The notes under the pieces are model-generated. The model saw nothing but the letters and a program-made list of their open reading frames with translations, had not been told where the DNA came from and did no database searches. This document shows positions 1 through 44,400 of a DNA stretch of 44,400 bases, one piece after another. Origin of the DNA: a virus; the IMG/VR virus record IMGVR_UViG_3300036760_000022, positions 1 through 44,400 of that record; one strand, 5' to 3'. Numbering within the stretch: the first letter of the stretch is position 1; each line of letters opens with the position of its first letter. The translations under genes were made by a program, and so were the position numbers.

Positions 1-61
1 GCTTTCCAACGATTTGATCTGCTAGCCAGTTGTCAAGACTGTTAAAGGGATTTAGGCTCAT
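1..61 (-). CDS. Virion-associated protein, N-terminal part (split by the window edge)
   Basis: Only the first 20 codons lie here; the frame runs off base 1. The next base completes a CAG codon with the last two bases of the window (complement of 44400-44399), and the open frame continues in phase to the stop at 43880. Together they give a 193-residue protein. The ATG follows a GAGG Shine-Dalgarno in a leader (GAGGTATAATTAAGTT) that is repeated before the gene at 4370. The N-terminus is a predicted amphipathic helix ending LADQIVGK, closely matched by IAEQIVSK at the start of the plus-strand protein at 17221. The function is inferred from position between tail genes and internal virion proteins. 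Confidence 0.8.
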   Translation of the reverse strand, partial: MSLNPFNSLDNWLADQIVGK

Positions 62-68
62 AACTTAA

Positions 69-404
69 TTATACCTCAGTGTGTGTGCCGATGGTATTAA
101 CGAACCAAAGGTCTGTGTGGATCGGATGTTTGCAAAGAATTTCCAAGCAAACTTGATTTACTCGCGTAGGTGGGAGAGACATAATTTCAAGTTCAGCCTG
201 ACTAATTCTCGTTCCTTGCTTTATCAAAATTTCAAGTTCCGCTTGAGAAACACTACTAGGTCGTTTTGTAATAATTTCAAGAGCAGCCTGAGCAATTTGC
301 GTCCTAGTTGTTTTAGCCAAGATTTCAACAACGGCCTGGGCAATTTTTGTTTGTGTAGTTTTTGCAAGGATTTCAAGAAGTGCTTGCGAAATGTTAGTAG
401 CCAT
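69..404 (-). CDS. Short repeat protein of six ISQAxLEIL units
   Basis: 111 residues made almost wholly of six copies of a 15-17 residue unit, consensus [I/V]-[S/A/N]-Q-A-x-[L/V]-E-I-[L/I/M] followed by a short basic/Thr/Pro linker; the unique tail starts near residue 95. Units of this VSQxxxEVL style occur in many tail-region proteins of environmental phages, where they are thought to be adhesive, but I know of no proven function. The start codon overlaps the stop of the upstream gene as TAATG, so the two are translationally coupled at the end of the tail-gene run. Likely a virion surface or tail-tip protein. Confidence 0.75.
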   Translation of the reverse strand: MATNISQALLEILAKTTQTKIAQAVVEILAKTTRTQIAQAALEIITKRPSSVSQAELEILIKQGTRISQAELEIMSLPPTRVNQVCLEILCKHPIHTDLWFVNTIGTHTEV

Positions 405-1408
405 TAAGAAACTCTCCTCATACCGAGAAATGCGTGGCCGCTAACAATCGTAGGACTATTGTTAAACAAAAATTCCAAGAACTGACTGCCAAGAACAAAA
501 GTTCCAGAAATGTTATCTGCCGAGTTTTCAGCACCACCATCAGTATTTGATTGACGTGCTGACATTGTTTGACTTGTTGCAATAGCACCAAGAACTGTTA
601 GCGCATAGCCATTAGGAGAGTAGCCCGTTGGATATGTAATTGGGAACTTCCAAAATTGTGAAATACCACTAGTAGAGGCAAAGTTATAATCTGCCTCATC
701 AGGTGGATTCTCGTCAACGTCTGCATATTTAGAACCACCGGCTGAGCTAGTCCAGTTATTTGTCGCGCCATCTCCATCAGGAAAAACTGTAAGAATTTCA
801 GCAGGGCCAATTTGTCCACCGGAAATAACTTTAGTGAATAAATGGTCAAATGAAAATCCACATGCTGCCGAATCCGCCGCTGAAATAGTGCCACCAAGAA
901 CAAATCTGGACATTACAATAACATTAGAAAATGTAATTGTTGCTGTGTTAGCCGCGATACCATCAATATAAAAGTTTCCTGCCGAAGTTGTAGTTGAATT
1001 ATTCATGGCAAGTTCAAAGTGGTAAACCGTATTAAGCGCATTTGCTTTCTTATTTGTGGTTACGTTTACTGAACCAGTAGCATCATAAATATCAAATGCT
1101 CCATCAGCTCGCCAAACAACTTTAACTTGTAAGGTAGAACCTGAATATGCGGAAAAAAGAGTACGTGCTACAGCAGCATCACGTTTACAATAAAAACCAA
1201 GTGGGTTAGTGTTTGTATTTGAACCTGGAGTATCTGTAGTTTTTTCAACACTTGCCCCACTAGGAAGATTAAGGGAGCCGCCAGCAGCGCCTTTCAAAGT
1301 TGAACCAAATGTAATACCATTATCAGTAACAATAGTCCACTTCTTTTCGAGCATCGCTACTGAATTGTAGTGATCGAAACCATCAATAAAACTTGGGCCT
1401 GCCGCCAT
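404..1408 (-). CDS. Tail protein with LamG/concanavalin-like beta-sandwich fold (predicted)
   Basis: 334 residues beginning FIDGFDHY, the usual opening of a class of phage tail proteins with a jelly-roll or LamG-like domain. The first ~200 residues have alternating beta-type sequence and the C-terminal third (after ~205) is a second beta-rich region with W and F residues. No enzymatic motif is visible. It follows the 159-residue protein with a one-base gap and overlaps the repeat protein downstream, which places it among the late tail genes. A carbohydrate- or receptor-binding role is inference from fold style and position. Confidence 0.7.
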   Translation of the reverse strand: MAAGPSFIDGFDHYNSVAMLEKKWTIVTDNGITFGSTLKGAAGGSLNLPSGASVEKTTDTPGSNTNTNPLGFYCKRDAAVARTLFSAYSGSTLQVKVVWRADGAFDIYDATGSVNVTTNKKANALNTVYHFELAMNNSTTTSAGNFYIDGIAANTATITFSNVIVMSRFVLGGTISAADSAACGFSFDHLFTKVISGGQIGPAEILTVFPDGDGATNNWTSSAGGSKYADVDENPPDEADYNFASTSGISQFWKFPITYPTGYSPNGYALTVLGAIATSQTMSARQSNTDGGAENSADNISGTFVLGSQFLEFLFNNSPTIVSGHAFLGMRRVS

Positions 1409-1409
1409 G

Positions 1410-1889
1410 TTATGCTCCTTGCCTCATGTTAGGGATTAAATGAACGTAACTAACTAGACCAGTTGCGTCCGTACCGGCTGTATCAAGAACTACATAAAAG
1501 GTGCTATTCCGAGAAATAGGCCAATCAATTTCAAGTGAAGCTTCCGTCACTCCAATTCCAAAAATAAGTGTACCGACAAAATCTCCGTCGATATAAAGTT
1601 TAAGGTGTGTGGCGCTACTACCGGCATCGCGTAAAGTTCCTTCAAACTCTACAGCGCGACCACCAACACGGAACTTGCCGCGTGGTGAGTCAGTAACAGA
1701 TATGCCGGAAAGCAAACCGTCGATTGTAAAAGACTCTTTTGGCAGTTCCCACATATTTTCAATGAAGCGTTGATTTTCTTCAAGCTTCTTAATTATATGT
1801 TGAGCATTAGGCCCAAGATATTCTTCTGAGCCAGCAAAAATGTCAGCTATTTTATTTGGAAGTTCCATTTGAGGAGGACGTGCGCGCAT
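1410..1889 (-). CDS. Small tail-module protein, function unknown
   Basis: 159 residues. The N-terminal third is predicted helical (residues ~10-55, rich in E, N and K) and the rest is beta-type with alternating hydrophobic residues. That pattern would suit a tail protein that plugs into the particle by a helix and exposes a small beta domain. The start overlaps the upstream stop (TAATG), and the gene lies directly downstream of the nozzle-like protein. No family recognised. Confidence 0.7.
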   Translation of the reverse strand: MRARPPQMELPNKIADIFAGSEEYLGPNAQHIIKKLEENQRFIENMWELPKESFTIDGLLSGISVTDSPRGKFRVGGRAVEFEGTLRDAGSSATHLKLYIDGDFVGTLIFGIGVTEASLEIDWPISRNSTFYVVLDTAGTDATGLVSYVHLIPNMRQGA

Positions 1890-3373
1890 TAGTGTTTAGC
1901 ACTTCCTATTCCTTCAAGTTCAACCATTATGCTTTGAATTGCAACACCACGAATGTTTTCCAGTTGAAGTTGGAAGGCATTACCTTCTACGTTCTCAGGA
2001 ATGTTGAGTTTTACAAAATCTTCTACTCCACTACTATTAGCCGCAGAATTATCTTCGTCCCAACTTATCGCAGCAGTTGTAACAGGAGAACCTTTAACAC
2101 GCATCATCTTGATCTTAACGTCAAAGTGGTTGTGGGCCGTTGATCCAGTATCCCATTTACGAAAGTTTACAGATACGGTACGAACTTTGAATTCTGCACC
2201 GTCACGGCGTGCGCGCATAGGAAAGTAAACTTGTCCACTCACATAGTCAGCACCATCATCACCTCGGCTAGTGTCTAGTCCTGGGTGTTGTGCCGTTGGC
2301 TCCCAACCAAAGAACTTAGCATGAGCACCAGTAGCGCCGCCATCATGTAAAAGCGCAGCATTGTCAATACCGCCATCATTATTTCCCCAAGTTTTTGGAG
2401 TAACACCAAACGTGTGATATGTCCAAATATCATTTAGAAGAATCGCACAGTGGGCATCCTTGTCTAGGAAGATAACACCCTCGTCACGATTCCTTAGCGG
2501 GATTACTCCTACTTCTGGAGCAGAGGGATTTCCGTTAATACTGGCACTAAATTCTAAATTGTGAAGAATGGCAGACTGAACACCATTAAACTTCTCCGGC
2601 CATTGTGAACCAAGACCAGTGAAATAAATTTCATCAAGATAACAAGACGCACCGTTGTACTGACTAATGTTTCCATTGATACGAACAATTTGACGGAGCG
2701 TATCATTGTAACCAGGTTGTCCATATAAAATCCAAATTGCATTTCTAGTAAGAGCTGTCAAGTGATTATTCTGAACATATAGACCACCAAGATCAGTTAG
2801 CGGGCCAATATCAAGAAAGTTATCAACAGGCCAGGTTGCAAAGTCGCCAACGTCAGACCAAAAGATTCTATTTGATTCACTATCATTTGTATTTCCAATA
2901 ATGAGAAGATCATTGTAAACAGTAATTGCTTTTCCACCACCAGGAGCAGAAGTAAGTTTTGTGACGCTATGCCCTGACGGATCGAACTTGTAAGTTCCAT
3001 CACCACGAATAGTGAAATAAACAAAGCGACCACTTTCCAGATAAGCTACTGGTTCACTAGGGGTAACACTTAAAGTAGACGCGCCTCCTGCTAAAGTTAG
3101 AGTAGGTGAAGCAGGATTCCAGTAATAAAATTTATTGTCAATAATAGCAATACGGGCGGCAGTTTGATTTACAGTCGCTCCGAACAACCACACCTTTCCA
3201 TTGACCATACCGGCAGGAGTTTCATTGTGGAGGCCGTTGCGTACACATAGTTCACCAGTACGAAGCACAACCATATTTGTAGCCCTAAAAGTTCCAGGTA
3301 TGTTTTCCCAATCATTGATGATTCCACGCTCACCTCCTTTGAAGTTGTCGTAGGTTACGATTTCGCTTGCCAT
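1889..3373 (-). CDS. Tail nozzle / tail tubular B-like beta-propeller protein
   Basis: 494 residues. The pattern of an N-terminal NFKGGERG segment, a TGELCVRNG segment and then repeated short beta blades, with RIFWSDVGDFATW near residue 165 and an NHLTALTRNAIWILYG blade near 210, is typical of nozzle, stabilisation or tail-tubular-protein-B-like proteins of short-tailed phages, which extend the tail tube below the adaptor. The neighbours fit: the upstream gene is adaptor-like and capsid lies two genes earlier. Family placement is by sequence style, not by a search. Confidence 0.72.
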   Translation of the reverse strand: MASEIVTYDNFKGGERGIINDWENIPGTFRATNMVVLRTGELCVRNGLHNETPAGMVNGKVWLFGATVNQTAARIAIIDNKFYYWNPASPTLTLAGGASTLSVTPSEPVAYLESGRFVYFTIRGDGTYKFDPSGHSVTKLTSAPGGGKAITVYNDLLIIGNTNDSESNRIFWSDVGDFATWPVDNFLDIGPLTDLGGLYVQNNHLTALTRNAIWILYGQPGYNDTLRQIVRINGNISQYNGASCYLDEIYFTGLGSQWPEKFNGVQSAILHNLEFSASINGNPSAPEVGVIPLRNRDEGVIFLDKDAHCAILLNDIWTYHTFGVTPKTWGNNDGGIDNAALLHDGGATGAHAKFFGWEPTAQHPGLDTSRGDDGADYVSGQVYFPMRARRDGAEFKVRTVSVNFRKWDTGSTAHNHFDVKIKMMRVKGSPVTTAAISWDEDNSAANSSGVEDFVKLNIPENVEGNAFQLQLENIRGVAIQSIMVELEGIGSAKH

Positions 3374-3375
3374 AG

Positions 3376-3972
3376 TTAAACCGATCTTGGTGTGTATGGG
3401 CCACTAGAAGGTTTCGCTCGCTTGAGAACTTGTTTAAGATACAAAGTAAAATTTTGTAATTCACGTTGTGAATCACTATCACGTTGTCCGCGATCCCACG
3501 CCAACTTAGCAGCATAATGAACAATAAGAGATTGAAAGGGAACAGGCAACAATGGCTCATCATCGTCTGCCTCAAGAACTGGCTCTTGCTTGTAATAATT
3601 GTGAGTGTAAACAATTTCGCTATTTGGTGTAGGGTACAGAAGAATATCCGCCCCCAAAAAGAAATAACGCGGAACGCCCACAGAAGGTCGAGAGCTAAGA
3701 ATCGAATCTTGGTGTCGCCATTCAAGCTGAGGCTTTCCGATTTCAACAATGCTTTTACTTTTCAATAAATCATCTGCATAGTCATAATTGGCAGTTCCAG
3801 ACTCAGTTGTAATTTCCTCAGAAGTAAGCAGCCAGTACCAGTCAGCTAATAGACTAACGTATTGTACGGCGCTATTTACGAAAGTTCCAAGAATAGCATC
3901 TGTGTAGAAATCATCTGTAGTAGGCGTACCCATCTGCGCTCTAACGGCGGCAATCAGTTCTTCAAATGTCAT
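3376..3972 (-). CDS. Head-tail adaptor (gp6/tail tubular A-like)
   Basis: 198 residues, starting MTFEELIAAVRAQMG, then a helical N-terminus with FVNSAVQYVSLLADWYW, a beta-type middle and a helical C-terminus (HYAAKLAWDRGQRDSDSQR, near residues 150-175). This is the usual layout of podovirus and siphovirus connector/adaptor proteins, in which helices pack on the portal and the aromatic-rich segment follows the first helix. It sits between the capsid cluster and the nozzle-like gene, and starts with a TAATG overlap on the gene before it. Confidence 0.7.
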   Translation of the reverse strand: MTFEELIAAVRAQMGTPTTDDFYTDAILGTFVNSAVQYVSLLADWYWLLTSEEITTESGTANYDYADDLLKSKSIVEIGKPQLEWRHQDSILSSRPSVGVPRYFFLGADILLYPTPNSEIVYTHNYYKQEPVLEADDDEPLLPVPFQSLIVHYAAKLAWDRGQRDSDSQRELQNFTLYLKQVLKRAKPSSGPYTPRSV

Positions 3973-4370
3973 TACAGTTTCTTCCTAAGTTCATAAGCAA
4001 CACGTTCAGCGGTTTCTTTAATTGCCTCGTCTTGCTTCTTTTCATTTTCTTCTCTAATCTTTTGATTTGCCTTTTCTATACTAGCAAACGCATCGTATCC
4101 GCGATAAGGGTCGTGATCGCGGACATAAAGTAAAAAATTTGTATCAAGGACTCGCACGCCTGGATTGCTTTGAGCTAGGAGCTTCCATTGCCCATCTTCA
4201 CCGTTTCTCCACAATTCCAAAATATCTAATTTCTTGTTGTAGGCGATTTCCATATTAGGGTCGCCTCTCCAGCCAATAGTCATATCCCCATTATGAAGTT
4301 TTCGTACAACTTCATTGTCTACTGATATAAAGGCTTCTGGCGTTGGCATCCACGGTATATGTATTCCCAT
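3972..4370 (-). CDS. Minor head/connector-region protein, unknown
   Basis: 132 residues, with a beta-type, W-rich first two thirds (GWRGDPNM, LELWRNG) and a long charged helix at residues ~98-132 (Lys/Glu-rich). It is the first gene after the capsid terminator and has its own strong Shine-Dalgarno in the leader GGAGGTATAATTAAGTT. It overlaps the adaptor gene by one base, so it is probably a head-completion or head-fibre component. No domain recognised. Confidence 0.65.
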   Translation of the reverse strand: MGIHIPWMPTPEAFISVDNEVVRKLHNGDMTIGWRGDPNMEIAYNKKLDILELWRNGEDGQWKLLAQSNPGVRVLDTNFLLYVRDHDPYRGYDAFASIEKANQKIREENEKKQDEAIKETAERVAYELRKKL

Positions 4371-4390
4371 AACTTAATTATACCTCCTAC

Positions 4391-4415
4391 AGAAAGGGCC
4401 GCCCGAAGGCAGCCC
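4391..4415 (-). terminator. Intrinsic terminator behind the major capsid gene
   Basis: On the minus strand GGGCTGCC, a TTCG loop and GGCGGCCC form an eight-pair hairpin (one G-U) followed by TTTCT. It lies 27 bases past the capsid stop and immediately before the ribosome-binding leader of the next gene. It would set capsid mRNA above the downstream head-tail genes. Confidence 0.85.
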
Positions 4416-4441
4416 TCTCCGACAATTTATTCAGTTATAGT

Positions 4442-5653
4442 TTACGCTTCGGTAAGGTTACGGTGAACAGCGAACGCATTTCTGCGATCGAGTGTCAATT
4501 CCATGTAGCGGTAAAGTTCCGCTGAATAGAAGTCGTCACCAGGAACACGAGCCAAAACGGCACCATCTTCCTCCATCCAGTTCCAATCTGAGGCGTGGTT
4601 GACAATCAAGTGCTTTTTGGCAATGCCAAATGCGTGCTTGTCAGGGCAATCACGATCCCACATCAAAGGAACAACGCCACGGCCTGACTGAATAGCCAAA
4701 CCTGAATAACCACCCGTAAGCTTTTGCTCATTTACGAACTGCTTCTGTGAAGTAAGCGAATTAGCGTAATTACGAGAAACGCCTGGAGTAGTCATAATAG
4801 CGTCTACTTCCTCACCACTGGCAATGTAAACATCGTCTAGCATGACAGCAAATACATCTTCCGATGGTGCCTCACTAGAGGTGTAAACAGTTGAAGCCCA
4901 AACATCGTAGTCGGCGGGGTCAATTCCGAACAATTCAGAATCGTCGTCAACTAGAGTTTGAAGTCCAGTGATTTCGGCTTGGTCGTCGCCGTCGCCACCG
5001 TTGCCAGTACGAAAGACACGATCAGTCGTTGCCGTAGTTACGTTTGCACCCGAAATAACAATTTTGGCTGCACCATAAGTGCGGTCTACTGAAAGAATCG
5101 TCCTAGCCGATGCTACTGCATCAGGCGTGGCTACGGTTCCAATGTCGATAACCATATCAACTTGAAGCTGACGAATCGCTGACTTTGGAGTAGCTGCGGC
5201 CAAGTTAATGGTCGTTGTGGCTGTACTTACAGCCGTAGCTACAATTACACCATCTGAGGTGCCAAAGCATTGACGGTTAGTGTCAACTTTAATATCCGTT
5301 ACAGCGCCTTTAAGTTCATCTTCCAATGCACTTACGAAAGCACCGCGTTCGGTGTTTGTGAGCTTGAAAAGCATCGCATCAATTTCTATCGACTGATAAA
5401 GTCGCTTCAACTTGGTACGAGCTTTCTTGTGCTTTTGCTTTCCTGCCGTAGGTAGGCCTCGACCATCTGAACGAGCACCAGTTCCCTGGTTTCGTCCAAC
5501 GTGAGCTGAGAAAACTACTTCCTCACCTTGTACGTTTTCATCGGTCTTTTCCAACAACGTAAGAAAGTCAACAGCGTTATTTAACTGCTCACGTACTGTA
5601 GGCAAGTAAAATTCTTTCATAATTTCGCTTGCATCTGCGCGTGTTAATGCCAT
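4442..5653 (-). CDS. Major capsid protein
   Basis: 403 residues, matching in length and style a widespread family of tailed-phage major capsid proteins. An N-terminal helical arm (residues ~1-40) is followed by a glycine-rich, basic loop (GRNQGTGARSDGRG, ~53-66), a helical spine (LEDELKGAVTDIK) and a C-terminal domain with DDVYIASGEEVDAIMTTPG and LYRYMELTLDRRNAF. The AAGGAAATAAA ribosome site is strong, the scaffold gene is directly upstream and a terminator follows. An HK97 fold is expected by family, not shown. The 97-base gap to the scaffold gene may hold a separate ribosome-loading leader. Confidence 0.92.
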   Translation of the reverse strand: MALTRADASEIMKEFYLPTVREQLNNAVDFLTLLEKTDENVQGEEVVFSAHVGRNQGTGARSDGRGLPTAGKQKHKKARTKLKRLYQSIEIDAMLFKLTNTERGAFVSALEDELKGAVTDIKVDTNRQCFGTSDGVIVATAVSTATTTINLAAATPKSAIRQLQVDMVIDIGTVATPDAVASARTILSVDRTYGAAKIVISGANVTTATTDRVFRTGNGGDGDDQAEITGLQTLVDDDSELFGIDPADYDVWASTVYTSSEAPSEDVFAVMLDDVYIASGEEVDAIMTTPGVSRNYANSLTSQKQFVNEQKLTGGYSGLAIQSGRGVVPLMWDRDCPDKHAFGIAKKHLIVNHASDWNWMEEDGAVLARVPGDDFYSAELYRYMELTLDRRNAFAVHRNLTEA

Positions 5654-5750
5654 TTTATTTCCTTTTCTTTTCTAGGGGTTTATTTTGTTTTTGGTTTGTA
5701 CCGTTGTTGCCGTCGCCTACCTGAGGCTTATGCGAGGAACCAGTCCTCTT

Positions 5751-6503
5751 TTATTGCGGTAATTTCTGTGCTAGGTGAGCGAGAGCTGCTTCTCTAGCGG
5801 CCTTCAAATCGCCACCAAATCCCGAAGCACTTTCCGTCGAAGGTGCGCCACCCGAAGCTGCCGGAGCTTTTGGTGTACCTTGCGCATCTTTGAACTTTCC
5901 TTGCACGTAATTGTCAATAATAGCATGCTTTTCAGCTTCAAGTATTTCTTGTACTTTTGCAAAATCATTACCATTACGATCTGCGAGCACTAAGGCGTAG
6001 ACGCCGCGTGGCTCGTTAGGATCAAGAGTCTTACCAGTAATAGGGTCAGTGATAGAACGTACTTGATTAAATACCTGTTCAACCGCTTTTTCTTGAAGTT
6101 CAGCTTCCTTCATAGCGTTAATATCGGCCATCGTTAAAGGACGATTAGCGTCGTCAAACACGTCTGCATGTTGATCTTTAATCGCATCTGCAATTTCTTG
6201 CAAAGTCGAGTAAGCATTAGTAGGATCATCAATAACTGCTTGCATCAAGCCAAGCCATTGCTCTTGCTGATCCTCGTCATAGTTATCAAATGTATCTTTG
6301 TACTTATTTCGCTCAGTACGGTATTTAGCCGCTTCATCACGCAAACCATTGACGTATTTTTCGTCAAACATCTTTTGCTCGGCGGGAGTTCCACCGTCTA
6401 CTGCCGCTGGAGCGGGGGTAGACGAAGCTTCAACAACTTCTGTACTTACGGGGTCTGTGCTTGCTACTTCGCCTGCACTTTCATTTGTTACTTCGTCAGC
6501 CAT
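5751..6503 (-). CDS. Capsid scaffolding protein
   Basis: 250 residues. It has an acidic, Ala/Pro/Thr-rich disordered N-terminus (about residues 1-45), a long charged helical centre with coiled-coil character (DEAAKYRTERNKYKDTFDNY; EAELQEKAVEQVFNQVRS) and a Gly/Ser/Pro-rich linker before a short helical tail (LKAAREAALAHLAQKLPQ). This is the classic layout of scaffold proteins lying just upstream of the capsid gene, with the C-terminal helix binding the capsid shell. The ATG at 6503 is preferred over the TTG one codon earlier because AAGGTGAG lies at suitable spacing. Confidence 0.87.
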   Translation of the reverse strand: MADEVTNESAGEVASTDPVSTEVVEASSTPAPAAVDGGTPAEQKMFDEKYVNGLRDEAAKYRTERNKYKDTFDNYDEDQQEQWLGLMQAVIDDPTNAYSTLQEIADAIKDQHADVFDDANRPLTMADINAMKEAELQEKAVEQVFNQVRSITDPITGKTLDPNEPRGVYALVLADRNGNDFAKVQEILEAEKHAIIDNYVQGKFKDAQGTPKAPAASGGAPSTESASGFGGDLKAAREAALAHLAQKLPQ

Positions 6504-6520
6504 CAAGACTCACCTTTCGC

Positions 6521-6685
6521 TTATTTTTTCTTGCGACCCTTTGCCGCGAGACTTTGAAATTTTGACTTTCCGTATTTCTTTCTACCAATATAAGCTGCAA
6601 GAGCAGCAGGATTACTAGCGCCTTTTTGTGCGAGCGCAGCTTTAAGAGCATTAAATCTTTGACCGGAACCTAATTTTGGTTTCAT
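6521..6685 (-). CDS. Small basic virion-module protein (GRKKYGK type)
   Basis: 54 residues, strongly basic, with GSGQRFNALKAALAQKG and YIGRKKYGKSKFQSLAAKG. Small proteins with a conserved GRKKYGK core are common beside portal or capsid genes in phages; their role is unknown, perhaps DNA-contacting head proteins. The ATG overlaps the portal stop (TAATG) and the reading frame closes 17 bases before the scaffold start. Confidence 0.8.
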   Translation of the reverse strand: MKPKLGSGQRFNALKAALAQKGASNPAALAAYIGRKKYGKSKFQSLAAKGRKKK

Positions 6686-8682
6686 TATGGAGCCACCGGA
6701 GGTGGAGAACCTGGAGCAACTACTGGAGGTGCCGCCATAGGAGGAGCTATTGTATCAACTTGTGGATTGACAGGAACACCAGGAGGCAGAGGAGCAGCGC
6801 CACTGGTCGTTGGTAGTGTAGCCAATACTGGTGAAGCATTTGCTCGTGCCACTTGTTGTCCGGCTTCTTCCGTTGCCATTGTTACGTGAGCCTGTACTTG
6901 GTCAATAAACATTTGTTGAATATCATTAGGCAAGTAATCAAAGCGAGCTGACTTCATAAATGTATGAAGAATCTTAATATGAATATCGTGAACGTCCCAC
7001 GGCACAGGAGGACACGCAATACCTTGTGACAACCAATTAACAACACGCTCAGCTTTAGCAACGTCAGGGTTAATTTGTTGAATCAAATCTTCTGGATCGC
7101 CGACTTCAATCATGCGCAAGAACACTTGAGCATCCTGAATAAATCCAGCTTGTAGAAGTGTTTGTGCGAAAGCTTGCATACTCGCGTGGTCACGAGGCAT
7201 AACTGAATCAAGAGGAATCTGAACATCGAATTGACTTGCTAATGCCTTTCCAGTCCAGTCTCTCATTTCAGGAATACCGTGTGGAGTACGAACAGAAGCT
7301 TTACGAGGTTCTGTAACCTTATCTGCATACAGTCTCAAAATCATTGAACCAAGAGTCTGCCATCCCATTGCAAGTTCTTTAACCATTGCCCCCAAAGGAT
7401 TAGAGTCAGCTTCAAGAAGCATCGACAAACCAAGTCCTGATTGCAAAGAACCAGGGGCTTGTCCGCGTGACACACCGTGATAGCCAAGAATGTCGTCAAT
7501 CTGCAAAGAAAGTTTATCGGGGCGTTGAATCCACCAACCGGCTTGTTCTTGAATTGGTTGTTGTTCTGGCTTGCCATAAATTGCATCGTACTCAATATAT
7601 TCATTTACTGAGTTCGTTAAATCTTCAATGTCTACTGAACCTTCTGGAACGTATGTCTTAACAACCGCAGCCTTCTTTAAGTGGCGCTGAATGCTTGATT
7701 CAGAAGCGTTGAGTAGAACTTGGATAGGTACGGCGGCGCTGAGAACTGTGGTTCCAGTTGCTTTGCGTAGCACCTTTGTCTGCTTAAAGACTTTAATGTT
7801 AAGGCGATCTTTCCAAGGGAAGTACCAAGCCTTAACGCCACCGACAACTTGATCGTTCACTACAGTAGCGATACGACCTTTAGGATTTTTAGTAGACGGA
7901 CGTTCGTAGTAAGTCAAAACAAGAGTGAGCTGCGGTGTTTGACTTCCGAGATTTCTTTGACTTAAACCTTTGACAAGCGGGCTAGCTTGAGAGTTAATGT
8001 CAGCTTTTGGAAGTTTGGGCAGATCGTAATAGTCTTGAACTTCCTCAGGTGGCAATGCTTGAGCGCGTATCCACCATGAAGCGCGCTCTGCATCTTTAGC
8101 ACCAGGAGTCCAGCAAACTTCCGTAATATCAAGAACTGTTAGACAAGCTTCACCAGTTGCAAGTTGCTGACCCATAACAGGGGTCGTAAGCATCTGTCCA
8201 GCTTCCGCATCCCAGTCGAGCGCTACGACAGCGGTTCCACCCTGCCAAGCTGCCCAAAATGTTTCTTCGCGTTTGACTTCCCACGAGTCAACATCACAAC
8301 GTGAGTTAAGAACTGATTCTCCAGTGTTTGCGCCTTTCACCGAAACATCATCGGCGTCGGCAGGCAGAACTTGGAATTTCATCTTGCGACTAAGAACTTT
8401 CGCGGCGATACCCACGGAGTTAGGCAGCAACTTGTTTACGGTTGCATAGACTTCATCGTCTAACTTACGAAAGTTCTCAATCGTTCCGGTTTGATCGTTC
8501 AGGAATACCCATTGCTGACCATCAAGAAAACACTGGTTGAGAATGAAGTTAAGTTGCTCGGCGCGAATAGCTGACTGACCTTTGTTGTAAAGCTCTTTAA
8601 TCTTAGCGGCATCAATAGGCGGGCCGCTTACTTCTTCTGCTATCGCAGCATAAGCCGCATCTTGCTTCTTTTTTCTAGCCAT
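6685..8682 (-). CDS. Portal protein
   Basis: 665 residues, in the size range of podovirus-type portals. The N-terminus (NFILNQCFLDGQQWVF near residue 45) is followed by a wing/stem region and a proline-rich C-terminal tail (after ~residue 620) that may be the barrel/tail end. Gene order portal, small basic protein, scaffold, capsid supports the call. It forms the dodecameric DNA channel at the capsid vertex, on which the terminase docks. The start overlaps the stop of the 63-residue membrane protein (TAATG). No protease domain is fused. Confidence 0.87.
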   Translation of the reverse strand: MARKKKQDAAYAAIAEEVSGPPIDAAKIKELYNKGQSAIRAEQLNFILNQCFLDGQQWVFLNDQTGTIENFRKLDDEVYATVNKLLPNSVGIAAKVLSRKMKFQVLPADADDVSVKGANTGESVLNSRCDVDSWEVKREETFWAAWQGGTAVVALDWDAEAGQMLTTPVMGQQLATGEACLTVLDITEVCWTPGAKDAERASWWIRAQALPPEEVQDYYDLPKLPKADINSQASPLVKGLSQRNLGSQTPQLTLVLTYYERPSTKNPKGRIATVVNDQVVGGVKAWYFPWKDRLNIKVFKQTKVLRKATGTTVLSAAVPIQVLLNASESSIQRHLKKAAVVKTYVPEGSVDIEDLTNSVNEYIEYDAIYGKPEQQPIQEQAGWWIQRPDKLSLQIDDILGYHGVSRGQAPGSLQSGLGLSMLLEADSNPLGAMVKELAMGWQTLGSMILRLYADKVTEPRKASVRTPHGIPEMRDWTGKALASQFDVQIPLDSVMPRDHASMQAFAQTLLQAGFIQDAQVFLRMIEVGDPEDLIQQINPDVAKAERVVNWLSQGIACPPVPWDVHDIHIKILHTFMKSARFDYLPNDIQQMFIDQVQAHVTMATEEAGQQVARANASPVLATLPTTSGAAPLPPGVPVNPQVDTIAPPMAAPPVVAPGSPPPVAP

Positions 8683-8873
8683 TACAATCCATAAACTCGC
8701 TGAGGTGCCTCTTTATCGGCCTTTTCTTTTTCTTCTTTGGGAGCGCCTTCCAGTTGCTTAAACTCGCTGTAGTTCTTGGAAATAACAGCATTAAGTAGCC
8801 GACTGCGCTCTTTGTAGGATAGCACTATTACTAGTAGCAGGATAAGTGTTTCAGAAATGAGAGCCGTGAGCAT
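8682..8873 (-). CDS. Small N-terminally anchored membrane protein
   Basis: 63 residues: one hydrophobic span (about residues 4-19, ISETLILLLVIVLSY) followed by a charged Lys/Glu-rich cytoplasmic-type tail. The start overlaps the upstream stop. A single-span protein in the tail/head operon could be a spanin-like, holin-like or superinfection-exclusion factor, but nothing in the sequence decides this. Confidence 0.7.
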   Translation of the reverse strand: MLTALISETLILLLVIVLSYKERSRLLNAVISKNYSEFKQLEGAPKEEKEKADKEAPQRVYGL

Positions 8874-9214
8874 TACGCCTCCGAAGGCTTATTTATGCTG
8901 GCTACTAGGTTAAAAGCATCATTTAGAGCTTCCAGTTCTTTGATTCTAACTTGTGCCGCTGCTAAATCCCCTTGCAGTACGTCAATAGCCTTACTCATGG
9001 CCTCAGAAGTTTTCTTATCAAGACAACCAAATTTATTAGCTGCTTCTAAAATACAGGTTTCACAAATCATCACAAGTCCGCGACCTGGCTGTGCTTCCCG
9101 CTTAGTATTAACAATTCGCTCATATGTGTCAAGATCGAGCTTTCGCCTAGCATTATGGCAAATAAAGCATACGTGTCCAACGGAATTAGAAGGGTAGGTT
9201 TCTAAGATTTTCAT
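8873..9214 (-). CDS. ClpX-type zinc-ribbon protein with coiled-coil tail
   Basis: 113 residues. CFIC at residues 16-19 and CETC near 52 form a four-cysteine zinc knuckle reminiscent of the ClpX N-terminal zinc domain (which has HVCFICHN-like and ICETCI-like segments). The C-terminal half is a predicted coiled coil (AIDVLQGDLAAAQVRIKELE). The ClpX resemblance is by motif style only, and there is no ATPase. Strong ribosome site AAGGAGTG. It may bind a ClpX partner or adaptor, but that is speculation. Confidence 0.7.
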   Translation of the reverse strand: MKILETYPSNSVGHVCFICHNARRKLDLDTYERIVNTKREAQPGRGLVMICETCILEAANKFGCLDKKTSEAMSKAIDVLQGDLAAAQVRIKELEALNDAFNLVASINKPSEA

Positions 9215-9232
9215 TTCACTCCTTGGTCTATT

Positions 9233-9454
9233 TTAATGATAGCAGATAGCTAGAACAATTAAGGCTGAGAGTAAAGCCCCTACTAGAAAACTGACGCGAG
9301 CCGAGAGTTGACGAATCTTTTTAGTTTTATCTGAAAGCGGATAATTGACTCGACCATCAGCGTATATATACCGATATTCTCCGGTTTCTTTACCCAAAAG
9401 ATTTACTTCAACTTCAACTTTACAAATATCGTCTTTTGACTTTTCTTTCCACAT
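9233..9454 (-). CDS. Small C-terminally anchored membrane protein
   Basis: 73 residues: a charged, beta-type N-terminal region (residues 1-45) and one hydrophobic span at the C-terminus (SFLVGALLSALIVLAICYH). AAAGGA ribosome site. Topology is opposite to the 63-residue protein downstream, so the pair could work together in the envelope. Unknown function. Confidence 0.65.
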   Translation of the reverse strand: MWKEKSKDDICKVEVEVNLLGKETGEYRYIYADGRVNYPLSDKTKKIRQLSARVSFLVGALLSALIVLAICYH

Positions 9455-9463
9455 ATCTATCCT

Positions 9464-10141
9464 TTACATGAACTCTAGGAATTTGCTATCACTGCCGCCG
9501 CCACCACTTGTAATCTTGTAAATAACTTCACCGGCTACCCATGCACTAGATCCACTGAGAGTGCCGGAGTATGTCTGAGCAGCAGATGTGCCAGTCAATA
9601 TCTTACTTCCTGTAGCTCCACCCCAAAATAATGCCGATCCATTTCTGTTCACCTGAGTTCCAGTTCCAGCAGTAAATTGAGTCGATGATATTGTAGCGGA
9701 CGAGGACTGAAAACCAATGACACCGATAATTATTTCATCTGTTGCAGCTAGAGCGGCACTTGCTCCAGTGGACGGTGCAGTAGACGTTCCACTATTAGTT
9801 TTAGTAGTGTCAATTACATCTGATCCATTTAATTCATAAAATTGCGTAATAAATCCAGTAGCCGCAAAGAAATTAACTGTGTAACTAGTAATCGCAGAGG
9901 CAGATGCAGAGGTATCCCATATCTCAAGTTGACCAATGCTGGCCGTGGCCTTTGATACTCGCTGTGTCCAAGTATTACCGGCACTGTCACTGATACTAGA
10001 GACTGCTGAACCCCCAAAAATACCACCGGAGGCGATAGCTAAAACCAATCTATTATTAGCAGTTGTTGTAGCAGACTGTGTAAATGTACTAGAACCAGAA
10101 CTTAGATCATCTTTTTGGATTGTTTGGACTATAGATGCCAC
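9464..10141 (-). CDS. Tail surface protein, Ser/Thr/Gly-rich beta structure
   Basis: 225 residues, starting at a GTG that overlaps the previous stop as TAGTG. The sequence is dominated by Ser, Thr, Ala and Gly in beta-type alternation (SISDSAGNTWTQRV near residue 49) and ends in a Gly-rich stretch before DSKFLEFM. The SSISDSAGNTW segment is typical of phage and bacterial adhesin-type domains. Likely a tail-fibre tip or head-decoration protein; no enzyme motif. Confidence 0.65.
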   Translation of the reverse strand: MASIVQTIQKDDLSSGSSTFTQSATTTANNRLVLAIASGGIFGGSAVSSISDSAGNTWTQRVSKATASIGQLEIWDTSASASAITSYTVNFFAATGFITQFYELNGSDVIDTTKTNSGTSTAPSTGASAALAATDEIIIGVIGFQSSSATISSTQFTAGTGTQVNRNGSALFWGGATGSKILTGTSAAQTYSGTLSGSSAWVAGEVIYKITSGGGGSDSKFLEFM

Positions 10142-10365
10142 TATATTTCAGCTATCTCTTGTACCTCTACACTGTCATAGAGGCTTACTAGACTATTGGC
10201 ATAGTCTATAGCATTATCTATATTAGACTGCACCCAGCCATCAGCTTGAGGTACATTTGTCTCAAATGTTTTTTGAAAAGTTGTTAATTCACAAGAGAAT
10301 TCAACTACAACTGTGAATGTAGCATCGTCTAAATTTTTAGAAATAATTCGTGTTGTCCATTCCAT
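10141..10365 (-). CDS. Small tail-module protein, unknown
   Basis: 74 residues from the ATG at 10365, preferred over the in-frame GTG at 10374 because AGGTGA lies six bases before the ATG. Beta-type N-terminal half (DATFTVVVEFSCEL) and acidic helical C-terminus. Coupled on both sides to tail-fibre-type genes. No family recognised. Confidence 0.6.
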   Translation of the reverse strand: MEWTTRIISKNLDDATFTVVVEFSCELTTFQKTFETNVPQADGWVQSNIDNAIDYANSLVSLYDSVEVQEIAEI

Positions 10366-10374
10366 AATAATCAC

Positions 10375-10716
10375 CTACGCTTCCTGGGCAGATGCCACAC
10401 ACTGCCACTTATTCAAAGAGTTGGCAGTATTATAAAAAAATCCAACTGTTAGAATTTTTGAAATTACTGTAGTTGTCGGTAGGGCAACACCACCAGCTAC
10501 GAAGTTGGCGCCCCATGTTATTGCTCGTGCAGTTCCATTATCTTTAATTCGTACAACTAAAGTCTGACCGTTGGCGGGGGAGCCGGTCGGATTAGCTACT
10601 GTGAATGCTTGCGCTATCGCAATTATATCTACAAGATCATCAGTATCCGCATTAGGTGTGATAGTTGCAGCATTCGCAACCGACTGTATTCGTTTAGCTC
10701 TTGATCTATAAGACAT
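10375..10716 (-). CDS. Short tail-fibre-like beta protein
   Basis: 113 residues, with the pattern of receptor-binding C-terminal domains found in modular phage fibres: VVRIKDNGTARAITWGANF (residues ~65-83), followed by TVGFFYNTANSLNKWQC near the end. The TVGF-Y-x-x-W motif recurs in the larger fibre upstream as LQYKASTSTWYTIAS. It probably arose by duplication of a fibre tip domain. It begins with a TAATG overlap on the 498-residue fibre gene. Confidence 0.68.
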   Translation of the reverse strand: MSYRSRAKRIQSVANAATITPNADTDDLVDIIAIAQAFTVANPTGSPANGQTLVVRIKDNGTARAITWGANFVAGGVALPTTTVISKILTVGFFYNTANSLNKWQCVASAQEA

Positions 10717-12212
10717 TAGATAACCGCCCAGTTTGATCCATCAGAAACTACTGTTATTGACTCATATTGAGTTAAAGGAACAGTTGTAACACCATCTATT
10801 GTTTGAGAAGAAGTTGTAGCTACTGTAATTAAACCTGTACTTGTATTTTTGATCGTAAATGGTCTAACCGCTGTAGTGGCAGTAGGTAGTGTGATCGTTA
10901 TTGTTCCAGAAGCGAGAATAACTCCATCCCAGTTTTTAATTGTGTAGTTAGAACTTTTAACAGCCATTTGTGGGCCATAGCGCTGATCTAGTGAAGGCAA
11001 ATAAGTATTTGAAGCTATTGTGTACCAAGTTGAGGTAGAAGCTTTATATTGAAGAAGAACACTTTGATATAAAGTTGTAAGAGTTAATGTAGTTAGGCCA
11101 CCAGCTCCAGGCTCATTAAATCTATCAGAACCACCACAAGCAATGGTAACTATGTCACTTCCACTATCAAAGTTTGTAATACGCGCTTCAAGAATTGCAC
11201 CTATAACTGTCCCATCTGCCGGAGCAGTAGGTAGTGTAATCGTAAAATTACCGCCAGTAGTGTCACAAGTTACCCAATCACCAGCTACCGCTGTATAATT
11301 CGCACCTTTTTCAGCAGTTGCACTTGTTGCTTTCATTCTTTCAATAGCAAATGTTGGATTAGGATAAGTTCCGGTTAAAGCTCCACCAGCCGCATCGCCA
11401 CTATGAATAGCAGTAGTATCGAAACCTGCTCCTGTTGTTAGAGTTAAAAGTGATCGACCAAAAGAAGTTGTAGTTAAAGCTGCTATGGCAGTTAAATCAC
11501 TATCTAAAGGCTGATAAACAGTAGAAAGAGCATCAACATAAGTTTTAACTGCTTTTTGTGTAGCAATTTTACTATCTGAGTTAGCAGCAAGAGTTCCATC
11601 TGTATCAAGATAAGAAGTTGGAATTTTCAAAACTAAGGCATCGAATACAGCATTCTCAGAAGGTGCAATAGTTGTTACACCATCATTAATTGCATCTGCC
11701 ACTTTCGCATCCGCGTAAGTCTTTGTAGCTTTTTGTGTAGCAATAAGAGAATCAGAGTTTGCCGTTAATGTGCCGTCTGTATCAAAAGCCAAAGTACCGG
11801 CTGTGCCAACGCCTAAGTTAGTGCGCGCTCCCGAAGCAGTTGTAGCCCCAGTACCACCGCGATTTACATTCAGTGTCCCACTAGTTCCATCATTTATGTC
11901 AACTAATAGAGAAGTCCAAGTAGTTCCATTTGAGTAAGAAAAATACTTAGCATCTTGAGCAAAAAATAATACATATTTATTGCTAGCCGCTGAACCACGA
12001 TTTACAAGATCATCAAAAATTATACCTTGAACCGAAACAGTAACACTGGAACCTGAGCCAGTAACTACTACTTCACCTACAAAATCAATAACGGAAGCTG
12101 TAGTTGTCTTTGTGGTGCCGTGATCTTTAATGGTGACTTCTGTAGAGCCACCACCACCCCCGCCTCCCGTTATTTCTACAAACGGTGGCGCAAAATCATT
12201 AGTTCTTCCCAT
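10716..12212 (-). CDS. Tail fibre protein
   Basis: 498 residues. A Gly-run linker (GGGGGGGS, ~15-22) follows the N-terminus. NRGGTGATTASGARTNLGVG near residue 115 is a widespread fibre shaft repeat. Two copies of a helical module contain ANSDS-x-IATQKA-x-KTY and DAINDG-x-TTIAPSENAVFDAL, then beta-type C-terminal domains with LLQYKASTSTWYTIAS and a final KNTSTGLITVATTSSQTIDG. The same module occurs in the 564-residue fibre just upstream, so the two are paralogues or partners. It presumably binds the host envelope. Confidence 0.82.
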   Translation of the reverse strand: MGRTNDFAPPFVEITGGGGGGGSTEVTIKDHGTTKTTTASVIDFVGEVVVTGSGSSVTVSVQGIIFDDLVNRGSAASNKYVLFFAQDAKYFSYSNGTTWTSLLVDINDGTSGTLNVNRGGTGATTASGARTNLGVGTAGTLAFDTDGTLTANSDSLIATQKATKTYADAKVADAINDGVTTIAPSENAVFDALVLKIPTSYLDTDGTLAANSDSKIATQKAVKTYVDALSTVYQPLDSDLTAIAALTTTSFGRSLLTLTTGAGFDTTAIHSGDAAGGALTGTYPNPTFAIERMKATSATAEKGANYTAVAGDWVTCDTTGGNFTITLPTAPADGTVIGAILEARITNFDSGSDIVTIACGGSDRFNEPGAGGLTTLTLTTLYQSVLLQYKASTSTWYTIASNTYLPSLDQRYGPQMAVKSSNYTIKNWDGVILASGTITITLPTATTAVRPFTIKNTSTGLITVATTSSQTIDGVTTVPLTQYESITVVSDGSNWAVI

Positions 12213-12215
12213 ATC

Positions 12216-13910
12216 TTATGCCGGTGCTCTAAATACTTTTGCTCCAAAATTTGCAGCCCAGTTAGTTCCGCGTGTAATAGTGATTGTAGTACTACCTGCT
12301 TGATTTACAGAATAAAGACGAAGCTTAACTTGTCCTGAAACTAAATCACCCGCTACAATTTTATACTTTGTAGAAGCAGAAACTTCATCATATTGTGTCG
12401 CCGTTGCTCTATTCCAACCTCCACCAAGACCATAAGTTTTAGGAGTTGAAGTTCCACTTGATAAATAACGAATTACTACATTTGAACCATCAACAATAGC
12501 AACATCAAAAGAAATTTGAGTACCACCACCTGAACCTTGAATACTTACACCAAGATCAACTTCTAATATATCATTAGTAGCTGCATTTACTGCAATATCA
12601 AATGTTGAAGATACAAGAGCAAAAGATGTATTAGTAAGTGCAATGTTAGAGTTCGTTACATCCTGAACCTGTTTCCAACCGCGGAGAGCACCCGCCGAAT
12701 TATTAAGAACTGCACTATCAATATAAGCCTTAACTGCTTTTTGAGTAGCCAATTTAGAATCGCTATCTGCGGCCAGAGTTGTATCGGTGTCGAGATAAGA
12801 AGTTGGAATCTTTAATGCAAGCGCATCAAAGACAGCGTTCTGTGAAGGAGCTATTGTTGTAGTTCCATCATTGATCGCATCAGCTACTTTTGCATCAGCG
12901 TAAACTTTTACTGCATTAGCGGTTGGAGCAGTAGTAGTGGAAGTGCCCAGGGCTGAATTAGAAATGATTGCATCATTACCACTTGGTCTATGCGAATTTG
13001 CATGTGTAAGAACTGCATAAGTATCAACAGAATAACGCCAATTTATGCCACCATCAAAAGTAACAAAATGTAAAAGAACAGGGCCATTAGCAGTTAAAGA
13101 GGCAAAACTAGGCGCATTTGCACTTCCACCAGCAGGTAAAGTATTCTCATTTGCAAAAGTAAATGCACTTGTAGCAGTTAATTGAACAGTAAACTGAAAA
13201 GTTCCAGCAGGACAATTAGTAAATGCAATAATAGCTGCATCCTCTACAGCTAGTTGAAAGTGATTAGCAACAGCCAAATCTAAATTAAAAGTAGTTGGAG
13301 TATTAGCAGTTACACTGGCTCCAGTATCTTTCATCTTTTTAGTGTCGGCGTAAGTTTTAACAGCTTTTTGACTAGCAATCTTTGAATCAGAATTTGCCGT
13401 TAATGTGCCATCTGTATCTTTATCAGCAGCTTTAAGCTGAGCATCATTAGTTACATTACCCAAACCTACATCCGCTTTTACTATTCCAGTTGGAGAGTTG
13501 ATAATAGGAGTAGTTAGAGTTTTATTAGTTAATGTTGCTGAAGCCGAATTTTTTGCGGCATCCGAAGTATTATCAACATTACCAAGACCAACATCGCTTT
13601 TTGTGTAATCTCCTGACTGTGCGGTAACAACACCAATACGCCCAAAGACAGAAACAACATCTACGGAGCTTTTAATCTTTTCCCAAACTGATCCACTATA
13701 AATTACATAGTCACCTGCTGCAAAGACTATTGCACCAGCACCAAAATTATGCGTACCAGCCACACTAACGGCGTACATATTTCCAGTTTTAGTAGGGCCA
13801 TCAGTATTTGCTAGAGCTGGAGTATTAGTAGTTGCGTTCCAACTACCCTTATACTCAACAGCGTCTACATTTATTTTAGGAGGAGGCGAACCAAAAAAGT
13901 TTAGTCGCAT
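12216..13910 (-). CDS. Second tail fibre protein, paralogous modules
   Basis: 564 residues. The N-terminal domain (EYKGSWNATTNTPALANTDG, ~19-38, then VYSG/VWEKI) is a common carbohydrate-binding-like fibre opening. FGRIGVVTAQSGDYTKSDVG (~91-110) and VDNTSDAAKNSASATLTNKT are classic fibre repeats, followed by SDSKIASQKAVKTYAD and SDSKLATQKAVKAYID modules shared with the neighbouring fibre. The C-terminal ~150 residues are beta-type and probably form the tip. ATG follows TAGGACACTAAAC. Both fibres together likely set host range. Confidence 0.82.
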   Translation of the reverse strand: MRLNFFGSPPPKINVDAVEYKGSWNATTNTPALANTDGPTKTGNMYAVSVAGTHNFGAGAIVFAAGDYVIYSGSVWEKIKSSVDVVSVFGRIGVVTAQSGDYTKSDVGLGNVDNTSDAAKNSASATLTNKTLTTPIINSPTGIVKADVGLGNVTNDAQLKAADKDTDGTLTANSDSKIASQKAVKTYADTKKMKDTGASVTANTPTTFNLDLAVANHFQLAVEDAAIIAFTNCPAGTFQFTVQLTATSAFTFANENTLPAGGSANAPSFASLTANGPVLLHFVTFDGGINWRYSVDTYAVLTHANSHRPSGNDAIISNSALGTSTTTAPTANAVKVYADAKVADAINDGTTTIAPSQNAVFDALALKIPTSYLDTDTTLAADSDSKLATQKAVKAYIDSAVLNNSAGALRGWKQVQDVTNSNIALTNTSFALVSSTFDIAVNAATNDILEVDLGVSIQGSGGGTQISFDVAIVDGSNVVIRYLSSGTSTPKTYGLGGGWNRATATQYDEVSASTKYKIVAGDLVSGQVKLRLYSVNQAGSTTITITRGTNWAANFGAKVFRAPA

Positions 13911-13912
13911 GT

Positions 13913-14896
13913 TTAGTGTCCTACGTTTGAAGCATCTACACGAGTGTCAATTTCTTCACCATCATCGGTTGTAGCATATAACTCATCGCCAGATATAAGG
14001 GAAAAAGAGGCGGTAGCTCCAGCGTAAACTTGAATTCCAGTTCCAAAAGTTAGATCAGAACTACGAGAAACTTCCAAAACTGGGCCAGTAAAAGGATCAT
14101 CTGGATCAGGAGCAACATTTTGAACGGTAACTACTGTAGGATTGTCTATCGATCCACCGTAAGAATGAACTAACAAAGTAGCACCTGTAGTTACATATTC
14201 CAGACCAAACACATCTTGTTCATTTATATAAAGTGACTGTTTAGCTGATTTATCTTCAACTAACACAGTAAACTCAATTTCAGAGGCACTACCAGTTGTA
14301 TCTGAAACAATTTGAAGAATGTTTGACTCATATTGACTATCAGAAGTTTTAGCTGTGCAGTCAGTAAGTTGCGCATTTATGGCTACAATCAATTCATCCA
14401 AATTGACATAAGCTGTATCAAGAATCAAATCTTGTGCAGTTCCACCATCTACAGTTACAGAAGCAACGTAAACAGAGACTTCATCTTCACCTTCATCAGT
14501 ACCATCAATAAAAATATCGGCTGTACCATCAGGAGTTGTAGCTAAATCTAAACTTGAATCTGAATTAGCTGTATCGGAGGTGAGAACTAATACACCAGTA
14601 TCTTCTGACCAAGTAGCGCCAGTTGTCTGAGATTGTAATTCATCAATCAAATCATCAATATCAGCATAAACTGCATCAAGTGCTATGGCTTGAGGCGCAC
14701 CACCATCTACAGACAGGGTGGCATTTAACTCATTTGGAGTTGTAAAATCAAAATCAGGAGCATCAGTTCCAACTAATTGAGCTGCAACAGCAGGAGTAGT
14801 AGGCCCACTAAAATCAAGCCCTGGGGTGCGATAGCTTTGAACAGTGGCAGCCGTTTCAATAGTTGTATTGTTACCTTCAACGGTTATTTGCATCAT
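13913..14896 (-). CDS. Tail/fibre-base protein with two tandem flagellin-like domains
   Basis: 327 residues. Two repeats of ~75-90 residues are visible: VDGGAPQAIALDAVYADIDD (~75) and VDGGTAQDLILDTAYVNLDE (~152), each followed by a helix with L-x-x-Q and a segment ending in TSDTANSDSS or VSDTTGSASE. This 'VDGG-x-x-x-x-I-x-L ... ITS-x-x-x-G-x-x-S' pattern is shared by flagellar-hook and phage tail proteins. The strong acidic bias suits a surface or fibre-base role. First gene after the terminase, with GAGGAAG ribosome site and tandem ATG codons. Confidence 0.7.
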   Translation of the reverse strand: MMQITVEGNNTTIETAATVQSYRTPGLDFSGPTTPAVAAQLVGTDAPDFDFTTPNELNATLSVDGGAPQAIALDAVYADIDDLIDELQSQTTGATWSEDTGVLVLTSDTANSDSSLDLATTPDGTADIFIDGTDEGEDEVSVYVASVTVDGGTAQDLILDTAYVNLDELIVAINAQLTDCTAKTSDSQYESNILQIVSDTTGSASEIEFTVLVEDKSAKQSLYINEQDVFGLEYVTTGATLLVHSYGGSIDNPTVVTVQNVAPDPDDPFTGPVLEVSRSSDLTFGTGIQVYAGATASFSLISGDELYATTDDGEEIDTRVDASNVGH

Positions 14897-14922
14897 CTTC
14901 CTCGTGTTAGGGGTTTACTTGA

Positions 14923-14931
14923 ATCATAACA
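14923..14931 (-). promoter_or_regulatory. Possible extended -10 promoter before the tail/head operon
   Basis: Minus-strand TGTTATGAT fits an extended -10 (TG-N-TATGAT) about 25 bases before the 14896 start. No good -35 is visible, so this is a weak candidate that would allow virion genes to be expressed apart from the terminase. Confidence 0.3.
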
Positions 14932-14935
14932 CAAA

Positions 14936-16666
14936 TTAGAAGCGTCCGAGGATACCGTGAACAGCTCCGCCCTTTTTCTTTTTTCCAAACACCTGATCGT
15001 GGATTCTTTTCTCAACCGAGTTATCTTCTTTCTCGATTTTCTTATCCCTTTTACGCTTGTGATGGCGTACCAATTCGTGTGCTGCAATCGAAGTTACATC
15101 GACTTGATCGTCGTGCGCGCCAAGATTAAACTCAGTTAATTCCTTTATGTACTCGTTCATAAATGGAGATTTAGCCGGAAAGAACATCGTATTTGTACGG
15201 ACATAAATGGACGCCTGAACTGCTCGACTGTACTTGTCCGTGTCAATCCCCTCAGCTTCAAGAACTTTGTATCCGAGATGTTGAAGCCCCTGGATAAGGG
15301 TCAGGCCGAAAGTCACAGGTTCGACAAGAATGAATCGTAAAGGGTACGCGGCAATAGCGTGGTCAACCATAGGCCGGTGCTCATGTGAAAGCACGCGCTT
15401 GCGTACCAAGTCAACAAGCAAGATTTCTTTGTCCGGTGTGACTGCCCATGTAGCTATAACTGTATAATCAGACGTGGTTTTTGTAGTTGCAGCCGTATCC
15501 ATACTGGCAAAGTACCAACACTTGTCCTCGGCAATTTCCTTGTTGATATGGCCGTCAACGGTTGGAATTGTCAGTCGGTAGTAGCTAGTGTCGTCCTTGC
15601 GAAAAATGTCGAAGTAATTAAATTCATCTTCGTTAAAAAGCATTGTCTCACCGAGAATAGGGGTTTGTTGGAACTGAGCCGCCCACCAACGAGGATCAAT
15701 CTCATCACGGAATTCATCAATCAGATACTCAACACTAAATCGGTTAGGCCAAAGAGCTTCGCCTGGCTCGCGCCCAAGAATGTCAGACTCCATAGCAATA
15801 GCAGGGAATCGAATTATGATCCACTTATCCGCGTGTTTTTCCTCAATACGACCATCAACATCATCATTTGACCACTTGGTTCCTATATGAACTTCTACTG
15901 CGCCTGGTTCTTTACGGCTCTTAAACACCGACTCGTACCACTTCCACTTTGCATCTTTAATGACTGGAGAATCAGCTTCGGTTGGATCACCGAACAAATC
16001 GTCAACTACCAGGGCGTGACCACCCTTACCAGTCAATTTTCCGGTGTTCGTACCGGACGTAACCATACCGCCCTTGTGCCCTTGAATGTTCCACTTGTCG
16101 GCGGCCTTTGAATCCTTAGCAAGAATGACTCCAAATTCAGGGTGCTCGGCAATTACGTTTCGTACTTCTCTACCCCAGTCAGCAGCAAACTCCGAAGTGT
16201 GGGCAGCGGAAATTACCTTCTTATCAGGGAACTTTAGGATCAGCCAAGCACTAAGCCACTTGTTCGCAAAGGTGCTCTTTCCATGTCGGGGTGGCATTTG
16301 AATCATTAACCGGCGGCAAAGTTTTCCGAATTTCTTTAATCTGCCGGAGAATGCAGCCACAATTAGTTTGTTCATATATTCGATATGGCGCGGGCGTTCA
16401 AAAGTTGGATCGCAATACTCAGCTAAATCCGCCGGACTCATTAAGGCAATTTCTAATCGGAGTTGCGTTTCAAGAAACTCCAATTCTTCTGGAGTGGCAT
16501 AACTTAAAGCTTCGCGTGAAATTTCTAAAAGAATAAGAATCAGTCCTTGCTTTTTGTGAATTCCTCTGCTAACATTAAGTATAGCCCTGCATTCGTGCCC
16601 AAGGGTTATGGATCGCAGTAACGCGCTAATGGTAAGCGCTAGTGAGGGCTTAGAACCTGTGTGCAT
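14936..16666 (-). CDS. terL: Terminase large subunit (ATPase-nuclease)
   Basis: Packages DNA through the portal. The ATPase domain shows Walker A PPRHGKST (residues ~125-132 from the first ATG), Walker B ALVVDD and coupling segment HIGTKWSNDDVDGR. The RNase H-like nuclease domain starts at YFASMDTAATTKTTSDYTVI, with acidic D in SMDTA and later EPVTFG and DDQVDV. Usual terminase length is reached without the first ~45 residues, which look unlike the family. The start is therefore uncertain: the only upstream ATG is 16666, but a minus-strand AAGGA at ~16526 and an internal ATG at 16441 are alternatives. The first ATG region overlaps an antisense tRNA-like element. Confidence 0.93.
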   Translation of the reverse strand: MHTGSKPSLALTISALLRSITLGHECRAILNVSRGIHKKQGLILILLEISREALSYATPEELEFLETQLRLEIALMSPADLAEYCDPTFERPRHIEYMNKLIVAAFSGRLKKFGKLCRRLMIQMPPRHGKSTFANKWLSAWLILKFPDKKVISAAHTSEFAADWGREVRNVIAEHPEFGVILAKDSKAADKWNIQGHKGGMVTSGTNTGKLTGKGGHALVVDDLFGDPTEADSPVIKDAKWKWYESVFKSRKEPGAVEVHIGTKWSNDDVDGRIEEKHADKWIIIRFPAIAMESDILGREPGEALWPNRFSVEYLIDEFRDEIDPRWWAAQFQQTPILGETMLFNEDEFNYFDIFRKDDTSYYRLTIPTVDGHINKEIAEDKCWYFASMDTAATTKTTSDYTVIATWAVTPDKEILLVDLVRKRVLSHEHRPMVDHAIAAYPLRFILVEPVTFGLTLIQGLQHLGYKVLEAEGIDTDKYSRAVQASIYVRTNTMFFPAKSPFMNEYIKELTEFNLGAHDDQVDVTSIAAHELVRHHKRKRDKKIEKEDNSVEKRIHDQVFGKKKKGGAVHGILGRF

Positions 16667-16745
16667 TTTCTAACATTCTCACTATCGAGCTAGTAGCTGA
16701 ATAAGCGAAAGTTTGGATACGCACGTTCAAATCGTGCCTGTGATG
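16612..16745 (+). ncRNA. tRNA-like structured RNA with E-loop arm (134 nt)
   Basis: Acceptor-like helix ATCGCAG (16612-16618) with CTGTGAT (16738-16744), seven pairs with one G-U, and a discriminator-like G. D-arm-like GCGC, loop TAATGGTAA with the GG pair, GCGC (16623-16639). Perfect T-arm GCACG-TTCAAAT-CGTGC (16721-16737). Between them, instead of a 17-nt anticodon arm, is 81 nt: a TAGTGAG/CTCACTA arm (16640-16684) topped by TTAGAA/TTCTAA, and a second arm (16688-16713) with AGTA facing GAA, the bulged-G (sarcin-ricin) signature. No CCA is encoded. Too long for an ordinary tRNA; perhaps part of a larger ncRNA. Confidence 0.55.
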
Positions 16746-16753
16746 CGCGACCT

Positions 16754-16822
16754 GCTGGTGGGTACGCTCCCTGCAACAAGTGGCTATGGAGTAGGAGTTG
16801 CTCGTCCTAAGCCGTCACCAGC
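16754..16822 (+). ncRNA. Branched inverted-repeat element
   Basis: GCTGGTG (16754-16760) pairs perfectly with CACCAGC (16816-16822). Inside, GCAAC (16773-16777) can pair with GTTGC (16797-16801), or alternatively TAGGA (16792-16796) with TCCTA (16805-16809). The outer 7-bp helix and ~69-nt size echo a cloverleaf, but no T-loop or anticodon arm fits, so it is not a tRNA. A TATAAT at 16823-16828 directly follows. Confidence 0.45.
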
Positions 16823-16828
16823 TATAAT
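16798..16828 (+). promoter_or_regulatory. Candidate promoter for the tRNA-Asp region
   Basis: TTGCTC (16798-16803), 19-base spacer, perfect TATAAT (16823-16828). It lies 83 bases before the tRNA-Asp and points toward it. The spacer is long for a sigma-70 type promoter, hence moderate confidence. Confidence 0.4.
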
Positions 16829-16879
16829 TAAATTACTAAGGAAGGGTGGGCCGTCGCGGGCCTATGCGAAGCCGTTCCG

Positions 16880-16901
16880 CCGGAGGGTTCATGGCCTCCG
16901 G
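16880..16901 (+). other. Perfect GC hairpin just before tRNA-Asp
   Basis: CCGGAGG (16880-16886), 8-nt loop, CCTCCGG (16895-16901), nine bases before the tRNA 5' end. There is no T-tract, so it is unlikely to be a terminator; a processing or structural element of the leader RNA is more likely. Confidence 0.5.
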
Positions 16902-16910
16902 TTAATGTTT

Positions 16911-16984
16911 GGCACTATAGCTCAGTTGGTTAGAGCACCACCTTGTCGCGGTGGAGGTCGTGGGTTCAAGTCCCACTAGTGTCG
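16911..16984 (+). tRNA. tRNA-Asp (GTC)
   Basis: Full cloverleaf: acceptor GGCACTA/TAGTGTC (one G-U), D-arm GCTC-AGTTGGTTA-GAGC, anticodon arm CCACC-TTGTCGC-GGTGG with anticodon GTC, five-base variable loop, T-arm GTGGG-TTCAAGT-CCCAC, discriminator G as expected for Asp. The 3' CCA is not encoded, so host CCA-adding enzyme is needed. It lies in the middle of a structured noncoding zone between terminase and the next plus-strand gene. Confidence 0.95.
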
Positions 16985-16989
16985 CGGTC

Positions 16990-17041
16990 AGGTAGAAAGA
17001 CCCCAAATGAGTCAAGGCAGGCTACCTATAATTCTGTCTTG
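16990..17041 (+). ncRNA. Predicted pseudoknot downstream of tRNA-Asp
   Basis: CAAGGCAG (17013-17020) pairs with CTGTCTTG (17034-17041), eight pairs with one G-U. The 13-nt loop contains CTACCT (17022-17027), the exact complement of AGGTAG at 16990-16995. Helix plus loop pairing upstream is an H-type pseudoknot arrangement. The loop also contains TATAAT, so a promoter is an alternative reading, but no -35 was seen. Confidence 0.45.
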
Positions 17042-17220
17042 GACAAACAGGTTCCGAGGATGAGGGTATCGAATCCCTCCTGAACGGTACAGTAGCTCAA
17101 GATTCAGTAAAGGCGTGGATGCCACCGCTGTAAAGAGCCGGTAAGTAAAGGGGCTACGGACTCCCAAGGCCGTTGTATAGACCGAGTATCCCTAAGCCCC
17201 TTACCTGTTAAACTACTGTT
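17042..17220 (+). other. Structured noncoding leader before the 17221 gene
   Basis: Contains GAGGG-TATCGAAT-CCCTC (T-arm-like, 17062-17079), GCTC/GAGC around a GTGG-ATG-CCAC hairpin, and GTAAAGGGGCT (17145-17155) pairing with AGCCCCTTAC (17195-17204) across ~40 nt. The last helix ends 16 bases before the ATG, where no Shine-Dalgarno is visible. Together with the upstream elements it makes ~600 nt of dense RNA structure; no ORF with coding signs lies inside. Confidence 0.5.
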
Positions 17221-17577
17221 ATGAGTATTTTTGATAACATCGGGCGCGCAATCGCAGAACAAATTGTAAGTAAGCCTAAGCCCTTTATTTCGGCTGGTGC
17301 TGCTCCTGTTCAAGCTCCGGCAGCTTTGCCTCCTAGACAATCAACCGCTATGCAAATCGCTCAATCACAGCAATCACAACAATTTCAAATGCAACCTCCT
17401 GTCTCGGCTCCTGCTTCTCCGGCTGCTAGGCAAGGCCCGTTAAGTCCGGTGGCATTGGCAATACTTCAAAGTTTTGCTCAAGCTGGAACACCTCAGTTTC
17501 AAAACGCTCCGACTCCTTATCAGCAGCCTGCAACCTTACGTGAGCGCTACCGCCCTGATTTCGCTTACAGTAAGTAA
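17221..17577 (+). CDS. Pro/Gln/Ala-rich protein with virion-protein-like N-terminal helix
   Basis: 118 residues. Residues ~1-18 form an amphipathic helix ending IAEQIVSK, aligned with LADQIVGK at the start of the virion protein that spans the window ends (F, I/L, I/L, A, D/E, Q, I, V and K shared). The rest is low-complexity: Pro/Ala-rich (25-40), Gln-rich (about 45-58), then Pro-rich with a helical LSPVALAILQSFAQAG segment. It stands alone between RNA structures with no clear ribosome site. It might be a scaffold-, tail- or membrane-associated protein. The real family is unknown. Confidence 0.65.
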   Translation: MSIFDNIGRAIAEQIVSKPKPFISAGAAPVQAPAALPPRQSTAMQIAQSQQSQQFQMQPPVSAPASPAARQGPLSPVALAILQSFAQAGTPQFQNAPTPYQQPATLRERYRPDFAYSK

Positions 17578-17578
17578 T

Positions 17579-17654
17579 CTGCGCTACGGTGCAGTATTCC
17601 TGCTTTTATCCTCTCATTTGTCTGTAAATGACCCTTTTCTGCGCTGTAGTGCAG
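17579..17654. repeat. Two 16-bp imperfect palindromes exactly 60 bp apart
   Basis: CTGCGCTACGGTGCAG at 17579-17594 and CTGCGCTGTAGTGCAG at 17639-17654, each with CTGC/GCAG arms, each followed by a TATTCC or AATACC tail. The helically phased spacing suggests a protein-binding pair or stem loops in the 3' UTR of the 17221 gene. Confidence 0.55.
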
Positions 17655-17665
17655 AATACCGTTAG

Positions 17666-17689
17666 TCCCTTTAATCCCTTTAATCCCTT
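17666..17689. repeat. Tandem 9-bp repeat TCCCTTTAA
   Basis: Two full copies and a partial third (17666-17674, 17675-17683, 17684-17689). A short iteron-like array next to the large inverted-repeat nest. Confidence 0.6.
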
Positions 17690-17726
17690 CCGGCGGGTTT
17701 TCGTGGCTTTTCATTGTTAGTTTGAA

Positions 17727-17889
17727 ACCGTATAGCCCCTAACCTTTACTAAGGGCTTTCGTTAATAAAGGTTAGTGTCCTTTCCGGCACCTTCTTGCCG
17801 CTTTATGGGGGTGTTTTAGGGTCGAAAGCGTATATTTACCATAAAACGGTATTAACGTGCCGGAAAGTCTTAAAGAAAAACTATACGGT
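17727..17889. other. Nested inverted repeats forming a three-way junction
   Basis: Outer helix ACCGTATAG (17727-17735) with CTATACGGT (17881-17889), nine pairs. Inside are CTAACCTTTA (17739-17748) with TAAAGGTTAG (17766-17775), and CTTTCCGGCAC (17780-17790) with GTGCCGGAAAG (17857-17867). The latter continues past a symmetric six-base internal loop into GCCGCTTTATGG (17797-17808) with CCATAAAACGGT (17839-17850), 11 of 12 pairs. All three sets are compatible. The function could be a structured RNA, a replication origin or a packaging site. No ORF is present. Confidence 0.6.
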
Positions 17890-18341
17890 AACGCCCGAAC
17901 CTTACCTTGAAAACGTATATGTTCCCGATTTACGCCTAGTAATGTGTGAGAAGCCCTTATAAAGATTCAAGCCAAAAATTCCTGGGGTGGGGGTCTGCTC
18001 GACTTATTGACCATAAGCACGATCATCGAACATTCAAGCACGTAACAGCATGCAACGATCATCTTGTGATTCAAAACTCCTCATACAATGGCCTCTAAGG
18101 CCCGCTAATCGCAAGGACGCATAGACATAGCCCACGATTTTAGCCTGTCTTAGCAGGTCACACCACGTATACGCATTCAATGAGGGGAGAAAGAGAGGCA
18201 TGAGCCGTTTTCCTTTTCGATTATCAACCACGCTTAAACCCTTGCACGTTGGCTAGCGCATGCTTATCCGGTAATTATTAGGAAATGCCCCTAAAGAAAG
18301 GACGCGAACAGTCGATAATATAACTAAGCAAAGGGGAGACA
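17890..18341. other. Noncoding leader of the small-gene operon
   Basis: About 450 bases with no convincing ORF on either strand. Visible: direct repeat ACGATCATC at 18019-18027 and 18055-18063, a CCTG/CAGG hairpin near 18145, and an AT-rich stretch GATAATATAAC near 18314 that could hold a -10 element upstream of the AAGGGGAG ribosome site at 18330. No strong -35 was found. With the structures just upstream this is the longest intergenic tract in the genome and the best place for an origin or a main early promoter. Confidence 0.4.
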
Positions 18342-18455
18342 ATGACACTAGAAAAAGCACAAACGGTAGCCAAGAACCCTAACCGCTACAGCAAAGAGGA
18401 ACTAGCGCTAGCGCTTTACACGATTAGCCAATACGAAAGAGAGTTTATGATATGA
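18342..18455 (+). CDS. Tiny protein, first gene of the small-gene island
   Basis: 37 residues, two predicted helices (MTLEKAQTVAKNP and YSKEELALALYTISQYERE). Strong ribosome site AAGGGGAGACA. The stop overlaps the next start by four bases (ATGA). Opens a run of fourteen coupled short genes. Function unknown. Confidence 0.65.
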   Translation: MTLEKAQTVAKNPNRYSKEELALALYTISQYEREFMI

Positions 18456-18784
18456 GCACTAAAAAGCAATTCACGATAGTAAACATAGGCCGAAACGTAG
18501 GCGACCAGCCACTAAGCAAAGAGCGTTGGCTAGGATTCATTGGCCGTATCAAGTACGCGGTAAACGGTGAGCCCGTAGGCTACGCGCAAGGCTCTGGTCA
18601 ATACGAAGGACAAAAGGAAAACTTTGCTACGTTTCATTTCTTAGTTGAACCACGCGACCACGAACTAAACCGCGAAAACCTAGCAATTCTAGCCCGCGAC
18701 TACGGACAAGAGGCCATAGCCTACATGCCAACCACCGACGCCGATCTAGTTAGCGCGGCACTACCGACGGACGTTTACCTATGA
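18452..18784 (+). CDS. Hypothetical protein, 110 residues
   Basis: The largest gene of the island: N-terminal beta-type start (QFTIVNIGRNV), then a mixed domain with NFATFHFLVEP and ILARDYGQEAIAYMP. ATGA overlaps at both ends. Leu codons are mostly CTA, as in the rest of the island. No family recognised. Confidence 0.7.
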   Translation: MSTKKQFTIVNIGRNVGDQPLSKERWLGFIGRIKYAVNGEPVGYAQGSGQYEGQKENFATFHFLVEPRDHELNRENLAILARDYGQEAIAYMPTTDADLVSAALPTDVYL

Positions 18785-18873
18785 ACCGCGACGACTTACG
18801 CGGTAGCGAATGGTTTATAGCCGCCATGCTTATATTCTTTTTTCTCTGCTTAGCGGTAGGAAACATGAACTAA
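18781..18873 (+). CDS. Single-span membrane micropeptide
   Basis: 30 residues: ten polar residues (MNRDDLRGSE) and one membrane span (WFIAAMLIFFFLCLAVG). Start overlaps the previous stop (ATGA) and its own stop overlaps the next start (TAATG), so context strongly supports translation. Could be an envelope-acting or holin-type micropeptide. Confidence 0.65.
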   Translation: MNRDDLRGSEWFIAAMLIFFFLCLAVGNMN

Positions 18874-19046
18874 TGGGACGAACGAACTACAAAACGCCAC
18901 GAGATAACAGCGCCGACGCTTGGCGGTTATTGCTTGAATATATCCATGAAAAAGCACTACAGCCTAGCCAATTAACGCCGATAAACTACAGAGGAAACAA
19001 AACCTACGTTTTAACAAACTTAGAAATTGAACTAGACAAAGGATAA
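18873..19046 (+). CDS. Hypothetical small protein
   Basis: 57 residues starting MGRTNYKTPRDN at an ATG that overlaps the membrane micropeptide stop. A central helix (ADAWRLLLEYIHEKAL) is followed by a beta-type end (KTYVLTNLEIEL). The longer in-frame start at 18810 is rejected because it would bury the micropeptide. Function unknown. Confidence 0.65.
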   Translation: MGRTNYKTPRDNSADAWRLLLEYIHEKALQPSQLTPINYRGNKTYVLTNLEIELDKG

Positions 19047-19055
19047 GGGGAGAAA

Positions 19056-19355
19056 ATGAGAATCACAAACAGACAAATTGCAAACGCGGTAGCAAATCGC
19101 CAAGATTTTAAGGCTAACAGCGCTAGCGGTCAAACTTACACTTACAGCCCATCGACAGGCCGACTAAGCGAAACAGAGAGCCAAAAGCTTTTGCAAGCAT
19201 TCAATGAGGCAGGCCGACCGCTTTATGTCGTACACAGTTACGCAACGCCTATAGCGTGGGAATTGCCAGACGGTAGCCTATATGCAACCCCTGAAAAATT
19301 CAGCGTGACAACATCGAAAACACAAAACTACGTTAGACAAGGTGCCAATGCCTAA
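19056..19355 (+). CDS. Hypothetical protein, 99 residues
   Basis: Ribosome site AAGGGGAG. Begins MRITNRQIANAVANRQDF and has a C-terminal beta-type half with LYVVHSYATPIAWELPDG. The RPLYVVHSYATPIAWELPDG pattern, a tyrosine-rich strand ending in 'A-x-E-L-P-D-G', resembles small phage proteins of unknown function seen in actinophage genomes. Stop overlaps the next gene by eight bases (ATGCCTAA). Confidence 0.7.
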   Translation: MRITNRQIANAVANRQDFKANSASGQTYTYSPSTGRLSETESQKLLQAFNEAGRPLYVVHSYATPIAWELPDGSLYATPEKFSVTTSKTQNYVRQGANA

Positions 19356-19485
19356 AACAAAGACACAGCCCGCAAACGCGCTAATCGAATGCGACGAATG
19401 CGGGCTAACCGTTGTGCCTGATCCAATGTTTAGGCGCGATGGCGTGCAACTTTGCACTTTTTGTTACGATCCAGAAAACCACTAG
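19348..19485 (+). CDS. Zinc-ribbon micropeptide
   Basis: 45 residues with CDEC at residues 15-18 and CTFC at 36-39, a four-cysteine zinc ribbon. Overlaps the previous gene by eight bases. Likely binds RNA, DNA or a host protein. Too short for the usual length-based gene finders. Confidence 0.7.
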   Translation: MPKTKTQPANALIECDECGLTVVPDPMFRRDGVQLCTFCYDPENH

Positions 19486-19498
19486 AAAAGGGGAAGAA

Positions 19499-19699
19499 AT
19501 GACACAAACAAACACAGAGCCACAGCCTAAAGCGTGGACGATTGACCAAATAATCGACTACGAAAACGGCGACCTAGCAGAGGACGAAACGGTGGAACTA
19601 TTCCAAGCGCTAGTCGATGATGGTAGCGCGTGGACGTTGCAAGGCTCATACGGTCGCATGGCCATAGCCTTAATCGAAGCGGGACTAGTGGAAGCATGA
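19499..19699 (+). CDS. Small acidic helical protein
   Basis: 66 residues after AAGGGGAAGAA. Pattern WTIDQIIDYENGDLAEDETV followed by LFQALVDDGSAWTLQGSYGR and IALIEAGLV. Small proteins with the 'D-x-x-E-x-x-E-L-F-Q-x-L-V-D-x-G-x-A-W-x-L-Q-G-x-Y-G-R' signature are widespread in phages, of unknown function. Stop overlaps the next start (ATGA). Confidence 0.78.
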   Translation: MTQTNTEPQPKAWTIDQIIDYENGDLAEDETVELFQALVDDGSAWTLQGSYGRMAIALIEAGLVEA

Positions 19700-19806
19700 G
19701 CCACTACAGCCACACACACCCAGAGGAATTCTACACGCCCGACCCATTAGACGACGATTATGAGGACGACACAGTGGACGGCCTAGACAATGATGATAGA
19801 GCCTAA
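19696..19806 (+). CDS. Very acidic micropeptide
   Basis: 36 residues; about half of the C-terminal 20 residues are Asp or Glu (LDDDYEDDTVDGLDND). Start overlaps the previous stop by four bases. DNA-mimic or disordered interaction partner are possibilities; neither is shown. Confidence 0.55.
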   Translation: MSHYSHTHPEEFYTPDPLDDDYEDDTVDGLDNDDRA

Positions 19807-19825
19807 CTAAAGAAAGGAAAACACA

Positions 19826-20029
19826 ATGCGCCCAGAATGGAGCCTATACCAGGCGGCAAGCGGACTACACACAATAGCCGACGACCCGCAAATATCAATT
19901 CGATCGAAGCTAAGTTTGTTAGCCGACATTGAAAAACTAACAAAAGAAACAAAAGAACACCTAATGGAAAAAGAAAACGAAAGGAAACTAGCAGAGGCAG
20001 ACACACTTTTAGACGTTGAGCCTTTTTAA
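19826..20029 (+). CDS. Helical small protein
   Basis: 67 residues after AAAGGAAAACACA. Helical throughout, the second half charged (LTKETKEHLMEKENERKLAE) with coiled-coil character. Last gene before the intrinsic terminator at 20045. Unknown function. Confidence 0.7.
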   Translation: MRPEWSLYQAASGLHTIADDPQISIRSKLSLLADIEKLTKETKEHLMEKENERKLAEADTLLDVEPF

Positions 20030-20044
20030 GAATTCCCCTCAACC

Positions 20045-20087
20045 GGCCCGCGCCTGCTCCCCACAGGTACGGGCCATTTTTTTTTTT
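20045..20087 (+). terminator. Intrinsic terminator inside the small-gene island
   Basis: GGCCCG (20045-20050) pairs with CGGGCC (20070-20075), an inner CCTG/CAGG pair extends the stem, and eleven T residues follow at 20077-20087. It closes the first transcription unit of the island. Confidence 0.92.
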
Positions 20088-20154
20088 GAAAAGCTACTAC
20101 AGATTCCTACGCGAACGCCGATACACTAAACACAAACACAGCAAAGGGGAAAAC

Positions 20155-20304
20155 ATGACACTCAGCGAAGCAATAGCCGCTCATGCACACGGAGCAGACC
20201 CTAGATTGCTCCTACGCACCACAGGTGAGCAAATGGAAATGATACTCATGCCTTTGCGCACACAGGCACACAGAGAGCAATGGGAGCGCGGATATCGTGT
20301 ATAA
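20155..20304 (+). CDS. Hypothetical small protein
   Basis: 49 residues after AAAGGGGAAAAC. The opening MTLSEAIAAHAHGADPRLL resembles the MTLEKAQ opening of the island's first gene. Met-rich helix in the middle. Overlaps the next start by eight bases. Confidence 0.6.
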   Translation: MTLSEAIAAHAHGADPRLLLRTTGEQMEMILMPLRTQAHREQWERGYRV

Positions 20305-20518
20305 CGTGCGTCTAACACTCGCGCAAAATATTGAGCAGAGCGCGAAAGAGCGCGGCTACCAGCACTTTTACGCCGATGGCGACCACGAACTAATGGAAAC
20401 AGGAATCGACAAAGAGGCAAGCGGCTACCTAACCGACCTGCTAGACATACGAGAGGAGGCGAAAGAATTATGGCTATACAACCAGGAACAGACGAACAGC
20501 CCAAACGCCGAGGAGTAA
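20297..20518 (+). CDS. Hypothetical protein with acidic helical C-terminus
   Basis: 73 residues from a GTG start overlapping the previous stop. Helical, with YGHF/Y-type aromatic segment RGYQHFYADGDHE and a C-terminal ELWLYNQEQ. Its 3' end overlaps the next gene by 49 bases in another frame, so the C-terminus is under double coding. Confidence 0.55.
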   Translation: MYNVRLTLAQNIEQSAKERGYQHFYADGDHELMETGIDKEASGYLTDLLDIREEAKELWLYNQEQTNSPNAEE

Positions 20519-20685
20519 TCGGTCTATGGCAATTCAAAGGAATGCAAAAACACCTTGCGCGATTCGATGGCGTTACGGTACTATGGGAAAGACTAGACGA
20601 ACTAAAACAAGCAACAAACAGAGAGCTAATCCTTGCAGAATACAAGGAACTAGGCGAAGAAACCGGAGAATGGAAACAATTATGA
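20470..20685 (+). CDS. Hypothetical helical protein
   Basis: 71 residues from ATG after GAGAGGAGGCGAAAG, the best ribosome site in this part. WQFKGMQKHLARFDGVTVLW then a charged helix LKQATNRELILAEYKELGEE. Stop overlaps the next start (ATGA). Unknown function. Confidence 0.6.
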   Translation: MAIQPGTDEQPKRRGVIGLWQFKGMQKHLARFDGVTVLWERLDELKQATNRELILAEYKELGEETGEWKQL

Positions 20686-20840
20686 GCAATGAACGATACA
20701 AAGACAACCAATACCGACCAAGCATCACACGTAGGGAAATGGAATTGAACTACACAGACCCAACAGGCGACGAGGCCACAGCTAATGCCGACCTTGAAAT
20801 TGCACGCAAACGACAAGCCGCACGCAAAGCAAATGCCTAA
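20682..20840 (+). CDS. Small charged helical protein
   Basis: 52 residues. Start (ATGA overlap) chosen over an upstream in-frame ATG that would run antiphase through the previous gene. C-terminal helix LEIARKRQAARKANA is basic. Overlaps the next gene by eight bases (ATGCCTAA, the same junction as at 19348). Confidence 0.6.
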   Translation: MSNERYKDNQYRPSITRREMELNYTDPTGDEATANADLEIARKRQAARKANA

Positions 20841-21000
20841 CTACTACGAACACGAAGGCCAACGCCGCCCTTACACAGGTATTGCAGACGTAATACGAGG
20901 GTGGCTAAGCCTTATTGACTCAGGGGAGATTAAAAGCCCGCTACCGATTCCTACCGAAAAGCCCACACAATCTACCGATTCCAACATTCAAGACGCTTAG
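20833..21000 (+). CDS. Small protein closing the island
   Basis: 55 residues, MPNYYEHEGQRRPYTG, a hydrophobic helix (IADVIRGWLSLIDSG) and a Pro/Thr-rich tail. The ATG at 20833 is chosen because it couples to the previous stop; an in-frame ATG at 20785 would overlap more. Faces the terminase small subunit gene tail to tail, 34 bases away. Confidence 0.6.
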   Translation: MPNYYEHEGQRRPYTGIADVIRGWLSLIDSGEIKSPLPIPTEKPTQSTDSNIQDA

Positions 21001-21034
21001 AACGGCTTACAGCCACCTTAGAAGCCAAGCTAGC

Positions 21035-21439
21035 TTACGATTCGATGTTGACTTCTTCCTCAAACATCACGCGCCGCAGTTCCAGCTCAGCCGCCAGCTT
21101 AATGATTGAGTCCATACGCTTGCCGTCCTCAACCGTCAATTCCTTATCGCCGCGAAGCTTACGCCATTCCAACGATTTACGTTCCTCAGACAAAAACTTG
21201 ATAGCACGAGCATCACCACCAGCAGCCAGTTGCCGCATGTTGCGCTCATTCACATACGCGCCCTGCTCCTCAGCTATGATTTCCGCCTCAGCAAACAGCG
21301 TATCCTCTCGCCTACGGGCATACACGTCCTCATAAGCGATTCCAGCCGCCTTAGCAGCCGTTACAGGGTCAAGAAACTTCTTGAGGCCATCGAGATACAC
21401 AGCGTAATCATCACCAAACGGATTTTTCTTCTTAGCCAC
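21035..21439 (-). CDS. terS: Terminase small subunit (probable)
   Basis: 134 residues from a GTG overlapping the previous stop as TAGTG, with GGTGGA six bases upstream. N-terminal helix-turn-helix (LDPVTAAKAAGIAYEDVYAR, ~20-40), then E-rich helices with AAGGDARAIKFLSEERKSLE, the oligomerisation pattern of small terminases (compare '...GDxxAxxFLLxxRxPExW'). Last third is helical and may bind the large subunit. It lies about 4.4 kb from terL, separated by oppositely oriented genes, which is unusual. Confidence 0.75.
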   Translation of the reverse strand: MAKKKNPFGDDYAVYLDGLKKFLDPVTAAKAAGIAYEDVYARRREDTLFAEAEIIAEEQGAYVNERNMRQLAAGGDARAIKFLSEERKSLEWRKLRGDKELTVEDGKRMDSIIKLAAELELRRVMFEEEVNIES

Positions 21440-21621
21440 TAAAATTCCACCAACCAAATACCAGGCGCAACACGATCACCGTTATAACGGTGTTTCAAGA
21501 TAGATGCGAAGCCACTTTTTTGATAAGTGTTTCCCATAACTTTTACAACGATACGACCAGTTATAGCATTCTCGCCTAGATATTGAACGGCTCCAGTCTC
21601 AAGCATTTTTTCTAATGTCAT
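21439..21621 (-). CDS. Hypothetical 60-residue protein, first gene of the terS unit
   Basis: 60 residues, beta-type core (AITGRIVVKVMGNTY) and C-terminal IWLVEF. The ATG is at the end of a leaderless-type promoter (TACGAT then TAAAGT then ATG), so no ribosome site is expected or seen. Its stop overlaps the terS GTG. No family recognised; gene position suggests a packaging or early regulatory role. Confidence 0.7.
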   Translation of the reverse strand: MTLEKMLETGAVQYLGENAITGRIVVKVMGNTYQKSGFASILKHRYNGDRVAPGIWLVEF

Positions 21622-21627
21622 ACTTTA

Positions 21628-21655
21628 ATCGTACCAGTCCTAGTGGATATGTCAA
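21628..21655 (-). promoter_or_regulatory. Leaderless-type promoter, leftward
   Basis: Minus strand TTGACA (21655-21650), 16-base spacer, TACGAT (21633-21628), then TAAAGT and ATG at 21621. The six-base -10 to start distance places the first transcribed base at or next to the start codon. The spacer contains AGTCCTAGT's partner site. Its sequence matches the rightward promoter base for base across TTGACATATCCAC. Confidence 0.8.
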
Positions 21656-21729
21656 ATGGATATAACCCCTTAGTAACAAAACAAACACTATTCCTTATGT
21701 ATTACCCTTTTACCTTATCTACTAGGACT
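21636..21729. promoter_or_regulatory. Nine-bp inverted repeat flanking the leftward promoter
   Basis: AGTCCTAGT (21636-21644), inside the spacer of the leftward promoter, is the exact complement of ACTAGGACT (21721-21729). A repressor dimer or looped complex could occlude the promoter. No regulator is shown to bind it. Confidence 0.5.
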
Positions 21730-21739
21730 TTTTACGCCT

Positions 21740-21759
21740 ATTGTGAATAACTTCACAAT
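21740..21759. promoter_or_regulatory. 20-bp palindromic operator candidate
   Basis: ATTGTGAA-TAAC-TTCACAAT, eight-base perfect arms around four bases, midway between the divergent promoters. Size and symmetry suit a helix-turn-helix dimer. Confidence 0.6.
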
Positions 21760-21773
21760 AAAATTATGATCGT

Positions 21774-21803
21774 AATGATTGCTAATGATCGCTAATCACT
21801 ACT
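21774..21803. repeat. Three tandem 10-bp repeats
   Basis: AATGATTGCT, AATGATCGCT, AATCACTACT in direct tandem, close to one helical turn each. Iteron-like; possible regulator or replication-protein array. Confidence 0.5.
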
Positions 21804-21810
21804 AAACCAT

Positions 21811-21826
21811 AAAGTCTGCGGACTTT
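21811..21826. promoter_or_regulatory. 16-bp palindrome upstream of the rightward promoter
   Basis: AAAGTC-TGCG-GACTTT, 12 bases before the rightward -35. Operator or stem-loop candidate. Confidence 0.45.
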
Positions 21827-21838
21827 GAAGATTACTTA

Positions 21839-21866
21839 TTGACATATCCACATAGACAGGTAAGCT
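21839..21866 (+). promoter_or_regulatory. Leaderless-type promoter, rightward
   Basis: TTGACA (21839-21844), 16-base spacer, TAAGCT (21861-21866), then TAGAGT and the ATG at 21873. It copies the leftward promoter: TTGACATATCCAC, GAC-N-GGTA, TTA-N-AGTATG. A third copy of the TAGAGT-ATG ending occurs at 24655. Confidence 0.8.
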
Positions 21867-21872
21867 TAGAGT

Positions 21873-22391
21873 ATGGAGAGAGAACCAAAACTAGCCGAAC
21901 TTTTTCAGAACTACGGCGTTGAGAAAGATGTTGCCGACCCGCTATCAGCAATAGCAAAATCTTTTTATAAAGCACAACCGCGCAAACGAACTTTCATAAA
22001 TCAAAAAACTTATCAGCTATTCCAACGCGAAATGGAGTTAGGATCACGAATATCAGTGATAATGGAAATAACCGGATTCGCTCGATCCACAGTTTTCAAA
22101 TTGAAAAATGATTATCTTAATGGTGGATATTACTACTTAAAATATGGATCACACCATAGTCTTGATGAAGTGTGGCAAAGAGATATTCCTTGCCCTTTCC
22201 ACTTAGGGGAAGTTGGAATGTTCACCCCAAATGAAGATATAAACCATGCCCGATTGAATTGTTTACGTTGTGATTGGTTCCGACATTTTTCACGTTTTCC
22301 AGCACTTGATATTAAAATTGATGAATATATAAAACAGTCTTTTGTAAGTGAAACACAACACGAGACAACAACTTGGGAGAAAAATGATTAA
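21873..22391 (+). CDS. Helix-turn-helix regulator with zinc motif (probable)
   Basis: 172 residues. SRISVIMEITGFARSTVFKLKN at about residues 57-78 is a helix-turn-helix; downstream CPFH and CLRC (near 110-140) form a zinc-binding site. No ribosome site: leaderless promoter directly upstream. First gene of the rightward operon and adjacent to the divergent operator region, so autoregulation and control of the terS unit are plausible, not shown. Overlaps the next gene by eight bases. Confidence 0.7.
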   Translation: MEREPKLAELFQNYGVEKDVADPLSAIAKSFYKAQPRKRTFINQKTYQLFQREMELGSRISVIMEITGFARSTVFKLKNDYLNGGYYYLKYGSHHSLDEVWQRDIPCPFHLGEVGMFTPNEDINHARLNCLRCDWFRHFSRFPALDIKIDEYIKQSFVSETQHETTTWEKND

Positions 22392-22908
22392 AGTCGAAAC
22401 AATTAACAGCGCCGTTCAACACGGAACAGAAGGCGGCGAGCGTGTGTTCTACGCCGAGTTAAATCCTGGTTATTGGTGGAAGCCTGGAAAGCGTTATTGG
22501 TTTGAAATTCACGATCATAATTACGAAACTGGAGTCAACACTACATGGGCTTATGAAGAAGGCGGTTCAGGCTATGCCAATTCCGTCCGTTCAGCAATGC
22601 TAAAAATCTACGCCGCCGCAGAAGCCTTTCAAAAACGCGAATGGCTTGATGAATACGGCAAGAACAATAAGATGGAGTTTGAAGAAACAGACAATGGTAT
22701 GTATCGTGCGATATTCCTACGCCGATATGCAGATAAAGATGGAAACGATGTTTGGATACGCGATGATGAAACAGAATTGTATGCGGCTCCTGAATTTATC
22801 GACGATTTAGAAGAAATAGGTGTTGAGCCAGATACTTGGGAACGTATGCAAAGAAGCATAAAAAGTGACGAAACACAAGGAGCAGATGATGAAGGACGTG
22901 GATGCTAA
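22384..22908 (+). CDS. Hypothetical protein, 174 residues
   Basis: Start at ATG 22384 (GGGAGAAAA upstream) rather than the longer antiphase frame at 22348. N-terminal beta-type domain with YWWKPGKRYWFEIHDHNYE, then acidic mixed segment ending ADDEGRGC. Aromatic richness hints at a compact globular protein. Overlaps regulator by eight bases. No known family. Confidence 0.75.
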   Translation: MIKVETINSAVQHGTEGGERVFYAELNPGYWWKPGKRYWFEIHDHNYETGVNTTWAYEEGGSGYANSVRSAMLKIYAAAEAFQKREWLDEYGKNNKMEFEETDNGMYRAIFLRRYADKDGNDVWIRDDETELYAAPEFIDDLEEIGVEPDTWERMQRSIKSDETQGADDEGRGC

Positions 22909-23441
22909 TGGAACTAAATGATTTTGTTCAGCTAGTTAATCGTACAAACGTAGATGAGATAGATCAGCGGCGCGGTCAGTTCGCGTTCAACGCGCTTTAC
23001 GAAGTTCGTCCTGATCTTTCAGAACAGATACGAAGCAATTTCAATCTTGATCCATTTTATGACGATGATGTTTTACCAGCATTCTTCGGATGGTTACAAG
23101 AGAATTGGGCACAAACAGAGGAGACACCAGTGGACACAGAACCTAATTGGGATTATTCAGTTGAAGGTTACGAGGCTTATCTAGCTAAGAAACTTAAAGT
23201 AGCTAAGGCCGTCGCAAATTCAAAAGGTTATCGTGATGGAACAGTCATTGAGTTCGACGCTAATGGCGGTCTGACTTTTGCAGCTATTTACAAAGGCGGC
23301 AAATGGTGGACAACTACTACGATTGGCAAAGCCGCTAACGATTACTACAACAATCTAAGTATCCTGCTCGACAGCTTTGAGGATATAACGCGATTCGTTG
23401 TGTACAAGAAGGGGAAAGAACTTTATGTCAGCGGCGTATAA
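22902..23441 (+). CDS. Hypothetical protein with C-terminal beta domain
   Basis: 179 residues. Residues ~1-70 are acidic and helical (DEIDQRRGQFAFNALYEV; DDVLPAFFGWLQENW); residues ~105-179 form a beta-type domain with GLTFAAIYKGGKWWTTT and a terminal helix ending VYKKGKELYVSGV. A start at 22908 is also possible (TAATG). Unknown. Confidence 0.72.
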   Translation: MLMELNDFVQLVNRTNVDEIDQRRGQFAFNALYEVRPDLSEQIRSNFNLDPFYDDDVLPAFFGWLQENWAQTEETPVDTEPNWDYSVEGYEAYLAKKLKVAKAVANSKGYRDGTVIEFDANGGLTFAAIYKGGKWWTTTTIGKAANDYYNNLSILLDSFEDITRFVVYKKGKELYVSGV

Positions 23442-23589
23442 GTGTGATCGTTGCAAACTGGTTAAAGATGGTTTGAGTCAGAACAGCGGCGAACGAATAA
23501 TTGTTAAGAATCGCAAGGCCGAGGATTTGTGTGACACATGCACAAAAGAGTTTGAGTCTTGGTATGTCGGAGGTTTGAAATCTAAGTGA
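23425..23589 (+). CDS. Zinc-ribbon protein, 54 residues
   Basis: CDRC (residues 7-10) and CDTC (~38-41) form a four-cysteine zinc ribbon. AAGGGGAAAG ribosome site at good spacing. Ends in GTGA overlap with the next gene. Likely nucleic-acid or protein adaptor; unknown function. Confidence 0.75.
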   Translation: MSAAYKCDRCKLVKDGLSQNSGERIIVKNRKAEDLCDTCTKEFESWYVGGLKSK

Positions 23590-23768
23590 AAGACTTAGCT
23601 AAGGTTATTAAGAATTACTCAGCGCATAAGATGAGCACTTACTTCACAGTAAGGCACAAGTCGTGTAACAACATTTTTCGCGCCGACCTTAAACACCCCT
23701 TAGACGATGTTATTATTCACGAAAATAATTGTAAAAAGCCTAAAGGTAAGAAGAAAAAGCGCCGATAG
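23586..23768 (+). CDS. Small basic protein with lysine-rich tail
   Basis: 60 residues from GTG overlapping the previous stop. The C-terminal KKPKGKKKKRR is very basic, and two Cys occur 21 residues apart. Probably nucleic-acid binding; function unknown. Confidence 0.6.
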   Translation: MKDLAKVIKNYSAHKMSTYFTVRHKSCNNIFRADLKHPLDDVIIHENNCKKPKGKKKKRR

Positions 23769-23786
23769 GTTAATAAGGAGGACGAT

Positions 23787-24038
23787 ATGCCAGAAGCAGA
23801 CTATTGTGATATTAAAGCGCACTACCACGACAATTTTTTAGGTAATTGTGGAGTTGATTGTCAAGAAGAACCGGAACTAAAACGACTAGCAGCAGTTCTT
23901 AATGACCGGATGGGCCATACAATTTTTATGGAGAGTCGAGTTGCACAAGCCCATGAGTGGTTCGGACAGCGACGAGGCATTTATGCAATGCACCCTTTTG
24001 ATATTGAGGATTTGAGAAAGTTGGCAGGTGATGAGTGA
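23787..24038 (+). CDS. Hypothetical 83-residue protein
   Basis: Strong ribosome site AAGGAGGACGAT; the stretch AGGAGGACGATATGCCAG reappears at 31713. Contains CDIKAHYHDNFLGNCGVDC near the N-terminus, a possible Cys/His metal site, then an acidic helical domain. Overlaps the next gene by eight bases. Confidence 0.7.
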   Translation: MPEADYCDIKAHYHDNFLGNCGVDCQEEPELKRLAAVLNDRMGHTIFMESRVAQAHEWFGQRRGIYAMHPFDIEDLRKLAGDE

Positions 24039-24195
24039 AATAACCGAGGATATAGATAAAATTCTAAAAGAAAACATGATGCCGTCAATTCTTATGCAAC
24101 TTAACGGTGGCAAGTTAGATGATATTCACGAGTCTTATGTTGCCGGAATTAAAAACTCACGTAAAGAAATTGCTAAAAGGTTGCGCCGTGGTTAG
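24031..24195 (+). CDS. Small helical protein, 54 residues
   Basis: Acidic N-terminus (MSEITEDIDKILKEN) and basic C-terminus (RKEIAKRLRRG). ATG overlaps the previous gene. Not recognised. Confidence 0.6.
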   Translation: MSEITEDIDKILKENMMPSILMQLNGGKLDDIHESYVAGIKNSRKEIAKRLRRG

Positions 24196-24355
24196 AGGGG
24201 ATAAGTTCCGTTTGACTTCACGGCCAGGCCAGGTTTATACGTTTCTCTACATTTACAAAGGTGACATTATTAGCTACGGCGGCGACAAAAATCCAAAGGC
24301 GAGGCGGCAATATGAGGCTTTTCGACCCGACGCACCGTTTATTACGGTAAAGTAA
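24188..24355 (+). CDS. Small beta-type protein, 55 residues
   Basis: GTG start at 24188 with AAAGG eight bases upstream, overlapping the previous gene. SRPGQVYTFLYIYKGDIISY suggests an SH3-like or OB-like small barrel. The longer in-frame start at 24119 lies inside the previous gene and is rejected. Confidence 0.6.
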   Translation: MVRGDKFRLTSRPGQVYTFLYIYKGDIISYGGDKNPKARRQYEAFRPDAPFITVK

Positions 24356-24359
24356 ATGA

Positions 24360-24620
24360 ATGCAAAGTCTCCTGTTCTTGGCCGCGATTATTGGTGGAGC
24401 GATTTGGTTCTCATTTCGCTTTACTAAATACTTGCAATGGAAAGAACACCACTACTTGTATCGCGTCAAGTGTTCCGTTCACGGCACGATTCTGATGGAA
24501 ACAGGCGAGTATCCCAATATCTATGCATTCTTTTGCACATTGTGTTCCAGCCAAGACGACAACATAATTTTGGAACAATTCGACATTACACGTTTCAGCT
24601 TTTGGGAGCGAGTGGAATAA
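24360..24620 (+). CDS. Membrane protein with CxxC tail
   Basis: 86 residues: one N-terminal span (LLFLAAIIGGAIWFSF) then a cytoplasmic or extracellular part with CSVHG and CTLC cysteines that could bind zinc. An overlapping ATG at 24356 opens only a 23-residue frame. Ribosome site weak (GGTAAAGTAA). Confidence 0.6.
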   Translation: MQSLLFLAAIIGGAIWFSFRFTKYLQWKEHHYLYRVKCSVHGTILMETGEYPNIYAFFCTLCSSQDDNIILEQFDITRFSFWERVE

Positions 24621-24624
24621 ACAC

Positions 24625-24654
24625 TTGACGCGAATGCGTATCGTAGGCCACAAT
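24625..24654 (+). promoter_or_regulatory. Leaderless-type promoter for the endonuclease VII-like gene
   Basis: TTGACG (24625-24630), 18-base spacer, CACAAT (24649-24654), then TAGAGT and ATG at 24661, the same start junction as the rightward promoter at 21839-21873. Confidence 0.65.
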
Positions 24655-24660
24655 TAGAGT

Positions 24661-24987
24661 ATGGAACTATATGATACGCCTGACCGCGCCAAACACCGAA
24701 AAGAAATCAGTAATAGGCGACATAATGCTTCTATTTTACAGCGTAATTATGGGATCAGTTTATTTGAATTTGAACAAATGCTTGAAGCTCAAGACAATAA
24801 ATGCGCACTTTGCAAAGAGCCAGAACAAACTATTAGGAGAGGAAAGGTTCAATTATTGTCGGTCGATCACGACCACATAACGGGCAAAGTACGTGGCCTT
24901 TTATGTATGCAATGCAATACAACTTTAGGCAAAGTAAATGATGATATAGAATTTCTAACTCGAATGATTGCCTACTTAAATGCGTAA
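24661..24987 (+). CDS. Recombination endonuclease VII-like HNH nuclease
   Basis: 108 residues: YGISLFEFEQMLEAQDNKCA then CALC, VDHDHITGKVRGLLCMQCN and IAYLNA, the complete pattern of endonuclease VII of T4 type and its actinophage homologues: zinc cysteines C-x2-C twice and the DHDH-x-T/TGKVRGLLC catalytic signature. Would resolve branched DNA before packaging or cut host DNA. Starts leaderlessly; no ribosome site. Confidence 0.92.
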   Translation: MELYDTPDRAKHRKEISNRRHNASILQRNYGISLFEFEQMLEAQDNKCALCKEPEQTIRRGKVQLLSVDHDHITGKVRGLLCMQCNTTLGKVNDDIEFLTRMIAYLNA

Positions 24988-25336
24988 TACTGCTACAGTT
25001 CGTAACATGAGTTTCGCTTGGGAAGAACTTGACGAATATATGAAAACGCTTGAAATTGTATTCGAGCGACTTTCGCCCGCCGAGACTCACACAAGCGACG
25101 AGTACACGACCCGTTTGAGAAACAAGCTCACATACTACGGGCTTGATCTTAAAAATCCCCATGACGTAGCAGTCTTTCTATTTACCTTGTATTCCGTGAA
25201 TGAGCAAGCAGAGCGACTTCGCTTTTTGCACTTTCACGGAAACAAAGACGTTGAGAAATTCCTTGACACGTTCGCTATGAATATGGGCCTCCTAGCCAGG
25301 GATTTACTCAAGGACATTGAAGTAAAGGAATCCTAA
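24980..25336 (+). CDS. Hypothetical helical protein before whiB
   Basis: 118 residues from the ATG overlapping the previous stop; an alternative ATG is at 25007, preceded by TACAGT at -10 distance. Mostly helical (LDEYMKTLEIVFERL; YSVNEQAERLRFLHFH). Its stop overlaps the WhiB start (TAATG), so both are co-translated. No family recognised. Confidence 0.7.
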   Translation: MRNTATVRNMSFAWEELDEYMKTLEIVFERLSPAETHTSDEYTTRLRNKLTYYGLDLKNPHDVAVFLFTLYSVNEQAERLRFLHFHGNKDVEKFLDTFAMNMGLLARDLLKDIEVKES

Positions 25337-25581
25337 TGGAAGCCTGGTTTTTCCGAGCAAAATGCAGCGGAGCAGATCGTAATATGTTTTTCCCTAAAGA
25401 GGAGGACGAGGATTACGAGGAGCAAGTTCAGGCAGCGAAGGACTTCTGCGAGGACTGTCCGGTCAAGGACTTGTGCCTAGAGTATTCGTTCAAACACCCT
25501 GCCACGAAGAAGGCCGGAATCTATGGTGGAAAGACGGTTGAGGAGCGCCAAGCTATTGACAACCAGAGGCGGAAGAAGTAA
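25336..25581 (+). CDS. whiB: WhiB-family transcription factor
   Basis: 81 residues with four conserved cysteines, C10, C38, C41, C47 (CEDCPVKDLC), which bind a 4Fe-4S cluster, and the GIYGG turn at ~61-65 (usually GVWGG) before the basic helix. Found only in actinobacteria and their phages, hence strong host evidence. Probably binds the principal sigma factor and redirects host transcription; actinophage WhiB proteins are known to repress the host whiB2. TAATG-coupled to the upstream gene. Confidence 0.93.
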   Translation: MEAWFFRAKCSGADRNMFFPKEEDEDYEEQVQAAKDFCEDCPVKDLCLEYSFKHPATKKAGIYGGKTVEERQAIDNQRRKK

Positions 25582-25591
25582 GCTTGTATTA

Positions 25592-25678
25592 GAGGAGGTG
25601 TTCAGTTCGTGAAAAGCAAGAAGAAAAAAGAATCCGTTTCGGAGAATATGTCTTTAGTTTTCGTAAGAACACCTCCTC
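25592..25678 (+). promoter_or_regulatory. Long-range stem masking a Shine-Dalgarno
   Basis: GAGGAGGTGTTC (25592-25603), which contains the ribosome site of the 25609 gene, is the exact complement of GAACACCTCCTC (25667-25678) inside the same coding region. The 12-pair helix encloses a 63-base loop with the GTG start and an in-frame ATG at 25648. It should block initiation unless opened. Confidence 0.65.
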
Positions 25679-25854
25679 GTAACTTACGCCGCCAGCTATT
25701 CAGCAAGTACCCTTGCGGCATTTGTTCAACCCCTATGTCTCACCGAGACATTGTGACTGTTCAGCCTATGGATGAGGAGTCAGGATTCCGCATGATCGTC
25801 GCACACAGAACGTGTGTCGCGGGAATTGCGGTACAACCAGGAGAAGAAAAATGA
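25609..25854 (+). CDS. Zinc-motif protein under a masked ribosome site
   Basis: 81 residues from GTG at 25609 (AGGAGG 11 bases before); alternative ATG at 25648 after GGAG. Basic N-terminus (KSKKKKESVSEN), CGIC and H-x2-C (CGICSTPMSH, HRTC) zinc-binding pattern. Next gene overlaps its stop by four bases. Follows whiB by 27 bases. Function unknown, but translation looks regulated by the hairpin described separately. Confidence 0.68.
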   Translation: MKSKKKKESVSENMSLVFVRTPPRNLRRQLFSKYPCGICSTPMSHRDIVTVQPMDEESGFRMIVAHRTCVAGIAVQPGEEK

Positions 25855-26273
25855 GTAAAGTAGTTACAACGCAGCGCGTGTATATTGCAGGCCAAATGTC
25901 AGGGCTAAAAGACATGAACTTTCCAATGTTCGACGCAGCCAAGGAAGTATTGATTGCTCGTGGTGGATTTGACGTAACCTCGCCTGCCGACATGGATCGT
26001 GAAGCTGGTTATGATGGTACTCAAGATTCTCCAGAAGGATTCCGAGAAGAAGCTTTGCGTAAAGACGTTAAGGTGCTTTGCGAAATGGATGCGATTGCAT
26101 TCTTGCCAGGTTGGATGAATTCAGCCGGTGCGCGCCTTGAGGCTTTGATGGCAGTAGAAACCGGATTGCACTTGTATTTGTTTACCGCAGATTTGTCTTT
26201 GGTTCAAACATGCAGTAAGTCGTATGTTCTTGAAGGCGTGAGAAATGGAATTGACAAAACACTGGGACGATAA
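25851..26273 (+). CDS. DUF4406-type nucleoside-deoxyribosyltransferase-like protein
   Basis: 140 residues. VYIAGQMSGLKDMNFPMF near the N-terminus and CEMDAIAFLPGWMNSAGARL near residue 83 are the family signature: AGPMSG-type phosphate loop and the D-x-x-x-x-L-P-G-W-x-x-S-x-G segment. The fold is of the nucleoside 2-deoxyribosyltransferase/lysine decarboxylase superfamily; substrate unknown. Context with the dATP/dGTP-type hydrolase points to nucleotide metabolism. Confidence 0.88.
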   Translation: MSKVVTTQRVYIAGQMSGLKDMNFPMFDAAKEVLIARGGFDVTSPADMDREAGYDGTQDSPEGFREEALRKDVKVLCEMDAIAFLPGWMNSAGARLEALMAVETGLHLYLFTADLSLVQTCSKSYVLEGVRNGIDKTLGR

Positions 26274-26442
26274 ACCTCCCACAGTTGAAGAATTTTGGGA
26301 AGAACCACAACATGAATTGATATTGGAGGAACCGTGGCAGAATGGGTTAAACGAGAGAACCGAGAAATCGGAGACTACCTTCTCGATGAAACAACGGTTT
26401 ATCGCACTTCTAAAACGGGCGGCACAAAAGGCTCAAAGATAG
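26245..26442 (+). CDS. Small overlapping ORF, possible protein
   Basis: 65 residues, MELTKHWDDKPPTVEEFWEE opening, with a C-terminal basic helix (LLKRAAQKAQR). It overlaps the previous gene by 29 bases and the next by 109. The ribosome site is weak (GGCGTGAG). The acidic-then-basic pattern looks coding for the first 30 residues, but the 3' half may be a shadow of the next gene. Confidence 0.35.
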   Translation: MELTKHWDDKPPTVEEFWEEPQHELILEEPWQNGLNERTEKSETTFSMKQRFIALLKRAAQKAQR

Positions 26443-26780
26443 CCTCTTACAGCCAGATTCCGGTTCTCCCGCTGGCAGAACTAGCCTCAGTTTATGGAAT
26501 GGGCGCATTCAAATATCCAAATGATGAAGCCACCGGCTTGCCAAATTATATGCTTGGTATGCCATATTCTTGGCACATGGATGCTGTATTACGCCACTGG
26601 GAGCAATTTCGCGCCGGAGTCAACTTTGACCCACAGAGCGGCTTGCACGTTCTAGCACATAGCGCCTGGTATTCAATGACTTTGATGCAATACCAACTTC
26701 TTGGAATTGGCGAAGATGATCGCCATGTCAGAGTAAAAAACAGTTTTAGAGATTTCATTTCACCACCAAGCAAGCTATGA
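26334..26780 (+). CDS. dATP/dGTP diphosphohydrolase-like protein (DUF5664 type)
   Basis: 148 residues from GTG with GGAGGAACC upstream. The signature is: GSKIASYSQIPVLPLAELAS, VYGMGAFKYP, SWHMDAVLRHWEQFRAGVNF, SGLHVLAHSAWYSMTLMQ. This helical MazG-like family in phages hydrolyses dATP/dGTP and in some phages supports diaminopurine DNA. No purZ-like gene is present, so modified DNA is not indicated. Metal-ligand His and Asp are in the HMDAVLRH and LAHSAW segments. Confidence 0.82.
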   Translation: MAEWVKRENREIGDYLLDETTVYRTSKTGGTKGSKIASYSQIPVLPLAELASVYGMGAFKYPNDEATGLPNYMLGMPYSWHMDAVLRHWEQFRAGVNFDPQSGLHVLAHSAWYSMTLMQYQLLGIGEDDRHVRVKNSFRDFISPPSKL

Positions 26781-26791
26781 GGAGAGCACAC

Positions 26792-27487
26792 ATGAAAAGA
26801 ATACTTAGTTTTTTAGCAACAGTAAGTCTATTAAGTGGTTCGTTGTTATTGCTAACGGCAACAGCCGCGTCAGCTACTAGTGCGGAAAAGGTTTTCGTTT
26901 GTAAGTACGTTGGCACGCCAGGTGTAGACGAAACTTTACAGACCGGACAGAATCCTATTAGCGTTTCAGTTAATTCGATTGGAGTAGACCCAGTAGTTAT
27001 CGGTTCTTATTTCAATGATGCACACGGTCGCTCTTATGTTCTCGCATTTGACACCGGACAAGACGAGCCAGATGTTTCACAATGTCCTGGTTCTACAGAC
27101 CCAACAACGACAACTACGATTCAGGAGACAACTACCAGTGAGCAGACCACAACAACAACCATCGGAACTACCACAACCACTACTGACGGCGGAACAACCA
27201 CCACAATCGCCGAACAGCCAACAACTACTACAACAATCAGTGGAAGCACAACAACTAGTAGGCCAGACACTACTACTACTAGTGGAACAGAACCAACGAC
27301 TACTACGGCGCTTGCACCCAGTACGACAGTATCTAATGACAGCAGCCCTAGCAGTAACAATTACGTTGGTACTACGGCTAGTTTAGCCAGCACAGGCTCA
27401 AATAGTGGCACTAATGTTCTACTTGGCTTGGTGTTAATTGTAATAGGAGGAATCTTAATTGGAATCCGCCGCCGCTACCAAGTTTAA
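26792..27487 (+). CDS. Secreted, sortase-anchored Thr-rich surface protein
   Basis: 231 residues from ATG 26792, which has GAGGAGAG six bases upstream; the ATG at 26777 is the ribosome-site region itself. Signal peptide (MKRILSFLATVSLLSG... ending ATAASA), N-terminal domain VCKYVGTPGVDETLQTGQNP, a ~75-residue Thr-rich stalk (about 95-190), and a C-terminal LASTG motif followed by a hydrophobic span and RRR, the standard LPXTG-type sorting layout. The N-terminal domain is common in host actinobacterial surface proteins, so it is probably captured from a host. Overlaps the polymerase start by 29 bases. Confidence 0.85.
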   Translation: MKRILSFLATVSLLSGSLLLLTATAASATSAEKVFVCKYVGTPGVDETLQTGQNPISVSVNSIGVDPVVIGSYFNDAHGRSYVLAFDTGQDEPDVSQCPGSTDPTTTTTIQETTTSEQTTTTTIGTTTTTTDGGTTTTIAEQPTTTTTISGSTTTSRPDTTTTSGTEPTTTTALAPSTTVSNDSSPSSNNYVGTTASLASTGSNSGTNVLLGLVLIVIGGILIGIRRRYQV

Positions 27488-29183
27488 TCCGAAACTAACG
27501 ATTGTTGAAACCATCGAAGAAGCGGAAGCGTTTCTTCGGTGGCTAGACAAGCCAAGAGAAATACTTGGTTGTGACACAGAAACCACAGGGTTAAAGTGGT
27601 GGACGCCGAACTTCGTTCGCACCATTCAGTTTGGAGACAGAGAACATGGTTGGATTATCCCCGTTAGTTATTTTGGTAAGGTTGCTACGGACGCGCTACG
27701 GTCGTATCGCCGTCCTATCGTGTTTCATAATGCTAAGTTTGATTTACACGCACTAGAAACGCTCGGCGTAAAACTTGACAATACTCTCGTACATGACACA
27801 ATGTTTCTTGCGTGGTTGCTTGATCCAGCCGGAGCGCACCACTTAAAAGGTTTGTGTGACAAGTACATTGACAAGGACGCTAGTTTCGGTCAGTTCTTAC
27901 TCAAGCGTGTATTCAAAAAAGAGAAAGTTTCCTGGGACACAATTCCAGTTAATAATGAAATTTACTGGGTGTATGGGGCACTTGATCCTGTACTCGCCGC
28001 TGCGCTTTACCATGAGCTAATGCCAATGGTTAGAGAGCAAGGACTTGAGGATACCTACGAGTTGGAAATGGCAGTTATGCAAATCCTACGACAAGCAGAA
28101 ACACGCGGTACTCGGATTGACATGGACTACACGCAGGGACTTTATTCTTCTTGGGGGGCGCGCATAGAAGAATTAAAAGATTATTTCCGAACACAAATGG
28201 TTGAAAAACCTGGTAGCAAAATGCAACTTGTCACGGCCCTAAAGGCAGATGGTTGGAAGCCAGAAGAATACACCGCACGAGGAGAAGAAAAGCTTGACAA
28301 GACAATTCTTGCCGGACTTGAAACAGAACTTGCCGACCACATTATCGAATACAAACAACTTGTCAAATGGAGTTCAGCTTATTTGGAGAACTTCCTGAAT
28401 GACCAAACTAACTCAATTATTCACCCTTCTATCAATTCTTTACGAGCAAAAACTGGCCGCATGTCGATCACCAATCCTGCACTTCAAACACTTCCTCGCG
28501 GAGACAAGATCAGACATTGCATCATACCGCGCAAAGGTTACAAACTTCTTTCAGTCGATTATTCGCAGATAGAATACCGGCTACTTGCGCACTTTAGTAA
28601 TGAGTTGGCTTTGATAGAGGCTTATCTTAACGGCCAAGATGCGCACACAGCGGTTGCTACAGCGCTTGGGATCAGCAGAGACTTAGGTAAAACTTGTAAC
28701 TTTGCCGCCGTGTACGGTTCAGGGCCAGATCATTTCGCAGAAGTCGCTAAAGTTACGGTGCAAGAAGCCGAGAACTTCTTGAAACAGTATTGGGAGACAT
28801 TCCCTGGTATTGCGCACCTTTCAGAGACATTACAGAACTTGGGTCGGTCACGCCTAGAGAAGGAAGGCCGAGCATATATTAAGACACCGCAGCGACAGCT
28901 TGCACTAGGAGCAAAGGATCACAGATATTATGCACTTCTCAACTATTTATGCCAAGGTACGGCAGCCGAGGTACTTAAAAGCGCGCTTCTTCGTTTGGCT
29001 AATGCGAATTTAGATCAGTACATTGTCTTGCCGGTACACGACGAATTCATTTTCGAGCTACCGGCTAAGGACTTTGATGTTCTTTCAGAAAAAATACAAC
29101 GGTTGATGGAAGATTTGGATACGTTCAAAGTTCCATTGATTGTGTCAGCCTCAGAGGCTATGGACAGATGGGACGGAAAGTAA
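27459..29183 (+). CDS. DNA polymerase I, family A, with 3'-5' exonuclease
   Basis: 574 residues from TTG (AGGAGG eight bases upstream; the upstream frame overlaps). Exo I GCDTETTG, Exo II HNAKFDLHAL, Exo III YWVYGALDP. Polymerase motif A LLSVDYSQIEYRLLAHFS, motif B RDLGKTCNFAAVYG, motif C VLPVHDEF. No 5' nuclease domain. It replicates the phage genome with the primase-helicase and SSB encoded downstream. The TTG start is unusual in giving a weak-start replication gene. Confidence 0.95.
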   Translation: MESAAATKFNPKLTIVETIEEAEAFLRWLDKPREILGCDTETTGLKWWTPNFVRTIQFGDREHGWIIPVSYFGKVATDALRSYRRPIVFHNAKFDLHALETLGVKLDNTLVHDTMFLAWLLDPAGAHHLKGLCDKYIDKDASFGQFLLKRVFKKEKVSWDTIPVNNEIYWVYGALDPVLAAALYHELMPMVREQGLEDTYELEMAVMQILRQAETRGTRIDMDYTQGLYSSWGARIEELKDYFRTQMVEKPGSKMQLVTALKADGWKPEEYTARGEEKLDKTILAGLETELADHIIEYKQLVKWSSAYLENFLNDQTNSIIHPSINSLRAKTGRMSITNPALQTLPRGDKIRHCIIPRKGYKLLSVDYSQIEYRLLAHFSNELALIEAYLNGQDAHTAVATALGISRDLGKTCNFAAVYGSGPDHFAEVAKVTVQEAENFLKQYWETFPGIAHLSETLQNLGRSRLEKEGRAYIKTPQRQLALGAKDHRYYALLNYLCQGTAAEVLKSALLRLANANLDQYIVLPVHDEFIFELPAKDFDVLSEKIQRLMEDLDTFKVPLIVSASEAMDRWDGK

Positions 29184-29446
29184 TGCCGTATTTAACCGAA
29201 CAACGGAAGAAAGAAATTGAAGAAGAAATCTTCAACGCTGGATCGCTACCAGTTCTTCGTGGCCCAGGCGAGCTGAATTACGTTATGACACGCCTTATGC
29301 TTAACTACATGGAAGATAACGGTCTTGGATATTCAACTATTAACGATGTTATAGGTGCAGCCGAAGGTGCGAAGCTTGAATTCTATCGCCGATTCGCCGC
29401 CGATTATGAAGATACAAAGATTTTAGAAAACGGCGATGTTTACTGA
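29183..29446 (+). CDS. Small conserved phage protein (DUF6899-like)
   Basis: 87 residues from the ATG overlapping the polymerase stop (TAATG). YLTEQRKKEIEEEIFNAG, GELNYVMTRLMLNYME, YSTINDVIGAAEGAKLEFYR and YEDTKILENGDVY match a widespread small phage protein family usually next to replication genes, with an invariant E-x-N-G-D-V-Y end. Role unknown. Confidence 0.82.
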   Translation: MPYLTEQRKKEIEEEIFNAGSLPVLRGPGELNYVMTRLMLNYMEDNGLGYSTINDVIGAAEGAKLEFYRRFAADYEDTKILENGDVY

Positions 29447-29907
29447 TGTTAGTCCTTGCCGTTGATCCTGGTTTAAGAACTGGAATAGTCATGCTCACAC
29501 ATGAAGGTTTTCTTATTTCCGAAACCGTTGATCCGTTTGAAATGGGACGGAAAGTAGAACGCGCATTAGCAAGTGGCGACGTTAAAGCGCTAGTGTGTGA
29601 AGCTTATATAATCACAAAGGCAACACTGGAGAAGTCACGCCAGAACTATAGTTTGGAACTTATCGGAGTTTGTAAGTATCTTTGTGAAAAGTATGCAGTT
29701 GAGTTCATATTGCAAACACCAGGCGAAGGATTAAGTTTCGTCCGTAACGATAAAGATGAATTTGGAAAACTCAAGCGATTGGGCTGGTATGTTACAAATG
29801 ACAAAGGTAATCACCAAAACGCGGCGAGAAGCCACTTGCTTCTGTATATGGTTCGGAATAAATTGCTTGACCCTTCACGATTGTTGGAGGAATCAACTAG
29901 TGGCTAA
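29446..29907 (+). CDS. RuvC-like Holliday junction resolvase
   Basis: 153 residues. Ribonuclease H-like fold: DPGLRTGI with catalytic D7, CEAYI with E52, and C-terminal NHQNAARSHLLLYMV, in which the usual D/H acidic residue seems replaced by N in NHQNA. Would resolve branched DNA for packaging. Overlaps its neighbour by one base. The substitution is worth checking by alignment. Confidence 0.85.
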   Translation: MLVLAVDPGLRTGIVMLTHEGFLISETVDPFEMGRKVERALASGDVKALVCEAYIITKATLEKSRQNYSLELIGVCKYLCEKYAVEFILQTPGEGLSFVRNDKDEFGKLKRLGWYVTNDKGNHQNAARSHLLLYMVRNKLLDPSRLLEESTSG

Positions 29908-30046
29908 AGTCTACGAATATAAATGCAAAAATTGTGAAGGACTATTTGAGTTCCCCGACTTGGATCAGGAAGTTTGTCCTAAGTGTGATGGCTACTTGCA
30001 TCGCGTTTGGACTTCGGTTCATATTGATAAGCGAGGTTTACACTAA
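29900..30046 (+). CDS. FmdB-type zinc ribbon protein
   Basis: 48 residues from GTG with TTGGAGGAA upstream. MAKVYEYKCKNC ... CPKCDG, the standard Y-x-Y-x-C-x2-C ... C-x2-C form, with a C-terminal tail. Short zinc-ribbon regulator frequent in phage replication regions. Its stop overlaps the helicase ATG. Confidence 0.82.
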   Translation: MAKVYEYKCKNCEGLFEFPDLDQEVCPKCDGYLHRVWTSVHIDKRGLH

Positions 30047-31692
30047 TGCCGCAAGTTCGCATGATAAATCCCTATATGATGGGTGTGAAAACTAATCTAC
30101 GTGAGAATCCGAGTATGCACCGCATTCCTGGGTCTAAGTACCAAGGCAAGAAAGAAGAATGGAATGTTCCGTTCAACTTGTTCAGTTGCCAGCAACTTCG
30201 GCGTGTGTACGGTGATCTTCTTGAAGTGGAAGAAGAAGTGTTTGATGCAGCGCGTAACGCAAAAGCCCGCATTGCTCGCGCTAAAGAAATAAAAACACAG
30301 CCGATTATAGGCGAGTATGGTTGGCAACCGATTGCCACACAGTTTATGAATGAATTCAAGACGGTCATTCTTGCCGACGACATGGGTTTAGGCAAATCTA
30401 AAGAAACTCTTGACACGTTCGGTAAAGGCCCACACTTAATTATTACCACTAACACAATGAAATATGAGTGGGAAAAGGAAGTTCACAAATGGGGCTTAGA
30501 TATGCCCGTACAAATCTTCAATGCAAAGGACAAAAAGCAGGTTTACGATGAAGGTATTACGATCATTAACTGGGAAGCGATTCGCAGCCATTCTAAGCTC
30601 GTTTCTTTTGGTGGTAAAGCTCTTAGCGATAAGGAAAAAGAGCTTAAAGTTCTCAACCAGAAATGGGAAACAGTTGTACTAGATGAGGCGCACAAGGCTA
30701 AAGACCCAACAAGTAAGCAGACACGCGCCGCATGGGCTATTGGCTTGACCGCAGAGAAGCGCTTTGCACTTACGGGAACACCGATTGCAAATTCTCCGGT
30801 TGACTTGTGGGCACTATTGCACTTTGTTGATCCGCTTGCATGGCCGTCAAAGACGCATTTCATTAACCGATATTGTTTGTCATATACAAATCATTTCAAG
30901 GCATTAGAGATTGAAGGATTGAATCCGGCAACAGAGCCAGAACTGCTTGAGCTTATCGAGCCATACTTTATCCGACGAACCAAGGCTCAAGTTGGAATCA
31001 AACTTCCACCACTAATTTACCGTGACATTTCAGTTCCCCTAACGACGAAGCAGGCGACAGCGTACAAAGGAATGAAGAAGGAAATGTTGACTCTGCTTGA
31101 CAGTGGAGTTCTACTTGCCACTGACCCTCTTACACAGCTTGGACGTTTGGCTCAGATTGCCAGCGGCTTACCAGTGTTGGATGAGGAAGGTAACGTAACG
31201 GCCTTGTCAAAACCGTCTAGTAAACTAGACAAGTTTAAGGACATTATCGAAAACACCGATGAGCCAATTCTAGTGTTCGCTCATTCACGACTCTTGATTG
31301 ATTTGGTATCTGAGGAGTTGAAAGACATTCCGCATGGCCTCATCGTGGGGGGGCAAAAGCCAGTAGAACGCTCCGGCATCATAACCAATTTCCAGAATGG
31401 TGAACTTCGCTTTCTACTTGTATCATTGCAGGCAGGAGCAGAGGGTATGACCCTGACCAACGCAAGCACCGTAGTTTTCCTTGAGAAGCCCTGGAGTCAA
31501 ATTCAGTGGTTACAAGCGCCTGGTCGTGTAGATAGGATCGGACAGACCGCTGATGAGGTTGAAATCATTTCTCTCGTGGCACACGGCACAGTTGAGGAGC
31601 TAATTACACCGGCACTCGCACAGAAGTATCACTCTTTACAGCAGATTTGCCGTGACGAGGAGTTTTGGCAGGAAGTCTTGACAAAAGATTAA
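30046..31692 (+). CDS. SNF2-type DEAD/H-box helicase
   Basis: 548 residues. ATPase motif I ADDMGLGKSKET (residues ~106-117), motif II VLDEAHKAKDP, motif III RFALTGTPIANSPVDLWALL, and in the C-terminal lobe VFAHSRLLIDLV, SLQAGAEGMTLTNA and PGRVDRIGQT. SMARCAL1/HARP-like and phage SNF2 layout; it probably remodels forks or displaces proteins during replication. The promoter TTGACA at 31678 lies in its 3' end. Confidence 0.93.
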   Translation: MPQVRMINPYMMGVKTNLRENPSMHRIPGSKYQGKKEEWNVPFNLFSCQQLRRVYGDLLEVEEEVFDAARNAKARIARAKEIKTQPIIGEYGWQPIATQFMNEFKTVILADDMGLGKSKETLDTFGKGPHLIITTNTMKYEWEKEVHKWGLDMPVQIFNAKDKKQVYDEGITIINWEAIRSHSKLVSFGGKALSDKEKELKVLNQKWETVVLDEAHKAKDPTSKQTRAAWAIGLTAEKRFALTGTPIANSPVDLWALLHFVDPLAWPSKTHFINRYCLSYTNHFKALEIEGLNPATEPELLELIEPYFIRRTKAQVGIKLPPLIYRDISVPLTTKQATAYKGMKKEMLTLLDSGVLLATDPLTQLGRLAQIASGLPVLDEEGNVTALSKPSSKLDKFKDIIENTDEPILVFAHSRLLIDLVSEELKDIPHGLIVGGQKPVERSGIITNFQNGELRFLLVSLQAGAEGMTLTNASTVVFLEKPWSQIQWLQAPGRVDRIGQTADEVEIISLVAHGTVEELITPALAQKYHSLQQICRDEEFWQEVLTKD

Positions 31693-31705
31693 CCTGAGGT
31701 AGAAT
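31678..31705 (+). promoter_or_regulatory. Strong sigma-70-type promoter for the recombination operon
   Basis: TTGACA (31678-31683), 16-base spacer, TAGAAT (31700-31705), inside the end of the helicase gene, followed by TAGGAGGACGATATGCCAG at the next gene start. Confidence 0.8.
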
Positions 31706-31722
31706 GGTAGTAGGAGGACGAT

Positions 31723-31890
31723 ATGCCAGCAACGCAAAAACCTATTGAGCATGGAACAATACGCGGCTACAGATCACACTTGCGTAAAGATATTCCAGTT
31801 TGTATTGCTTGTCGTATCGCATGGAATGATTATCACAGACGACAAGCCGAAGCGAGAAAACACAATGGAAACAGAAATACGCAGAATTAA
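31723..31890 (+). CDS. Small HGTxxGYRxHLRK protein
   Basis: 55 residues: EHGTIRGYRSHLRKDIPVC and CIACRIA, a short family recurrent in actinophages (G-T-x-x-G-Y-x-x-H-x-R ... C-x2-C). Basic and zinc-binding, perhaps nucleic-acid binding. The strong ribosome site TAGGAGGACGAT also occurs at 23777. Its end overlaps the nuclease by 26 bases. Confidence 0.8.
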   Translation: MPATQKPIEHGTIRGYRSHLRKDIPVCIACRIAWNDYHRRQAEARKHNGNRNTQN

Positions 31891-32716
31891 CAATTCTGAA
31901 ATTCAATCTTTTAAGTGGTGCCGCCGTAACTGGTATTTTAACTACTTTTTGAATTTGGAACCAATTAAAGAATCTACTCATACTTGGTTAGGTTCGCTGT
32001 TTCACAAATATAAAGAAGCACACAATACAGGTAAAGATTGGCGAGAATTGATTCCTGAACAAGGTGATAAAGAATACGATGTTGAGTTGAGTGTTCGGAT
32101 GATGGAAGGCTATGTTGAATGGCTAGAAGAAACCGGAGCAGACGCGCACCTGGAGGCAGAAATGGTGGAGGAGAAGATTGAATATACATTTCCTCAGCCA
32201 ATTATGGGTCGTACAGTTGTTATCACAACAAAGATGGATCGCTTGCTAAAAGATTCTGATGGTATTCTTCACGTTGAAGATACCAAAACAGTACAGAACC
32301 TCGCCGATATGGCTAATCCCCGACTTCGTTTGAATGAACAGCTTCTTACTTATGTTGTAGTAATAAAACTTGCGCTTAACAAAGTTGTTGCTGATTGCAT
32401 ATTGGACTTGGCGCGCAAAGTAAAACGAACCGGCACAGCTAAGCCACCGTTCTACGAGCGAGTTGAAGTTACATACAATGAAACGCACTTGAACAACCAC
32501 TATCACCAGTTGCGCGCCGTTATTGAGGATATTTTTACTTTGGAAGATAGGCTTCGTGAGAATCCTGCCTACACCAATCCATACATTTATCCCACCGTGT
32601 CACGCGATTGCACTTGGAAATGCCCTTTCATTGATATTTGCCCACTTGTTGATGATGGTTCCAACTTTGAATGGGCTTTAGAAAATCTATTTAAGGAGCG
32701 TGAGTACGTTGCCTGA
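31865..32716 (+). CDS. Cas4/RecB-family PD-(D/E)XK exonuclease
   Basis: 283 residues from ATG 31865; the longer frame at 31745 overlaps the previous gene. CRRNWYFNYF near residue 16 holds the first cysteine, then HLEAEMVEEK, TKMDRLL, GILHVEDTKTVQ (catalytic D-x-x-x-[ED]-x-K) and the C-terminal CTWKCPFIDIC cluster, together a four-cysteine 4Fe-4S site. Processes DNA ends in recombination with the Sak4-like ATPase and SSB next to it; no CRISPR genes are near. Confidence 0.9.
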   Translation: METEIRRINNSEIQSFKWCRRNWYFNYFLNLEPIKESTHTWLGSLFHKYKEAHNTGKDWRELIPEQGDKEYDVELSVRMMEGYVEWLEETGADAHLEAEMVEEKIEYTFPQPIMGRTVVITTKMDRLLKDSDGILHVEDTKTVQNLADMANPRLRLNEQLLTYVVVIKLALNKVVADCILDLARKVKRTGTAKPPFYERVEVTYNETHLNNHYHQLRAVIEDIFTLEDRLRENPAYTNPYIYPTVSRDCTWKCPFIDICPLVDDGSNFEWALENLFKEREYVA

Positions 32717-33500
32717 TTACGATTCAGATGCACTCAAGAAAACCTCAATGTCAATGTTGCTTTACGGTGATGCCGGTGTTGGTAAGTCTGTACTTGCAGA
32801 CACCGCACCAGGCCCGCGTTTGGTAATTGATACGGAGTCCGGTTCGGATGATACTGCTTCCCGCAAGGTTAAGTGGAATCCAATGACTAATCCAATGGAA
32901 CTTGGACTTGGCAAAGACGACACCGCCGTTTTCCGTATGGATACACAAGAAGAATTCAAATACCTACGCGAGATTAAAGCATGGCTTACCGCAGGCAAAC
33001 ACCCATTCCGTTCAGTTATCATCGACTCTTTTATGGAGTTGCAGATGAAACAAATTGAGGACACAGCCGGTGGCGGCAGCTACCAGTTGAAGATTCAAGA
33101 ATGGGGCGACGTTCTTTACAAGTTCGTTGATCTTTCACATAAGTTGCATTACTTGAGTCGCCGAACTGACAACCAACTTTCGTGTGTTGTTATTATTTCA
33201 GGTACACAAGTCAATGCCAATACTGGTCGGATCGAACCTTATTTCAAAGGCCAGTTCCGCAATAAGATTCCTTACATTCCTGACGTGATGGGCTACTTGC
33301 ATATCGCTATGGGTGAGGATGGTACCGAACGCCGACTTGGCATTGACCCCGATGGAGTTGCACAATCTAAGTCACGTAAAAGCATTTTGCCAAAAACGTA
33401 TGGCAAATACATAACTGAGCCGAACTTGACGGACATTATGCGCCTGATTAATGAGGACAGAAAAGCGAGGCTCAAAGCCTTAGAAGAAGGAGAAAAATAA
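32700..33500 (+). CDS. RecA-like ATPase of Sak4 / AAA_24 type
   Basis: 266 residues from GTG 32700; TTG at 32709 is the better spaced from AAGGAG and also possible. Walker A YGDAGVGKS (~22-30), Walker B SVIIDSF (~104), VVIISGTQVN sensor. Single-strand annealing/recombinase family (Sak4) that works with the adjacent SSB-like protein. Overlaps the nuclease stop. Confidence 0.88.
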   Translation: MSTLPDYDSDALKKTSMSMLLYGDAGVGKSVLADTAPGPRLVIDTESGSDDTASRKVKWNPMTNPMELGLGKDDTAVFRMDTQEEFKYLREIKAWLTAGKHPFRSVIIDSFMELQMKQIEDTAGGGSYQLKIQEWGDVLYKFVDLSHKLHYLSRRTDNQLSCVVIISGTQVNANTGRIEPYFKGQFRNKIPYIPDVMGYLHIAMGEDGTERRLGIDPDGVAQSKSRKSILPKTYGKYITEPNLTDIMRLINEDRKARLKALEEGEK

Positions 33501-34009
33501 TGGGTACACACGACTGGGATGCCTGGTCAGAGAAAGCCAAAGCCGAAGGTGGAAGCGGACAAAGCGCCGTTCTCCTTCCTGAGGGTGAAGAAGTACAAGC
33601 CGTTGCGGGTTTTACCAAAGCTGGCAAGACTTCAAAGAAGAACATTGACAAGGTTGACATTCGTTTCAGCATTGTTAGTGGCCCGTATGAAGGCGAAGTT
33701 ATTTGGCATACACTTAACTTCCCACAAAGCGCGGCACAGTACAAGCACTTTAAGCGTGCAGTAAACGCACTCGGCGTTGAACTTGAAGGTTCAAGTGGCC
33801 CTGACGTTATTGCTACGTCGATTCTCGGAGCTAAGCAACAAGTAACTCTTGTTACGATGGTTGACGATTACGACGACACACGTTCAAAGGTTCAATGGAT
33901 CAATCGTGGTATCGCTGACGGTGCCGGTGTTGACGCAGATATGGTTCTTCCTGATGGCACAACCGCAGGCGAAGCCAGTGTCATTGACAACGAGGACGAT
34001 CCTTTCTAA
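33500..34009 (+). CDS. SSB-like protein (DUF669 type)
   Basis: 169 residues. GTHDWDAWSEKAKAE start, core VDIRFSIVSGPYEGEVIWHT (beta), and the acidic C-terminal tip IDNEDDPF, like the SSB tail that recruits partners. Adjacent to the Sak4-like ATPase and the primase-helicase, and TAATG-coupled to both, so it likely covers ssDNA at forks and assists annealing. Fold assumed from family. Confidence 0.82.
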   Translation: MGTHDWDAWSEKAKAEGGSGQSAVLLPEGEEVQAVAGFTKAGKTSKKNIDKVDIRFSIVSGPYEGEVIWHTLNFPQSAAQYKHFKRAVNALGVELEGSSGPDVIATSILGAKQQVTLVTMVDDYDDTRSKVQWINRGIADGAGVDADMVLPDGTTAGEASVIDNEDDPF

Positions 34010-36471
34010 TGGATTGGGACAAGCTAGAAGGTAGTTATACCGAATCAGATTCAGTGAAGGCTTTATTGCCTATTGAGTTTGTGATGGACTATTACAACGT
34101 CACCTTGCACCCGCAAGACAAAGACGGAAAGCGCTTTCTAGCTGTATGTCCTTTTCACAATGACCATGATCCGTCAATGTCGGTTTACAACAAACGCTAC
34201 AAGTGTTATACCTGTAGTGAGAGTGGCGACGTTTTCGATTTCATTCAGAAAAAAGAATCGTGCGGCTTTGAAGCTTCACTTGAGAAAGCAGCAACACTAC
34301 TCAAGCAAGCTAGAGAAGCACAATGGGTTCCCTCGGACGACACAGATCAAGCACCCCCACTTGAGTCGTCCGAGGTTTCAACCTTGCTTGAACAAACTAA
34401 AACAAATTCTCTTGAACCGTTGCGCCAGCTTATTAGAGCGCGCAAATGGCCGGTAGATGCCGACTGGGTTCACCAAACTTTTAATGTTAATTGTGACGCG
34501 AATCGCGTGCTCATTCCTTTTATGGGGGCAGACGGTGAGTGGTCTGGCTATAAGTGGCGGCAAGGTAAAGAAAAGTATGCCGGAGAAGGCTCCCGATTTG
34601 GAACTTATTATGCCCAGTGGCTTGATTCCGGTGGCCCTGATGTTATTGTGACAGAGGGTGAGCCAGATACGTGGTCAGTTATGAGAGCAGTAGGAAAGCG
34701 TTATGACGTTGTAGGATTACCATACGGCGCTGGATCACCAGTTCTTGATCCCTCCTATTTCAAAGACCGTAACGTGATCTTGGCATTTGATGGTGACTAT
34801 GCAGGACGCAGCGGTACTCGCCGTTGGGTAGGAGCGCTTAACAATGTTGCAGCTTCAATTCGTGTAGTCCCGATTCCTGATGGTTTTGATATTTCTAATC
34901 TCAATGATATTGAAGAATCAATTAAAAGTTCTCACCCTGTTCTTCCGTACACTGGCAACGTAACAATTAAAGATGGTGTGTTTGGTTATATGGACGAACA
35001 CGGAAAGAAATCAACTTTCATAGCAATCTGTAATTGGTCAGTTACTCCCGAAAGAGAATTAAGAGGGGAAGATGGTGCGCTCGCATACGAAGGTTACACC
35101 TCAGCCGGAGACAAAGTAGTTATTACCGCAGATGATTTGAGTTCCAATTCTAAAGTTCATTATTGGGCAACACAGCAGGGACTTGGTTGGAGTGGAAACG
35201 AAAAACAAGCACACGACATTCTTATCTGGCTTGAACACGAAGGCCCATTCATTTCACCAGGAAAAATGACAAGCATTATTGGACTGCACGAAGGAAACTT
35301 TGTAACACCTACTCGCACGTTTGGTAAAGATCGTTGGGTTTATCTTAGTAAGCGTGGCGTCGATGTTTCCAACTTGGACTACGGCTACCACAAAAACTGG
35401 AAAGATGTTCTTGCTTTGTTGTGGGAATTGCACGATCCAGCCGTTATGTCAGTGTTTCTTTCGTGGCTTGCAGTTGCGCCAGCACGCTCACTTCTAAAAG
35501 AATTCCCAGGCTTAGCCATTACAGGAGGATCAGGAATTGGAAAAACAACGCTTATTAGAACAACGACGCAAGCTTTTGCAGGCGGAACTTTGGGAGGACT
35601 CGATGGAATCTCTTTGGTCGATACAACGAAGCACCCCATCACAGAACACATGGGAGCGACTAATGGGATTCCTGTTTGGTTCGATGAGTACCGGCCTAGT
35701 GTCAAATGGGAAACTAGAGATGCAATGCACAACGCCATTCTGGCTGGCTTTATTGGGCAGACTATATCCAAAGGGTCAGTTATGGATAACCGTGGACTCG
35801 GTGTTTCTAATTGGTCATTCGGAGCACCGTTCATCCTTTCAGGTGAAAACGACTTACAAGAGACTGCTCACATTGAACGCCTCATCATGCTCGCTATTCC
35901 CGAAGAAGGTCGCAATTCTAAAGCTCTTAGCGCTATTCAAGAAATGCTTCCGTCAGGTATCGCCAATGTTTACCTTGATTGGTGTATTAACAAGCTTGTT
36001 CTTGACGATCAAATTACTTGTGAGCCTTTAGGTCATAAGGATTTGCCACCTCGCGTGCGTACTTCAATGGGGGTTCTTGACTTAGGTTGGAGAATGCTTG
36101 GTGATTTCTACACTGAGTACGGAATGGAAATGCCGTTAGATGAGCCGGACTGGTCAATCATTGAAAAAGAAGCTAAGCGCGGCGCTGACGAGAATCCAAT
36201 TATTGAAGCAATTCGTTGGGCAGTTGAAAGCGCAGCCACGTCACAGGAAAGAATTGTTATTACCAAAGAAGATTACATTCTTCTTCGTGTTGAGCCTTTG
36301 GTTGCCGAAGTCAACAAAACTCGCCGATTCCCATTGCCAGGTAACGCTCGTGCTATAACCCGTATTTTATTAGAGCGATTTGGCGGAGAAGAAGTGGTAG
36401 CAAGTTTTGAGAATTTGAAGTTGCCGAACGACACAAGATTCATTAAGCTCAAGAAAAGCCTGATAAAGTAG
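34009..36471 (+). CDS. Primase-helicase with CHC2 zinc finger, TOPRIM and DUF927 ATPase
   Basis: 820 residues. CHC2 zinc finger CPFHNDHDPSM ... YKCYTCSESG (about residues 48-75); TOPRIM domain VIVTEGEPDTWSVM (E near 215) and ILAFDGDYAGRSG (~260); C-terminal DUF927-type ATPase with Walker A GGSGIGKTTL (~507-516) and Walker B-like VWFDEYRP (~556). It primes synthesis and unwinds at the fork. Overlaps the SSB stop by one base. A one-protein primase plus helicase is typical of compact replication modules. Confidence 0.93.
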   Translation: MDWDKLEGSYTESDSVKALLPIEFVMDYYNVTLHPQDKDGKRFLAVCPFHNDHDPSMSVYNKRYKCYTCSESGDVFDFIQKKESCGFEASLEKAATLLKQAREAQWVPSDDTDQAPPLESSEVSTLLEQTKTNSLEPLRQLIRARKWPVDADWVHQTFNVNCDANRVLIPFMGADGEWSGYKWRQGKEKYAGEGSRFGTYYAQWLDSGGPDVIVTEGEPDTWSVMRAVGKRYDVVGLPYGAGSPVLDPSYFKDRNVILAFDGDYAGRSGTRRWVGALNNVAASIRVVPIPDGFDISNLNDIEESIKSSHPVLPYTGNVTIKDGVFGYMDEHGKKSTFIAICNWSVTPERELRGEDGALAYEGYTSAGDKVVITADDLSSNSKVHYWATQQGLGWSGNEKQAHDILIWLEHEGPFISPGKMTSIIGLHEGNFVTPTRTFGKDRWVYLSKRGVDVSNLDYGYHKNWKDVLALLWELHDPAVMSVFLSWLAVAPARSLLKEFPGLAITGGSGIGKTTLIRTTTQAFAGGTLGGLDGISLVDTTKHPITEHMGATNGIPVWFDEYRPSVKWETRDAMHNAILAGFIGQTISKGSVMDNRGLGVSNWSFGAPFILSGENDLQETAHIERLIMLAIPEEGRNSKALSAIQEMLPSGIANVYLDWCINKLVLDDQITCEPLGHKDLPPRVRTSMGVLDLGWRMLGDFYTEYGMEMPLDEPDWSIIEKEAKRGADENPIIEAIRWAVESAATSQERIVITKEDYILLRVEPLVAEVNKTRRFPLPGNARAITRILLERFGGEEVVASFENLKLPNDTRFIKLKKSLIK

Positions 36472-36475
36472 AGAT

Positions 36476-37342
36476 ATGAACTTTATATCCAGAGCCGATT
36501 GGGGCGCACGCGCACCCAAAGCAATAACACCAATTCAGTCTGTCCGTGGTTTTGCCTTTCACTGGGAAGGCCCACACCTAAACGTAGACGACCATGCTAA
36601 CTGCGCGGCCACGGTGCGCTCGATACAGAACTTTCACATGAACACTCGTGGATGGGATGATATTGCTTACAATGCGGTTGTCTGTCCTCATGGGTTTGTC
36701 TTTGAGGGGCGCTGGAAGGGCCGTAGAAGCGCTGCACAAGGAACAAACGATGGGAATGACCACTATTACGCAATTTGCTTCTTAGGAGGCATTGACAATC
36801 CATTTACCGCAGCCGGAAAGCAAGGATTCCTTGATGCCCGCGCTACCCTTGGTGGTGGATCAGAAGTTCACCCACATTCTTATTATCATGCTACCTCTTG
36901 CCCAGGCGATGAAATTCGTAACTGGATAGCAGCAGGCTTGCCGGTGGAGGGTTCGCCTTCGGCTCCTCCTCCCCTCCCTTCACCGGCACCTCCACACCCA
37001 GTACCGCCCGTACCACAACCACCGGCACCGCCAACAGTAAACATTTACAATTTGGCTATCGACGGAAACTTCGGGCCAGCAACGGTACGTGCGTTACAAA
37101 CTGATCTTAACCGAACGGGAGCCAATCCTAAGCTCGCCGTTGATGGCAACTATGGGCCAGCCACAAAGAAAGCATTGCAGGCTCGCCTCAATGCAACCAA
37201 CGGGCCAGTTGCTATTGACGGTAATGTTGGGCCACAAACAATTAAAGCGTTGCAGCGACACGTTGGAGCTGGAGCTGATGGTGTGTGGGGCGCTGACACT
37301 ACTCGTAAATTACAAGCTACACTGAATGCAGGTAAATTTTAA
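36476..37342 (+). CDS. Endolysin: N-acetylmuramoyl-L-alanine amidase with PG-binding repeats
   Basis: 288 residues. Amidase_2/PGRP domain to ~155: zinc ligands H29 (FAFHWEG), H138 and C142 (HATSCPG), catalytic Y65 (DIAYN). Linker of ~30 residues is Pro-rich (159-187). Four peptidoglycan-binding repeats follow: LAIDGNFGPATVRALQ, LAVDGNYGPATKKALQ, VAIDGNVGPQTIKALQ and a degenerate ADGVWGADTTRKLQ. No signal peptide, so release needs a holin. Cuts the amide of peptidoglycan stem. Confidence 0.95.
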   Translation: MNFISRADWGARAPKAITPIQSVRGFAFHWEGPHLNVDDHANCAATVRSIQNFHMNTRGWDDIAYNAVVCPHGFVFEGRWKGRRSAAQGTNDGNDHYYAICFLGGIDNPFTAAGKQGFLDARATLGGGSEVHPHSYYHATSCPGDEIRNWIAAGLPVEGSPSAPPPLPSPAPPHPVPPVPQPPAPPTVNIYNLAIDGNFGPATVRALQTDLNRTGANPKLAVDGNYGPATKKALQARLNATNGPVAIDGNVGPQTIKALQRHVGAGADGVWGADTTRKLQATLNAGKF

Positions 37343-37635
37343 TGACACAAGATGAAGTCGAACGCCAAGAACCACAAGTAGAGGGTGTATTTTTTAGCAC
37401 CAAAGAATTGTTAGCGGACATTAAAGGTTCGCTCACCACTTTAGTTGCGACAGTAGGTACAAAAGCTGATAATACTGATGTAGTTGCTCTTAGAGGCAAG
37501 GTTCAGGAACACGATGCCCGTTTAACCGCCGTTGAAACCTCGTCTAATAATCGTAAATGGCTTCTAGCCGCTGTAATTATTCCATCACTCTCACTAGTAT
37601 TAGCTGTGATTGCTGTGATGGTTACGAATAAATAA
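37342..37635 (+). CDS. XhlA-like membrane protein, lysis module
   Basis: 97 residues: polar N-terminus, helical coiled-coil segment (DVVALRGKVQEHDARLTAVE), one C-terminal membrane span (WLLAAVIIPSLSLVLAVIAV) and short basic tail. This XhlA-like coiled-coil plus span layout occurs beside endolysins. Its ATG overlaps the endolysin stop, so the two are co-translated. Holin partner or spanin-like; the second candidate holin is at 39190. Confidence 0.75.
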   Translation: MTQDEVERQEPQVEGVFFSTKELLADIKGSLTTLVATVGTKADNTDVVALRGKVQEHDARLTAVETSSNNRKWLLAAVIIPSLSLVLAVIAVMVTNK

Positions 37636-37636
37636 C

Positions 37637-37664
37637 TTGACAAAACTAGCTACTCCGATAAACT
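37637..37664 (+). promoter_or_regulatory. Promoter for the phosphoesterase-to-Pup unit
   Basis: TTGACA (37637-37642), 16-base spacer, TAAACT (37659-37664), then AGAGGAGACATT and the ATG at 37683. It shares TTGACAAAA and 16-base spacing with the promoter at 31678. Confidence 0.78.
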
Positions 37665-37682
37665 GGAAGTAGAGGAGACATT

Positions 37683-38594
37683 ATGGCACTACCAATTCGA
37701 CCTTGTGAATTCTGTGGAAAGGATTTCGCCCCCAAACGCAGAGGGATGCGTTTTGATTCTCGTCAATGTCAGACAGCCGCACTTCGCAAGCCAAAGCCAA
37801 TACTTAGTTCTATTCGCGGTATCTCCCATTACGTGATTCCTGATAATCAAGTTAAGCCAGGAGTTCCGATTGACCACCTCTACTGGATCGGAATGTATAT
37901 CGCAGAGAAGTCACGTCCAGGTGATCTAGTTATTAACCTTGGAGACTTTTGGGATATGCCAAGCCTAAGTTCATACGATAAAGGCAAGAAAGCAATGGAA
38001 GGCCGCCGATACATTAAAGACGTTGCCGCTGGTAACAAAGGAATGGCACTTCTTAGCGAACAGTTTTCAAAGAGTGACGTTCGCCGTATCTTGCTGCGCG
38101 GAAACCACGAGGATCGAATTGATCGTGCCGTTAATAGTGATGCTTCACTTGACGGACTTCTTTCAATGGATCAGTTGGAATCGCCAGGATGGGAAGTTAT
38201 TCCCTTCAACAAGCCTATTGATTTGAACGGCATTTCATACGTTCACTACTTCTACAATCCAATGACCGGCAAAGCACTTGGTGGTTCAGCTCTTACACGA
38301 CTCGCTAAACTTGGTCACAGCTTCACACAAGGCCACCAGCAGATTCTTGACTACGCATTACGTTTCCCACAAACAATGGGTGGTCGCTCACAACACGGCC
38401 TTATTGCCGGTAGTTGTTATCTTCACGAAGAAGATTATCTTGGCCCACAAGGTAATGATTCTTGGATGGGCATTGTTGTCTGCCACAATGTAGAGAATGG
38501 TAGTTACGATCCCAAGTTCGTAAGTCTTGACTCCCTGTGCCGCCGTTATACAGGTCAACGCCTCGCCGATTACCAGCCAAAGCTATTTGCATAA
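37683..38594 (+). CDS. Metallophosphoesterase with N-terminal zinc finger
   Basis: 303 residues. Zinc finger CEFCGKDFAPKRRG (8-21) and SRQCQ; then calcineurin-like motifs VIPDNQVKPGVPIDHLYW (D-x-Q in place of D-x-H), VINLGDFWD, LLRGNHEDR and GHSFTQGHQQ. Phage members of this family are common in actinophages and their substrate is unknown. Ends in TAATG overlap with the HNH gene. Confidence 0.9.
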   Translation: MALPIRPCEFCGKDFAPKRRGMRFDSRQCQTAALRKPKPILSSIRGISHYVIPDNQVKPGVPIDHLYWIGMYIAEKSRPGDLVINLGDFWDMPSLSSYDKGKKAMEGRRYIKDVAAGNKGMALLSEQFSKSDVRRILLRGNHEDRIDRAVNSDASLDGLLSMDQLESPGWEVIPFNKPIDLNGISYVHYFYNPMTGKALGGSALTRLAKLGHSFTQGHQQILDYALRFPQTMGGRSQHGLIAGSCYLHEEDYLGPQGNDSWMGIVVCHNVENGSYDPKFVSLDSLCRRYTGQRLADYQPKLFA

Positions 38595-38953
38595 TGAAAA
38601 CTTGTTCCCACTGTAAGTCTACAAAATCTTTTGATGGTTTTGCTAAAGACCGAACAAGGATTGATGGTTATAATACAAGCTGCCGCGAATGTACTACAGA
38701 AAGTCGTTCTAAATTGCGTTTGGCAGTTATTAACAAATATGGGGGTAAGTGTGTTTGTTGTGATGAAGATAAAACTGACTTTCTAGTTATAGACCATGTA
38801 AAGGGCGGCGGACGAAAAGAACTTAAAGGTCGTGGGCCTAGTGTACTTAGAAATAAATTACTTAAACATCCTATTTCTAGCGACTACCAGGTTCTTTGTC
38901 ATAATTGTAATTTAGCAAAAGGGTTTTACGGGAGGTGCCCGCATGAAGTCTGA
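38594..38953 (+). CDS. HNH endonuclease
   Basis: 119 residues: N-terminal zinc ribbon CSHCKSTKSF ... CRECT, then VINKYGGKCVCCDEDKTDF, IDHVKGGGRKELKG and YQVLCHNCNLAKGFYG, the HNH catalytic block. Could help head-tail packaging or be a homing-type nuclease. Overlaps both neighbours. Confidence 0.9.
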   Translation: MKTCSHCKSTKSFDGFAKDRTRIDGYNTSCRECTTESRSKLRLAVINKYGGKCVCCDEDKTDFLVIDHVKGGGRKELKGRGPSVLRNKLLKHPISSDYQVLCHNCNLAKGFYGRCPHEV

Positions 38954-39278
38954 ATTTCAGCGATGGGAAACCGTATTTGTGACGTGGGTAGATAGTGGAT
39001 CACATGATAGTTGGATGAGTGAAGATGAAATTCCTATGGAAATTCCGCTTTGCCACACCAGCGGGTTTTATTATAAACAAACAGATGAAATTATTGCCAT
39101 TGCCGGAAGTAGGGATACAGCCTCTGATAATGTGTGTAATGTAATGGTAATACCATTGGTAGCGATTAAATCAATAAAGAAGGTAGAAGATGAGCAAAGT
39201 AAAGCAGTTTCTAAAAAGTCAAGTGGCAAGGCTAAAGGCGTATCTAGCAAGCGCACAGTTTCGCCAACAAAGAAATAG
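38943..39278 (+). CDS. Hypothetical protein with Lys/Ser-rich tail
   Basis: 111 residues with GGGAGGTG ribosome site. Compact beta-type N-terminal part (FQRWETVFVTWVDSGSHDSW, ~4-23; residues ~55-85 beta) and a Lys/Ser-rich C-terminus (KKSSGKAKGVSSKRT). Its last 89 bases overlap the holin candidate, so the tail is under double coding. Function unknown. Confidence 0.72.
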   Translation: MKSEFQRWETVFVTWVDSGSHDSWMSEDEIPMEIPLCHTSGFYYKQTDEIIAIAGSRDTASDNVCNVMVIPLVAIKSIKKVEDEQSKAVSKKSSGKAKGVSSKRTVSPTKK

Positions 39279-39453
39279 GGCAGTCAGATTATTTGGCGTC
39301 GCTTTATTCCTTTCGGTAAGCGGAATGTTTCAGTCACACACATTCTCAGTGAAAGCCCTACTTGCAGCCGCAATAGCCGCCGCAGAGGTCACATGGCGCG
39401 CTTTCGTTCCTGCCGCAGCTCCTAAATCAAAAGAGGAGTCAGCAGGTGACTAA
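39190..39453 (+). CDS. Holin candidate
   Basis: 87 residues. Basic N-terminus (KVKQFLKSQVARLKAY), then two hydrophobic segments, LFGVALFLSVSGMF (~34-47) and VKALLAAAIAAAEVTWRAFV (~54-73), with a short acidic end. Small basic, one-to-two-span protein in the lysis region; could make the membrane hole for the endolysin at 36476. AAGG ribosome site seven bases before the ATG. Ends eight bases into the Pup start. Confidence 0.7.
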   Translation: MSKVKQFLKSQVARLKAYLASAQFRQQRNRAVRLFGVALFLSVSGMFQSHTFSVKALLAAAIAAAEVTWRAFVPAAAPKSKEESAGD

Positions 39454-39646
39454 GCGCATACAGAAAGAAAAGACAAGCTCCGAACGAGAGCAAGAGCCAG
39501 TTGAGCCTATGCCCCAATCCAAAGAGGATGCTGAGGCGGCCAAGAAGAAAAAGGACGTGGAGGATTTACTCGATGAGATTGATGAAGTTCTTGAGGAGAA
39601 TGCTGAGGACTTTGTAAAATCTTACATTCAGAAAGGAGGCCAGTAA
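39446..39646 (+). CDS. pup: Prokaryotic ubiquitin-like protein (Pup)
   Basis: 66 residues from GTG (GAGGAG upstream, overlapping the holin stop). Known Pup: 60-64 residues, disordered N-terminus, helical ligase- and Mpa-binding core, and C-terminal GGQ or GGE. Here DLLDEIDEVLEENAEDF (40-56), VKSYIQKGGQ (57-66) match the mycobacterial Pup C-terminus nearly residue for residue, with K63 and the terminal Q66 that needs Dop deamidation to E. Residues 10-36 are acidic/Lys-rich and disordered. No ligase, Dop or proteasome gene is in the window, so host PafA/Dop/Mpa would be used. Terminal gene of the lysis unit. Confidence 0.95.
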   Translation: MTKRIQKEKTSSEREQEPVEPMPQSKEDAEAAKKKKDVEDLLDEIDEVLEENAEDFVKSYIQKGGQ

Positions 39647-39685
39647 AACACACTGGGGAGGATAATGCCGGAGAATTGTAGTAAC

Positions 39686-39820
39686 TTACTTCTTTTTCTT
39701 ACGACTTTTCTTAGCTATACGATCAGGTAATTTATTTATAGTCATTGCAGCCCACTTACGCGCCCACGGTTGGTGTGTAGCAAATGCCCACTTCTCTTGT
39801 GCTTTACTTTGAAACGGCAT
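39686..39820 (-). CDS. Small basic virion-module protein (PFQSKAQEKW)
   Basis: 44 residues: PFQSKAQEKWAFATHQPWAR, KWAAMTINKLPDR and a KKSRKKKK end. The F-x-S-K-A-Q-x-x-W/F-x-F-A pattern marks a small family found near phage virion genes. Start overlaps the 951-residue protein's stop (TAATG). Converges on pup with a 39-base gap and no clear terminator. Likely packaged or head-associated. Confidence 0.75.
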   Translation of the reverse strand: MPFQSKAQEKWAFATHQPWARKWAAMTINKLPDRIAKKSRKKKK

Positions 39821-42675
39821 TACTTAGACCACCCTCCGCTAGACTTCTTCTTTTTCTTTTTGCCTTTAGCGATGTCCTGATGTTTCTTGACGTTTGCTTG
39901 CTGTTTGGGGGTAAACTTTGTAATCCCAATACCTGTAATATCCTTGAGCGCGTTTGTTTGAACAGTTCCCTTAGGTGAGAATGCAGAGGCAGCACGACCA
40001 GCACCAGGAGTTATAGCTTTAGCAAATGCACCAGCACCGCTCTTTGCTTTTCCACCAGTGAAAACATCTACTCCCGTAGCTTGACCTCCAGCGTACTTAG
40101 CCAGTTCAGGGATAGGGCCACCAGCAATGTTGATTAAGTTGCGATAAGCCTGAGCTTTTGAACCAGCTTGTAGTGCCTTAGGAACAATATATTTTCCACC
40201 AGGCAGAAGTTGTGCAGCACTAGCAACCGGCTTAACAACTTGCTCATCGAAAGCAGCTAACGGATTATCAGCATTTGTGATTCCAATACTTCCATTACCA
40301 ATTCCAAAAGCTTTAGCCAGGCCCGCAGGCAGCTCGTGGCCGTTTTGCAAATACTCAGGAGTTTTGTTTTGGTCAGGGTTAAGTAACACACCTTCTTTTG
40401 CATGCTCAGGAATAGTAAACTTGGCAGGGTTCTTAATTAAGTTTTCTACAATAAGCGGAGTGTTCTTGCGCATAAAAGTATAGAACGGAATTACTTTCTT
40501 AATCTTGCTACGCTCAAACGGAGTCAAATCACCATAATCAAATAGATATTTCTTAACAGAGAGCGCAGCTTCTTCTGGAGAACCTGTCTTATCAAGCTTG
40601 TCAATAAAGTGGGCAAGACGAGCATTGTTCTCAACAATAAGGTTTCCTTGAGCACCTGCACGAATGGCTTTAGAATTCACTCCGAATTGATTGGCTACTG
40701 ATTTAGCCTTACCTTTCTTGTCCGTTTCTTTAAGTGTTTCACCAGCGCGCAAATCTTCGCGTGTAAATGAACTACCAAAAATCTCATGTTTGCGCGCCTC
40801 GCGGAAAAGCGTAGCTTGTCGAGCATTCATAGACTGATTAACAGCTTCTTCAAAACCTTTTTTAGCTACAAGATCATTACCAGCTTTTGTATGTTCCAGC
40901 TTGAAAAGAATCTTTTGGATACCGCCAGCTTCGGTGTAAACCTTAGGGTTTACAACACCAGCTAAGTAATTAAGGAATACGTTTGATCGTGCGTTACGGG
41001 CTGTAAATGCTCCCGAAACAGGAAGAACAGTTGCAGCAGATTTCCACCAACGGTTCCATACATTAAGCGCATTCTCAAAAGCCTTAACATCGGCATCATT
41101 TGTGATGATCGTCTTTACACGGTCAAGCTCAGGTGCAATGTCAGGGTGAACTTTCAAAACACCTAGTGGGCCAAAGTCGCGTGTTACAAAATTGGAAGGA
41201 GCATTTTGGCTAGCGTTCATAATCAAACGGTTGCCGTTCGTATCTTTCAGATCAGCAACGTCCGTAATAAAACTCTTTTGTGCGACAGCCTCGGCGGCTT
41301 GTTGTCCGCGTTCAACCAAAGGATTAACAACACCCTCATCAAAAAGATGCTCTCCATCTTTAAGGAGTCCTTGGGATCGCAGTTGTGGCTCAATGATATT
41401 ATTAACTTCACGAGCGCTCAGATTTTCAAAAGCCTTGTTACGCTCCGTAAGAGAGCCACCCTGCATTAAATCTTTCTTAGCCTGACTGGCAGCCTTTGTG
41501 AAAGCGTTCTTAGCCTCAGGGTTATTGAAAACTCGATTACCGGCATCGGTTAGAGTTCGGTGCAGGTAAGTTTTGCCTGGGAGCGCATTTGTTAAAAGGT
41601 GTTCGTGGACTAGCGTTGCAGTTGTACGATCACGGACGCGCTTTGCTGTATCGACTAAAGGCTTTATCTCTTGTAGACGAGTCTGCTCAGCAGCAGTAAA
41701 TGTAGGCTTAACCTCAGAGATTGCACGCGCTGCTAGAGCTGAATCTTCCGGTGTAGCTTTTACAGCTTTACGAGCAGCATTCAATTCAACGGCGTCACGT
41801 TGAGTTAGGGTTTCAGCAATGGAACGAGACTTTACACTAGCTTCACCAACAGCCTGAGCAGTTTCTTTTCCTAAATCTTGTTTAATGCGAGCACGCGGAC
41901 TAATAAGTCGTTGTGCTCGTTTGGCTCCCTCAGTACCAGCAATCTTGCGGGCTACAGGAGCGATCTTTGAAGTTTCGGCAAGTTGACCTATCTTCTGGCC
42001 GGACACTACGTTTTTCGTTAATGAAGTACCAGGAACGTGTAAGTTAATTCCACCTTTTGCAAACTGGTCAAATGTACTGAGTTCTTTCTCAGCAATCTTG
42101 CTAGCTTTAAGCGCATCCATTTTCGTACCAGGACTAGCCAAAAGCTTGTCAGTGATACGTTGTTTAAGCTCATCACGGCTTACGTGTTGGTACAAACCTT
42201 TAGCACCTTGCTCAGCAACGTCACCTTTCAAAGTTGTTAGTGCGCTTTTTGCAGCCTCTCGTTCAGCGAAACTAGCGACAGGAGCAGCAGCTTTCTCAGC
42301 TAAAAGCTCCCCACCTTCCTTTAGGGCGGCTTCTCCAGCAGTTTTCGTACCAAGAGTAAGGTAAGTTGTAGGGTCAAATGCGACACCCACACCAAAACTT
42401 GTAGCCGCGTGAGCTATAGGATTCTTTGGAAGTTCAAAACCTAAACCTTGTTTAGTGAAATCTTCAACGCTTGTGTGAGTTTTACCTGTTATACCGTTAA
42501 AGGCTCCAGGGATAAAAGAAAGAGGATTACCGCTTTTACGAATAGCAACAGAACCGCTACGAACGGCATTACCTGGCTTATCAAGAATATCAAGAACACC
42601 ACCAAGAGCACGCAAAGCATTATTCTTAAACCCGCCTGGCTCTTTAGGCTTGTCAGGTGAAGAATTCCAACCCAT
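39820..42675 (-). CDS. Large internal virion protein (951 residues)
   Basis: Good GGAGG ribosome site. Helical and repetitive through the middle, Lys/Glu/Ala-rich; C-terminal third has LFDYGDLTPFERSKIKKVIP, FYTFMRKNTPL, PEHAKEGVLLNP. This 'LFDYG-x-LT-x-x-E ... IPFYTF' block resembles a domain of large polyvalent phage proteins (LPD38-like), which are ejected into the host with DNA. No lytic transglycosylase motif was seen. The family is assigned by motif, not search. Confidence 0.82.
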   Translation of the reverse strand: MGWNSSPDKPKEPGGFKNNALRALGGVLDILDKPGNAVRSGSVAIRKSGNPLSFIPGAFNGITGKTHTSVEDFTKQGLGFELPKNPIAHAATSFGVGVAFDPTTYLTLGTKTAGEAALKEGGELLAEKAAAPVASFAEREAAKSALTTLKGDVAEQGAKGLYQHVSRDELKQRITDKLLASPGTKMDALKASKIAEKELSTFDQFAKGGINLHVPGTSLTKNVVSGQKIGQLAETSKIAPVARKIAGTEGAKRAQRLISPRARIKQDLGKETAQAVGEASVKSRSIAETLTQRDAVELNAARKAVKATPEDSALAARAISEVKPTFTAAEQTRLQEIKPLVDTAKRVRDRTTATLVHEHLLTNALPGKTYLHRTLTDAGNRVFNNPEAKNAFTKAASQAKKDLMQGGSLTERNKAFENLSAREVNNIIEPQLRSQGLLKDGEHLFDEGVVNPLVERGQQAAEAVAQKSFITDVADLKDTNGNRLIMNASQNAPSNFVTRDFGPLGVLKVHPDIAPELDRVKTIITNDADVKAFENALNVWNRWWKSAATVLPVSGAFTARNARSNVFLNYLAGVVNPKVYTEAGGIQKILFKLEHTKAGNDLVAKKGFEEAVNQSMNARQATLFREARKHEIFGSSFTREDLRAGETLKETDKKGKAKSVANQFGVNSKAIRAGAQGNLIVENNARLAHFIDKLDKTGSPEEAALSVKKYLFDYGDLTPFERSKIKKVIPFYTFMRKNTPLIVENLIKNPAKFTIPEHAKEGVLLNPDQNKTPEYLQNGHELPAGLAKAFGIGNGSIGITNADNPLAAFDEQVVKPVASAAQLLPGGKYIVPKALQAGSKAQAYRNLINIAGGPIPELAKYAGGQATGVDVFTGGKAKSGAGAFAKAITPGAGRAASAFSPKGTVQTNALKDITGIGITKFTPKQQANVKKHQDIAKGKKKKKKSSGGWSK

Positions 42676-42677
42676 GA

Positions 42678-43880
42678 TTAACCTCCGAAGTAGCCGCTGT
42701 AGCTATACTTCAATACTTTGTAAAGCGACGGATTCTTTTTCGCATACTGAGCAATGGCGTTATTAAAGTCTGCTTTAGTTGCATTTCCTGATTCCGCATT
42801 TTTAAGAATCTCATCCGATGCTTTATTAAAGTCGTCTGTAGTGACAACTTTGAAAACCGCATCTGGCTCAAGTTTTGTGCCGCTCGCAATATCATTGACA
42901 GTCGGTGCTCCTTCACGAGGAGAAACGTCATACTGAGCCTTCTGCGCAGTCTTGCCCTCAGAAGTTGCCTTGTCCGCAAATAAACCAACCGCAACGTCAG
43001 GCGCAACACCGTGGGCAATCGCAGCCTGAATAGCAAGTTCAGAAGGAGTTTGAACAGTCTTATTAGAAGCATCTTTTTGCTGATTCAAAGCTTTTTGCAA
43101 AGCCGAAGCACTAGCACCAGCACCAGCTTGCGCTTTAGCAAGTCGTTGTTGATCTAAGGCAATAATTTTATTCAACTTACCCCCAGGATCAATACTAGGA
43201 ATGCCAGAAGGCTTATCGGGGCTGAAAGGATTCAAATTAGGAGTAGCAAAAGTACCCTGTCCAGGTATACTAATGACATTACCATTTTTAGATTTATTGT
43301 AGGCTTTGAGTTTTGCAAGTTGTTTTTGATCTTCGGCAAGTTGCTTCTGTAAATTAGCAACACTACCTTTACCAGTCTCAGCTTCTTTACCAGCTTTGTC
43401 GGCTAAAGCCTGAGCTTCCTTTTGTGATTGGGCAATGTCGGCAGCCTGCTTCTGAGAAGCAATAGTTCCCGCGCCATAAGCTTTTGTGCGAATTTCATCA
43501 GCAGATAAGCCAGAAGAAGGATTAGCCGCTTGATTTGCAGCTAGCCCACCAACACCGCTAAGGTAACGACTATAAATATCTTTGTATGAGCCAAGTTGTT
43601 GCTGAATTGCAGAACCTAGCGCTCCTAGTCCGGCTTTGCCCTCATTGTAAGAGGAATTGATCGGATTAGTAAATACAGAACTTTGTGCCGATGGGCCACC
43701 AACAAGAGCGGCTCGGCGTGCAGCCTCACTAATAGCTGAGTTTTGCTGACCTTGAAGAATAGCTTGCCCACCTGATACAGCAGAATTAGCAGCCGAACCA
43801 AACTGGCCGATTTGTTGAGTCAGTTGTTTCTTTTGTTCGTTAATAGAATCTTGTGTCGCTTGGTTGTAATCGGTTGCCAT
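42678..43880 (-). CDS. Internal virion protein, helical (400 residues)
   Basis: Long Gln/Ala/Ser-rich helical segments (QTQDSINEQKKQLTQQIGQF-like start, VANLQKQLAEDQKQLAKLK) and a C-terminal compact domain (VTTDDFNKASDEILKNAESG) ending YSYSGYFGG. Ejection-protein or internal head-like protein type. Start overlaps the next upstream stop (TAATG). Partners the 951-residue protein downstream. Confidence 0.78.
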   Translation of the reverse strand: MATDYNQATQDSINEQKKQLTQQIGQFGSAANSAVSGGQAILQGQQNSAISEAARRAALVGGPSAQSSVFTNPINSSYNEGKAGLGALGSAIQQQLGSYKDIYSRYLSGVGGLAANQAANPSSGLSADEIRTKAYGAGTIASQKQAADIAQSQKEAQALADKAGKEAETGKGSVANLQKQLAEDQKQLAKLKAYNKSKNGNVISIPGQGTFATPNLNPFSPDKPSGIPSIDPGGKLNKIIALDQQRLAKAQAGAGASASALQKALNQQKDASNKTVQTPSELAIQAAIAHGVAPDVAVGLFADKATSEGKTAQKAQYDVSPREGAPTVNDIASGTKLEPDAVFKVVTTDDFNKASDEILKNAESGNATKADFNNAIAQYAKKNPSLYKVLKYSYSGYFGG

Positions 43881-44400
43881 TACCAGCTCCCGCCGCTCGC
43901 CTGATTAAGATTTTGTTGAGCTTTCAAAGCTTGGTTAGCTTGGTCAGCCTGAGATTGGGCTATTTGTCCGGCAAGTTGAGAACTAAGATTCCCAAGACCA
44001 GTTGTGGTTTCAGAAACAAGAGCCGCATTCTGACGACCTTGCTGGTCGGCTAGTTGACTTGCATTTCTAAGATTCTCGCCTGAATGGAAAATACCACGAG
44101 CAGCCGAACTAGACGCAAGATTGCGTTGTTGCTGTGCCTGATCGCGCTGCATTCCTGGTAATTGTTGCTGGAGAACAGCTTGTAAGGCCGCTTGTCGGCG
44201 CTGTGCGTCCGCTAGAGCAGCTTGAGTACCCGTTTGCGATTGGAGTACCCAGGCTTTGTACTCAGGGGAATCGTATAGAGAAACTTGAGCAGGCGGGGCA
44301 GTAGGAGCCGCAGTTGGGTCAGAAGTTGGAGCAGGTACAGGAGCCGCTTGGGTAACTACTGGCGCTGGTGCTGGCTTAGCGGCAGGCTGAGTAACACCCT
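43880..44400 (-). CDS. Virion-associated protein, C-terminal part (split by window edge)
   Basis: Continues in frame from the 61..1 fragment. The visible part is Pro/Ala-rich (GVTQPAAKPAPAPVVTQ...), then SLYDSPEYKAWVLQSQTGTQ, a helical Gln/Ala domain (QRRQAALQAVLQQQ; AQQQRNLASSSAARGIFHSG) and ends in GGSW. An apparent internal ATG at 44152 is only an in-frame Met. Similar composition to the 400-residue neighbour; probably an internal virion or ejection protein. Confidence 0.82.
   Translation of the reverse strand, partial: GVTQPAAKPAPAPVVTQAAPVPAPTSDPTAAPTAPPAQVSLYDSPEYKAWVLQSQTGTQAALADAQRRQAALQAVLQQQLPGMQRDQAQQQRNLASSSAARGIFHSGENLRNASQLADQQGRQNAALVSETTTGLGNLSSQLAGQIAQSQADQANQALKAQQNLNQASGGSW

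Follow-up and report, generated by a model that had tools for sequence, protein, structure and literature searches.

Gene content of the window and position of pup

The window, by which we mean the whole stretch of DNA analysed here, is a complete IMG/VR virus entry, 44,400 bases long and classed as linear. It encodes a TerL terminase, a portal protein, a major head protein, a DNA polymerase, a helicase, a primase and an endolysin, and with terminase, portal, capsid and lysis genes residing on the same contig as pup it meets the criteria for a phage genome. The pup gene is the final member of a rightward series (Table 1), in which the genes ahead of it encode the endolysin, a metallophosphoesterase, an HNH-type endonuclease and small proteins that are either membrane proteins or of unknown kind. 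An earlier note, made from the DNA letters alone, had placed it in a phage, last in a lysis/holin unit. Gene order and hallmark genes uphold both the phage location and the late position in the series; the term 'holin', however, remains an inference, the neighboring membrane protein having matched no family in profile searches. We also considered whether pup and the metallophosphoesterase next door form a linked unit, and rejected this, as the metallophosphoesterase gene is widespread and the records that carry it lack pup.

Table 1. Features of the pup locus and related genes in the window
Feature	Position	Strand	Basis
Phage pup gene, 66 aa, GTG start, KGGQ end	39446..39646	+	PF05639, PDB matches, translation
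Ribosome-binding site AGAGGAG, 8 bases before GTG	39431..39437	+	Sequence
Conserved C-terminal region EDLLDEIDEVLEENAEDFVKSYIQKGGQ; binds PafA/Dop/Mpa in known Pups (PMC8223512)	39560..39643	+	Comparison of last 30 residues, alignment
Lys-/Glu-rich N-terminal tail, presumably disordered	39446..39535	+	Residue count; total length 66 vs 60-72 in cellular Pups
Endolysin, upstream in same gene series as pup	36476..37342	+	phrog_1493, E 3.5e-39
Small membrane protein, holin-like by inference; end (39453) overlaps pup start by 8 bases	39190..39453	+	ORF
Convergent 951-aa gene beyond pup	39820..42675	-	30% identity over 470 aa to L023:8958-12209
WhiB-family regulator, actinobacterial host marker	25336..25581	+	PF02467, 61 bits

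The presence of a WhiB-family gene argues for an actinobacterial host. A search for the host using the portal protein identified no relative in 395 Acidimicrobiia or in 166 genomes of a second order, and in the absence of a positive control this result shows little. Relatives of the WhiB protein (36-40%) were also observed in two other Pup-carrying phages, L002 and L004. Elsewhere in the window we observed a single tRNA-Asp (gtc) at 16911-16985 (+), where the leftward structural genes give way to the rightward series, and an ORF of repeated units (ILAKTTQTKIAQAVVEILAKTT...) at 69-404 (-), close to where the structural region ends. The Thr-rich product of 26777-27487 (+), with its signal-peptide-like start and C-terminal LASTG-membrane segment-RRR, resembles a sortase-anchored surface protein, which is unusual in a phage.

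The product is a Pup without its pathway enzymes

The 66-residue product reads MTKRIQKEKTSSEREQEPVEPMPQSKEDAEAAKKKKDVEDLLDEIDEVLEENAEDFVKSYIQKGGQ. It matched the Pfam Pup family PF05639 over residues 6-66 with 76.1 bits (E 4.2e-21), compared to a curated cut-off of 27 bits. The solved structures that it matched were Pup chains only (best E 1.9e-11, residues 28-66, PDB sequences), and it aligns with chains 3m91, 3m9d and 7px9; a PHROGs search returned no family match. Its last residue is a Gln following Gly-Gly, and 36 residues lie ahead of the last 30, which leaves room for the tail of about 30 residues that the Mpa pore engages. The earlier note had called this ORF a 66-residue Pup ending in KGGQ; translation confirmed its coordinates, strand, length and terminus. 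A profile search without a Pup match had been named as one result that would refute the call, and instead the match was clear. The suggested alignment with cellular Pups agreed as well, each of the last 30 residues being seen at the same position among 80 cellular Pups. Judged by sequence, this is a true Pup.

We next considered the enzymes of the pathway. Neither the Pup ligase/Dop family PF03136 nor the proteasome family PF00227 had a match in the window, and phmmer searches with Mpa, PafA, Dop and PrcA identified no relative there. In contrast, the same phmmer queries applied to 80 cellular loci, namely the 80 best-matching cellular pup loci, recovered relatives of Mpa in 58, PafA in 80, Dop in 80 and PrcA in 76, and the flanks of the pup gene held a Dop/PafA relative in 80/80 and a PrcA/B relative in 76/80. 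The window thus contains an orphan Pup rather than a complete Pup-proteasome system, with pafA, dop, mpa and prcBA all absent, as had been noted at the outset from the letters alone. The protein and cellular actinobacterial Pup belong to one family and agree in length, in the C-terminal helix region and in ending with GGQ; in contrast to its cellular counterparts, it is encoded in a phage genome that lacks dop, pafA, mpa and prcBA, and its gene adjoins lysis genes.

Stand-alone pup genes recur among phages

Two records, L019 (IMG/VR 3300037071_000446) and L023 (IMG/VR 3300037070_001255), share gene order with the window and carry pup at the same site ahead of the convergent gene, the counterpart of which also lies beyond pup in L023. 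Identities to the window proteins were 43% for DNA polymerase, 43% for helicase, 41% for portal, 38% for capsid, 36% for terminase, 30% for the convergent gene and 28% for a further gene of the structural region. Their Pups end in GGE rather than GGQ, and their GC content is 0.57-0.58 compared to 0.44 in the window. The presence of pup at one site in phages whose proteins are only 28-43% identical argues that it has been kept for a long time. Scans by DNA polymerase and portal for additional relatives yielded L023/L191 as the only near one, and among records found via the polymerase and phosphoesterase genes pup was present in 0/32. Since these wider relatives of single genes lack it, pup is accessory.

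Scans of IMG/VR identified 24 further records that encode Pup, in about 15 groups defined by near-identity, some of them visibly related; rescanning IMG/VR with an enlarged Pup profile added no records. PF03136 and PF00227 were found in 0/24. Nearly all groups possess phage hallmark genes: portal or terminase in L002-L004, L006-L014, L018, L021, L022 and L025. L023 encodes terminase, portal and head protein, while an endolysin is present in L005 and L024, and a DNA polymerase in L015 and L019. The L020 Pup is near-identical to that of L021, and L016 and L017 were assigned to phage by gene order only. Many of the phage pup genes adjoin terminase, portal or lysis genes. L006 is a very large phage record: its contig measures 295,848 bases and encodes terminase relatives, and its pup is again an orphan.

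A cultured example was also found. Streptomyces phage Dagobah, an isolated phage of S. coelicolor with a complete genome of 47.3 kb, encodes a 78-aa Pup (HUN42_00036, MT711977.1) that bears the GenBank note 'ubiquitin-like protein Pup'. An initial tblastn search of phages with the window Pup had returned no match, the low-complexity filter being the most probable reason, and Dagobah emerged when other Pups were used as queries. As in the window, its Pup is an orphan (phmmer searches of Dagobah for relatives of Dop, PafA, Mpa and PrcA found none), and the gene directly follows the endolysin. Of the last 31 residues 16 are common to both proteins; the Dagobah Pup, however, ends in GGE, and would thus need no deamidation. 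An SsgA gene lies near pup. The Dagobah paper discusses SsgA and does not contain the words 'Pup', 'ubiquitin' or 'proteasome' (PMC7650747). The earlier note had been unsure whether a phage Pup had been described: one has been annotated, once, in GenBank, while our literature searches, limited to open-access papers, found no published account.

With one true phage among 50,697 records, pup is rare; together with its absence from the wider relatives, this implies that it is dispensable for many actinophages. Matches in Gordonia, Pseudomonas and P2 (E about 1-9) were discounted as chance similarity. An apparent second phage match, the 'Bacteriophage sp.' entry MT835496.1, was dropped: this scaffold from human faeces carries a cellular Mpa-Dop-Pup-PafA cluster (L200, MT835496.1:35633-51716), and since ATPase, Dop, Pup and PafA are all present it looks like a misfiled actinobacterial fragment.

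Sequence competence, selection and origin of phage Pups

PafA joins the C-terminal Glu of Pup to lysines, and Pups ending in Gln must be deamidated by Dop beforehand (PMC8223512). Pup alone is disordered, Mpa binds its helical region (PMC8223512), and the title of Striebel et al. 2010, as cited in PMC8223512, has Mpa engaging its N-terminus. The C-terminal residue is Gln in 10 and Glu in 8 of the 18 distinct phage Pup sequences, and the preceding Gly-Gly is kept in 16/18; the cellular sample ends in GGQ (58) or GGE (22). The 2 Pups that lack Gly-Gly, L022:6675-6854 (AQGQ) and L024:2-151 (QSGQ), are candidates for altered function. Complete phage Pups span 57-78 aa, compared to 60-72 in cells, and retain the N-terminal tail. 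Their best-kept part is the C-terminal region that is bound by PafA, Dop and Mpa in known systems.

We compared codons as well. The close pairs L002/L004 and L007/L013 gave dN/dS values of 0.06 and 0.10, respectively, albeit with few changes underlying both. Between the window and L019 Pups, 21 of the last 31 residues are identical and only 2 codons are, indicating that the protein was conserved while synonymous sites became saturated. So far as codon comparisons can tell, they show purifying selection on phage pup. Retention of the Gln/Glu end and the N-terminal tail, together with this selection, favours a ligatable, putatively degradation-competent tag over a dead-end decoy. The earlier note had allowed for a dominant-negative variant or a plain host-gene copy. 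The former fits poorly, since the ligation residue is present in 18/18 phage Pups and the degradation tail is kept; the window Pup retains both and so does not meet the criteria for a dominant negative. A plain recent copy fits no better, given the shared site in a relative of 28-43% identity, the synonymous saturation, and a closest cellular Pup that is only ~61% identical.

That figure is a full-length identity, the highest reached by any of the 80 best-matching cellular Pups; the best full-length matches ranged from 55 to 61%, and among these 80 the closest by identity were mostly from Acidimicrobiia. A tree of 96 rows scatters the viral Pups, with 8 label changes, at least 4 of which are forced by well-supported branches. 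This suggests that phages acquired pup on several separate occasions. With only 65 columns and weak support, the tree was unable to place the window Pup or to resolve details.

Weighing explanations for a phage-encoded Pup

Building on the observed identity, phage context, enzyme absence, recurrence and purifying selection, we propose, with a probability of roughly 0.55, that this pup is a selected actinobacteriophage gene whose product acts as a stand-alone substrate for host pupylation, sustaining, raising or redirecting it late in infection. The main rival is inhibition by competition, in which excess phage Pup occupies PafA, Dop and Mpa, so that phage proteins are spared or a defence response is blocked. 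Conservation is strongest in precisely the region that binds these 3 proteins, and the Gly-Gly motif is lost in L022 and L024. According to one proposal, mycobacteriophages escape pupylation by having lysine-poor proteins (PMC10665810); the low-GC window phage is not lysine-poor (5.7% Lys, with a lysine desert in 4/29 ORFs) and could therefore gain from blocking the pathway, although lysine counts follow GC content and hence are no measure of pupylation avoidance. A pure binding decoy, however, would require neither the terminal Gln/Glu that 18/18 phage Pups keep nor the N-terminal tail of the complete ones. Competition by an excess of conjugation-competent Pup cannot be separated from our proposal by sequence, and we regard inhibition as a tentative alternative, held at clearly lower confidence.

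Two further explanations appear improbable. Accidental acquisition of a gene with no role in infection would accord with the several separate acquisitions suggested by the tree and with the 0/32 records noted above; against it stand purifying selection with saturated synonymous sites, maintenance at one locus in both the window and a diverged phage, the roughly 15 groups in which pup recurs, and the fact that it is always pup alone that is found, without adjacent dop or prcB. Equally doubtful is a signal without proteolysis, in which phage Pup would mark or stabilise chosen proteins, such as virion or lysis proteins, without their degradation. Corynebacterium glutamicum is known to pupylate proteins although it has no proteasome (PMC10665810), and the frequent location of phage pup next to terminase, portal or lysis genes is compatible with this idea; direct evidence is lacking, however, and the length of the Mpa-engaged N-terminal tail has been kept. 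That the record is a chimera or host fragment rather than phage has a precedent in the misfiled MT835496.1, yet this reading is already contradicted by the endolysin upstream, the downstream convergent gene held in common with phage L023, the lack of Dop, PafA and 20S in the window, and the presence of pup beside the endolysin in Dagobah, an isolated phage with a complete genome.

A proposed role in infection

Under the proposal of a stand-alone substrate for host pupylation, phage Pup would be produced late, at the time when the lysis and assembly genes are expressed, a timing that we infer. Use of the host enzymes is likewise inferred: given its Gln end, the window Pup would be deamidated by host Dop, after which host PafA would attach it to lysines of proteins, and the resulting tags would be recognised by Mpa/ARC and the 20S proteasome of the host. 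In which direction the pathway is driven is also inference: phage Pup may maintain or increase pupylation as the host makes less Pup of its own. As to targets and purpose, we can only suppose removal of host proteins (defence, competing enzymes) and/or recycling of amino acids for virion production; such recycling through the Pup pathway has been suggested for starving mycobacteria (PMC8223512).

Host regulatory genes have been taken up by actinobacteriophages before, as the WhiB and SsgA homologues attest, although these are regulators of transcription or division and Pup is a protein tag. A virus that supplies a host protein modifier without its enzymes also has a parallel in baculoviruses, which encode ubiquitin; neither the sequence nor the structure of ubiquitin is related to that of Pup, however, and the baculovirus host is eukaryotic. 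What is new here is the stand-alone phage pup in many unrelated phages, of which the only prior trace we found is one database note. Since unrelated phages also carry Pup without the enzymes that attach or read it, these findings suggest that phages feed tags into the protein-disposal system of the host. Whether actinobacterial phages have on repeated occasions taken up Pup as an effector that acts on its own and seizes the proteasome of the infected host is, in our estimation, an evenly balanced question. Dagobah and S. coelicolor provide a ready test system, the pathway having already been studied in that host according to work cited in PMC8223512.

In the open-access literature we found no paper on a role for a phage-made tag in the contest between phage and host. 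Use of phage Pup by the host enzymes, if it occurs, would bear on the proposal that mycobacteriophages avoid pupylation via lysine-poor proteins (PMC10665810). If the broader view is correct, bacterial protein tagging would offer phages a general route to counter-defence or takeover, and some lineages would use a Glu-ended form that bypasses control by Dop deamidation. If host enzymes do use phage Pup, then the bacterial proteasome would join the phage-host contest through a tag made by the phage.
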